Below, one piece after another: positions 1 to 39,605 of a stretch of DNA of 39,605 bases. The position numbers were made by a program, and so were the translations under genes. How positions within the stretch are numbered: position 1 is the first letter of the stretch; every line of letters starts with the position of its first letter. The notes under the pieces are model-generated. The model did not search any database and was not told where the DNA came from. It worked only from the letters and a program-made list of their open reading frames with translations. Origin of the DNA: Methylotenera sp. (GTDB lineage: Bacteria > Pseudomonadota > Gammaproteobacteria > Burkholderiales > Methylophilaceae); assembly GCA_017880905.1 (NCBI GenBank), contig JADGRO010000001.1:1-39605 (forward strand), written 5' to 3'.

Positions 1-31
1 ATTTCAAAAGTTACGTAATGAAACACTTTGA

Positions 32-382
<351 letters not shown>

Positions 383-392
383 GGGGCATAAC

Positions 393-1925
393 ATGAAGAA
401 ATTTTTATCGATATTATCGCTAATTGGCCTTGTGGGTTTAGGGCTAACCAACAATTTAAGTTTTGCTGATGATGCTGCGGCACCTGTTGCAGCAACCGCT
501 GATACCGCGGCACCAGCTGCAGCTCCTGCCGATGCAGCTCCCGCTGCCCCAGCAGCAACGGCATCCACACCAAAATGTGGTGACAAAGGCTTTGATTGTA
601 ATAAAGGGGATGTGGCATGGATGATGACCTCCACTGCATTCGTATTGCTCATGACGGTTCCAGGTCTTGCATTGTTCTATGCAGGTATGGTACGCAGAAA
701 AAATGCGCTATCCACCGTAATGCAAAGCTTCGCCATTTTTTGTGTTGTTGCTGTGCTCTGGGTTATCTACGGCTACAGCATGGCATTTACAGCAGGTCAT
801 GAAGGCAACGCGCTTGCACCATTTATTGGGTCGCTCGATAAACTGTTTATGGCAGGAGATGATCCTACCACGGCAGTTGCAGCAACTTTCAGTAAAGGGC
901 AATATCTCCCCGATTATGTTTACTGCATGTTCCAACTTACCTTTGCGGCAATTACAGTCGCTTTGATTACAGGTGGTTTCGCGGAGCGTTTTAAATTTAG
1001 TGCAATGATTTTATTTAGTATTCTTTGGTTTACTTTTGCCTATCTTCCAGTTGCACACATGGTATGGTATTGGGATGGTCCTGATGCTTACACTGCTGTC
1101 AAGGGTGCTGCCGATGTTGCCAACAGCCATGCTGGCTTCATTTTCCAAAAAGGTGCGCTGGACTTTGCGGGTGGTACTGTGGTGCACATCAATGCTGGTA
1201 TTGCCGCTCTAGTGTGTGCCATATTTCTTGGCAAACGCAACGGTTTCGGCAAGGTTGCAATGCCGCCACATAGCTTGATAATGACCGCAATTGGTACCGG
1301 TCTTTTGTGGATGGGTTGGTTCGGTTTTAATGCTGGTTCTGCACTTGAAGCGACTGGTGCAGCAGGTCTTGCGTTCTTTAACACATTGTTTGGTACGGCT
1401 GTTGCTGGTGTGGCTTGGATGTGTACTGAGTGGGTGCTTAAAGGCAAACCTAGTTTACTTGGCGTGTGCTCAGGGATTGTTGCTGGTTTAGTTGCTATTA
1501 CCCCAGCAGCTGGTTACGTGGGTCCAATGGGTGCACTGATTATATGTGCAACCGCTGGCGTAGTCTGCTTGCTTGCATCTACAAAAGTTAAAGCTATGTT
1601 TGGATATGATGATTCACTAGATACCTTTGGCGTGCACTGTGTTGGTGGGATTATCGGCTCGCTTGGTACTGGTATATTCGTCAATCCTGCCTATGGCGGA
1701 ACTGGTGTATATGACTATGTAGCCAATAAGGTTGGTGATTTTAATGCTAGCGCACAAATCGTTTCCCAACTATGGGACATCGGCATCACACTAGCTTGGT
1801 CAGGTACGGTTGCATTGTTAATCTTAGTAGTCTTAAAATATACAATCGGTATTCGTTCAAGCGATGAAGCTCAAGAAGAGGGCTTGGATCTTGCTGATCA
1901 TGGCGAGTCTGCATACAATCTCTAG
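393..1925 (+). CDS. amtB: Ammonium transporter AmtB
   Basis: Inner-membrane ammonium channel of the Amt/Mep/Rh family, 510 residues from this start. A longer in-frame reading opens at 357 inside glnK. The ATG at 393 is preferred because AAGGGG precedes it and a signal peptide follows directly (MKKFLSILSLIGLVGLGL...SFA). After the signal comes an Ala/Pro-rich linker, then the Amt core beginning near DVAWMMTSTAFVLLMTVPG, with about 11 hydrophobic segments. The pore twin-histidine sites are recognisable in GGTVVHINAG and DTFGVHCVGGIIGS. It forms an operon with glnK. The Ala/Pro linker is longer than in minimal Amt proteins but unlikely to alter function. Confidence 0.95.
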   Translation: MKKFLSILSLIGLVGLGLTNNLSFADDAAAPVAATADTAAPAAAPADAAPAAPAATASTPKCGDKGFDCNKGDVAWMMTSTAFVLLMTVPGLALFYAGMVRRKNALSTVMQSFAIFCVVAVLWVIYGYSMAFTAGHEGNALAPFIGSLDKLFMAGDDPTTAVAATFSKGQYLPDYVYCMFQLTFAAITVALITGGFAERFKFSAMILFSILWFTFAYLPVAHMVWYWDGPDAYTAVKGAADVANSHAGFIFQKGALDFAGGTVVHINAGIAALVCAIFLGKRNGFGKVAMPPHSLIMTAIGTGLLWMGWFGFNAGSALEATGAAGLAFFNTLFGTAVAGVAWMCTEWVLKGKPSLLGVCSGIVAGLVAITPAAGYVGPMGALIICATAGVVCLLASTKVKAMFGYDDSLDTFGVHCVGGIIGSLGTGIFVNPAYGGTGVYDYVANKVGDFNASAQIVSQLWDIGITLAWSGTVALLILVVLKYTIGIRSSDEAQEEGLDLADHGESAYNL

Positions 1926-1947
1926 TTACTATTTTTAGGGTCAATTT

Positions 1948-1978
1948 AAGGCGGACACATCTGTGTCCGCCTTTTTTT
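1948..1978 (+). terminator. Rho-independent terminator of glnK-amtB
   Basis: A perfect 12-bp GC-rich stem (arms AAGGCGGACACA and TGTGTCCGCCTT) is followed by a T run. It lies 22 bp after the amtB stop. Confidence 0.93.
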
Positions 1979-2091
1979 GCCTGTAGCTACTAAGTAGCTA
2001 TTAGCTAAAATTCGGCTCACCTGCTACTTAAACATTTAAGTACACATGTGGGTTCGTTTTTATCTGCATTACTTATTTTTTCAAATATCAC

Positions 2092-2128
2092 TTGACATAT
2101 ATAACTAAATAACTAATTATATAGTTAT
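2092..2128 (+). promoter_or_regulatory. Probable promoter and operator of the ArsR-type regulator
   Basis: A consensus -35 TTGACA (2092-2097) is followed about 16-17 bp later by AT-rich -10-like sequence. Just downstream is a perfect inverted repeat, ATAACTA (2109-2115), six bases, TAGTTAT (2122-2128). Its right arm runs into the ATG at 2127. A further ATAACTA copy lies at 2101-2107. The palindrome fits the size of an ArsR-type dimer site, so autorepression is plausible. No Shine-Dalgarno is visible, so the mRNA may be leaderless. Confidence 0.5.
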
Positions 2129-2432
2129 GAACTTAATCACTGAAATACCGATTGAGTGGAAAAACATCTCAGATTTGTTCATCGCATTAGGCGATGAGCA
2201 ACGTCAGCGTATATTATTAGCATTTGAAAAAGAAGAACGACTCAATATTCTGCAAATTGTAGCCAGCTCCAAATTAGGCCGCACCGCCGTTACGCACCAC
2301 CTGAAATTATTACATCGCAGCGGCGCACTAAACAGCGAAAAAATCGGTAAAGAAGTGTTTTTTTGGGTAAACAAAACACACATCATGACCGAGATTCAAA
2401 ACGTTTTAGATTATATAAAAAACGAGATTTAG
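2127..2432 (+). CDS. ArsR-family winged-helix regulator without metal-binding cysteines
   Basis: A 101-residue winged-helix protein. The recognition-helix region SSKLGRTAVTHHLKLLHRSGAL matches the ArsR/SmtB pattern, followed by a wing around EKIGKEVFFWVN. There are no cysteines, so it is not a classical thiol-type metal sensor; the ligand is unknown. It is transcribed toward aas, 26 bp away, and probably controls the downstream lipid unit, though this is inferred from position. A palindrome overlapping its own start suggests autoregulation. The start is set by the good upstream promoter and the lack of an alternative. Confidence 0.75.
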   Translation: MNLITEIPIEWKNISDLFIALGDEQRQRILLAFEKEERLNILQIVASSKLGRTAVTHHLKLLHRSGALNSEKIGKEVFFWVNKTHIMTEIQNVLDYIKNEI

Positions 2433-2458
2433 ATAAAAAATGAAATTAAGGGGCTCGT

Positions 2459-4591
2459 ATGCTAGCAAGCATCTTACGCTTTATTAGTAAAATACTGTTT
2501 CGAGTGGAAGTGCGCGGCCTAGAGAATGTACCGCCTGATGACGGGATATTGATTGTCGCCAATCACGAATCGTTTTTAGATGGTCTGCTGCTCGGCCTGT
2601 TTATACCCAAAAAAGCCACATTTGTCGTGCATTCTACGGTACTCAAAAACTGGTGGTTCAGGCAATTTTTACGGTTAACGCCATATTTAACCGTCGATCC
2701 AACCAGCCCGTTTGCTATGAAAAAAGTCATTAAATTGCTAGATGCTGGTAAAAATGTAGTCATTTTCCCGGAAGGGCGTATCACCCTCACTGGTAGTCTA
2801 ATGAAGGTGTACGAGGGACCTGGTTTTGTTGCAGCCAAAACAGGCGCCACGATTTTGCCCGTGCGCATCGATGGCGCGGCTGAGTCATACTTCGGAAGAC
2901 TGTGTGGGCATCATCTAAGAAAATTGCACCCCAGAGTCACATTAACGATAATGCCCACCACCAGTGTGGTGATGCCTAAACCCACACATCATAGCTTCCC
3001 TACCGCCAAGCAACGTCGTCGTATCGCGGGCGAAGGTATGCGCAGCGTGATGCAAAAAATGCTATTTCAAGCACAAAAAAGCCGCACCATATTCGAAGCA
3101 TTTTTGGACGCAATAGATAGATACGGCAGCAATTTTAAATTAATCGAAGACTTAAGCGAAACAGAAGAAACCTATCAGGACTTATTAAAAAAGAGTTTAG
3201 CTTTGGGCAAATTGGCTACCAAAGTCTGTGCTCCGAACGAAACAGTTGGCGTACTGATGCCCAATATTACCAACACGCTGGCGCTTATTTTAGGTATGAA
3301 TGCGTTTAACCGTGTGCCAGCCATGCTCAACTATACGGCGGGCACGTCAGGCATGCAAAACGCCTGTACCGCCGCTAATATTAAAACAGTCATCACTTCA
3401 CACAAGTTTATTGAAGCCGCCAACCTTGAAAGCGTAGTAGCAAATTTTCAAAATCTGAACATAGTGTACTTAGAAGATTTACGTGCAGATTTTGGCATGT
3501 TAGACCGCGCTTGGTTGATGGGTTATGCCCTGCATTATCCCCGCTCAGCCATGGAAACCAACAAACACGATCAACCAGCAGTAGTGCTATTTACCTCAGG
3601 CAGCGAAGGCAAGCCTAAAGGCGTGGTGCACTCGCATAAAAGCATTTTGGCTAACGTGGCACAAATTTCAGCTATACTCGATTTTAACCCCACCGATAAA
3701 ATGATGATGGTGTTACCGGTTTTTCACTCGTTTGGGTTTACAGGCTCGCTCATCGCACTACTCAATGGCATCAAAATCAATGTGTTCCCGTCGCCTTTGC
3801 AATACAAAATTATTCCCGAATTAATCTACGACCGTGGCTGTACCATATTTTTTGCAACCAGCACCTTCTTAAGTAATTACGCCAAATTCGCACACCCTTA
3901 TGATTTTTATAAGCTCAGAATCGTCGTGGCAGGCGCCGAAAAACTGAATGATGAAGTGCGCAAAACTTATTCAGAAAAGTTTGGTATCCGCATTTTAGAA
4001 GCCTATGGCGCCACCGAATGCGCGCCTGGCATCTCCATCAATACGCCCATGGCCAACTTAAACGGCAGTGTCGGTCAATTGGTACCAGGCCTGGAACACA
4101 AGCTGGAAACAGTGCCTGGCATTGACAATGGCGGCTTGCTACATGTGCGCGGCGAAAATGTGATGATGGGTTATTATTTGTTTGATAATCCTGGCGCTCT
4201 TAACCCACCAGCAGATGGTTGGTACAACACCGGTGATATTGTCGAAGTCGATGTGCAAGGTTTTGTGCATATTAGAGGCCGGGTAAAACGCTTTGCCAAA
4301 GTCGCGGGCGAAATGGTCTCGCTGGAAGTGGTAGAGCAAATCGCCAATACCGCCGCGCCAGATCAACAACATGCTGCAAGCTCAATTAGCGATGCGCAGC
4401 GTGGTGAAAGCATCATGCTGTTCACCACAGATAAAAAATTAAAACGTGAAGATTTACAAATTGTCGCAAAAAACCTTGGTCTGCCAGAACTTGCGGTTGC
4501 AAGAAAAATAATTGCAGTTGAAGAAATACCATTGTTAGGTACGGGCAAAACCGATTATGTCACGTTAAAACAAATGGCTGAGACTGCTTAA
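2459..4591 (+). CDS. aas: Bifunctional acyltransferase / acyl-ACP synthetase (Aas-type)
   Basis: A 710-residue two-domain protein, close in length and layout to E. coli Aas. Residues 1-200 are a PlsC-type acyltransferase with the HX4D motif (His36-Asp41 in NHESFLDG) and FPEGR near residue 103. Residues about 220-710 are an AMP-forming adenylating domain with the P-loop-like segment LFTSGSEGKPKGVVHSHKS and YGATECAP. Aas activates free fatty acid onto its bound ACP and transfers it to lysophosphatidylethanolamine imported by LplT, repairing inner-membrane phospholipids. The ATG is preceded by AAGGGG. A downstream lplT homologue in the same unit supports the assignment. It is associated with the inner membrane. 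Confidence 0.9.
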   Translation: MLASILRFISKILFRVEVRGLENVPPDDGILIVANHESFLDGLLLGLFIPKKATFVVHSTVLKNWWFRQFLRLTPYLTVDPTSPFAMKKVIKLLDAGKNVVIFPEGRITLTGSLMKVYEGPGFVAAKTGATILPVRIDGAAESYFGRLCGHHLRKLHPRVTLTIMPTTSVVMPKPTHHSFPTAKQRRRIAGEGMRSVMQKMLFQAQKSRTIFEAFLDAIDRYGSNFKLIEDLSETEETYQDLLKKSLALGKLATKVCAPNETVGVLMPNITNTLALILGMNAFNRVPAMLNYTAGTSGMQNACTAANIKTVITSHKFIEAANLESVVANFQNLNIVYLEDLRADFGMLDRAWLMGYALHYPRSAMETNKHDQPAVVLFTSGSEGKPKGVVHSHKSILANVAQISAILDFNPTDKMMMVLPVFHSFGFTGSLIALLNGIKINVFPSPLQYKIIPELIYDRGCTIFFATSTFLSNYAKFAHPYDFYKLRIVVAGAEKLNDEVRKTYSEKFGIRILEAYGATECAPGISINTPMANLNGSVGQLVPGLEHKLETVPGIDNGGLLHVRGENVMMGYYLFDNPGALNPPADGWYNTGDIVEVDVQGFVHIRGRVKRFAKVAGEMVSLEVVEQIANTAAPDQQHAASSISDAQRGESIMLFTTDKKLKREDLQIVAKNLGLPELAVARKIIAVEEIPLLGTGKTDYVTLKQMAETA

Positions 4592-4593
4592 TT

Positions 4594-5427
4594 TTGCTAC
4601 TAAAAATTAAAAAAATCAGCTTATTTTTTATTTTTCTATATTGCGCCAATTGCATCACCGTTTATTTTTTACAAACCAGTATGTTGTTTCCCGCCTACTT
4701 AACAAAGCCCGTTCTCAACAACTGGCAGCCAACGGCCGGAGATAGCGCGATACAGACTTTTGTAAATAGTAGCTGTGGCAAAATTCATTTGGTCGTCTGG
4801 AAAATAAAACAAGCCAAAGGCACCATTATGATGTTTCACGGCAATGCAGAAAGTGTTGCCAGCATTAACGACTATGCATATAAATTTAACGATTTAGGTT
4901 ATAACTTAATGGCTTGGGATTATCCTAATTATGGACGTTCTAGCGCATGTTTGTTCAGTCAAGCAGAGTTATTAAATGATGCGGAAAGTGCCTACCAGTG
5001 GCTCGCCAGCCAAGAAAAACCTGAAAGAATTATTATTTTTGGTTATTCAGTTGGAACAGGAATCGCCGTTTATACAGCAAGTCAGCACCCACAACATGAT
5101 GTCTATTTAGTTGCAGCTTACGATAGCTTACTAAATGTGGCAAAGGAGCATTCTTCTATCTACCTGCCTATCAATTTAGTGATGCGCTACCCGCTCCCAG
5201 CTTATGAATGGATTAAAAAAATAAAGGGCCATGTACACATGTTACACGGCACGCAAGATAAATTAATTAGCCCAGCTCGTGCAAAAGCGCTATTCAGCAA
5301 AGCCAATAAAAACGCTGATATAGAATGGGTGGCGGATGCAGGTCATGCAGATGACAAATTGTTTAGGTATCGTAACGCGTGGATGCAACGCCATTTAGCA
5401 ATGGATAGAGAACAAATTGCCCAATAA
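4594..5427 (+). CDS. Membrane-anchored alpha/beta hydrolase between aas and lplT
   Basis: A 277-residue alpha/beta hydrolase of the BEM46/YfhR-like kind. An N-terminal hydrophobic stretch (residues 8-27) is a signal anchor, putting the catalytic part on the periplasmic side. Motifs: the oxyanion-region HGNAES (82-87), the nucleophile elbow GYSVGTG with Ser152, and probable Asp222 (HGTQDKLIS) and His251 (AGHADD). The start is a TTG two bases after the aas stop; an ATG exists at residue 30 but would lose the anchor. It overlaps lplT by 11 bp, so the three genes are translationally coupled. A lysophospholipase or esterase role would suit this context, but the substrate is unknown. Confidence 0.75.
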   Translation: MLLKIKKISLFFIFLYCANCITVYFLQTSMLFPAYLTKPVLNNWQPTAGDSAIQTFVNSSCGKIHLVVWKIKQAKGTIMMFHGNAESVASINDYAYKFNDLGYNLMAWDYPNYGRSSACLFSQAELLNDAESAYQWLASQEKPERIIIFGYSVGTGIAVYTASQHPQHDVYLVAAYDSLLNVAKEHSSIYLPINLVMRYPLPAYEWIKKIKGHVHMLHGTQDKLISPARAKALFSKANKNADIEWVADAGHADDKLFRYRNAWMQRHLAMDREQIAQ

Positions 5428-6607
5428 CATAAATCTACTTTCTCGCGGCATGATTGCTGTATTAATCGCACAGTTTGTATCGGCATTGGCCGATAACGCT
5501 CTACTTTTTGCAGCAATTGCGCTTTTGAAATCGCTCGCAGCGCCGAGTTGGCAAATCCCGATGTTGCAGGAATTTTTTGTACTCGCATTTATTTTACTTG
5601 CTCCTTTTGTTGGGCCATTTGCAGATGGCTTTCCCAAGGGTCGCGTCATGTTAATCGCCAATATGCTCAAATTGTTAGGTGCAGGTGCTATGCTGGCTGG
5701 ACTTAATCCACTATTGGCTTATGGCTTGGTTGGCATCGGTGCTGCGGCCTATTCGCCAGCAAAATATGGCATTTTAAGTGAATTAGTTTCAGCTGAGAAA
5801 TTGGTCAAAGCCAATAGCCTGATTGAAGGCTCAACCATCGTGGCCATTTTATTAGGCGCGGTGCTTGGCGGAAAATTGGCGGATTTTTCAACCTCAGTTG
5901 CTTTAACCGCAGTGTGCGGATGTTATTTTTTTGCTGCTATTGCCAATACATTTATACCGCGTTTAGGGGTAGCAAGGCCGGACACAAGATTACAACTCAT
6001 CAAGCTTGCTAAAGAATTTTTTACGGCACTTAAAATTTTATCATTTAACAAAGATGCGCGCTTTTCATTAATTGGATCCAGCGTATTTTGGGGCACTGGC
6101 TCAACACTACGTTTGTTATTAGTCGCCTGGGTGCCAGTCGCATTAGGCATTGACGATTTAAGCATGCCTGCTAACTTAAGCGGTGCGGTAGCTATAGGAA
6201 TCGCAATTGGCGCTGCTTTGGCAGCAAATTTTGTTAACCTCAAAACTATCAATCGCGTGCTGCCAGCGGGGCTTTTAATCGGAATACTTATTATGCTGCT
6301 TGCACATACTACACATTTATACTTTGCCATAGCCTTGCTGGTACTGGTTGGCGCAGCTGGTGGTTTTTATGTAGTACCGCTCAATGCTCTATTGCAAGAG
6401 CGTGGCCACGAAAGTGTTGGCGCAGGCAATGCGGTTGCAGTACAAAACTTTTTTGAAAACTTTTGTATGATGACATTGGTCGGGCTTTATATTGTCATGG
6501 CAAAAAATAATGTACCCGTAATCACCACTACTTTTGTTTTTGGTGGTTTTATTTTGTTCGCTATTGGCATTTTGGCTTTAAAACGAGCAGGCAATCACAG
6601 CCAATAA
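5417..6607 (+). CDS. lplT: Lysophospholipid transporter LplT (MFS)
   Basis: A 396-residue MFS flippase with about 12 hydrophobic segments. The N-terminus (LIAQFVSALADNALLFAAIALL), the loop FAKGFPKG-like PFADGFPKGRVM, and the segment AAAYSPAKYGILSELVSAEKLVKANSLIEG are characteristic of LplT. LplT moves lysophosphatidylethanolamine across the inner membrane for Aas. The start is a TTG at 5417 inside the hydrolase gene. The 11-bp overlap, and the N-terminus following soon after, leave no better start. In E. coli lplT precedes aas; here the order is aas-hydrolase-lplT. Confidence 0.85.
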   Translation: MPNNINLLSRGMIAVLIAQFVSALADNALLFAAIALLKSLAAPSWQIPMLQEFFVLAFILLAPFVGPFADGFPKGRVMLIANMLKLLGAGAMLAGLNPLLAYGLVGIGAAAYSPAKYGILSELVSAEKLVKANSLIEGSTIVAILLGAVLGGKLADFSTSVALTAVCGCYFFAAIANTFIPRLGVARPDTRLQLIKLAKEFFTALKILSFNKDARFSLIGSSVFWGTGSTLRLLLVAWVPVALGIDDLSMPANLSGAVAIGIAIGAALAANFVNLKTINRVLPAGLLIGILIMLLAHTTHLYFAIALLVLVGAAGGFYVVPLNALLQERGHESVGAGNAVAVQNFFENFCMMTLVGLYIVMAKNNVPVITTTFVFGGFILFAIGILALKRAGNHSQ

Positions 6608-6736
6608 TCTAATGAAAATCATGAGCTTGTTTTAAGCAGATTAGATACGGCTATTTTTTGCCCGCCGCGTATTATTCAATCTACGTTGTGGATGTGTGAA
6701 AGCAACCAGACGAATCTTAAACAAAGGAGAACTACT

Positions 6737-6808
6737 ATGTGGACAAAACCAGCTGCTACTGAAATGCGTTTCGGTTTCGAAGTTACAATGTACGTAATGA
6801 ATAAATAA
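6737..6808 (+). CDS. pqqA: Coenzyme PQQ precursor peptide PqqA (stand-alone)
   Basis: A 23-residue peptide, too short for ordinary gene finders. It starts MWTKPAATEMRFGFE and contains the core EVTMY, in which Glu15 and Tyr19 are the pair fused into PQQ. AAAGGAGA (from 6723) gives a good ribosome site and a strong terminator follows 18 bp later, so it is a single-gene transcript. PqqA is bound by PqqD, cross-linked by the radical SAM enzyme PqqE, and processed onward. No pqqB, C, D or E is nearby, so those enzymes must be elsewhere. Monocistronic or multiple pqqA copies are known in methylotrophs, which need much PQQ for methanol dehydrogenase. Confidence 0.93.
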   Translation: MWTKPAATEMRFGFEVTMYVMNK

Positions 6809-6826
6809 TTCGTTCAAACGTCGTTG

Positions 6827-6852
6827 AAAAGGGCGCGAGGAGCGCCCTTTTT
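6827..6852 (+). terminator. Bidirectional terminator between pqqA and mltA
   Basis: Stem GGGCGC/GCGCCC with a GAGGA loop, flanked by an A run on one side and a T run on the other. The hairpin can therefore end pqqA transcripts on the plus strand and mltA operon transcripts on the minus strand. Confidence 0.9.
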
Positions 6853-6877
6853 ATTTGCTCACCATTTATAAATGGAA

Positions 6878-8113
6878 TTACTTGGGAAACTGAAAGTCTT
6901 TAGGCAGCAACACCCAAATTTTACCAGTTTGTTTCATCGCACCAGCTAGTTTGCCTGCGTTATCACCCGCGCCCCAAAACAAATCGGCCCGCACCCCGCC
7001 TTTAATGGCACCACCGGTATCTTGCGCCATCATCAAGCGCTTAAGTGGCTTGTTATCATTGGGTTGCGTAGTTGATAAAAAAACTGGTGCCCCTAGCGGT
7101 ACAAATTTAGGGTCTATCGCAACACTGCGCTCCGCAGTAATTGGCACGCCAAGCGCGCCGAGTGGCCCAGAAAAGTCTGCGGGCAGTTCTTTGAAAAATA
7201 CATAGCTCGGGTTACTGTTAAGCAAATCACGTAATTTTGCTAAATTATTACGTGCCCAGTTTTTAATGCCTTGCATCGAAGCTTGGTCGAGCGTCAATTC
7301 GCCACGATCAACCAAAATACGACCAACCGAGTTATAAGTTTGCCCATTTTGATCAGCATACCCAACGTGAACATCCTCGCCGTTATCCAGCTTTACCAAG
7401 CCAGAACCTTGTACTTGCAAGAAAAAAACATCAATGATATCGTCAATCCACAGCAGCTCGGTTCCTGCCAGCGGCGCTGGGTTTGCCTCGATGTCTGCGC
7501 GCGTTAGATAAGGCAATAACTTATTCCCGACCAGTTTGCCGCGTACACGTTTATTTTTAAGTTCAGGGTACACATCCGCCAGTTCCACATTGATTAAATC
7601 AGCAGGCTGTTTGTAGAGTGGATATGGATATTGGCTAGACTTGGTACGACTGCCTTTAAGCATGGGTTCGTAATATCCTGTAATCAGTCCTGTATCAGTG
7701 CCATCCTGATTGTTAGCACTGTAAACATTAAAATATTGTATAAAATAGGCTTTCGTAGCCTGTTTATTTGGCTTTTTTAGCGCTTTGGCAGCACTACAAA
7801 CTGTTTGCCACTGTGCTTTATGGATGAGTGTGTTGCAACTCTCCAACCATGCAGGCCAAGCAGCGCTTACGTCATCCTCAGTAAAACCATCGATATTGTT
7901 CCAATTTGTTGGTTTTAAAAGTGCGTAATCTGGCGTACTTATTGGTATCGTAGCCTTTGTATCAATATTGGTTTTTGGTGTATCTGGTAACTGAACTGGT
8001 GCGGTTGGGCAATCGCAAGTCTGCGCATTTTTTTCTAACTCAGGCTTTACGTTGCGTTTAGCACATGAAGTTGCGAGTAGTGCCAAACATAGCAGTATTA
8101 AAAACTTTTTCAA
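6878..8113 (-). CDS. mltA: Membrane-bound lytic murein transglycosylase A (lipoprotein)
   Basis: A 411-residue MltA. The N-terminus carries a lipoprotein signal ending LLATSC, with the lipid-bearing Cys17. It is followed by a Pro/Thr-rich linker, the MltA barrel (GLITGYYEPMLKGSRTKS), and a C-terminal 3D domain with AQDTGGAIKGGVRADLFWG, which holds the catalytic Asp. MltA cleaves the MurNAc-GlcNAc bond to give 1,6-anhydromuropeptides and is anchored in the outer membrane. It is the last gene of the thiS-thiG-apaG-mltA run, 9 bp after apaG. Confidence 0.93.
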   Translation of the reverse strand: MKKFLILLCLALLATSCAKRNVKPELEKNAQTCDCPTAPVQLPDTPKTNIDTKATIPISTPDYALLKPTNWNNIDGFTEDDVSAAWPAWLESCNTLIHKAQWQTVCSAAKALKKPNKQATKAYFIQYFNVYSANNQDGTDTGLITGYYEPMLKGSRTKSSQYPYPLYKQPADLINVELADVYPELKNKRVRGKLVGNKLLPYLTRADIEANPAPLAGTELLWIDDIIDVFFLQVQGSGLVKLDNGEDVHVGYADQNGQTYNSVGRILVDRGELTLDQASMQGIKNWARNNLAKLRDLLNSNPSYVFFKELPADFSGPLGALGVPITAERSVAIDPKFVPLGAPVFLSTTQPNDNKPLKRLMMAQDTGGAIKGGVRADLFWGAGDNAGKLAGAMKQTGKIWVLLPKDFQFPK

Positions 8114-8122
8114 ACTGTTTAC

Positions 8123-8515
8123 CTAATTTAACATTTTGGGCACGGCTAGGGTAAATGACTCAATTACTGCTTCAAACATGGTGCCATCTTCTGCAACTAT
8201 TTGATAAGTGCCACGCATAGAGCCTATCGGCGTGGCCAATAGTGTGCCACTGGTATATTCAAATTGTTGGTTGGGCTGCAATAAAGGCTGCGCCCCAACT
8301 ACGCCCAAACCTTTGACTTCTTGTACGTGATTATTGGCATCGGTAATTATCCAGTGGCGACTAATCAGCTGCGCCGCAATACTACCCATATTGCTGATGG
8401 TTATAGTGTAAGCAAAGGCATATTGATTGTCATTTGGACTAGATTGATCCGGCAAATAAGCAGTTTCAACACTCACTGAAAACGCATATTTTTTACCTGA
8501 TACCATTTTAACCAA
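8123..8515 (-). CDS. apaG: ApaG (Co2+/Mg2+ efflux-associated) protein
   Basis: A 130-residue beta-sandwich (fibronectin III-like) protein matching ApaG at about the usual length. The hallmark segments are [43 protein letters not shown], and [21 protein letters not shown]. The biochemical role is unsettled; in enterobacteria apaG is linked to cobalt resistance and to the apaH region. It overlaps the end of thiG by 8 bp, which points to coupled translation. Confidence 0.9.
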
Positions 8516-9290
8516 TCATGCCGCTGGTGGGAGAACTTGGGCTAGCCGAATACAGTTTTTTGGGCATACGTCCTGCCAAATATGACTCGCGACCTGCTTC
8601 AATGGCTTTTTTCATCGCACCCGCCATCATAATGGGGTCACGCGCTGCAGCAATTGCAGTATTCATTAGCACTCCGTCGCAACCAAGCTCCATAGCGATC
8701 GCCGCGTCCCCCGCACAACCAACACCCGCATCCACTAACACAGGGATTCTTGCGTTTTCGATAATAATCTGTAAATTCCATGGGTTCAAAATGCCCATGC
8801 CAGAACCAATAAGTGAGGCCAATGGCATAATGGCACGGCAACCAATATCTTCAAGCTGCTTGGCGATAATCGGGTCGTCCGAGGTATACACCATCACATC
8901 AAAGCCATCTTTTACCAAAGTTTTTGCGGCCGCAATAGTTTCTATCACATTGGGATAAAGCGTTTTTGGATCGCCTAATACCTCCAACTTGACTAATTTG
9001 TGACCATCCAACAACTCACGTGCCAAACGCAAAGTACGCACCGCGTCATCGGCCGAGTAACAACCAGCAGTATTAGGCAAATAAGTAAATTCTTCAGGTG
9101 GCAAATACTCTAGCAATGAAGGTTCACCGGCGTTTTGGCCAATATTGGTACGGCGTATAGCCACCGTAATAATCTGCGCACCACTGGCGTCAATCGCTGC
9201 ACGCGTTTCGGCAAAATCTTTATACTTACCTGTGCCCACCAATAAGCGTGAGTGGTAAGGCTTACCAGCAATAATAAGTTGCTTATTCAT
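8508..9290 (-). CDS. thiG: Thiazole synthase ThiG
   Basis: A 260-residue TIM-barrel enzyme that builds the thiazole phosphate of thiamine. It condenses 1-deoxyxylulose 5-phosphate, dehydroglycine or iminoglycine, and the thiocarboxylate sulfur of ThiS. The Schiff-base lysine is probably Lys101 in [11 protein letters not shown]. Phosphate-binding and barrel segments [29 protein letters not shown] are intact. thiS lies 6 bp upstream. No CUGAGA-type TPP riboswitch was seen ahead of thiS. Confidence 0.96.
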
Positions 9291-9296
9291 AAAGTT

Positions 9297-9500
9297 TTAT
9301 CCGCCACCCACTGCACCTACAATTTCCAGCTTATCACCATCTTGCAAATGTACTTCTGAAAACTGGCTACGCGGCACAATTTCACCATTTTTTTCAATCG
9401 CCAAACGCTTACCAGTTAAATTAAGTGTCATCACAAGCGCAGAAATTGTCATATTCTCGCCATCTAACTGCTTCATGTTGCCATTTATAAAAATATTCAT
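9297..9500 (-). CDS. thiS: Sulfur carrier protein ThiS
   Basis: A 67-residue ubiquitin-like sulfur carrier ending in the required Gly-Gly (EIVGAVGGG), which is adenylated and thiocarboxylated before donating sulfur to ThiG. The segment KRLAIEKNGEIVPRSQFSEVHLQDGDKLEIV is typical. It is the first gene of the leftward operon. The Shine-Dalgarno is weak (GAAATC). Confidence 0.93.
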   Translation of the reverse strand: MNIFINGNMKQLDGENMTISALVMTLNLTGKRLAIEKNGEIVPRSQFSEVHLQDGDKLEIVGAVGGG

Positions 9501-9800
9501 CTGATTTCAAGCACACTGCAAACCAATATTCTACGGCGATTGCGCAGACTATGTGTAATTATTAACAATTAATTTTGCTCAAAAATTAATTTGGTATAAC
9601 ACTTGCTTATATCTAACTGTGTTAAAAAAAATAATTTTTTTTGTGTATTCCGCAACAGATACTCTGCGTTATATACAAAAGTGTAATGATTTTAATGATT
9701 TATCGACTAAACCTATGAAATGAATGAATTTATTTGATAGATTGAACTCATATGCTGCAGGAACACAATTCCTGTAGATTTTAACTCCCAAAAGGAAAAT
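9501..9800. other. AT-rich intergenic region upstream of the 58-codon gene
   Basis: This divergent spacer lies between thiS and the small gene at 9801. It carries long A and T runs around 9625-9650 and the sigma54-like site described separately. No RNA gene or riboswitch was recognised. Confidence 0.5.
9591..9607 (+). promoter_or_regulatory. Possible sigma54 (-24/-12) promoter for the 58-codon gene
   Basis: TTGGTATAACACTTGCT matches 10 of 13 informative positions of the sigma54 consensus and has exact GG-N10-GC spacing. The embedded TATAAC could instead be a sigma70 -10 element, but no matching -35 was found. The implied 5' leader would be about 180 nt. Confidence 0.35.
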
Positions 9801-9977
9801 ATGATGCAAGCAGCAAATGTAAAACAAGTAGTAAAGCCAGAACTAACTAATGAAACTTTTAGCACGGCAATCAACCAAAAAACTGATAAAACCGATGCAC
9901 AGAAATCCAACGTTGTGGATTTGCAGAAGCAAAATAACTATAAACGTATGTTTGAAGCTTATAGCGACTGCGTTTAG
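9801..9977 (+). CDS. Small hydrophilic hypothetical protein (58 aa)
   Basis: A 58-codon frame opening with two ATGs (MMQAANVKQV) and ending YSDCV. AAAAGGA upstream at 9790-9796 is a good ribosome site. The product is charged, rich in Gln, Asn and Lys, has no membrane segment, and contains one Cys, at position 57. No family was recognised. It stands alone between divergent thiS and convergent gnd. A sigma54-like site lies 190 bp upstream. A start at the second ATG is equally possible. Confidence 0.55.
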   Translation: MMQAANVKQVVKPELTNETFSTAINQKTDKTDAQKSNVVDLQKQNNYKRMFEAYSDCV

Positions 9978-10025
9978 TTTTAATACAAACTGACCTAGCC
10001 TAGTTAAATAGTTACAATTTCCAGC

Positions 10026-10056
10026 AAAAAGTGGGCGGCAAGTTCGCCAACCCACT
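10026..10056 (-). terminator. Terminator of gnd
   Basis: Read on the minus strand: arms AGTGGG and CCCACT enclose an inner GGC/GCC stem and are followed by TTTTT. It lies directly after the gnd stop, so gnd is a single-gene transcript on its 3' side. Confidence 0.75.
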
Positions 10057-10060
10057 ATAT

Positions 10061-11575
10061 TTATTCAATCGCTAACTGTGGCCGTTTTGGTTCTGGCCAA
10101 TCTAAGTGAAAAAACTTACCGCGCGGCTGATCAACCCGCTCATATGTGTGTGCGCCAAAATAATCACGTTGTCCTTGCAATAAATTAGCCGGCAATACGG
10201 CACTGCGGTAACCATCGTAATACGCCAGCGCCGCACTAAAGCCTTGTGCAGGAATGCCATTGGTCACTGCCAAAGCAATCACTTTGCGCCAACCCGCTTG
10301 ACCTTCATTCATCGCATTGGTGAAATATGGGTCTAGCATCAAGTTTTTCAAACGTGAATTCAACGCATATGCATTGGTGATTTTTTGCAAAAAGCGTGCG
10401 CGAATAATGCAACCACCGCGCCAAATTTGCGCAATCTCACCAAAGTTAAGCTTCCAGTTGTAAGCCACTTGCGCTTTATCTATAAGCTGAAAGCCTTGCG
10501 CATAAGCACATATTTTTGAGCAATATAAAGCATTTTTAATGGCTTCAATAATGGTTTTTTTGTCGGTCTCATGATGAATGACAGGGCCTTTTAAAATTTT
10601 ACTTGCTGCAACACGTTCTTCTTTTAAACTTGAAAGTGCACGTGCATACACCGCTGCCGCAATCGCGTTTGCAGGTGCGCCGAGTTCAAGCGCATTCGCC
10701 GCCGTCCATTGGCCAGTACCTTTTTGCCCAGCGGCATCCATAATTTTATCAACCAAGAAACCAGGGCCCATTGGATCTTTTTGTTGCAAGATATCGCCAG
10801 TAATTTCAATCAAATAGCTAGAAAGCTCACCTTTATTCCATTCTTGGAAAACTTTGCCAATTTCGTCTGCTGGCATATCGAGTAAATTTTTCATCAGCCA
10901 ATACGCTTCGCAAATCAACTGCATATCAATGTACTCTATGCCGTTATGCACCATTTTCACATAATGACCAGAGCCGTCTGGGCCAATATATTCGGCACAT
11001 GAAAATCCGCCTTCCACTGGCTTGCCTGGTTTGCCACCCTCCATTGGCTCGCCTGTAACCGCATCTACTTTAGCGGCAATATCACGCCAAATAGGCTCTA
11101 GGCTTGCCCAGGCTTTACGTGTGCCAGATGGCATTAAACTTGGGCCAAAACGTGCCCCAGTTTCACCGCCTGAAACGCCAGAACCTATAAAGTCGATGCC
11201 TTTTACTGCAAGCTCTTTTTCACGGCGAATAGTATCTGTCCACAATGAGTTACCGCCGTCGATAATAATATCGCCTTGCTCTAAAAATGGTAGCAGCGCG
11301 TTAATTGTCACGTCTGTCGCGCTACCAGCCTTTACCAGCAATACAATTTTGCGTGGGCGTTTAATACTTAATACAAAAGAAGCTAAATCAGCGTGACCCA
11401 CCACATTGGCATGTGAGGGCTCATTCGCTTTGCAGTCTTTAATAAAATTCTGCATCTTCTTAGGATCGCGGTTGTATACCGCAATGGTGTAGCCGTGATC
11501 GGCAATGTTAAGGGCTAAGTTTTGCCCCATCACAGCAAGGCCAACTAGGCCAATATCAGCGTTTTTCGTGGTCAT
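10061..11575 (-). CDS. gnd: 6-phosphogluconate dehydrogenase, decarboxylating (long form)
   Basis: A 504-residue enzyme oxidising 6-phosphogluconate to ribulose 5-phosphate and CO2. In ribulose-monophosphate methylotrophs this closes the cyclic route of formaldehyde oxidation. The Rossmann motif GLAVMGQNL is at residues 12-20. The active-site segment [13 protein letters not shown] has Lys207 and Glu214. It is about 35 residues longer than the common 468-residue enzyme. The excess includes an inserted Gly/Lys/Pro/Glu-rich loop at about 172-191 ([16 protein letters not shown]) just before the substrate-binding segment. The ATG follows AAAGAGAA. Its own terminator follows. Confidence 0.95.
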
Positions 11576-11728
11576 AAAAATTCTCTTTTAAGTAAGTAAT
11601 ACAATATTATGGTTGCCTATCATGTAACAAAAAGATGATAAAGCGCAAAATTAAGGCTTAGTTAACTATTGAAGCGTAAACACAAATCTAAAATTACTCT
11701 CAATTTACTATAAATCAATACCAAAAAC

Positions 11729-12436
11729 CTATAAAGTTCGGCTAAACATTTGCATAGCTAACTGATAAGTAATCAATTCAAGCTGTGCATCATAACGCTC
11801 GTCTTCATCGCGCATAAACGCATGCTTGCCGTTAAATTCGTGCCAAGTAAAATTCAAATTAGCTTCGAGTAATTTGTGGTAAATCAATACACGACCTGCA
11901 GTAGGCACATGACTATCTTGCTTGCCCCAAATCATCATCAGTTCGCCCTTAATATCGCCTGATCTATCCATGCTGTGCTGATTTGACTTATTGGGGATAG
12001 TATTCGAATGTAAATCTGTCGCATAAAAGCATGCGCTTGCTTTTACCTCATGCTGCAAAGCCGCGCGAAAAGCCAAATGTCCGCCAATACAAAAACCCAT
12101 TGCGCCCACATTGCCATTATGCCAAGCTTGTTTGCCTAAATAGTCAATCATAGCGCGATTGTCGCCATCATAGCCTTGCACGTCCTTAGCCGCTTTATCG
12201 GCATTGCCTTTATCGCGCCCTGCGACATCGTAGCCCAAAACCGTGCCTATTGGATTTAACTCGTGAAAAATTTCTGGCACCAGCACTGCATAGCCCTGAC
12301 CAGCCATAAAACGCGCCGCACGTTCAATTGGACCGGTTTGCTGAAAAATTTCAGAATAAAACAAAATGGCTGGCACTTGCTTGTCATGTGACGGACGATG
12401 TATATAGGTACGCATCACGCCAGTAGGCGTGGGCAA
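11729..12436 (-). CDS. Dienelactone hydrolase family protein
   Basis: A 235-residue alpha/beta hydrolase of the carboxymethylenebutenolidase family. The nucleophile is Cys in GFCIGGH, with probable Asp in WGKQDSHVP and His in FNGKHAFMRD. The physiological substrate is unknown. The stated start is a TTG with no Shine-Dalgarno. Family-like sequence continues upstream in frame (LTQSYTVDLPTPTGVMRTYI) back to a stop near 12468, but that stretch contains only ATC, ATA or CTT as possible initiators. The true start may thus be a rare codon near 12463, or the N-terminus may be slightly damaged. Confidence 0.82.
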   Translation of the reverse strand: MPTPTGVMRTYIHRPSHDKQVPAILFYSEIFQQTGPIERAARFMAGQGYAVLVPEIFHELNPIGTVLGYDVAGRDKGNADKAAKDVQGYDGDNRAMIDYLGKQAWHNGNVGAMGFCIGGHLAFRAALQHEVKASACFYATDLHSNTIPNKSNQHSMDRSGDIKGELMMIWGKQDSHVPTAGRVLIYHKLLEANLNFTWHEFNGKHAFMRDEDERYDAQLELITYQLAMQMFSRTL

Positions 12437-12626
12437 ATCAACTGTGTACGATTGAGTAAGTATGATTTAAGTCCAAAACAATTTTTTTCTTAGGCATAAT
12501 TTTACAGGGCTTTAAGCTGACTTTCACCTTAATTTTTGTGTTACCTTAGTAATTAATTGAGTTTTCAACCAATTTTTTGCTTGCAAGAATGTTACTTCAA
12601 TTAAATTCGATAATGAGAGTATATTT

Positions 12627-13640
12627 ATGCGCTTGATTCTAGCTTGCCTGGTGCTGATTTTTGCTCAAAATGCACTAAGTGAAGAACCAATCAACGAGCT
12701 GGTATATAAACTTAAAGCATCTGTTGTTAAAGTACATGTTGCCACCCAAGCTGGCGGACACGGCGTGGGCACGGGCGTAGTAGTAGGCAAAGATTTAGTA
12801 GCCACCAATTGCCACGTTTTGGCCAATGCCACTGGCGCCAAAATTACCAAATTTGGCGATAGCTTTACGCCTGATGCGATGAAAGCGGATTGGAAGCACG
12901 ATATATGTATCTTGCGTTTTCAATATCTTAATATGACGCCCGTAGAATTAGGCGATTCTGAAAACTTAAACTACGAGCAAGCGATATTTTCAATTGGCTT
13001 TCCAGGTGGTCCGCCCAAACCTCAAACCTCACAGGGGAAAATTAAAGCGTTATACCCTCTTGACGATAGCCAAATTGTGCGTACCGATGCCTCATTTGTA
13101 ATGGGCGCAAGTGGCAGCCCAGTATTTGATAGTGAAGGCAAACTCATTGCCATTAGCACCTTTAAAAGCCCTGGCCACGACGCGTATTTTTATAATGTGC
13201 CGGTAAAATGGGTGAAAGCCTTATTAGATGCGCCTGAAACTGAATCGCTTAAAACGGATATATCTCCTTTTTGGGACGCTCCAGAGGAGCAACGCCCATT
13301 TTTTATGCGTGTGGTTTTGCCGTATCAAAATCAAAAATGGACTGACCTTAAAATTGTTGCACAAGAATGGATTGCAAAAGAACAAAACAGCCAAGAAGCC
13401 TTATTTTATGCGGGTGTAGCTGAAGAAAATTTAGGTGATTTAGCCAAAGCTAATCAATATTTTGAGAAGGTTTTAAGCTTGCATCCACAACATGTGGCAA
13501 CACTGATCGAGTTAGGGCTTATGGCAAATCGCTCAGGAAAAACAGATGAAGTAGAAAAAACACATATTGCGCTAAAAGCTATAGATGACGAATCGGACGA
13601 AGTTTTTACCGAAGCACTGAAACCCGCCGCAAGTCAGTAA
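12627..13640 (+). CDS. Secreted trypsin-like serine protease with C-terminal TPRs (copy 1)
   Basis: A 337-residue protein. A signal peptide ends near NALS. Residues 25-215 are a trypsin/HtrA-like domain with His63 (TNCHV), Asp92 (KHDICIL) and Ser162 (GASGSPV), so the triad looks complete. Residues about 235-330 hold TPR-like helices (EALFYAGVAEENLGDLAKANQYFEKVLSLHP). There is no PDZ domain, unlike DegP. It is probably periplasmic. A clear paralogue lies at 29946-30977. The stop overlaps the convergent zinc-ribbon gene by 7 bp. The Shine-Dalgarno (GAGAG) is modest. Confidence 0.82.
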   Translation: MRLILACLVLIFAQNALSEEPINELVYKLKASVVKVHVATQAGGHGVGTGVVVGKDLVATNCHVLANATGAKITKFGDSFTPDAMKADWKHDICILRFQYLNMTPVELGDSENLNYEQAIFSIGFPGGPPKPQTSQGKIKALYPLDDSQIVRTDASFVMGASGSPVFDSEGKLIAISTFKSPGHDAYFYNVPVKWVKALLDAPETESLKTDISPFWDAPEEQRPFFMRVVLPYQNQKWTDLKIVAQEWIAKEQNSQEALFYAGVAEENLGDLAKANQYFEKVLSLHPQHVATLIELGLMANRSGKTDEVEKTHIALKAIDDESDEVFTEALKPAASQ

Positions 13641-13852
13641 TCACTGGAACGTCCCGTAGAATAGCCTTGTGGAATATCATTTTGCCACTCGCCGCAATCA
13701 TTACAGCGATGATCGTGCATACTTGGGCTTAAAGTCAAACTGGTGCTGTTACAAAATTTGCAATTTGTCGGATGGGTAGCGACCGTTTTATTGCGCGTCT
13801 CGTGCTGCTCCGTCGCCACTTTGCTGCTGCCTAAACCATATTTATTATCCAT
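13634..13852 (-). CDS. Small zinc-ribbon-like hypothetical protein
   Basis: 72 residues with two CxxC knuckles (NCKFC and RCNDC) about 20 residues apart, a zinc-ribbon arrangement, on a His/Asp-rich background. The start follows GAGGCG at good spacing. It is the last gene of the leftward ogt-alkB-sua5 run, 67 bp after sua5. Family and role are unknown; binding of nucleic acid or protein is a guess from the fold. Confidence 0.65.
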   Translation of the reverse strand: MDNKYGLGSSKVATEQHETRNKTVATHPTNCKFCNSTSLTLSPSMHDHRCNDCGEWQNDIPQGYSTGRSSDY

Positions 13853-13919
13853 GGTCGCCTCGAAAATTTAGCCTGCTAATAGCGTTAAATTACTCGCTTT
13901 TTAACCAGAAAACAAGCCT

Positions 13920-14861
13920 TTAATTTTGACACGCGGCACGCATTAATCTGTCTAGAATCGCCAACCATTCTGAATCTGCAGGTGGCGTTTCTACCAGCAA
14001 CTGCGCTACATTCAACGCATCCAGCTCATGCAGAGCACTGTAAAGCTGCTTAGCAACATCATCTGCTTGTTTGGGCAAATCTACATATTTACAAATAGGT
14101 TTTGCGCCTTCCCCAATAAGCAAAGCTGCGCAGCTTTTTTGCGAGGTTTTAGCAAAATTAATTAACACATCACGCGACACAAACAACTTAATCGGCGTTT
14201 TGGGCGAATAATGCAACGAATGTTGGCCAGGCACTTTTGGTAGATTTTGTTGATTTTTTAAAGCTGGCCTGCCAGCAAGCGCTTCCATACTGGCTTCTGA
14301 CACCATACCCAACCGTAATAGCTGCCAATCATCACCCTTAACACTCACAATGGTCGATTCAATCCCCACCTTGCACGCGCCGCCATCCAGCACCGCAACG
14401 TCATCGCCCAAACTCGCTGCCACATGCGCCGCGGTGGTAGGGCTTAATTGCGTAAACTTATTGGCCGAAGGCGCTGCGAGCGCCAAACCGCTTTGTTTAA
14501 GCAATTGCAAAGTTAAAGCATGGCTTGGTACGCGCAAAGCCACGGTTGACTGACCACTGCGTACGATTTTTGATACACTATCTTTAGCCGGCAACACCAG
14601 TGTAAACGGTCCTGGCCAAAAAGCTTTTGCAAGTTTTTGCGCGAGCGGCGGAAACTCTGCCGCCCAATTGTTGACTTGATTCGCATCTGCAATATGTACT
14701 ATCAGCGGGTTATCTGCTGGGCGCTCTTTAATCGCATAAATTTTCTGTAAAGCCTCGTCGTTACTTGCATCTGCCGCAAGACCATAGACGGTTTCTGTGG
14801 GAATCGCTACCACTTGGCTTTGTTTGAGCAACGCAATGGCTTGTTTAATATTAACTAACAT
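13920..14861 (-). CDS. sua5: L-threonylcarbamoyladenylate synthase (Sua5 type)
   Basis: A 313-residue enzyme making threonylcarbamoyl-AMP from threonine, bicarbonate and ATP for the t6A37 modification of ANN-decoding tRNAs. The YrdC domain (1-200) shows AIPTETVYGLAADA, KERPADNPLIVHI, PGPFTLVL and ALAAPSANKF. The extra C-terminal 100 residues, after the linker PKVPGQHSLHYSPKTPI, mark the long Sua5 form rather than short TsaC. It lies 71 bp after alkB on the same strand. Confidence 0.92.
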   Translation of the reverse strand: MLVNIKQAIALLKQSQVVAIPTETVYGLAADASNDEALQKIYAIKERPADNPLIVHIADANQVNNWAAEFPPLAQKLAKAFWPGPFTLVLPAKDSVSKIVRSGQSTVALRVPSHALTLQLLKQSGLALAAPSANKFTQLSPTTAAHVAASLGDDVAVLDGGACKVGIESTIVSVKGDDWQLLRLGMVSEASMEALAGRPALKNQQNLPKVPGQHSLHYSPKTPIKLFVSRDVLINFAKTSQKSCAALLIGEGAKPICKYVDLPKQADDVAKQLYSALHELDALNVAQLLVETPPADSEWLAILDRLMRAACQN

Positions 14862-14932
14862 TGATGCAATTGAATGAACTTAAAAACGCTATTTTAACCG
14901 TTTGCAACTTGAACACCTAACCCGGCTTTAGG

Positions 14933-15553
14933 TTAGCCTGCTTGGCGAAAGGTTAAATTAATTCGACAATCGCCAAACGCTGGGTGATAGCTGGATTTGA
15001 CGGGTTGAATGCCGTGAAAACGCAGTCGCCATTTACCGCCCCACACCACAACATCCCCGTGCTTAAGCGGTATTTTCATGGTTTTATCAGAGCGCTCAAA
15101 ACCTCCAAACAAAAAAATGGCAGGCACGCCAAGTGAAACCGAAACAATCGGCTGGCTAAAATCCTGCTCATTTTTATCTTGGTGCAAAGTCATGCGCGCA
15201 GCAGGTTTATATTGATTAATGAGACAAGCATCTGGTACGAAATTGGCAAAACCTGCTTCATTTGCAGCTTGGCTTGCAAGCGTCAAAAAACTTGCGGGCA
15301 TAGCCTGCCAAGGCTTTCCTGTACCAGGGTCTAGGACATCATAACGATAACCTTTTCTATCCGAAATCCAGCCCAGTTTTCCACAATTGGCCATGGCAAC
15401 TGACATGGTAAAGCCACCTGGCGTAACCATGTGGCGCAAGGGCGTTTGCGCGATGATGAACTTTAAATCATCTAATAATGTAGTTTCATCTCTGAGCGCA
15501 AAGCCATGCAACAACTCCACACCTTCCGCCAATGAGCTTTCAAACAAATCCAC
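14933..15553 (-). CDS. alkB: DNA oxidative demethylase AlkB
   Basis: A 206-residue Fe(II)/2-oxoglutarate dioxygenase that reverses 1-methyladenine and 3-methylcytosine damage. The iron ligands are the HxD of LHQDKNE and a distal His in RFHGIQPVK; the 2-oxoglutarate-binding Arg is in CRINLTFR. The substrate segment GWISDRKGYRY is typical of AlkB. The start is a GTG placed immediately after the ogt stop, with no intervening base, so translation is coupled. Confidence 0.94.
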   Translation of the reverse strand: MDLFESSLAEGVELLHGFALRDETTLLDDLKFIIAQTPLRHMVTPGGFTMSVAMANCGKLGWISDRKGYRYDVLDPGTGKPWQAMPASFLTLASQAANEAGFANFVPDACLINQYKPAARMTLHQDKNEQDFSQPIVSVSLGVPAIFLFGGFERSDKTMKIPLKHGDVVVWGGKWRLRFHGIQPVKSSYHPAFGDCRINLTFRQAG

Positions 15554-16066
15554 TTATCTACTTGCTTCTAATTCTAGCAATGCGCGTTTACGCTCTACAC
15601 CCCAACGATAACCTGAAAGCGTGCCATCATTGCGTACTACACGATGGCAAGGTATCGCCACTGCTATGGTATTTGCGGCACATGCGCCTGCAACGGCACG
15701 CACGGCTTTCGGCTGACCGATATATGCTGCAAGTTGACTATAACTTATAACTTGTCCAGCCGGGATTTTCTGCAAAGCGCGCCAGACTTTTTGTTGAAAT
15801 ACAGTACCGTGCAAATCTAAGCTAAATTGATGTGGTAAAAGTGGACTTTCTATACCCCTAGAGACCGTATGAATATTGGCTTGCAGGGCATCTTTATTTT
15901 CGATCAATGCGCTGTTTTTAAAGGCATTCTTAAGTTCTTCTCTCAGTGTGTTCGCATTATCCCCCAACAATACAGCGCAAACACCCAGCTTGGTCTGCGC
16001 GACCAACTGCTTGCCCCAACGTCCTTGAGTAACAGTATATTCGATATGTGTTTTATCTTTTGACAT
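15554..16066 (-). CDS. ogt: Methylated-DNA--protein-cysteine S-methyltransferase (Ogt/Ada-C type)
   Basis: A suicide enzyme that takes the methyl group from O6-methylguanine. The C-terminal domain has the acceptor Cys in IPCHRVVRNDG and the DNA-binding segment VFQQKVWRALQKIPAGQVISYSQLA. The N-terminal 80 residues resemble the Ada C-terminal half. The longest frame starts at 16081. The ATG at 16066 is preferred because AGAAAG is correctly spaced before it and the longer start leaves almost no leader after the AT-rich spacer. It is the first gene of the leftward alkB-sua5 run. Confidence 0.9.
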   Translation of the reverse strand: MSKDKTHIEYTVTQGRWGKQLVAQTKLGVCAVLLGDNANTLREELKNAFKNSALIENKDALQANIHTVSRGIESPLLPHQFSLDLHGTVFQQKVWRALQKIPAGQVISYSQLAAYIGQPKAVRAVAGACAANTIAVAIPCHRVVRNDGTLSGYRWGVERKRALLELEASR

Positions 16067-16111
16067 GACAATCTTTCTCATAAAAATTATCCAAAGGTTA
16101 TAATCCTAATT

Positions 16112-16747
16112 ATGCTTACGCCTCAATTTTACGCCGAAGCCACGCAATTTTTAAGCGCTATTGACAATGACTGGGCACAATTAATCAGCATAGTAGGCGC
16201 CTGTACTTTTGATACTGAAGCCGAACCTATGCTTAATCCTTATGAGGCTTTAGTCCAAGCAGTCGCTTATCAGCAGCTGCAGGGCAAAGCGGGCGATGCG
16301 ATTTTTGCTAAATTCAAAAAGCATTTTGGCCAAGATGGTAAAAATGAGTTCCCTGCGCCAGAAGTTTTAATAAAAGCGCAATTTGACGATTTACGCGCTT
16401 GTGGATTTTCTGGCAGAAAAATTGAGACCATTCAAGGTATTGCGAATGGTGTCATCAGCGGACTAGTGCCATCGCGTCTTGATGCAGAAAATATGAGCGA
16501 TGCGGAATTGATTGAGCGCCTTGTCACCTTAAAAGGTATCGGCCAATGGACAGTAGAAATGATGTTGATGTTTACGCTAAAGCGCATGGATATTCTGCCT
16601 GCAGATGATTTTGCCGTAGTAGAAGGCTACAAGCGCCTTAAAAAACTAGAAGTTGCGCCAAAACGCAAAGAAATTGTGGAGATCGGCAAGGCTTGGAGCC
16701 CGTATCGCACCATTGCCAGTTGGTATTTGTGGCGGGTGCCGAAATAA
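16112..16747 (+). CDS. DNA-3-methyladenine glycosylase (AlkA-type, HhH-GPD)
   Basis: A 211-residue helix-hairpin-helix glycosylase. The hairpin is LVTLKGIGQWTVEMMLMF, and the catalytic Asp lies in ILPADDFAVVEG. It excises alkylated purines. It lacks the N-terminal domain of E. coli AlkA, as in the compact bacterial form. It is divergent from ogt-alkB with only about 45 bp between the starts, so alkylation repair is grouped around one control region. A TATAAT at 16099-16104 sits 7 bp before the ATG, which suggests a near-leaderless message. Confidence 0.88.
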   Translation: MLTPQFYAEATQFLSAIDNDWAQLISIVGACTFDTEAEPMLNPYEALVQAVAYQQLQGKAGDAIFAKFKKHFGQDGKNEFPAPEVLIKAQFDDLRACGFSGRKIETIQGIANGVISGLVPSRLDAENMSDAELIERLVTLKGIGQWTVEMMLMFTLKRMDILPADDFAVVEGYKRLKKLEVAPKRKEIVEIGKAWSPYRTIASWYLWRVPK

Positions 16748-16775
16748 ACTAAACCGAAATAAATTAGAACAGGTT

Positions 16776-18002
16776 ATGAACCAGATTTTCACGCTACACA
16801 ACTACGCGTTTCTAAAATTATTGTCGTTTCGCATTTTTATCGTACTGGCCTATCAAATCATGGCGGTGGCAGTTGGCTGGCATATTTATGAAATTACGCA
16901 CGACACCCTGGCGCTTGGTTTAATCGGCTTGGCAGAGGTAATTCCTTATTTTTCTTGTGCGCTTTTTGCTGGTCATGCTGTTGATCACTATTGCTCGCGT
17001 CGCTTTTTTGGCGCACTAGCAGCGATATTGCTACTGATTAACACCATCACACTTAGCGCCGTTTCTATAGGTTGGATAAGTGGTGATGCAACTTTTTGGA
17101 TTTACGGCTCGATTGCGTTTACCGGCATTGCCCGCGCCTTTATCGCGCCAAGCTACACCACTTTATTCGCCATTATTATTCCGCGCAAACATTTTGCTAA
17201 AGCCACTGGCGTCGGGAGTGCGGTGTTTCAGGCAGGATTGGTGCTAGGCCCTGCTTTGGGCGGCTTGCTAGTAGGTTTTGCCAGCAAAACGACTGCCTAC
17301 TCAATAGCCATATTGTTATGCTTAGGCGCGACGCTTGCCATGCTATCACTTAAAGTAAAAGAGCCGCCACCTGTGCAAGGAAGCCCCGCTGTATTCAACA
17401 GCATTGCGCAAGGTTTACGTTTTGTATTCAGCAATCAAATCATTCTCGGTGCGCTGTCATTAGACATGTTTGCCGTGCTGTTTGGTGGTGCAGTTTCTAT
17501 GTTGCCTGCATTCATTCAAGATGTTTACCATTATGGCCCGGAAGGTTTGGGCATTTTACGCGCTGCTCCAGGTTTAGGTGCGATTATCACCGGCTTATGG
17601 CTCACACGCCAGCCAATTAACTTACATGCTGGGCGCTGGTTATTTTATGCGGTGACTGGGTTCGGTGTGTTTATCATCGGCTTTGCACTCACCGCCTATT
17701 TTTGGCTGGCCGCCTTATTGCTGTTTCTTTCTGGTATTTGCGACGGCGTATCGGTTGTGTTGCGGCAGACCATTTTGCAGCTCGCCACGCCCAATGCCAT
17801 GCGTGGACGTGTCACCGCCATCAATGGCATATTTATTGGTTCTTCCAATGAATTAGGTGCGTTTGAATCCGGCATTGCAGCACGCTTATTGGGCTTGGTG
17901 CCATCGGTGATTTTTGGTGGATTGATGACGCTGACTGTAGTTGGAATTACCGCAAAATTAGCGCCTAAATTACGAAATTTAGAACTGCATCAATTGCATT
18001 AA
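16776..18002 (+). CDS. MFS exporter (EntS-like family)
   Basis: 408 residues from the ATG at 16776, which follows AACAGG. A longer frame from 16653 would overlap the glycosylase gene out of frame and adds no membrane segment. About 12 hydrophobic segments; the motif-A-like loop GHAVDHYCSRRFF and the block RGRVTAINGIFIGSSNELGAFESG are typical of the MFS_3/enterobactin-exporter group. The substrate is unknown. It lies 28 bp after the glycosylase and may be co-transcribed. The stop overlaps convergent eutC by 4 bp. Confidence 0.85.
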   Translation: MNQIFTLHNYAFLKLLSFRIFIVLAYQIMAVAVGWHIYEITHDTLALGLIGLAEVIPYFSCALFAGHAVDHYCSRRFFGALAAILLLINTITLSAVSIGWISGDATFWIYGSIAFTGIARAFIAPSYTTLFAIIIPRKHFAKATGVGSAVFQAGLVLGPALGGLLVGFASKTTAYSIAILLCLGATLAMLSLKVKEPPPVQGSPAVFNSIAQGLRFVFSNQIILGALSLDMFAVLFGGAVSMLPAFIQDVYHYGPEGLGILRAAPGLGAIITGLWLTRQPINLHAGRWLFYAVTGFGVFIIGFALTAYFWLAALLLFLSGICDGVSVVLRQTILQLATPNAMRGRVTAINGIFIGSSNELGAFESGIAARLLGLVPSVIFGGLMTLTVVGITAKLAPKLRNLELHQLH

Positions 18003-18820
18003 TTTTTGTTTAGTCCAAGTGTAGTATTTGAGCCAATTTCCTGTACATCACTTTCATCTTTCAACGCCACGCCTGTTACTTTTAGCCTCATCGCTTCCTT
18101 CGCCAACCAAGTCAGTTTTTTAGCTGCAGCGGCGTAACTTAAACCTTCTGGCCGCACGTTAGAAATACAATTACGATCAGCATCGCTTAAGCCAAGTTTA
18201 GGGTTATAAGTAAGGTAAATGCCCAAACTATCGGGCGAGCTCAAGCCAGGACGTTCGCCAATCAACATCGCCACCATACGTGCATTGAGCGCTTGGCCAA
18301 TTTCATCGCCTATCGCCACGCGTGCCTGCGAGGCAATAACAACGTGGCCTGTATGCCAATCACTAGGTAAATAATTGCGCATTTCTGCTAATAATGGCGC
18401 CACATGCCGTGCTACCGCGAGCGAAGACAAGCCATCGCCCACCACAATTAAGAAATCAATGGGCTTGGTCTGTTGAATATTTTGTAATCTAAATAAACTT
18501 TGCTCATGTAACCTGCGTCCCCAATCGGGTCTGAGTAAATAAGTTGCTCTATCAGCAGCCATACTTTTGGTTCGAATAGTGGGGAAATTTTGTCTTTTAA
18601 TATCCGTTTCCAGTGCATCTACATCTAGCGCCAAGTGCACCGCATCGCGAGCCATAGCGTGCGACAAGCCAAAATCGAGTACTTCTTTAGTCGGCAAACT
18701 ACTGCCTACGCGACCAATCGCAATACGCGCGCGGGTAAAGCTTTTCAGTTGTGTCCATGGGTCTGGCGAATGATGCTCTAGCGAGGAAATTTCGCTGGAT
18801 TTTTCATCGATTTTTTTCAT
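17999..18820 (-). CDS. eutC: Ethanolamine ammonia-lyase small subunit EutC
   Basis: A 273-residue small subunit that contributes to the adenosylcobalamin site. Typical segments: TRARIAIGRVGSSLPTKEVLDFGLSHA-type N-terminus, VVGDGLSSLAVARHV, and MLIGERPGLSSPDSLGIYLTY. With EutB it converts ethanolamine to acetaldehyde and ammonia. It starts 6 bp after eutB. No eutA reactivase or microcompartment gene is present in the window. Confidence 0.96.
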   Translation of the reverse strand: MKKIDEKSSEISSLEHHSPDPWTQLKSFTRARIAIGRVGSSLPTKEVLDFGLSHAMARDAVHLALDVDALETDIKRQNFPTIRTKSMAADRATYLLRPDWGRRLHEQSLFRLQNIQQTKPIDFLIVVGDGLSSLAVARHVAPLLAEMRNYLPSDWHTGHVVIASQARVAIGDEIGQALNARMVAMLIGERPGLSSPDSLGIYLTYNPKLGLSDADRNCISNVRPEGLSYAAAAKKLTWLAKEAMRLKVTGVALKDESDVQEIGSNTTLGLNKN

Positions 18821-18826
18821 AAAAAT

Positions 18827-20224
18827 TTACGCAGCGCTAAGTAAATGTTTGGGCATATTTTGTAACATATGATGCGCTTGCTCGATTGGCTGAACTTGCC
18901 CGCTTGCATCCATAATATGCATTTTTTTAAGCCACGCCTCAAACTCTGGGGCAGGGCGCAAACCAAGCACTTTGCGTAAATATAAGGCATCGTGAAATGA
19001 GGTGGTTTGATAATTAAGCATAATGTCATCCGCACCCGGAATACCCATAATAAACGTCAAGCCAGCTGTGGCGAGCAGCGTCATCAGTGTGTCCATATCA
19101 TCTTGGTCGGCTTCAGCATGGTTGGTGTAGCAGACATCGCAACCCAGCGGAACTCCTAATAGTTTTCCACAGAAATGGTCTTCTAGCCCAGCACGGATAA
19201 TCTGTTTGCCATCGTATAAATATTCTGGGCCAATAAAGCCAACGACTGTATTTGTGAGCAATGGCGACAAGTGCCGTGCAACCGCGTAGGCGCGGGCTTC
19301 ACAGGTTTGTTGATCCACACCATAATTAGCATTAGCCGACAATGCCGAACCTTGGCCGGTTTCGAAATACATCACATTATTCCCTACAGTACCTCGCTTC
19401 AATGAGTGCGCCGCAGATTGCGCCTCTTTGAGCAGCGCGATATCTATACCAAAGCTTTTGTTGGCTTTTTCAGTACCCGCGATAGATTGAAACACCAAAT
19501 CCACTGGCGCGCCGCGTTCGATGAGTTGAATTTGATTGGTGACGTGTGTGAGAATGCAAGATTGCGTGGGGATTTCGTATTGATTAATGACCTCATCTAC
19601 CAAATAATACAAATCCATCAGCATCGGAATGCTATCTGTGGCGGGGTTAATGCCAATTACCGCATCGCCTGCACCGTATAGCAAGCCATCCAGCATCGAA
19701 GCGGCAATGCCGCGCATATCGTCAATGGGGTGATTGGGCTGTAAGCGCACAGAAATATGGCCTGGCAGACCGATGGTGTTGCGGAATGAAGTCGTGACAT
19801 GACATTTTTTTGCGACCAGAATCAAATCTTGGTTGCGCATGAGTTTGCTAACAGCGGCGGCCATTTCTGGCGTAACGCCAGTCGAAACGCGCTTTAAAGT
19901 AGCTGAATCGGCAATATCGGAAAGCAACCAATCACGAAAATCGCCTACAGTTAAGTGGCTAATTTCAGCAAATGCTTGTTTGTCGTGCGTATCGACAATC
20001 AGCCGCGTGACTTCATCGGTTTCATAGGGGATGATGAGCTCTTCTAGAAATGTTTTTAGCGGAATTTCTGCCAAGCACATTCTAGCTGCCATGCGTTCGG
20101 CATAAGTTTCAGCCGCCACGCCTGCAAGATAGTCGCCGGAACGCGCCGGTGTTGCCTTGGCAAGCACCTCCTTTAAGTCTGCAAACTGATAAGTCTGTGC
20201 ACCTACACTATAACGATATGTCAT
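18827..20224 (-). CDS. eutB: Ethanolamine ammonia-lyase large subunit EutB
   Basis: A 465-residue TIM-barrel subunit holding substrate and the cobalamin-dependent radical chemistry. Recognisable segments are GLPGHISVRLQPNHPIDD, GDAVIGINPATDS, CILTHVTNQIQLIERGAPVDLVFQSIAGTEKAN and YFETGQGSALSANAN. AGGGG lies 5 bases before the ATG. With glnK-amtB in the same window, use of ethanolamine as a nitrogen source is a reasonable inference. No B12-box riboswitch was seen upstream. Confidence 0.97.
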   Translation of the reverse strand: MTYRYSVGAQTYQFADLKEVLAKATPARSGDYLAGVAAETYAERMAARMCLAEIPLKTFLEELIIPYETDEVTRLIVDTHDKQAFAEISHLTVGDFRDWLLSDIADSATLKRVSTGVTPEMAAAVSKLMRNQDLILVAKKCHVTTSFRNTIGLPGHISVRLQPNHPIDDMRGIAASMLDGLLYGAGDAVIGINPATDSIPMLMDLYYLVDEVINQYEIPTQSCILTHVTNQIQLIERGAPVDLVFQSIAGTEKANKSFGIDIALLKEAQSAAHSLKRGTVGNNVMYFETGQGSALSANANYGVDQQTCEARAYAVARHLSPLLTNTVVGFIGPEYLYDGKQIIRAGLEDHFCGKLLGVPLGCDVCYTNHAEADQDDMDTLMTLLATAGLTFIMGIPGADDIMLNYQTTSFHDALYLRKVLGLRPAPEFEAWLKKMHIMDASGQVQPIEQAHHMLQNMPKHLLSAA

Positions 20225-20317
20225 CTTTGCCCCTGAAAACCAGCATTTATCGCTAACATTATGCGGTATTTGTTAACCATGTCGCAAATGGTATGCATTA
20301 ATGTTGCAAACTGGTAC

Positions 20318-20345
20318 TTGCAATTGTTACTTTTAAATCTATACT
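20318..20345 (+). promoter_or_regulatory. Possible sigma70 promoter of the amine permease
   Basis: TTGCAA (20318-20323), a 16-bp spacer, then TATACT (20340-20345). This would give a leader of roughly 110 nt to the ATG at 20460. It lies in the eutB/permease divergent spacer. Confidence 0.4.
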
Positions 20346-20459
20346 GAAAACGTACTAAGTATTTATGTATAAAAATAGCTTCTGAATTTCTTGTTTTTAA
20401 ATTTTAAAATTATTATCTAGTAATTTCTATTAGCAGTTAATCTTTAAAAGGGGTAAAAA

Positions 20460-21932
20460 ATGAGTGAGTCAAATCAGGCATTAGACCATGATGCCGCAGA
20501 ACTAAAAAAAATGGGGTATGAGCAAGAGTTGCACCGACACATGAGTGGGTTTTCTAATTTTGCTATTTCTTTTTCAATTATTTGTATTTTAGCGGGCGGT
20601 ATTGGTGCCTTCCCATTCGCTTTAGGTGCAGGTGGTGGCGCATCTGTAGGTATTGGTTGGCTAGTAGGTTCCGCGTTTGCGGTTGTTGTGGCATTGGCAA
20701 TGGCGCAAATTTCTTCAAGTTACCCAACAGCGGGCGGTTTATATCACTGGGGATCAATTTTAGGCGGCAAGGGCTTTGGCTGGTGTACGGCTTGGTTTAA
20801 TCTGTTAGGGTTAATTTTTGTGGTGGCATCGGTTGATTTTGGCCTTTACGATTTTTTCTTCAAAACACTTATTGTGCCGCTATTGGGGATTGATGTTGCA
20901 ACACTAGGTTACACACATCAAACCGTTTCTGTCGCTGCCATCATAGCACTGCAAGCAGTACTGATTTATCGCTTTCCAAAATTCACCACCAAAATTACCG
21001 ATATATCTGGATACCTGATTTTTACCATTGCGGTTGTATTAACGGTCTCTTTACTAGCGTACCATCAAGGTACACTAGATTTTGGTAGGCTATTCACTTT
21101 CACTAATTTTACTGGTGCTGAAGGCAGTGTATGGCCAAAAAACGAAGGCGTGGATTTGCCATTCTTATTGGGTCTGATACTGGCTGTTTACACTATTACG
21201 GGCTTTGATGCTTCTGCACATACCTCTGAAGAAACCCGTGATGCAGCCAAAACAGTACCTAAAGGTATTGTAAGCTCCGTTGTTTACTCTGCAATTTTTG
21301 GCTACATTATGATTTGTACGTTTGTACTCGTTATGCCAGATGTTGCAACAGGTGTTAAACAAGGTTTTGGCTTTTTTGATGCATTGTTAGGCACGCTTCC
21401 TACCGCTTTAAAAGCCATCTTAAGTGTTGGTATTTTTTTGGCAAATTTCTTGTGTGGTCTGGCTTGCTTAACATCCACATCACGCATGATGTTCGCGTTT
21501 GCACGTGATGGTGGTTTGCCAGCCTCAAACTTTTTACGCAAAATTCACCCTACGCTAAAAACGCCAGTGGCTTCAGTTTGGATATCAGGTGCAATGGCTT
21601 TTGCCGCTACCTTGTATGGCGCTGCTTACCTTGTCTTATCAGTTGGTTGTGCGGTATTTTTGTATATCTCTTACATTATGCCAGTAGCGGTCGGAATATT
21701 AGCAGAAGGCAAAACTTGGAAACACAAAGGGCCGTTTGACCTTGGTGGAATGTCCAAACTAATTGGCGTTTTAGCAGTCTTTGGCGGCGCTGTATTGGTC
21801 TTTGCCGGTATACAACCACCAAATGAGAAAGTGTTGTATGTGACTATCGCCATGCTAATTGTGATGGCTGTATTCTGGTTTGTGTTTGGTGAAAACAAAC
21901 GCTTTAAAGGCCCACCTGCCATTCAAGAATAA
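20460..21932 (+). CDS. APC-superfamily amino acid/amine permease, probably for ethanolamine
   Basis: A 490-residue transporter with about 12 hydrophobic segments. The N-terminal signature LKKMGYEQELHRHMSGFSNFAISFSIICILAGG places it in the amino acid/choline transporter branch of the APC superfamily, not the classical Eat branch. Further family segments are SSYPTAGGLYHW and TGFDASAHTSEETRDAAKTVPKG. AAAAGGGG precedes the ATG. Ethanolamine as substrate is inferred only from the divergent eutBC; GABA or another amine is possible. A terminator follows. Confidence 0.82.
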   Translation: MSESNQALDHDAAELKKMGYEQELHRHMSGFSNFAISFSIICILAGGIGAFPFALGAGGGASVGIGWLVGSAFAVVVALAMAQISSSYPTAGGLYHWGSILGGKGFGWCTAWFNLLGLIFVVASVDFGLYDFFFKTLIVPLLGIDVATLGYTHQTVSVAAIIALQAVLIYRFPKFTTKITDISGYLIFTIAVVLTVSLLAYHQGTLDFGRLFTFTNFTGAEGSVWPKNEGVDLPFLLGLILAVYTITGFDASAHTSEETRDAAKTVPKGIVSSVVYSAIFGYIMICTFVLVMPDVATGVKQGFGFFDALLGTLPTALKAILSVGIFLANFLCGLACLTSTSRMMFAFARDGGLPASNFLRKIHPTLKTPVASVWISGAMAFAATLYGAAYLVLSVGCAVFLYISYIMPVAVGILAEGKTWKHKGPFDLGGMSKLIGVLAVFGGAVLVFAGIQPPNEKVLYVTIAMLIVMAVFWFVFGENKRFKGPPAIQE

Positions 21933-21950
21933 AGTATCTTTTAATAATTT

Positions 21951-21979
21951 AAGCCCGCCAAAAATTGGTGGGCTTTTTT
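21951..21979 (+). terminator. Terminator of the amine permease gene
   Basis: Arms AAGCCCGCCA and TGGTGGGCTT (one G-T pair) around a 5-base loop, then a T run, 18 bp after the stop. Confidence 0.9.
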
Positions 21980-22051
21980 ATTAGCTAACCAAAACTTCTC
22001 TACAAGAGTATGATTTCAACTATCTAAATTGGGGGTGAAAAAATATCTGCC

Positions 22052-22888
22052 ATGCAAAATTCAACGCAGAAATCCTATTTTATTTATCGGCACAAATTAC
22101 CCATTCGCATCATGCATTGGATTAATGTTTTATGCTTTATTGTATTGTTAATGAGCGGTCTCAACATATTTAATGCCCATTCTGCACTCAATATTGGCAA
22201 ATCCTCTTACAATGGACGAGCGCCGATTCTCGAAATGAATGCTATACAAGCAACCGATGGAAAATTTATGGGCGTGACCACTATTTTTGGTCACAAATTC
22301 AACACCACTGGCATTTTTGGTCTCTCTGAAGACCATGATGGCAGAGTTTTACAGCGTGGTTTTCCCACTTGGATGACACTGCCAAGTTCACAGTGGCTAT
22401 CAATGGCAAGACACTGGCACTTCTTTTTTGCGTGGCTATTTGTTATTAACGGCATTTGTTATGTTACTTTTTCGCTCATAACTAAACACGTTCAGCGTGA
22501 CCTCTTAACTACCCGCAATGACCGCGCCACCATTTGGCAATCCATCAAAGATCACGCCCGCTTTAAACACCCTAGCGGTGAGGCAGCTATTCCATACAAC
22601 GTGTTGCAAAAAATTGCCTATTTAAGCGTGATTTTTATTTTGCTACCACTCGTTATATTAATGGGTTGGGCCATGTCACCATTTATGGATTCCCTGATTC
22701 CCGGCTGGATAGATTTGTTTGGTGGACGCCAAACTGCTCGTACTGTCCATTTTATAGTCGCTTGGCTGCTAGTGGCTTTTGTGTTTTTTCATGTGTTTGA
22801 GGCAATCATCACAGGCGTTTGGAACAATTTGCGCTCGATGATTACTGGCCAATACAAGATTGATAATTCTCACAAAGAAGGAGAATAA
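22052..22888 (+). CDS. Cytochrome b561-type membrane subunit
   Basis: 278 residues with four or five membrane segments. The His residues suited to bind heme b are in LPIRIMHWINVL, MARHWHFFFAWLF, TARTVHFIVAWLL and FFHVFEAI, matching the prokaryotic cytochrome b561 family. It likely carries electrons between the quinone pool and the exported molybdoenzyme, which starts 2 bp downstream. The ATG follows GGGGGTG at a rather long distance. Partner pairing makes a role as membrane anchor of a sulfite-oxidase-family oxidoreductase the best reading. Confidence 0.85.
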   Translation: MQNSTQKSYFIYRHKLPIRIMHWINVLCFIVLLMSGLNIFNAHSALNIGKSSYNGRAPILEMNAIQATDGKFMGVTTIFGHKFNTTGIFGLSEDHDGRVLQRGFPTWMTLPSSQWLSMARHWHFFFAWLFVINGICYVTFSLITKHVQRDLLTTRNDRATIWQSIKDHARFKHPSGEAAIPYNVLQKIAYLSVIFILLPLVILMGWAMSPFMDSLIPGWIDLFGGRQTARTVHFIVAWLLVAFVFFHVFEAIITGVWNNLRSMITGQYKIDNSHKEGE

Positions 22889-22890
22889 CC

Positions 22891-23661
22891 ATGGCACACC
22901 AAACGGACAGAAGAAAATTCTTAAGGCGTCTGCTTGCAGGCACGAGTGCAATGGTTTTGACAGGCTGCGATAAACTCTCTAACTCAGAATGGTTTAGCAA
23001 TGTGTTAAGTACTGGTGAAAGTTTGAGCAAAAATGCGCATCACTTACTAAGATCGCGCAAAGCTATGGCGCAGGAATTTAGCGAAGCCGATATGTCGCCC
23101 AGCTTTCGCAGTAACGGCACGTCTTTCCCCTATAGCGCAGAATATCAAGCTTTAGCCAAAGATAGTTTCAAAGACTGGGCACTTGAAATCAGCGGCTTGG
23201 TGGAAAAGCCAACAAAACTCAACCTAGCCCAAATACAAGCTCTGCCAAGTCGCACCCAAATCACGCGACACGATTGCGTTGAAGGCTGGAGTGCAATCGG
23301 CAAATGGACTGGCACGCCCTTGCATGAAGTACTTGCGTTAGTTAAGCCATTGCCACAAGCACGTTATGTAATGTTCTATTGTGCAGATCCAATGGAAGAT
23401 GACGGCACTAACCTGTACTACGAAAGTATTGATATGGATGATGCCTACCATGTCCAGACTATTCTTGCCTACAAACTCAATGATGAAACTCTACCTATCA
23501 AAAATGGCGCACCTATTAGGTTACGCGTTGAGCGTCAGCTTGGCTACAAACAAGCCAAATACATCATGAAGATAGCTTTAATAGAAAAGTTTGATGATAT
23601 CGCAGGTGGCAAGGGCGGTTATTGGGAAGATGAAGGCTACGAGTGGTACGCGGGGGTTTAA
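22891..23661 (+). CDS. Tat-exported molybdopterin-dependent oxidoreductase (sulfite oxidase fold)
   Basis: 256 residues. The N-terminus has a twin-arginine signal (DRRKFLRR) ending in a lipobox-like LTGC (Cys26), so a Tat lipoprotein is possible. The oxidoreductase domain has the molybdenum-ligating Cys129 in RHDCVEGWSAIGKWTG and the later block GAPIRLRVERQLGYKQAKYI. AAGGAG precedes the ATG. It resembles MsrP/YedY-type domains, but its partner is a cytochrome b561 rather than the MsrQ type. The substrate is unknown. It acts in the periplasm. Confidence 0.87.
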   Translation: MAHQTDRRKFLRRLLAGTSAMVLTGCDKLSNSEWFSNVLSTGESLSKNAHHLLRSRKAMAQEFSEADMSPSFRSNGTSFPYSAEYQALAKDSFKDWALEISGLVEKPTKLNLAQIQALPSRTQITRHDCVEGWSAIGKWTGTPLHEVLALVKPLPQARYVMFYCADPMEDDGTNLYYESIDMDDAYHVQTILAYKLNDETLPIKNGAPIRLRVERQLGYKQAKYIMKIALIEKFDDIAGGKGGYWEDEGYEWYAGV

Positions 23662-23699
23662 CAAATCATCATTGCCTACCTATGGCATGAAAAACCCAA

Positions 23700-24050
23700 A
23701 TGAAAAATTTGGACGAACTCTTTGCTACACTGGCCAAATCAACTTTTAGAAGTAGCTTTCAACTGCACGATAAAGATTTAGCCTATCTGCAAGAAAAAGG
23801 TTTATCAATTGTGCTAACGCATGCAGAGGACTTCATCAGCAAACGCTTGGCGCCCGCCGAAATTGCTAACGATGGCAAACAAACTCCCATGCGCGGTCAC
23901 CCGGTATTTGTTGCACAGCACGCTACCGCCTGCTGTTGTCGCGGTTGTCTGCAAAAATGGCACCAAATTCCGCTTGGGCGTGCACTCACCTTAGAAGAAC
24001 AAGCCTATATGGCGCTAGTGCTGGAGAGGTGGTTAAGAGATAAAATTTAG
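23700..24050 (+). CDS. DUF4186 family protein
   Basis: 116 residues matching DUF4186. Conserved parts are FRSSFQLHDKDLAYLQEKG, NDGKQTPMRGHPVFVAQHA and the Cys-rich TACCCRGCLQKWH. Function unknown; the Cys cluster suggests metal or redox chemistry. It is 38 bp after the molybdoenzyme on the same strand. No clear Shine-Dalgarno is present, so the start is placed by family length. Confidence 0.82.
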   Translation: MKNLDELFATLAKSTFRSSFQLHDKDLAYLQEKGLSIVLTHAEDFISKRLAPAEIANDGKQTPMRGHPVFVAQHATACCCRGCLQKWHQIPLGRALTLEEQAYMALVLERWLRDKI

Positions 24051-24060
24051 AAGTAATGTT

Positions 24061-24177
24061 TTATTTTTTTGGTGCGCTAGATTTCATCGGAATAATCGAA
24101 CTCGAGGGCACCACAACATCTTTGCTTTTTTTAGGTTTTTTCGCTTCTTTATTCTTGCGTTGTTGACCTTTTGCCAT
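24061..24177 (-). CDS. Short Lys-rich basic protein (38 aa)
   Basis: A 38-residue frame beginning MAKGQQRKNKEAKKPKKSKD. An excellent GAGGAG Shine-Dalgarno is spaced 8 bases before the ATG. The first half is almost all basic residues; the second half is Ser/Pro-rich. Similar MAKGQ...KEAKKPKK peptides are widespread in proteobacteria and uncharacterised (recalled, not searched). It could bind nucleic acid or ribosomes. It is convergent with DUF4186, with 10 bp between the stops. Confidence 0.75.
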   Translation of the reverse strand: MAKGQQRKNKEAKKPKKSKDVVVPSSSIIPMKSSAPKK

Positions 24178-24263
24178 GATATTTCTCCTCAAATATACGA
24201 GTACTTCATCATAGGCTGATGCAAAAATATAGGCAAATTATTTTAGCCTACTCAAAATCATAA

Positions 24264-24899
24264 CTAATATTCCACCATCACCTCGTTGCGCCTTAAAAAC
24301 GGCAGCGTCCAAGGCGGGTCATAGCGCGCAAGTTCTGGCGAACCAACGGGTTTAAGTTGTTTGCTCGCCATCCAAGACAGCAATTCTTCGGTTTTTTTAG
24401 CAACCTTAGCTTCACCAGTAAAACCAGAAAAATTCACGACTGCAAATTTTTTAGCAGCAACCTCACGTAGCTTCACCTCTGGGTTAATTGGCACGGGTAA
24501 GGTCTCAAGCTTATATTTACTTGGCATCACAAAGTGCATGCGCCATTTACCAGAGGCTTCTTGCAAGCTTACAGGCGTGGTCATCGAAATCTTCTCCGGT
24601 TTAGATTCTAATGTCACAGGAGCAGTCATGCTAACCTTCTCGTTGCCACCTGCGCGCGACTTATTATTGCCAAAAATATAATCGGCAATCAACCTAAAAC
24701 CTTTATTGGAAGCCTCATCCATATCGCCATCCACAAACACTTCGGCCACTATAATTGGCTTGTAGGCGCGTAATTCAACCGCATCTGATTTTTCAACAAG
24801 GTCATACTTTGGTTCTTCGTAAGCCATGGCAATTCCTGAGATAAATAAGCTAGAAAATAAAATAGATAAAATACATATATCCACTAGACGAAATAACAT
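24264..24899 (-). CDS. SOUL-family heme-binding-like protein, exported
   Basis: 211 residues from the ATG at 24899, chosen because AAGGAA precedes it and a clean signal peptide follows (MLFRLVDICILSILF...GIAMA). The longer frame to 24956 places a charged stretch before the signal. SOUL-family segments: YEEPKYDLVEKSDAVELRAY, NEKVSMTAPVTLES, KISMTTPV and MHFVMPSKYKLETLP. The family is linked to heme or porphyrin binding; the bacterial role is unclear. It is divergent from the DUF1993 gene. Confidence 0.85.
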   Translation of the reverse strand: MLFRLVDICILSILFSSLFISGIAMAYEEPKYDLVEKSDAVELRAYKPIIVAEVFVDGDMDEASNKGFRLIADYIFGNNKSRAGGNEKVSMTAPVTLESKPEKISMTTPVSLQEASGKWRMHFVMPSKYKLETLPVPINPEVKLREVAAKKFAVVNFSGFTGEAKVAKKTEELLSWMASKQLKPVGSPELARYDPPWTLPFLRRNEVMVEY

Positions 24900-24917
24900 G
24901 CAGCTGGATTCCTTTTC

Positions 24918-24959
24918 AATTCCAATTTGGAGTATGATTTTTGTTATTAATTCCAATTT
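24918..24959. repeat. Two 11-bp direct repeats in the SOUL/DUF1993 divergent spacer
   Basis: AATTCCAATTT occurs at 24918-24928 and 24949-24959, 31 bp apart, close to three DNA turns. Being in a divergent promoter region, they may be paired binding sites for a regulator. Confidence 0.4.
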
Positions 24960-24979
24960 ATTATTTTTAGGATTCCACC

Positions 24980-25486
24980 ATGTTATCCATATATGATGTC
25001 ACCATTCCACCACTCAAACGAGCATTAAATAATCTTTCGCACATTCTAAAAAAAGGTGCGGAATACGCTGATGAGAAAAAAATTGAGCCTACTGTCTTGC
25101 TCAACGCGCGACTTTTCCCTGATATGTTTGCGCTTACCCGTCAGGTGCAAATTGCCACCGACATGAGCAAAGGCGCGGCTGCGCGGCTGGCAGGGTTAGA
25201 TATCCCCAAATATGAGGATAATGAAACCACATTTGCAGAGCTGCAAACACGCATTGCCAAAACCGTTGCTTTTATTGAAACGGTTAAACCCAAACAAATG
25301 GAAGGCAGTGAAACCCGCGATATTACGATTACCGTACGTAATCAGCCGATGGAGTTTAAAGGGCAGGCTTACTTACTCGGCTGGGTGTTACCAAATGTGT
25401 ATTTTCACGTGACCACCGCATACGACATTTTGCGCCATAATGGTGTGGGGCTTGGCAAAGCAGATTATCTCGGCCCTAAAGCTTAA
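24980..25486 (+). CDS. DUF1993 (DinB-like) family protein
   Basis: 168 residues matching DUF1993. Key segments are VLLNARLFPDMFALTRQVQIATDMSKGAAARLAG and the C-terminal YFHVTTAYDILRHNGVGLGKADYLG. The predicted fold is a DinB-like four-helix bundle with His residues near the C-terminus. Function unknown. Its stop directly abuts the stop of the convergent coiled-coil/AsmA-like gene. Confidence 0.85.
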   Translation: MLSIYDVTIPPLKRALNNLSHILKKGAEYADEKKIEPTVLLNARLFPDMFALTRQVQIATDMSKGAAARLAGLDIPKYEDNETTFAELQTRIAKTVAFIETVKPKQMEGSETRDITITVRNQPMEFKGQAYLLGWVLPNVYFHVTTAYDILRHNGVGLGKADYLGPKA

Positions 25487-28453
25487 TTATTGCCGTTTCA
25501 CGTCACCAACCGTGCCTTCAAGGCTAAAGTTGGCATACAGGCGACGTGATTTTGCAACAAGGTCAGCATTGATTTTGCCTGAAATATCACCTTTCGGCTG
25601 AATATCCATATTGCCTTTGGCATGAAATTGTTCGGCTTCCAGCACCAGTTGCCTATATTGATACTGCCCATCTTTAAACTGCAAACTACCGCTGAGTTTA
25701 TCGAAATGCGTAGCGTCTCCGGCCAAAGATTTATCTGCCCTAAATAGCACTGCGCGCTGTAAATCGACACCGTTAATTTTGCCGTCTCGTAGCTCAAAAT
25801 TAGCAGTAACGTCAGGAATATCACCCAACTTACTTGCCTCGCTTGATATGCTAGTAAAATTTCCTGTTAGGTTAAGTTTGCCATCTATTGATGCACCACT
25901 GCCGAATGCCTTTAGTAACTGCGGCGAAGTAACGTTAATAAGATTGAAATTTCCTGATCCTGTCCACTGATTGGACCAATCGACAAGCGCCTTGGCGGTG
26001 ATTTTGCCGCCGTAAATCTCTCCGTTTATCTGGCTGAAATCGATACGACCTTGGTTTAGTGTGCCTTTTGCATTGAGTTCATCGAACATGATTTTCGGAC
26101 TGACTGGCAGCGGCCATTTGTTGGCGGTCAGCATGACATCGAAACTGCCACCTTGTGGAACAATTTGCATTGTAAGTTTATCATCAACGCTATTTAGTTC
26201 GATGTTACTAAGTGTGTGTGATTCGGTAAGGCCGATTTTCCCGTCAAAAATACCAAGATCAAGATCGCGAAGCTTGAGTGACATTTTCTTTAAGCCCAAA
26301 TGCCAAATCTTTAAGTGTTCTGCTTTACCTAAATTGTTGACCCATTGCAATGGCTGCGCGAAATTTTCCTGATTGATTTTCAATCCTACTAGCTCAAGCG
26401 AGTCCACCCTTTTTATGTTTTCTGACAAAGATGAAATTTCCGGCAAAATATTAATAGCCTCAATTTTTTGAATGGCGTTAGCACCTATCGCTATATTCCC
26501 AAGCTCCAAATGCGGCTCAGGCCAAAGTGAAGCATGAACTTCCGTAATGGTCACTGGCTCGCCCACGCTCTCCGAAGCAAGCTTTTCAATAGGAGCAATC
26601 AGCGTGCTTAGGTTGAAAAATGGCATTAGGCCAATCAGCATCAACACAGACAGTGGCAGATAAATTAGCACAGCCCTGATAAGGATCGAAACCCCTTTTG
26701 CAATATCCAAATTTATCACTGGTCTCTTGCCTTGCAGCTTAGCCAAAGCTTCGGCTTCTACTATTGCGGCGTGTTTAATTTCCTCACGCCCATGCTCTTC
26801 GGTCTCTTGCTGGTTTTTTTCCTTGGCCTTAAGTGCTGTCTTTTCTGTTTCCTCTTTGATACGTTCTTCTTCCAAGAACGCCTCTTCCTCTGCCTCTTCT
26901 CTAGCTTGTAGCTCCTCTTGTGACCATGTCCTAGCTACTACTTTAAGGTGATTTTCAGCATCATGTTTTTGCCGCACTTCTTCTGCTTCTCGCGCAATGC
27001 GTTCCATTTCTAGGCGCGCCTTCTCCTTTGCTTCGGCATTAGCTTTTTCTTCAGCTTCCACTTTGGCATGCATGTGTTCTGCTTCTGCCTGTGCTTTATG
27101 CTCGGCTTCTGCTTTGGCGTGAAATTCAGCTTCCGCTTTTTTTCGTGCTTCCTCTTCTGCGCTGGCAAAACGCTCCTTTTCTAAGCGCACCTTCTCCTTC
27201 GCTTCAGCGCTAGTCTTTTCTTCGCTTTCTACGTTGTTAAACGCTTGTCCGTCATCCAATTCCCCCTTGCGTTTGGCCTTAATTCGAACCTCTTCTTCTG
27301 CCTTAGCTTTGCGCTTGGCTTCTTGTTTAGCTTCTTTGGCTTTAGCCCCCGCTTTTTTCCTATCCTCTTCCGCTTTGCGAACGATACTCGCCATTTCAAA
27401 GTGCGCTTTCTCTTCCGCTTCAAGTTTGGCACGGGCTGCAGCCTCTTCGCGCGCTTTTCGCTCAGCTTTTTCTTTGGCGGCCTCCTCCTCGGCTTTGGAC
27501 TTGCGTTCTGCTTTCAGTCTGGCTTCCTCGGCCTTGGCACTCGCTTCGGCTTCGGCTTTTTTTCGCTTTTCTTCAGCTTCGCGGGCGCTGTGCTCCGCTT
27601 CAAGGCGCGCGTGTTCTTCTGCCTCGAGTTTTTCCTTTGCTTCAGTTTCGGCCTGCAGACGTGCTTCTTCTGCGACCTTGGCCTTTCGCTCTGCCTCTAT
27701 TCTGGCTTCATTTTCAGCCTTGGTGCGCGCTTCAAATTCAGCCTTTCTTTGCTCTTCTTCTGCTACGCGGGAAATACGCTCTATTTCACGACGTGCGTAC
27801 TCTTTTGCTTCGGCTTCCGCTTTTGCGCGCGTCTGTGCTTCTTGCGCCAACTTGGCTTTGCGTTCCGCCTGCAGACGCGCTTCTTCCTCGGCCTTGGCCT
27901 TTCGTTCCGCTTTCAGGCGTACTTCCTCTTCCGCCTTGGCCTTTCGCTCTGCTTCTATTCTGGCTTTTGCTTCGGCTTTGGATAATGCATCCATCTCTGC
28001 TTTTTTTCGCGCCGCTTCTGCTTCGCGAACAATACGTTCTTCTTCAAGGTGCGCCTTTACTTTTGCTTCGGCTTTAGCTTTTTCTTTAGCTAACTCTTCT
28101 GCGCGAATACGCTCGGCTTCCAGTCGAGCATCTTGTTTGGCTTTTGCCTCGGCCTCTTCTACGCTAGGAATTTCTTCAACAATCATTGGAGTAAAATTGA
28201 CGGTTGGTGCCCAGTCTGCTTCTGGGCGAGTTATTACTGCAGCCCTGACATAGCCTTGACTTTCAAGCTGTGTCAGGGCCGTAGCCAGTGCTTCTTCACT
28301 AAGTTCATCGTATTTAAGCAGAATCGTTTCGGCTTTTGATTTGCCATCGACGAGCGAAAGCACCCTCATCAGATGCGATGACAGGCCGCCAATCATGGAA
28401 CTACGAGCGCGCAAACCCTTGCCCGTTTTACTGTAAACTACTGATAAATCCAT
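25487..28453 (-). CDS. Giant coiled-coil, membrane-anchored protein with AsmA-like C-terminus
   Basis: 988 residues from the ATG at 28453; a GTG directly before it would add one. Order: residues 1-85, a small helical, possibly winged-helix domain (SKAETILLKYDELSEEALATALTQLESQGYV); about 95-575, an almost unbroken Glu/Lys/Ala repeat (KAEAEARLEAERKAK style) predicted to be a very long coiled coil; about 588-610, one membrane helix (ILIRAVLIYLPLSVLMLIGLM); then about 380 residues resembling AsmA-type beta-helical proteins (ITEVHASLWPEPHLELGNIAIG; DGKLNLTGNFTS). Topology should place the coil in the cytoplasm and the AsmA-like part in the periplasm. The partner is unknown. The repeat creates long open frames on the opposite strand, which are not genes. 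Confidence 0.8.
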   Translation of the reverse strand: MDLSVVYSKTGKGLRARSSMIGGLSSHLMRVLSLVDGKSKAETILLKYDELSEEALATALTQLESQGYVRAAVITRPEADWAPTVNFTPMIVEEIPSVEEAEAKAKQDARLEAERIRAEELAKEKAKAEAKVKAHLEEERIVREAEAARKKAEMDALSKAEAKARIEAERKAKAEEEVRLKAERKAKAEEEARLQAERKAKLAQEAQTRAKAEAEAKEYARREIERISRVAEEEQRKAEFEARTKAENEARIEAERKAKVAEEARLQAETEAKEKLEAEEHARLEAEHSAREAEEKRKKAEAEASAKAEEARLKAERKSKAEEEAAKEKAERKAREEAAARAKLEAEEKAHFEMASIVRKAEEDRKKAGAKAKEAKQEAKRKAKAEEEVRIKAKRKGELDDGQAFNNVESEEKTSAEAKEKVRLEKERFASAEEEARKKAEAEFHAKAEAEHKAQAEAEHMHAKVEAEEKANAEAKEKARLEMERIAREAEEVRQKHDAENHLKVVARTWSQEELQAREEAEEEAFLEEERIKEETEKTALKAKEKNQQETEEHGREEIKHAAIVEAEALAKLQGKRPVINLDIAKGVSILIRAVLIYLPLSVLMLIGLMPFFNLSTLIAPIEKLASESVGEPVTITEVHASLWPEPHLELGNIAIGANAIQKIEAINILPEISSLSENIKRVDSLELVGLKINQENFAQPLQWVNNLGKAEHLKIWHLGLKKMSLKLRDLDLGIFDGKIGLTESHTLSNIELNSVDDKLTMQIVPQGGSFDVMLTANKWPLPVSPKIMFDELNAKGTLNQGRIDFSQINGEIYGGKITAKALVDWSNQWTGSGNFNLINVTSPQLLKAFGSGASIDGKLNLTGNFTSISSEASKLGDIPDVTANFELRDGKINGVDLQRAVLFRADKSLAGDATHFDKLSGSLQFKDGQYQYRQLVLEAEQFHAKGNMDIQPKGDISGKINADLVAKSRRLYANFSLEGTVGDVKRQ

Positions 28454-28463
28454 CACTTAAGTT

Positions 28464-28625
28464 TTAAGCAAATTTTAACTTAAAATCCAAGACCCGATAT
28501 TTTGGGCACACAGGGCTAAACAACCCCTCAATATACTGCTGTATCGTCATTTTCAAGTTCTGTTCTCCTTGTAAACGATCATCATAAGTCCACCCGTCCG
28601 TATGCGAATGAGCAAATGATTCCAT
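28464..28625 (-). pseudogene. Possible gene remnant upstream of the coiled-coil gene
   Basis: A 53-codon frame (MESFAHSHTDGWTYDDRLQ...) reads like real protein, and the open frame continues upstream to a stop near 28676 with a CxxC (RQCTDCAY). There is no start codon in that extension and no Shine-Dalgarno before the ATG. A stretch further upstream in a different minus frame also looks protein-like. It is best read as the tail of a decayed gene, ending 10 bp before the coiled-coil start. The family was not recognised. Confidence 0.3.
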
Positions 28626-28794
28626 ATACGCACAATCCGTACATTGCCTAGGTAGCCTATACTCGCATGGAATACCTCACTACGTCAATATAGCTGGTCA
28701 AGTGCCTTGTATTGATTGTCACCGTATCAATGAAGCAACAAACACGAATAAATTACGCTTAGCTTAGAAAAAGCTACAAATCACACTTTTCTTC

Positions 28795-28821
28795 TAAAGA
28801 TTGTTTCAAACCTGCCGATGT
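28795..28821 (+). promoter_or_regulatory. Sigma28 (FliA)-type promoter, copy 1
   Basis: TAAAGATT (28795-28802), 11 bases, GCCGATGT (28814-28821). This matches the flagellar sigma28 consensus TAAAGTTT-N11-GCCGATAA at 13 of 16 positions with exact spacing. It lies in a block (28793-28834) that recurs at 31365-31406 with only 2 differences in 42 bases. The predicted transcript starts near 28829, about 34 nt before the ATG. Confidence 0.7.
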
Positions 28822-28862
28822 AATACTTAACACTACTTTAAGTTAATTTAAGGAGGTGCGAG

Positions 28863-29012
28863 ATGACTATCTATCAAGTGCTTAATGAAGAAAACAAACT
28901 ATATCGCGAATATGCAGACTTAGATCAAGCCTTGCATTGCGCTCTAGACTTTACCAACTGGGATGTCGAACATTACTACCTTGTGAAAGAGCTAGAGTTA
29001 GAAGCTGCCTAA
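28863..29012 (+). CDS. MTIYQV small protein 1 (49 aa)
   Basis: A 49-residue acidic protein, too short for usual gene calling. It starts MTIYQVLNEENKLYREYAD and ends in an acidic tail (KELELEAA). A strong AGGAGGT ribosome site sits at the right distance. It has two equal-length paralogues, at 31432 (32 of 49 residues identical) and 34338 (shared N-terminus and scattered positions). Conserved features are MTIYQV, a Leu and Tyr near 13-17, and a WDxEHYY stretch in copies 1 and 2. No known family was recognised. The sigma28-type promoter suggests expression with late flagellar or chemotaxis genes. Confidence 0.82.
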   Translation: MTIYQVLNEENKLYREYADLDQALHCALDFTNWDVEHYYLVKELELEAA

Positions 29013-29043
29013 TTTGTATCTTGTAGACCAAGCATCCGAGTAC

Positions 29044-29116
29044 GGCGTATCTGCGTAGGGTAATACGCCAAAGATAGTTTACATACGGTAAATACCGCGT
29101 GTATTAAGCCTACGCG
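29044..29116. other. Cluster of short hairpins ahead of the 29146 membrane gene
   Basis: Three inverted repeats in sequence: GGCGTAT/ATACGCC (29044-29069), CGGTA-AA-TACCG (29086-29097), and CGCGT/ACGCG (29096-29116). They may be operator sites or leader RNA structure for the downstream gene. None has a T run. Confidence 0.35.
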
Positions 29117-29145
29117 AGCAACAACACTGTATTCGGAGGCTTAAA

Positions 29146-29538
29146 ATGAAACTTATCAGCGCACTATTCACTCATGCTTGGCTTGTCTTTAGATTAAAAC
29201 ACGATGGCACCGGCATGCCCACCAAGTTTCCTGCCACATTATTGCTTACCACTTTGTATGCTGTGCTAATTCTCGTGAATAAACACATTAATGACGGCAT
29301 CAACCTTGAAACGCTCATTGGGCTTAGCTTTATAAGCCAATTTTACATTTTTTGCTTAAGAAACAAACTGATAGGTCTCATTATTTTAATCAGTATAGTC
29401 ACCAATGTGCTATCACTAATGTTGACCACACTGGCACACATCCCAGAAGAGAACCTTTATTTGCTGCTAATCCTGGAATACATAATGGTTTTTGCAGCAA
29501 TTATCAACATCATCAGAAGTCACACCAAAATTGTCTAA
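29146..29538 (+). CDS. Small integral membrane hypothetical protein
   Basis: 130 residues with about four hydrophobic segments (near FPATLLLTTLYAVLILV, LIGLSFISQFYIFCL, LIGLIILISIVTNVLSLML and YLLLILEYIMVFAAIINII). CGGAGG precedes the ATG. The N-terminus HAWLVFRLKHDGTGMPTKFPA is cytoplasmic-like. Family not recognised. It is convergent with the small membrane gene at 29552, with 13 bp between the stops. Confidence 0.65.
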   Translation: MKLISALFTHAWLVFRLKHDGTGMPTKFPATLLLTTLYAVLILVNKHINDGINLETLIGLSFISQFYIFCLRNKLIGLIILISIVTNVLSLMLTTLAHIPEENLYLLLILEYIMVFAAIINIIRSHTKIV

Positions 29539-29551
29539 ATGTTGACTAAAC

Positions 29552-29824
29552 TCAAGGTGGCGTGAGCCCAGTCGCCTTTAATAGTTGAGATAAATCTTCT
29601 GGAGTTTGCGCTACCGGTTGCGGACCATTAATTTTGGCTTGTGCCCAATCTACCAACTCGCCCGATCCCCAAGAAATCACATAAGCCAGCACAAATACTA
29701 AGAGTCCACGCGTCATGCCTTTTGGCATACCTATGTCATCTAAATAGCGACGCAAAGCCCACGCCGCGATGATAAACACGATGGTGGAAATGATGATGTT
29801 CCACATAGAAGGTAGCGCGAACAT
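29552..29824 (-). CDS. Small membrane protein with two hydrophobic segments
   Basis: 90 residues from the ATG at 29824 (MFALPSMWNIIISTIVFI). A longer frame to 29863 has no ribosome site and a less typical N-terminus. Segment 1 is near residues 7-24, segment 2 near GLLVFVLAYVISWGSG. The C-terminal tail is soluble and Pro/Gln-rich. Family not recognised. Confidence 0.55.
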   Translation of the reverse strand: MFALPSMWNIIISTIVFIIAAWALRRYLDDIGMPKGMTRGLLVFVLAYVISWGSGELVDWAQAKINGPQPVAQTPEDLSQLLKATGLTPP

Positions 29825-29945
29825 AATGGCTTTTCTAATAAGGCAAATGTGAATAGTAGCCATTATTCAATGGATTGTACAACCATGTAGGCATGGTCAT
29901 ATTTTTGTAGCCATCACATGACAATAACTAGGCAAGTCCGTGTGA

Positions 29946-30977
29946 TTAGTGCTGTGCTTCGGCCATTTCCATCGCAAGTTTAAGTTGAGTAGCAGCTGTC
30001 TCATCTAAATCATTCAGCAGCGCCACATTATTCAAAGCCAATGTGTGTTTGCCACTTTCTTCTGCCACTAAGCCCAAATAATAGATCGCTTGGCTATGCT
30101 GATTATTCATCGCCACCACCTTTTGCAAGTGTGCTTCGGCTTTCTTAAAATCTTTTGTCGCATATTCAGCTGTAGCCAAATAAAACCAAGATTCCGCAGT
30201 ATTAGGCTCTTGCTCTGTCCATTTGCTGGCAATTTGCAATAATGCACCCCAATTTTCGGTTATATATGGTTGCACCACTTGCATAAAATAGGGCCATTTA
30301 TCGTAAGATAATGCCCAGAATGGCTGCTCGCTTTTAGTGCTAATGGCTTGTTCTGGTGCATTTAATAAGGCCTGCACCCACTCAACCGGCATATTGTAGT
30401 AATAAGCATTGCTGCCCGGGCTTTTTAGCGTAATTATACCTACTAAATTGCCATCGTCATCAAATACGCCGCCGCCGCTGGCGCCAAGCCCAAAGGTGCT
30501 GGTGGCGCGGATAATCACGCTATCATCCATTGGGTAAAGCCCTTTTACAACACCAAAGGTGTTGACTGGTACCGCTACAAAGCTAGGGTAGCCGATGGTG
30601 AAGACAGATTGCTCGTACTTAAGGTTTTTGCTTGAGCCTATTTTTGCAGTAGGTGCATTCAAGTCATCTACTTTTAAAATACATAAATCGTGATGCCAAT
30701 CCGGTTTAATGGCGCTTACAGAAAGCGGCATGCCATTGTTGACTACAACTATACTATTGGCATTTGCCACTACATGACAATTTGTAACCACCCGATCTTT
30801 TGCGATAACCACTGCAGAACCAAGACCGTAACTACCATTTGCAAGCCCGACTTGCACTCGCAATACTTGACCACTTAGCTGATGCAACAGTTCTTCGGTT
30901 GGCGCCGCCAACGTTGATGTTGCTGAGCACAAATAAAATAAAGCCGAATAAAACAAAGTAAAGCAGAGCCTTGTCAT
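29946..30977 (-). CDS. Secreted trypsin-like serine protease with C-terminal TPRs (copy 2)
   Basis: 343 residues from the ATG at 30977, chosen because GGGGAC is well spaced before it. The longest frame begins with a TTG inside that ribosome site. The signal peptide ends near STLA. Probable catalytic triad: His68 (TNCHV), Asp97 (HHDLCIL), Ser167 (GASGGGV). TPR-like helices follow (SWFYLATAEYATKDFKKAEAHLQKVV). It matches the protein at 12627 along its whole length, including the spacer GLYPMDDS and KSPGxxAYYYNxPVxWVxALLxAPE, so the two are paralogues. Periplasmic location is inferred. Confidence 0.83.
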   Translation of the reverse strand: MTRLCFTLFYSALFYLCSATSTLAAPTEELLHQLSGQVLRVQVGLANGSYGLGSAVVIAKDRVVTNCHVVANANSIVVVNNGMPLSVSAIKPDWHHDLCILKVDDLNAPTAKIGSSKNLKYEQSVFTIGYPSFVAVPVNTFGVVKGLYPMDDSVIIRATSTFGLGASGGGVFDDDGNLVGIITLKSPGSNAYYYNMPVEWVQALLNAPEQAISTKSEQPFWALSYDKWPYFMQVVQPYITENWGALLQIASKWTEQEPNTAESWFYLATAEYATKDFKKAEAHLQKVVAMNNQHSQAIYYLGLVAEESGKHTLALNNVALLNDLDETAATQLKLAMEMAEAQH

Positions 30978-31254
30978 GATAGTCCCCAATCTACATACTA
31001 ATTTTGATTAACCTCGCAAAAAATAAAAACTGCCACTAAAAATTAAATTAAAAAATGTTGTACTAATTAAATATATATTAAATAAAGCAATTACCGTTCC
31101 AAGTTGTTCAAAGCTATTTAACAAATATCCAGAACCTAACTTTTATATCGGATGATTTAAGTAAAAGATTAATCCGGAACTGGCAAAACCAAATTGCCAA
31201 AAACAGATGGTTAACAACACCAGTTTGATTATTTGGAAAAAACATTCCATAGAT

Positions 31255-31305
31255 AGATGCCATGAAATCAGCATGGATATTGTCTCACAGAGCATCTATT
31301 ACCCG
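31255..31305 (+). repeat. Dispersed hairpin repeat, copy A
   Basis: AGATGC...GCATCT ends around the shared core GCATGGATATTG. It aligns with copies C, D and E. It ends TCTATTACCCGTT, like copy C. Confidence 0.6.
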
Positions 31306-31366
31306 TTAATTTTTTTACACAAGCCAATTTAAATAAAAAGAGTACGCAACAAACCCGTTTTTTATC

Positions 31367-31393
31367 TAAAGATTGTTTTAAACATGCCGATGT
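31367..31393 (+). promoter_or_regulatory. Sigma28 (FliA)-type promoter, copy 2
   Basis: TAAAGATT (31367-31374), 11 bases, GCCGATGT (31386-31393). Both boxes are identical to copy 1. Predicted start near 31400, about 30 nt before the ATG at 31432. Confidence 0.7.
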
Positions 31394-31431
31394 AATACTT
31401 AACACTCCAAAGTGTATGGAAAGGCTGCAAA

Positions 31432-31581
31432 ATGACAATCTACCAAGTACTTAATGAAGATAGCCAGCTCTATTGCGAATACATGGATGTAGACAAGGCC
31501 ATGCATAGCGCACAAGACCTAACCGTGTGGGATGACGAACATTATTACCATGTGGAAGAACTTGAACTAGAAGTGGTTTAA
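31432..31581 (+). CDS. MTIYQV small protein 2 (49 aa)
   Basis: A 49-residue paralogue of the gene at 28863, starting MTIYQVLNEDSQLYCEYMD and ending EELELEVV. It keeps WDDEHYYHVEELELE from the other copy. Substitutions between copies are spread along the protein at conservative sites, which argues for selection on a real protein. GGAAAGG precedes the ATG. The promoter block is the same sigma28-type sequence as copy 1. A strong terminator at 31671 closes the unit. Function unknown. Confidence 0.82.
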   Translation: MTIYQVLNEDSQLYCEYMDVDKAMHSAQDLTVWDDEHYYHVEELELEVV

Positions 31582-31670
31582 AACTTTTAAGCGGCGGACA
31601 AAATCTGCTTGTTGTGTTGTTTGTTATTTTGCATGTTTTACCAGTTGTAAGATTTGCGAAATCTCCCCTT

Positions 31671-31702
31671 GGGGCTTGCAACTGCAGTTGCGAGCCCCTT
31701 TT
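31671..31702 (+). terminator. Terminator after MTIYQV gene 2
   Basis: Arms GGGGCTTGCAACTG and CAGTTGCGAGCCCC form a 14-bp stem with one G-T pair, followed by TTTT. It ends the 31432 transcript. Confidence 0.88.
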
Positions 31703-31857
31703 ATTTAATTGTGCCCTAGTAGCTAGCATAGCCAAACATTAGTTTAGTGCACGCGCACCTTATTTGTGCGCACTACATGTTTCTGATTCACCAACTCTAA
31801 ACATTAAAATTCAATTTTTATAGTTTAAATTCAGTGAGCTATCTATTTAACTTGTGT

Positions 31858-31874
31858 TTGGCACAGCCTTTGCT
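31858..31874 (+). promoter_or_regulatory. Sigma54 (-24/-12) promoter of the CZB gene
   Basis: TTGGCACAGCCTTTGCT matches 12 of 13 informative positions of the sigma54 consensus, with GG-N10-GC spacing exact. Transcription would start near 31885, about 65 nt before the ATG at 31950. An enhancer-binding activator would be required; none is encoded nearby. Confidence 0.75.
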
Positions 31875-31949
31875 ATAGTTTTTTCTGAAGCTCAGCGTGT
31901 TAAAGGTAGTAATTTGTTAATAACGATAAAACGTACTAAGGGAATAAAA

Positions 31950-32393
31950 ATGGCATTATTAGATTGGTTTGATAAAAAAGTTAATGATGATAAAGATCTT
32001 AAGTTAAATACCGAACCAAAATTAGAGGGTTTGTCGAATCCTAATCTTAGACAAATACTTGATACTCACCATGCTTTGAAGGAAAAGCTGCAAAACGTGA
32101 TGGATGGCACGAGCCGTGAGAATTTAGATATCGCTGTTCTATCTCAGGACAACTCATGTGCGATAGGAAAATGGCTTTATGGCGAAGGAAAAAACTTATA
32201 TGGTCATCTGCCGGAATATGAATCTGCGCGTCAGGTACATGCAGAGCTGCATTTGTGCGCAGGTGAAGTACTAACGCAGCATCAACTTGGTAATGAGGAA
32301 CATGCACAAGAGTTATTAAAAACCAAATTTCGCACTACTTCCAGCAAAAATCAATTGGAATTTGCACGCTTATTTGGCGCGGCCAAGGCTTAA
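31950..32393 (+). CDS. Stand-alone CZB (chemoreceptor zinc-binding) domain protein
   Basis: 147 residues from the ATG at 31950 (MALLDWFDKKVND), which has AAGGGA upstream. A longer frame from 31854 runs through the sigma54 site and is rejected. The CZB 3His/1Cys pattern is present: His40/41, Cys70 in NSCAIGKWLYGEG, His97 and His101 in HAELH. CZB domains sense zinc or hypochlorous acid at the end of chemoreceptors or on diguanylate cyclases. Here there is no receptor or GGDEF part, so it may act in trans. It sits between MTIYQV genes 2 and 3. Confidence 0.87.
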   Translation: MALLDWFDKKVNDDKDLKLNTEPKLEGLSNPNLRQILDTHHALKEKLQNVMDGTSRENLDIAVLSQDNSCAIGKWLYGEGKNLYGHLPEYESARQVHAELHLCAGEVLTQHQLGNEEHAQELLKTKFRTTSSKNQLEFARLFGAAKA

Positions 32394-32447
32394 GGCGCAG
32401 GCGCGAACAATTAAACAGCGCGCTTGAGTTTAATTAACTAAAAAAAT

Positions 32448-32505
32448 ATGCTCTGTAGCCGCATGGCCATTAGTTTAGATACTGGTGGCTTGCAGGGCAT
32501 ATAAT
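32448..32505 (+). repeat. Dispersed hairpin repeat, copy B (divergent)
   Basis: Begins ATGCTCTGTAGCCGCATGG and ends GCAGGGCATATAAT, with a longer, altered middle. It lies 55 bp after the CZB stop. Confidence 0.5.
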
Positions 32506-32530
32506 TTTGTTTTATTTTTGTTGTAGGATA

Positions 32531-32562
32531 TGTTAAATATCTAACATGTGAGATATTCAACA
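32531..32562 (+). promoter_or_regulatory. Inverted repeat overlapping the DUF1272 start
   Basis: TGTTAAATATCT (32531-32542) and AGATATTCAACA (32551-32562) pair at 11 of 12 positions around an 8-base loop. The right arm includes the first base of the ATG. No Shine-Dalgarno is present. It could be an operator or an RNA hairpin limiting translation. Confidence 0.45.
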
Positions 32563-32807
32563 TGCTGGCGCTTAGACCAAATTGCGAATGCTGTAACAAA
32601 GACCTTCCACCACATTCTGAAGAGGCAATGATTTGCTCTTTTGAATGCACTTTTTGCGCAACTTGTGCAAAACAAAAGCTGGCTGGAATATGCCCCAATT
32701 GCGGTGGGGAACTTGTTAAGCGACCAGCCAGACCTGCAGATAAATTAGTGAAACACCCCGCCTCAACTGAACGCATCTATAAACCGCAAGGTTGTAATAA
32801 CGTTTAG
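32562..32807 (+). CDS. DUF1272 zinc-ribbon-like protein
   Basis: 81 residues matching DUF1272: MLALRPNCECCNKDLPP, ICSFECTFCATCA and CPNCGGELVKRPARP. Eight or more Cys in CxxC pairs suggest two zinc sites. Function unknown. It has no visible ribosome site; an inverted repeat overlaps its start. Confidence 0.9.
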   Translation: MLALRPNCECCNKDLPPHSEEAMICSFECTFCATCAKQKLAGICPNCGGELVKRPARPADKLVKHPASTERIYKPQGCNNV

Positions 32808-32817
32808 TGTTAATTAA

Positions 32818-32866
32818 TTGCTCTGAAATCCGCATGGATATTGCCTTGTAGAGCATCCATTATTCG
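32818..32866 (+). repeat. Dispersed hairpin repeat, copy C
   Basis: TTGCTCTGAAATCCGCATGGATATTGCC-type left half and GTAGAGCATCCATTATTCGTT right half, 10 bp after the DUF1272 stop. Confidence 0.6.
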
Positions 32867-32973
32867 TTATTTTAGTGGTTCCGCACCCAGCCAGCCATTC
32901 CTGCGCTTGCTGAACTTAACTTGCTTAAGCGCTCTCTAATAGGTTGTATGTCACTAATTGCCTAGGAGATTCA

Positions 32974-33498
32974 ATGCGCAAAATTTTTATTGCACTTACT
33001 TTAATATCCCCATTGTTAGTATCAACTGCAAACTCGGCAGAATTCAACATGCGGTCTGGATTATGGCAAATAACAACGTCATCAGATTTGTTGTGGCTAG
33101 CACCGCAGATTCCACCAGATCAAATGCAAAACATTAAAGGCTTAGCCAAGGATTACGGAATCGATATGCCACAAATTGAAAATGGCGCCGCAATATCCAA
33201 CGCTTGTATTACGCAAGAAATGGCCAATCAAAAAACGCTGCCCAATTTTTATCAAACTGAATTAGGCTGTACTTCTAAAAATGCGACCCGTGTCGGAAAC
33301 AACTACAAAATAGACTTCGTTTGTGCCAGCGCCGCACTAAAAGGCAGTGGAACGGCAGAGGGCACTGTTACAAGCCCGGAAAACTTCTCAGGACAAACTA
33401 AATTCAATGGCGTAGCACAAAGCAACCCTGTCAATGAGCGGGCTGATATCAGCGGCAAATGGATTAATGCAAGCTGTGGAACTGTAAAACCGTTATAG
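32974..33498 (+). CDS. DUF3617 family exported protein
   Basis: 174 residues from the ATG at 32974, which follows TAGGAGA; the longer frame from 32944 lacks a ribosome site. The signal peptide (MRKIFIALTLISPLLVSTANSA) is followed by the DUF3617 pattern: FNMRSGLWQIT, a Cys in ACITQEM, and a Cys-containing C-terminal beta region. The product should be periplasmic. Function unknown. Confidence 0.8.
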   Translation: MRKIFIALTLISPLLVSTANSAEFNMRSGLWQITTSSDLLWLAPQIPPDQMQNIKGLAKDYGIDMPQIENGAAISNACITQEMANQKTLPNFYQTELGCTSKNATRVGNNYKIDFVCASAALKGSGTAEGTVTSPENFSGQTKFNGVAQSNPVNERADISGKWINASCGTVKPL

Positions 33499-33526
33499 TG
33501 AACGCTTATTAAGGGAGAAATCAGCA

Positions 33527-33724
33527 ATGGCTAAGCAAGATTTACAGAAAGCTAAATTTCAAGAGCATGTGAAAGCGGTTGAAGAACACAAATCGTTACT
33601 AGAAAAATTGCATCTTGAGAAACTGCATCTTGATTCAAACAATAATTTAGATGAAATAAATAACTCTATTGAAAGGCTAACCCTCACGCTTGAGGAATAC
33701 CTTAAGGTGATTGGTATCCCATAA
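33527..33724 (+). CDS. Small coiled-coil hypothetical protein (65 aa)
   Basis: 65 residues, nearly all predicted helix, with heptad-like Leu/Glu/Lys patterns (EEHKSLLEKLHLEKLHL and IERLTLTLEEYL). AAGGGAGA lies before the ATG. It is 28 bp after the DUF3617 gene on the same strand. No family recognised; probably a soluble helical dimer. Confidence 0.6.
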   Translation: MAKQDLQKAKFQEHVKAVEEHKSLLEKLHLEKLHLDSNNNLDEINNSIERLTLTLEEYLKVIGIP

Positions 33725-33739
33725 TTTTAAAAACGAAAT

Positions 33740-34111
33740 TTATTTTGCGGCGCGTTTATCAAGCATGAATGAGGTTGCCGTAAGCGCCACGCCAAGCGCC
33801 ACCACGGCGAACACGACTAAAAACAGCGGATCGTGCGTCTGCACATAAAGCCACACAATCACCACAAGAAAAAACGTGCGAACGACTAGGGTGGTAGGGT
33901 AGAGCACCTCGACACTATGACGAATAATCTGGCTTACCACGATGCTTAGCGCAATCATAAACGCGCCGGTAAATTGCACAAATGTGCTCTCGTAATGCCC
34001 GTTAGACAACAACAATTTAAGCGAAAATTGCGGCGCAAACAGCAGGCCAACACCAGTGATAAACAGATACGTGGCCAAATAATAGAGGCTCAAGCGGGTT
34101 TTTGGTTTCAT
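33740..34111 (-). CDS. Four-segment integral membrane hypothetical protein
   Basis: 123 residues from the ATG at 34111 (MKPKTRLSLYYLATYLFITGVG), which follows CTGGAGA; a longer frame to 34150 lacks one. Four hydrophobic segments are visible, with a basic C-terminus (DKRAAK). Family not recognised. It is convergent with the coiled-coil gene at 33527. Confidence 0.6.
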   Translation of the reverse strand: MKPKTRLSLYYLATYLFITGVGLLFAPQFSLKLLLSNGHYESTFVQFTGAFMIALSIVVSQIIRHSVEVLYPTTLVVRTFFLVVIVWLYVQTHDPLFLVVFAVVALGVALTATSFMLDKRAAK

Positions 34112-34269
34112 CACTAATCTCCAGTTGCAGCAGTATGTCCATATTTGCACAGTCTTGACAATTTCTCAAACAACTTTTGACTTAAATCCACCTTAATTTA
34201 TTATCGATAAACCCATGAATTTTATTTTAAGTGATTGAAATATAACAGTAAATTTCAATAAATTAGTTG

Positions 34270-34286
34270 TTGGCCTGGTTTATGCT
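34270..34286 (+). promoter_or_regulatory. Possible sigma54 promoter of MTIYQV gene 3
   Basis: TTGGCCTGGTTTATGCT matches 10 of 13 informative sigma54 positions with exact GG-N10-GC spacing. The predicted start near 34297 leaves about 40 nt of leader. No sigma28-like boxes are present here, unlike at copies 1 and 2. Confidence 0.45.
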
Positions 34287-34337
34287 CCATACACATTGTG
34301 GTAGGTAATTAAATTTGAATATTTAAGGGGCATTAAA

Positions 34338-34487
34338 ATGACAATTTACCAAGTGATCAACAAACAGAACCAACTTGAGTATGCATATCTTAACTATGAA
34401 GTTGCTGTAGAAGAAGTTATCAAGCTAAACGAAAGCCGTAGCGAAAATTACTTTTCTATTAATGCAGTTGAAGACGAAGATTTTTAA
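34338..34487 (+). CDS. MTIYQV small protein 3 (49 aa)
   Basis: 49 residues, the same length as the paralogues at 28863 and 31432, starting MTIYQVINKQNQLEYAYLN and ending in an acidic tail (VEDEDF). It is more diverged: the N-terminal MTIYQV, Asn8, Leu13, Tyr17 and the acidic end are kept, while the WDxEHYY block becomes SENYF. AAGGGG precedes the ATG. It has a sigma54-like promoter rather than the sigma28 type. Function unknown. Confidence 0.75.
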   Translation: MTIYQVINKQNQLEYAYLNYEVAVEEVIKLNESRSENYFSINAVEDEDF

Positions 34488-34746
34488 GTTATAAGTTTGT
34501 AAGATAAGGTCAAAATTGACCTAAAAGCAATACTCTGTAACGCACATAGATACTGCCTCTCAAGGCAGGGGCATATAAAGACGTTAGCGCCGTGGTCAAC
34601 GTAGCCGACAAGGCCGGTCTAGCGCGCAAAGTAGCTAGGCTAGAACCACTGATATGCATTAAAGGGGATGTGATGCCCATCCTCATCTGCGTACACAAAA
34701 CTCAAAGGCAACAACCTTGAATGTACGTCACTCGATATATGGTGCT
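34488..34746. other. Intergenic segment with hairpins and a GC-richer tract
   Basis: Contains a perfect inverted repeat AGGTCAA-AA-TTGACCT (34507-34522), then a degenerate copy of the dispersed repeat (about 34529-34578) with local hairpin CTGCC/GGCAG. A GC-richer tract to about 34700 follows. Short open frames there on both strands have no start signals. It may be a decayed gene or mobile element, but nothing is identifiable. Confidence 0.4.
34529..34578 (+). repeat. Possible degenerate copy of the dispersed hairpin repeat (copy F)
   Basis: ATACTCTGTAACGCACATAG...GGGGCATATAAAG resembles copy B at both ends. It lies about 40 bp after MTIYQV gene 3. The middle is replaced by a different hairpin. 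Confidence 0.35.
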
Positions 34747-35262
34747 TCAAACCTCATTTAAGGAATCGGTCGATGGATTTTTTCTGGCCGCTTGCCATGC
34801 AACAAGCTTCGCGTATATGCGTTTGTAGTGCGAACCGCGCCAGTAGATTCGTCTGCATGTTGGGCAGTGATATAGCTGTTCCCCTGATCTGAGCACATCA
34901 GCTGGCGCATGCGCCAACGCAGTGTCATCCGCGACTACTAATCGGGTGTTATCCACCAGGCAGCGGGTGAAAGCGTGACCCAGCCAATCCAGATGGTAGT
35001 ATTCATTCAATAGTGCAGCTAAATGATTCAAATCTGCAGGCGGCAGAATCAGCGCCACATCACGCGCTGCCTTGTGTTCACGCACCAGCATATCCTGTGT
35101 TAGAAAATAGCGCCCTTCGGCATGGCATTGCTGCAGTAGCTCTGCATCACTTGTGCCATCTCGCGCGAGCAGCGCATCGTAACCGGCAGCGCGTAGATAG
35201 TGGCATAGTCGGCCGAGCATTTCGTCACATAAGAATCGAGGCATGGCCTTCAGAACGCTCAT
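34747..35262 (-). CDS. Mut7-C RNase domain protein
   Basis: 171 residues matching the Mut7-C family (a PIN-like RNase domain followed by a zinc ribbon): RFLCDEMLGRLCHYLRAAGYDA, YFLTQDMLVREH, and CPTCRRIYWRGSHYKR. Asp residues in FLCDE and LTQD suit metal binding. The ATG at 35262 overlaps the TGA of the upstream gene (TGATG), indicating coupling; a GTG at 35265 is the alternative. The cellular role is not established. Confidence 0.85.
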   Translation of the reverse strand: MSVLKAMPRFLCDEMLGRLCHYLRAAGYDALLARDGTSDAELLQQCHAEGRYFLTQDMLVREHKAARDVALILPPADLNHLAALLNEYYHLDWLGHAFTRCLVDNTRLVVADDTALAHAPADVLRSGEQLYHCPTCRRIYWRGSHYKRIYAKLVAWQAARKNPSTDSLNEV

Positions 35263-36137
35263 CACTGCAAACCCATATACTGCGCGGCTCCTAGCGCCGA
35301 GGCTTGCGCCGCTTGTTGATAAGTGGCGAATTTAGGTAGTTTGTCTGCAAGCTTTTTAAGTGACGTATAAGCAGGGTCTAAACGGTAGTCTTTTTCTCTA
35401 AAAATACTGTGTTCTTTAGCATAAGACTCTGCAAGCGCTCTTAGAGATTCGGCAAGTGGTTTGTTTGGGTTACTCGGAGTGAAGTCTTGAATCAGCCAAA
35501 GGTGGACAACCTCATCTTGTGTTGGGCCTGTTTTCGGGTCAGCCAGTGCAAAAGCATGGTTAATTTTTGTTTGGTTGTTCACATCTTTTGGGTCACCATA
35601 AGCGACTTCATAATATTTTACCTCGCCAGCAAACAAGGATGTGGGGCCATCAATCGGCACCTGGCCAACGGCATAATAACCGGCAATGGCCCTCAAACTT
35701 TCCGGATGATGCTCTTTCCCGACAAAATGAATGGTTTCACCGCGTGCCTGTAGCTCTTTGATGCCCGCTACCATATCTTTAGTAGCAGCGTAAATCAGGG
35801 CTGGATAATTCTCCGCATTTTTACTGGCAATGCTGTAGTTAATCATGGCGGTGCCATTGCTATAAAGCTCCATGGCACTCGCTCCGGCCACATCGCCATG
35901 CTGATCCAGCACTACAGAAACAGCCATTTTCGTGCCGTTTTCATTACCCCCATTCAGTGCTATTAACCAATTCTTTTGGTTCTCTGCTGGCCACTCAGGG
36001 TATTGTTCTCTGGCTAGGTCAAAAATTTGCGGCAGCAGTTTTTTCTGTTCATCCGAACTCATATTCTGCAGCCGTACAATAGAGTATTCTTCCGGAAGTT
36101 TAAAGTCGTATATTGGAGTAATTTTGTTAGCAGTCAT
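35262..36137 (-). CDS. Hypothetical protein, possibly an acetyltransferase
   Basis: 291 residues from the ATG at 36137 (MTANKITPIYDFKLPEEYSIVRL), which follows GGAAA. The longest frame, to 36245, runs inside the acylphosphatase gene and is rejected. The middle (GDVAGASAMELYSNGTAMINYSIASKNAENYPALIYAATKDM) and the following GKEHHPESLRAIAGYYAVG faintly recall a GNAT-type fold, but no clear acetyl-CoA motif is visible. It is in a leftward run with DUF2784, acyP and Mut7-C. Function not assigned. Confidence 0.6.
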   Translation of the reverse strand: MTANKITPIYDFKLPEEYSIVRLQNMSSDEQKKLLPQIFDLAREQYPEWPAENQKNWLIALNGGNENGTKMAVSVVLDQHGDVAGASAMELYSNGTAMINYSIASKNAENYPALIYAATKDMVAGIKELQARGETIHFVGKEHHPESLRAIAGYYAVGQVPIDGPTSLFAGEVKYYEVAYGDPKDVNNQTKINHAFALADPKTGPTQDEVVHLWLIQDFTPSNPNKPLAESLRALAESYAKEHSIFREKDYRLDPAYTSLKKLADKLPKFATYQQAAQASALGAAQYMGLQ

Positions 36138-36174
36138 GACAGTTTCCATACTAAACGAAGAATCGTCTTGATGA

Positions 36175-36456
36175 TTATCCGATGACCTCGAAGCCGTTGT
36201 AGTTACCATCATCCAGCCCGATTTCGACCCGCTCCACATATGCAAGCTCAGGGCCGCGTCGGGCCCAACTCACAAGGGCATCTACAGCAACGGAACTGCC
36301 ATGCACTGCAGCTTCTACCGAACCATCGCTGCAGTTTCTTACCCAACCGCTAACCCCCAACCTTAGCGCTTCGCGACACATTGAGTTACGGAAAAACACA
36401 CCTTGTACACGGCCATGAATCACCAGGCGTAGCTTCTTTTGCGGTGGGGTTGTCAT
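36175..36456 (-). CDS. acyP: Acylphosphatase
   Basis: 93 residues, the standard length. The phosphate-binding loop GRVQGVFFRNSM holds the catalytic Arg, and GWVRNCSDGSVEA holds the catalytic Asn. It hydrolyses acyl phosphates. It is 12 bp after DUF2784 and 37 bp before the next gene on the same strand. Confidence 0.95.
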   Translation of the reverse strand: MTTPPQKKLRLVIHGRVQGVFFRNSMCREALRLGVSGWVRNCSDGSVEAAVHGSSVAVDALVSWARRGPELAYVERVEIGLDDGNYNGFEVIG

Positions 36457-36468
36457 CTTGATGATAAA

Positions 36469-36849
36469 TCAGGCATCTCGTACATTCCCAGCACGCCAAT
36501 GATAGAAGAGCCAACCATAGATTGCGATATTGACGATGACGACTATACCGGCAAACGCAAACTGAATCTCTCGTGTGAGACCGGAAGGATAGATGATGTT
36601 CAACAAATAGTGCTCAACGAAGCTCTCTGTGTAGCCGGATTGCCCCGCTTTGATGCGAAAGTAGTTCTCTAAATACGTAAGTGGGCAGACGCGACTAGTG
36701 AGTTCAATAAAGAACCCCCAAGCCGCGGCTGGAAGATGGATAAAGCGAATCCAGCGCCGCCATACCGCCATTGCGCCGCCCAACAGGGCAAACACAATGA
36801 AGGCCAGATGCAGCAAGAGGACGCCGTCAGCAGCTAGGCGAAAGAACAT
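36469..36849 (-). CDS. DUF2784 membrane protein
   Basis: 126 residues with about four hydrophobic segments, matching DUF2784: LLLHLAFIVFALLGG, WRRWIRFIHLPAAAWGFFIELTSRVCPLTYLEN and FVEHYLLNIIYPSGL. Function unknown. It is the first gene of the leftward acyP/Mut7-C run. The ribosome site is weak. Confidence 0.9.
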   Translation of the reverse strand: MFFRLAADGVLLLHLAFIVFALLGGAMAVWRRWIRFIHLPAAAWGFFIELTSRVCPLTYLENYFRIKAGQSGYTESFVEHYLLNIIYPSGLTREIQFAFAGIVVIVNIAIYGWLFYHWRAGNVRDA

Positions 36850-36965
36850 GACCGTTAAAATGCACGTTGGATTGACCCACTTTATACATTTTGTAATGAC
36901 CTATCGAACCTTGTAATTTACCAAGCATTATAATAAGTTAATGTTAAAAAATGGAGGCATATAAA

Positions 36966-37526
36966 ATGCGAAATTCTGAAGAAAATAATTCAAGTAAAGC
37001 GCGTGTGTTTTTTGCCCTGTGGCCAGAAGCTCCCGTCCGGCGGGCGTTGCATACGTTAGCAACGGAATATGAGTCACGATGCGAGGCGCGCGCTATAGAT
37101 GCGGATGCCCTGCATATAACTTTGCTGTTTATGGGAGGTGTAGAGCGTGCACGCCTGCCGCAATTAATGCAAGCCGCGGGCAATATCACGGTGCCGCCCT
37201 TTGGGTTTAAATTGGAGAAGCTTTCATTCTGGCCGCAAAATCGGATTGCCTGTGCTACATTGCCGGCGGATGTGCCGGCATTGAGTCAGTTGGTCGCGGC
37301 GTTAAAACAGCAACTGACCGCAGCGGGTTTTCTATTCGAAAACAATGAATTTATTCCGCACGTCACATTGTTACGCAATGTCGATAATATTTTGGAGCCG
37401 CAGGCAATTCAGCCCATTGATTGGTGGGTGGATTCTTTTGTACTGGCGGAATCGACCGTGACAGACCAAGGGTCGCGCTACAAGATACTTCAGGAGTGGT
37501 CGCTGCCCCCTATTAGCAGGTGTTAA
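36966..37526 (+). CDS. thpR: RNA 2',3'-cyclic phosphodiesterase ThpR (2H/LigT family)
   Basis: 186 residues of the 2H phosphoesterase fold. The two HxTx motifs are HITL (His50) and HVTL near residue 126. The enzyme opens 2',3'-cyclic phosphate RNA ends. The ATG at 36951 lies in the ribosome site itself (ATGGAGG), so the ATG at 36966, 8 bases after GGAGG, is taken as the start. YdaT-like 37536 follows 9 bp later. Confidence 0.9.
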   Translation: MRNSEENNSSKARVFFALWPEAPVRRALHTLATEYESRCEARAIDADALHITLLFMGGVERARLPQLMQAAGNITVPPFGFKLEKLSFWPQNRIACATLPADVPALSQLVAALKQQLTAAGFLFENNEFIPHVTLLRNVDNILEPQAIQPIDWWVDSFVLAESTVTDQGSRYKILQEWSLPPISRC

Positions 37527-37535
37527 TATAGCTTT

Positions 37536-37721
37536 ATGCCTTGGAACGAACAACATTATCCTGTAGCGATGAAACACCTTAGCCCAATCGCCCGCACAAA
37601 AGCGATTGAGATAGCCAATGCCTTATTAGAAGAGGGTATGGATGAAGGCAAGGCTATCCGAATCGCAATCGCTAAAGGCAAGGAGTGGGCGATACATCAC
37701 GCCAAGTCAGCAAATGACTAA
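37536..37721 (+). CDS. Small conserved helical protein (YdaT-like)
   Basis: 61 residues starting MPWNEQHYPVAMKHLSP, then RTKAIEIANALLEEGMDEGKAIRIAIAKGKEW. This recalls short stress-associated proteins of the YdaT type (recalled, not searched). It is soluble and helical. No clear ribosome site; it is probably coupled to thpR, whose stop is 9 bp upstream. Confidence 0.7.
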   Translation: MPWNEQHYPVAMKHLSPIARTKAIEIANALLEEGMDEGKAIRIAIAKGKEWAIHHAKSAND

Positions 37722-37750
37722 CGAAAATGGAAATCCAAAACGCTAAAACA

Positions 37751-37800
37751 GATGCTCTGGGAGCCGCATGGATATTGGTCTGTAGGGCAGAGAATAATCG
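37751..37800 (+). repeat. Dispersed hairpin repeat, copy D
   Basis: GATGCTCTGGGAGCCGCATG at the left, TATTGGTCTGTAGGGCAGAG at the right. It lies 29 bp after the 37536 gene. AGCC/GGT(C) can form an inner stem. Confidence 0.6.
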
Positions 37801-37916
37801 TGGTCTGACCCCTATTATTCTTTTATTTTTTACTAAGTGCGCCATCGCACATACAAAGCTTCCTATAGAGCATAAACTTATTATCGCTTATTAAAAATTA
37901 TTAAAGGAGTTTTCTT

Positions 37917-38126
37917 ATGGAAAAGTTCAATGTTTGGAAAATTTTAGCACTATTGACTATTGTCTTTTGTGTAGGATGTGCGGGGCCAAAAACTCATAGT
38001 GGCGCCGGTACAGGAGATGCAACCAGTGGTGCTGGGACAGGAACCGGCGGTGAGACAACTAGCGCTGGTACAGGAGATGCTACCAGTGGCGCTGGGACAG
38101 GAACTGGCGGTACTACTGATAAATAG
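37917..38126 (+). CDS. Small lipoprotein with Gly/Thr/Ser repeats
   Basis: 69 residues. Lipoprotein signal MEKFNVWKILALLTIVFCVGC with lipid-bearing Cys21, followed by a low-complexity tail made of two copies of a 17-residue unit (SAGTGDATSGAGTGTGG type). AAGGAG is well placed. The DNA repeats with a 60-bp period (38001-38051 and 38061-38111), so copy number could change by slippage or recombination. Function unknown; likely a surface or periplasmic lipoprotein. Confidence 0.72.
   Translation: MEKFNVWKILALLTIVFCVGCAGPKTHSGAGTGDATSGAGTGTGGETTSAGTGDATSGAGTGTGGTTDK
38001..38111 (+). repeat. 60-bp-period tandem repeat inside the lipoprotein gene
   Basis: Two 51-bp copies separated by 9 bp, differing at a handful of mostly synonymous positions. 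The period of 60 keeps the reading frame. Confidence 0.85.
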
Positions 38127-38270
38127 TCATGTTTGTTATATGAATGTTTAAGTTCACCTGAGACGCAAAAAACCCCGAGTAGAGGTTTGCTTTGATTTGG
38201 ATTTACAGGACACTTAAACAATTATCGCTTATTCAATTCCGGATAAGCTAAGCCAAAACTCACAAAATAC

Positions 38271-38320
38271 ATGCCTTGAAACCCTTATGGATATTGGCCT
38301 GCAGAGCATCTATTTTTGTC
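38271..38320 (+). repeat. Dispersed hairpin repeat, copy E
   Basis: ATGCCTTGAAACCCTTATGG followed by ATATTGGCCTGCAGAGCATC, then TATTTTTGTCG. The right half matches copies A and C best. Confidence 0.6.
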
Positions 38321-38496
38321 GCATTCGCATGGTGTGCTTTTGACTTTCAATCCCCTTTGTCGCGCCTTCGGCTTGAGCCAGCAGCTGGAAAGCGGCGAGG
38401 ACTATTTGAGTGCTGAAAGCACGAGTTCCGCAGCCGCCCAGATGCGGCGCGAAGACCGAAGGAAACAAGCGGCAGCGGGGTGTCTTTTTGTTTCCC

Positions 38497-38526
38497 CACT
38501 TTATTTTGCTTGTCCAAAATAAAGTG
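38497..38526. repeat. Perfect 12-bp inverted repeat
   Basis: CACTTTATTTTG, six-base loop, CAAAATAAAGTG. It ends the GC-rich intergenic element and lacks a T run on either strand, so it is not an ordinary terminator. Confidence 0.7.
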
Positions 38527-38579
38527 AGTCGCCAAGAAACGAAAGAAAAGTTCTTATACGGTAGATTACTCTATGCTAG

Positions 38580-39383
38580 CTAGTTCAACGCTTTGTTAAA
38601 ATCAACATCAAAGCCTGCTGATTTAAGTTCTTGAGCCAGCTTCCATTTCCAACCTTCTGAATTATCAACTGTCTCATAAACAACACCTGCAAAATCTGAG
38701 GCTAATTCCAAGTCACCTTTAGTTAATACTAACGTTTTATTTCTTCCAAGTTTTGCAACAAAGTAACCAAGCTCAAGAACTACATTTTGTCTTGGTCGAG
38801 CTTTTTTCTGCTCTTCATGACCTAATGGGTAACCATAATCATCTGGCGTCATTAGTACAATTGCAAACCCAGCCCTGTTTGCGAAATCTTCAAATTTCTC
38901 AATAATAGTCATGCCACTGTTTATCTGTTCATGAAGTATTACTGGTTTAACACCAATTTTTTCTGGAAATCTAGCAACTGCTTCTTTTAAGCCTTCGTCA
39001 TGCCCATGAACAATGAAAACAGAATTGTTTTTAGGTAGCGTCTTAATTACGGCGTCATCATTATGTTTTGTCGCAATAAATACACCTTCTGTTCCAATAT
39101 CCGATTTCCAGCGACCAGATAATTTTCCATCATCTTGCAATGTAGCAATCACTGTTACTTTACCTAAAATCATTCCGCCAGATTGCCAGATTTCGGTTAA
39201 ATGAACCGATAAAACATCAGTAGCCGTACCGATAACATTATATTTATATTGGCCGAGCGAAGGCTCACTTATACTTGCAATCCCTTCTACCTTATCTTTA
39301 TTTTGCTTAACTTCTAATGTAAAGCCACCTTGATTTGTACCAGCAAGTGTACCAACCCAGTATCCAGAAAAATCTTTATTCAT
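38580..39383 (-). CDS. TIR-domain protein with N-terminal beta-rich domain
   Basis: 267 residues. Residues 1-108 are a beta-strand-rich, lipocalin-like domain (FSGYWVGTLAGTNQGGFTLEVKQ...GRWKSDIGTEGVF). Residues 118-267 match the TIR-like nucleotide-binding family also seen in CBASS/Pycsar effectors (PF10137 type): SVFIVHGHDEGLKEAV, LHEQINSGMTIIEKFE, and RQNVVLELGYFVAKLGR, where Glu204 is a candidate catalytic residue. Such domains often cleave NAD+ in anti-phage defence. TTGGAGA precedes the ATG. No cyclase or other defence partner lies within the window. It starts 29 bp after the probable nrdJ end on the same strand. Confidence 0.8.
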   Translation of the reverse strand: MNKDFSGYWVGTLAGTNQGGFTLEVKQNKDKVEGIASISEPSLGQYKYNVIGTATDVLSVHLTEIWQSGGMILGKVTVIATLQDDGKLSGRWKSDIGTEGVFIATKHNDDAVIKTLPKNNSVFIVHGHDEGLKEAVARFPEKIGVKPVILHEQINSGMTIIEKFEDFANRAGFAIVLMTPDDYGYPLGHEEQKKARPRQNVVLELGYFVAKLGRNKTLVLTKGDLELASDFAGVVYETVDNSEGWKWKLAQELKSAGFDVDFNKALN

Positions 39384-39412
39384 TAAATTATCTCCAATTA
39401 TCTAATTGAAGA

Positions 39413-39605
39413 TTACCCACACTTACTCTCACCACAATTCAGGCAAGTCAAACACCCATCCATAATAATCGCGGCTTTTGAGAGACATTTATTACAAAGC
39501 GACGCACTTTTTGGAAAGCCTTCTACATTCTTTTCATTGTCCGGTGTAGCGTGTTTCTCGTAATATTCTGCACGTTTTTCATCCACCAGTTTTTGTTGGT
39601 GCTCA
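39413..39605 (-). CDS. nrdJ: C-terminal fragment, probable AdoCbl-dependent ribonucleotide reductase (NrdJ)
   Basis: The last 63 codons of a gene that runs off the right edge. The end carries a zinc-binding tail: LCNKC, DGCLTCLNCGESKCG. This Cys pattern is typical of the C-terminus of class II (B12-dependent) ribonucleotide reductases. The preceding EHQQKLVDEKRAEYYEKHA is helical and charged. The assignment rests on the tail alone; another zinc-ribbon-ended protein is possible. If correct, the organism uses AdoCbl here as well as in EutBC. Confidence 0.6.
   Translation of the reverse strand, partial: EHQQKLVDEKRAEYYEKHATPDNEKNVEGFPKSASLCNKCLSKAAIIMDGCLTCLNCGESKCG

Follow-up and report, generated by a model that had tools for sequence, protein, structure and literature searches.

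In a 39,605-nucleotide stretch from a Methylotenera sp. (contig JADGRO010000001.1; hereafter, the window), two nearly identical blocks appear to be promoters for the flagellar sigma factor FliA (sigma28), each upstream of a gene for a 49-amino-acid protein. The second promoter would give a bipartite transcript, with an open reading frame (ORF) followed by a small RNA (sRNA); in two sister species, G169 and G170, the RNA seems to be made alone. We consider this explanation as a whole to be probable. The motif and its conservation, the conservation of the RNA, the gene neighborhood, and the fliA gene were read from the sequence.

Two putative sigma28-type promoters upstream of paralogous genes

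The blocks (28793..28834 and 31365..31406, both on the + strand) differ at just 2 of 42 positions: position 15 is C or T, and position 20 is C or A. The 60 bases 5' of the blocks match at 17 of 60 positions, which is the chance level. This agrees with the first-pass annotation, which had described near-identical blocks with unrelated flanks. Both blocks contain TAAAGATT-N11-GCCGATGT. In block 1, the -35 element TAAAGATT is at 28795-28802, and the -10 element GCCGATGT is at 28814-28821, and the block also has a conserved AATACTTAACACT; in block 2, the two elements are at 31367-31374 and 31386-31393. In other words, each block has a TAAAG-type -35 and a GCCGAT-type -10 with 11-bp spacing, as a sigma28 promoter should.

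We built a scoring matrix for FliA from 23 E. coli sites identified by ChIP-seq (Table 2 of PMC4183435). Both blocks score 19.7 (the median for the E. coli sites is 18.3), and they are the best two of the 79,156 positions in the window, which upholds the earlier claim of a fit to the FliA consensus with exact spacing. None of 10 random windows from a first-order Markov model reached this score. A chance repeat as the origin of the blocks is ruled out by this ranking and by the 2/42 comparison. Furthermore, the first-pass annotation made its reading depend on the genome having a sigma28 gene, and FliA is indeed encoded (TIGR02479, 278.1 bits versus a cut-off of 189.6). Given the motif, the matrix score, and conservation (see below), we assign block 1 as the predicted sigma28-type promoter of gene 1, and block 2 as that of gene 2 and the RNA.

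Gene 1 (28863..29012, + strand), which lies after DUF1993 and AsmA genes, encodes a 49-amino-acid orphan protein, and gene 2 (31432..31581, + strand) encodes a paralog of the same length. The two proteins are 65–67% identical, so the genes are paralogous, as had been claimed. With dN = 0.19 and dS of about 2, both genes look real and under selection. Comparing the 49-amino-acid proteins to Pfam, NCBIfam, and PDB sequence profiles found nothing below E = 0.04, and a Foldseek fold search found nothing below E = 1.4. For gene 2, the best of five AlphaFold2 models is a beta-beta-alpha-beta fold with a mean pLDDT of 89.5. In our searches, the family is seen only in Methylophilaceae, a methanol-using family. 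Downstream of gene 1 is an apparently hydrophobic protein of 130 amino acids (29146..29538, + strand), for which searches of Pfam and NCBIfam gave no match; it also adjoins the gene in G169, G170, and G171.

The first-pass annotation proposed that a whole transcription unit was duplicated. We can support this proposal only in part. The saturation of synonymous sites dates the duplication as old, and gene 2 is closer to genes from other genomes (86% identity to L041, 76% to L042, and 71% to L040) than to gene 1 (65%). Most of the relatives that we compared are nearer to gene 2 than to gene 1. It is the position of gene 1, close to the DUF1993 gene, that relatives have in common.

Conservation of the motif across Methylophilaceae

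We found 12 occurrences of an extended motif in 187 Methylophilaceae genomes and none of a reversed control. Eleven of the 12 sites precede a member of the 49-amino-acid family, and the other site precedes the RNA without a gene. The first-pass annotation had suggested scanning this family, and the motif does recur ahead of related genes, in four genera. In relatives, the sigma28-type elements are more conserved than the surrounding DNA. Across 14 sites with 11-bp spacing, the mean pairwise identity is 0.84 for the -35 and 0.98 for the -10 (both biased upwards, because the sites were chosen for the motif). For the spacer and the flanks, which do not have this bias, the values are 0.44 upstream, 0.44 in the spacer, 0.79 in the 9 bases after the -10, and 0.42 beyond.

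The identity of 0.79 over those 9 bases is more than FliA needs, and so is a GTTTYAAAC palindrome in the spacer of 3 of the genus's 6 sites. These features might mean that a different regulator acts at the blocks, or that they are a mobile repeat with an accidental resemblance to the FliA consensus, and the presence of the motif does not track FliA within subfamily A (see below). However, the score, the spacing, and the FliA gene all fit FliA, and between genera the spacer and flanks diverge while the letters of the -35 and -10 stay. Also, block 1 has no third copy in the window within 10 mismatches, and genome-wide, the -10 and downstream part occurs with fewer than 3 mismatches only at these two blocks. 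We think that another regulator or a mobile repeat is very unlikely, and we regard the reading of both blocks as putative sigma28 promoters as well supported.

Control by sigma28 does not extend to every member of the family. Using a score threshold of 14 and six queries to assign subfamilies (both our own choices), 16 of the 46 members of subfamily A score at or above the threshold with the FliA matrix. (The subfamily counts omit two duplicates, L058 and L074, as well as L040–L042, whose contigs are already represented by L047, L043, and L044.) The other 30 lack a strong sigma28 site, so the claim of selection for flagellar control is at best partly right. None of the 14 MTMYQVMDEENHC-type genes has a sigma28 site, and all of these are in FliA-positive genomes. 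The gene family itself tracks FliA, being present in 35 of 79 FliA-positive genomes versus 7 of 108 FliA-negative genomes. But within subfamily A, the motif is found for 13 of 37 members in FliA-positive genomes and for 3 of 9 in FliA-negative genomes, so the idea that it tracks FliA there is unsupported. For instance, G042 (a single contig, 98% complete, with no FliA over the cut-off) has a site that scores 18.1. The -10 of this site is GCCGAA, as it is in G043 and G044, which also lack FliA. We considered that these might be decaying promoters, but dropped this idea because the sites still score 18.1, 15.9, and 13.4. The -10 of E. coli tsr is also given as GCCGAA (PMC4183435).

A conserved, predicted structured RNA after gene 2

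Gene 2 is followed by a conserved structured RNA (31591..31704, + strand), which is predicted to be the 3' end of its transcript. The RNA comprises a hairpin in which GCGGACAAAATCTGC is invariant, a single-stranded stretch rich in C and U, and an intrinsic terminator with a U tail (31671..31698, + strand; 12 pairs and then TTTT). The part ahead of the terminator includes an invariant 15-mer hairpin. In G169 and G170, a sigma28-type promoter lies directly before the hairpin-plus-terminator RNA, with no ORF between them. In G170, the promoter of gene 1 has decayed (it scores 2.9 with the FliA matrix), while the promoter of the RNA is intact. As expected for a sigma28-dependent sRNA, the RNA is preceded on its own strand by a sigma28-type promoter and ends in a terminator, and both sequence and structure are conserved ahead of that terminator (in three sequences, with few covarying pairs, and with G170 versus the window being marginal).

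Ahead of the terminator, G169 and G170 are identical at 58 of 75 positions, and G169 and the window are identical at 58 of 81 positions, both far above shuffles (the compared stretches from G169 and G170 extend 3–4 bases into the terminator). The score for G170 versus the window is 16.5, just over the best of 200 shuffles (15.0). The downstream flanks, and the upstream flanks of G169 and the window, have shuffle-level similarity; the upstream flanks of G169 and G170 are somewhat similar (22.5, versus a mean of 16.7 and a maximum of 24.5 for shuffles). With terminators included, the folding z scores are -4.5, -3.6, and -3.9. Two-sided changes are found in only 2 of the 24 pairs; one terminator pair changes from C-G to U-A. 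Two pairs are each disrupted in a single sequence.

A covariance model built from these three sequences strongly finds the RNA in the same 3 of 187 genomes (102.6–121 bits). All three belong to one genus, of which 15 genomes were searched, with strict filters. Weaker matches (in G140, G035, L081, and others) and an antisense match of the RNA to itself were taken as chance. The list of blastn matches for the RNA ran to E = 1 and was long; we used only the window and G169. A scan of 28400-34700 of the window, and of L106 and L111, with 4227 Rfam models gave no match up to E = 1.

Could the stretch after gene 2 be just a terminator and a roleless untranslated tail, with two ordinary sigma28 promoters driving small late-flagellar genes? 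This would explain the constraint on both blocks and on the ORFs, the terminator being the best conserved structure in the RNA, and why so few genomes have it. But it does not explain why the promoter and the RNA occur together without the ORF in G169 and G170, or why the part with the 15-mer hairpin is conserved (between G169 and G170 and between G169 and the window) when the downstream flanks are not. We consider it unlikely. Since the promoter precedes the RNA alone in two sister species, and the same RNA follows gene 2, unit 2 is best read as bipartite. This also modifies the earlier claim that the promoter is conserved together with the gene: most sites of the extended motif do precede the gene, but promoters like promoter 2 precede only the RNA in G169 and G170, so conservation of the promoter need not involve the gene.

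The RNA might also be a second small ORF, as an open frame crosses it in all three species (31614-31742 in the window), and the alignment gaps of 12, 6, and 3 are multiples of three. However, the window's frame and that of G170 both pass through the terminator and the U tail to a stop codon beyond, so we set this reading aside; for G169, the stretch of the frame that was read ends ahead of any stop. Furthermore, the start codon is TTG in the window's copy and ATG in the other two, and the invariant hairpin precedes that start. A hidden ORF seems extremely unlikely.

As a rough test for targets, we computed duplex energies between 31591-31670 of the window and 13 flagellar or neighboring start regions, along with 16 background regions, and found no convincing target. 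The one region that stood out was that of gene 2 itself (0 of 100 shuffles); since it includes untranscribed promoter DNA, we claim no target from it.

A third paralog with a sigma54-like element

A third paralog (34338..34487, + strand; 49 amino acids) belongs to subfamily B and has no sigma28-type site. Like the RNA after gene 2, this divergent paralog was absent from the first-pass annotation. It is preceded by a sigma54-like element (34270..34286, + strand), with 11 of 14 consensus letters. The sigma54 consensus is GG-N10-GC in a TGGCAC/TTGC context. By this consensus, a sigma54-like element is present at a fixed place for 11 of 12 members of subfamily B, as compared to 2 of 46 members of subfamily A and 31 of 1200 shuffles. 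The genome also contains rpoN. Subfamily B, then, carries a predicted sigma54-like element in place of the sigma28-type one. Two neighboring genes have similar elements, each with 13 of 14 letters: the Trypsin_2/TPR protease gene (29946-30989, - strand; element at 31086..31102, - strand) and the CZB-domain gene (element at 31858..31874, + strand, which counts only if the ATG at 31950 is the start codon of this gene, as we read it, instead of the mechanical ORF start at 31854).

Proposed roles of the two units

We propose that promoter 1 yields a short mRNA for the orphan protein, and that promoter 2 yields a transcript of about 300 nt with the ORF of the paralog and then a stable sRNA. Once flagellar assembly releases FliA, the RNA would be freed by processing, or would work as part of the mRNA. 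Promoters of this kind in G169 and G170 would give the RNA alone, at about 130–160 nt. The RNA would most likely pair with mRNAs via its CU-rich stretch, and the late flagellar stage would thereby feed back on translation. Given the RNA-only units in G169 and G170, the RNA probably existed as a unit in this gene island before the ORF did; the ORF may have come to separate the promoter from the RNA, possibly through recombination between the two promoter copies. Here we infer the use of FliA, the transcript ends, processing, base pairing, and the order of events.

More speculatively, an sRNA gene under sigma28 control might have become a bipartite mRNA-sRNA gene by gaining the ORF of a family-specific orphan protein, with the paralogs split between sigma28 and sigma54, the pair of alternative sigma factors in motile bacteria, and with RNA and protein marking successive regulatory stages. 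We are somewhat doubtful of this broader scenario. The close genomes with the RNA alone or with ORF plus RNA offer a tractable case of an sRNA joining or leaving an mRNA. They also provide a starting point for studying the orphan proteins, a family that we see only in the Methylophilaceae and whose two subfamilies are apparently assigned to different alternative sigma factors.

Comparison with known sigma28 systems

As in the E. coli FliA promoters listed in PMC4183435, the blocks have TAAAG..T-N11-GCCGAT with equal spacing and scores in the same range. They have GCCGATGT and a conserved AAT downstream, whereas GCCGATAA is common in that list; -10 forms with GATG are given there for trg and uhpT.

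Sigma28-dependent sRNAs have already been described in E. coli and Campylobacter; ours, if true, would be a case from Methylophilaceae. FliX and FlgO of E. coli are sigma28-dependent sRNAs from the 3' UTRs of flagellar mRNAs, as described in PMC10578931. Similarly, our RNA is predicted to be the 3' part of an mRNA under a sigma28-type promoter. Unlike the hosts of FliX and FlgO as described there, the host mRNA encodes an orphan 49-amino-acid protein, and in two sister species the RNA lacks any ORF. Sequence similarity to FliX and FlgO was judged by the Rfam scan, which gave no match. In Campylobacter, CjNC1 and CjNC4 are reported as paralogous sigma28-dependent noncoding RNAs with predicted sigma54-dependent targets (PMC4626219). 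As with our predicted RNA, these are small RNAs behind a sigma28 promoter that are conserved among related species; in Campylobacter it is the RNAs that are paralogs, while in Methylotenera it is the proteins.

Putative sigma28 promoters of two paralogous genes

Two 42-base blocks in the window, at 28793–28834 (block 1) and 31365–31406 (block 2), lie ahead of paralogous ORFs of 49 amino acids, gene 1 (28863–29012) and gene 2 (31432–31581), which are 65–67% identical to each other. The blocks lie where the first-pass annotation had placed them and, as it had reported, differ at 2 of 42 bases and have unrelated flanks (the 60 bases 5' of the blocks are identical at 17 of 60 positions). A repeat search recovers the pair as a 48-nt repeat with 92% identity, and there is no third copy within 10 mismatches elsewhere in the window.

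Both blocks contain TAAAGATT-N11-GCCGATGT. Rather than judge by a consensus, we built a FliA (sigma28) matrix from E. coli sites, using 23 of the 52 ChIP-seq sites in Table 2 of PMC4183435 (the 22 with an enrichment score of at least 10, plus ynjH). The fit to the FliA consensus claimed earlier holds with this matrix: both blocks score 19.7, versus an E. coli median of 18.3, and they rank first and second among 79,156 window positions. Ten random windows from a first-order Markov model gave no score as high as 19.7. The genome also has a sigma28 gene, whose absence had been set beforehand as refuting (FliA matches TIGR02479 with 278.1 bits; the cut-off is 189.6). Contig C18, which carries fliA, also carries flhDC, flhB, flhA, flhF, motAB-like genes and cheY, recognised by eye in the translations rather than by family search; flagellin is on another contig (C47). 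In our reading, each block is a FliA promoter.

Another sigma28-type site (24679–24705, minus strand, score 16.5) lies within an ORF (24264–24956); intragenic FliA sites are also described as numerous in E. coli (PMC4183435). Separately, the spacer between the -35 and -10 elements holds a GTTTYAAAC palindrome in both window promoters and at locus L049 (3 of the 6 sites of the genus), with a near-match at L111. It is perhaps a site for another regulator.

The 49-amino-acid family and its putative promoters in relatives

With a dN of 0.19 and a dS of about 2, genes 1 and 2 each appear to evolve under purifying selection, and their duplication is old. A third relative, paralog 3 (34338–34487), has 31–33% identity and belongs to another subfamily (B; genes 1 and 2 are in subfamily A). 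None of the three proteins has a convincing match in Pfam, NCBIfam, PDB sequences or PDB folds. AlphaFold2, given an alignment of six sequences, models a beta-beta-alpha-beta fold (mean pLDDT 89.5 for the best of five models and 55–83 for the other four).

Homologs (E ≤ 0.01) were found in 47 of 187 Methylophilaceae genomes, and in an order-wide sample the matches came from 3 of 399 genomes, all three of them Methylophilaceae. Loss of motility has been described for planktonic Methylophilaceae (PMC6794327). By a hand tally, subfamily A is present in 35 of the 79 genomes with FliA above the cut-off versus 7 of the 108 without (Fisher p = 8e-10, ignoring relatedness). Among the papers that the literature searches listed, none dealt with these genes or with Methylophilaceae small RNAs.

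In four genera, the -35 and -10 letters are found again upstream of subfamily-A genes, with a spacer and flanks that diverge. Averaged over the pairs of 14 sites whose spacing is 11 bp, identity is 0.84 for the -35 element, 0.98 for the -10 element and 0.79 for the following 9 bases, and it is 0.44 for the upstream 30 bases, 0.44 for the spacer and 0.42 for the 16 bases further downstream; as the sites were chosen by motif, the unbiased values are the low ones and the 0.79. The pattern TAAAGNNT-N10-12-GCCGATGTAAT occurs 12 times in the 187 genomes, 11 times before a family gene, and its reversed control never occurs. In subfamily A, 16 of 46 upstream regions reach at least 14 with the E. coli matrix, a score that 0 of 1,200 random regions of similar composition attain.

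Within subfamily A, the motif is not commoner where FliA is present (13 of 37 genes in FliA-positive versus 3 of 9 in FliA-negative genomes). For instance, G042, a single-contig genome that is 98% complete, is FliA-negative and has a sigma28-type site. And of 14 MTMYQVMDEENHC-type orthologs, each from a FliA-positive genome, 0 have a sigma28 site. By eye, those at L058–L069 (genome group g15) share a distinct upstream stretch, CTCTGCAAAATCA...TGTCAT...GCCATGATGTCATCAC.

Subfamily B differs in its upstream elements. A sigma54-like GG-N10-GC element (matching a 14-letter consensus at 10 or more positions) lies 60–74 bases before the start of 11 of 12 members, including paralog 3, and none has a sigma28-type site. 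The same element was found in 2 of 46 subfamily-A members and in 31 of 1,200 random regions. The sigma54 gene, rpoN, was found in the genome. At L049:1501–1932 (genome G171), two 49-amino-acid genes stand in tandem, the first with a sigma28-type site and the second with a sigma54-like element. The window has four sigma54-like sites with 13 of 14 letters, versus 0.05 expected per random window. Two are in the island of gene 2, one before a stand-alone gene for a chemoreceptor zinc-binding (CZB) domain, if that gene starts at the ATG at 31950 (31858–31874, plus strand), and one before a Trypsin_2/TPR protease gene (31086–31102, minus strand); the others are inside ORFs (1390, plus strand; 10424, minus strand).

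A candidate structured RNA behind the second block

The twelfth pattern match, in the sister species G170, has no family gene downstream. Instead, the sequence after it resembles the stretch directly 3' of gene 2 in the window (31591–31704). A third copy, in the sister species G169, follows a sigma28-type promoter, TCAAGATT-N11-GCCGATGT, with no ORF between. In all three copies the GCGGACAAAATCTGC hairpin is invariant, and a TTGCGA segment, a C/U-rich stretch and a terminator hairpin recur. Ahead of the terminator, G169 matches G170 at 58 of 75 positions (the G169 and G170 stretches include 3–4 terminator bases) and the window at 58 of 81, both far above shuffles; G170 versus the window is marginal (51 of 80; score 16.5 versus a shuffle maximum of 15.0). 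The downstream flanks in all three comparisons are at shuffle level. For upstream flanks, two pairs were compared: G169–window is at shuffle level and G169–G170 is between the shuffle mean and maximum. With the terminator included, folding versus shuffles gives z of -4.5, -3.6 and -3.9. Of 24 consensus pairs, two have two-sided changes and two are broken, each in one sequence. Under strict filters, a covariance model from the three copies strongly matches only those three in the 187 genomes, and Rfam gave no match. From predicted start to U tail, the transcript would measure about 129 nt in G169 and 160 nt in G170; in the window, with the ORF inside it, it would reach about 304 nt.

The neighbors of gene 1 (DUF1993, AsmA and a 130-aa protein) are the same in the window, G169, G170 and G171, and in three g15 genomes (L040, L153, L154) a subfamily-A gene lies 1.4–2.5 kb past a DUF1993 gene, with no AsmA match between. 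We take the place by DUF1993 to be the older one. Most of these relatives are nonetheless nearer to gene 2 than to gene 1 (86 versus 73–74% for L041; 78 versus 61% for G169); the first G171 copy is the exception (57 versus 60%). The 130-aa protein (29146–29538) is apparently hydrophobic, follows gene 1 in all 4 genus genomes compared, and has no match in Pfam or NCBIfam.

The RNA unit of G169 is in an island with protease, CZB and DUF3617 genes, and that of G170 adjoins protease and paralog-3 genes, as for the window's gene 2. The promoter of gene 1 is decayed in G170, and that of the RNA is intact. We propose an order in which the RNA unit already stood in the island and the ORF arrived later, in the lineage of the window, so that it now separates promoter from RNA; recombination at the shared promoter sequence may have brought this about. 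Alternatively, the ORF may have been lost in both sisters.

As for its present form, we think that the gene-2 unit is bipartite, an mRNA plus a small RNA. The CU-rich stretch of the RNA is anti-Shine-Dalgarno-like and so hints at base pairing, although no target stood out for it. The nearest known systems are the small RNAs FliX and FlgO of E. coli, which PMC10578931 describes as sigma28-controlled and derived from the 3' UTRs of flagellar mRNAs, and CjNC1 and CjNC4 of Campylobacter, whose transcription is reported to be sigma28-dependent (PMC4626219).
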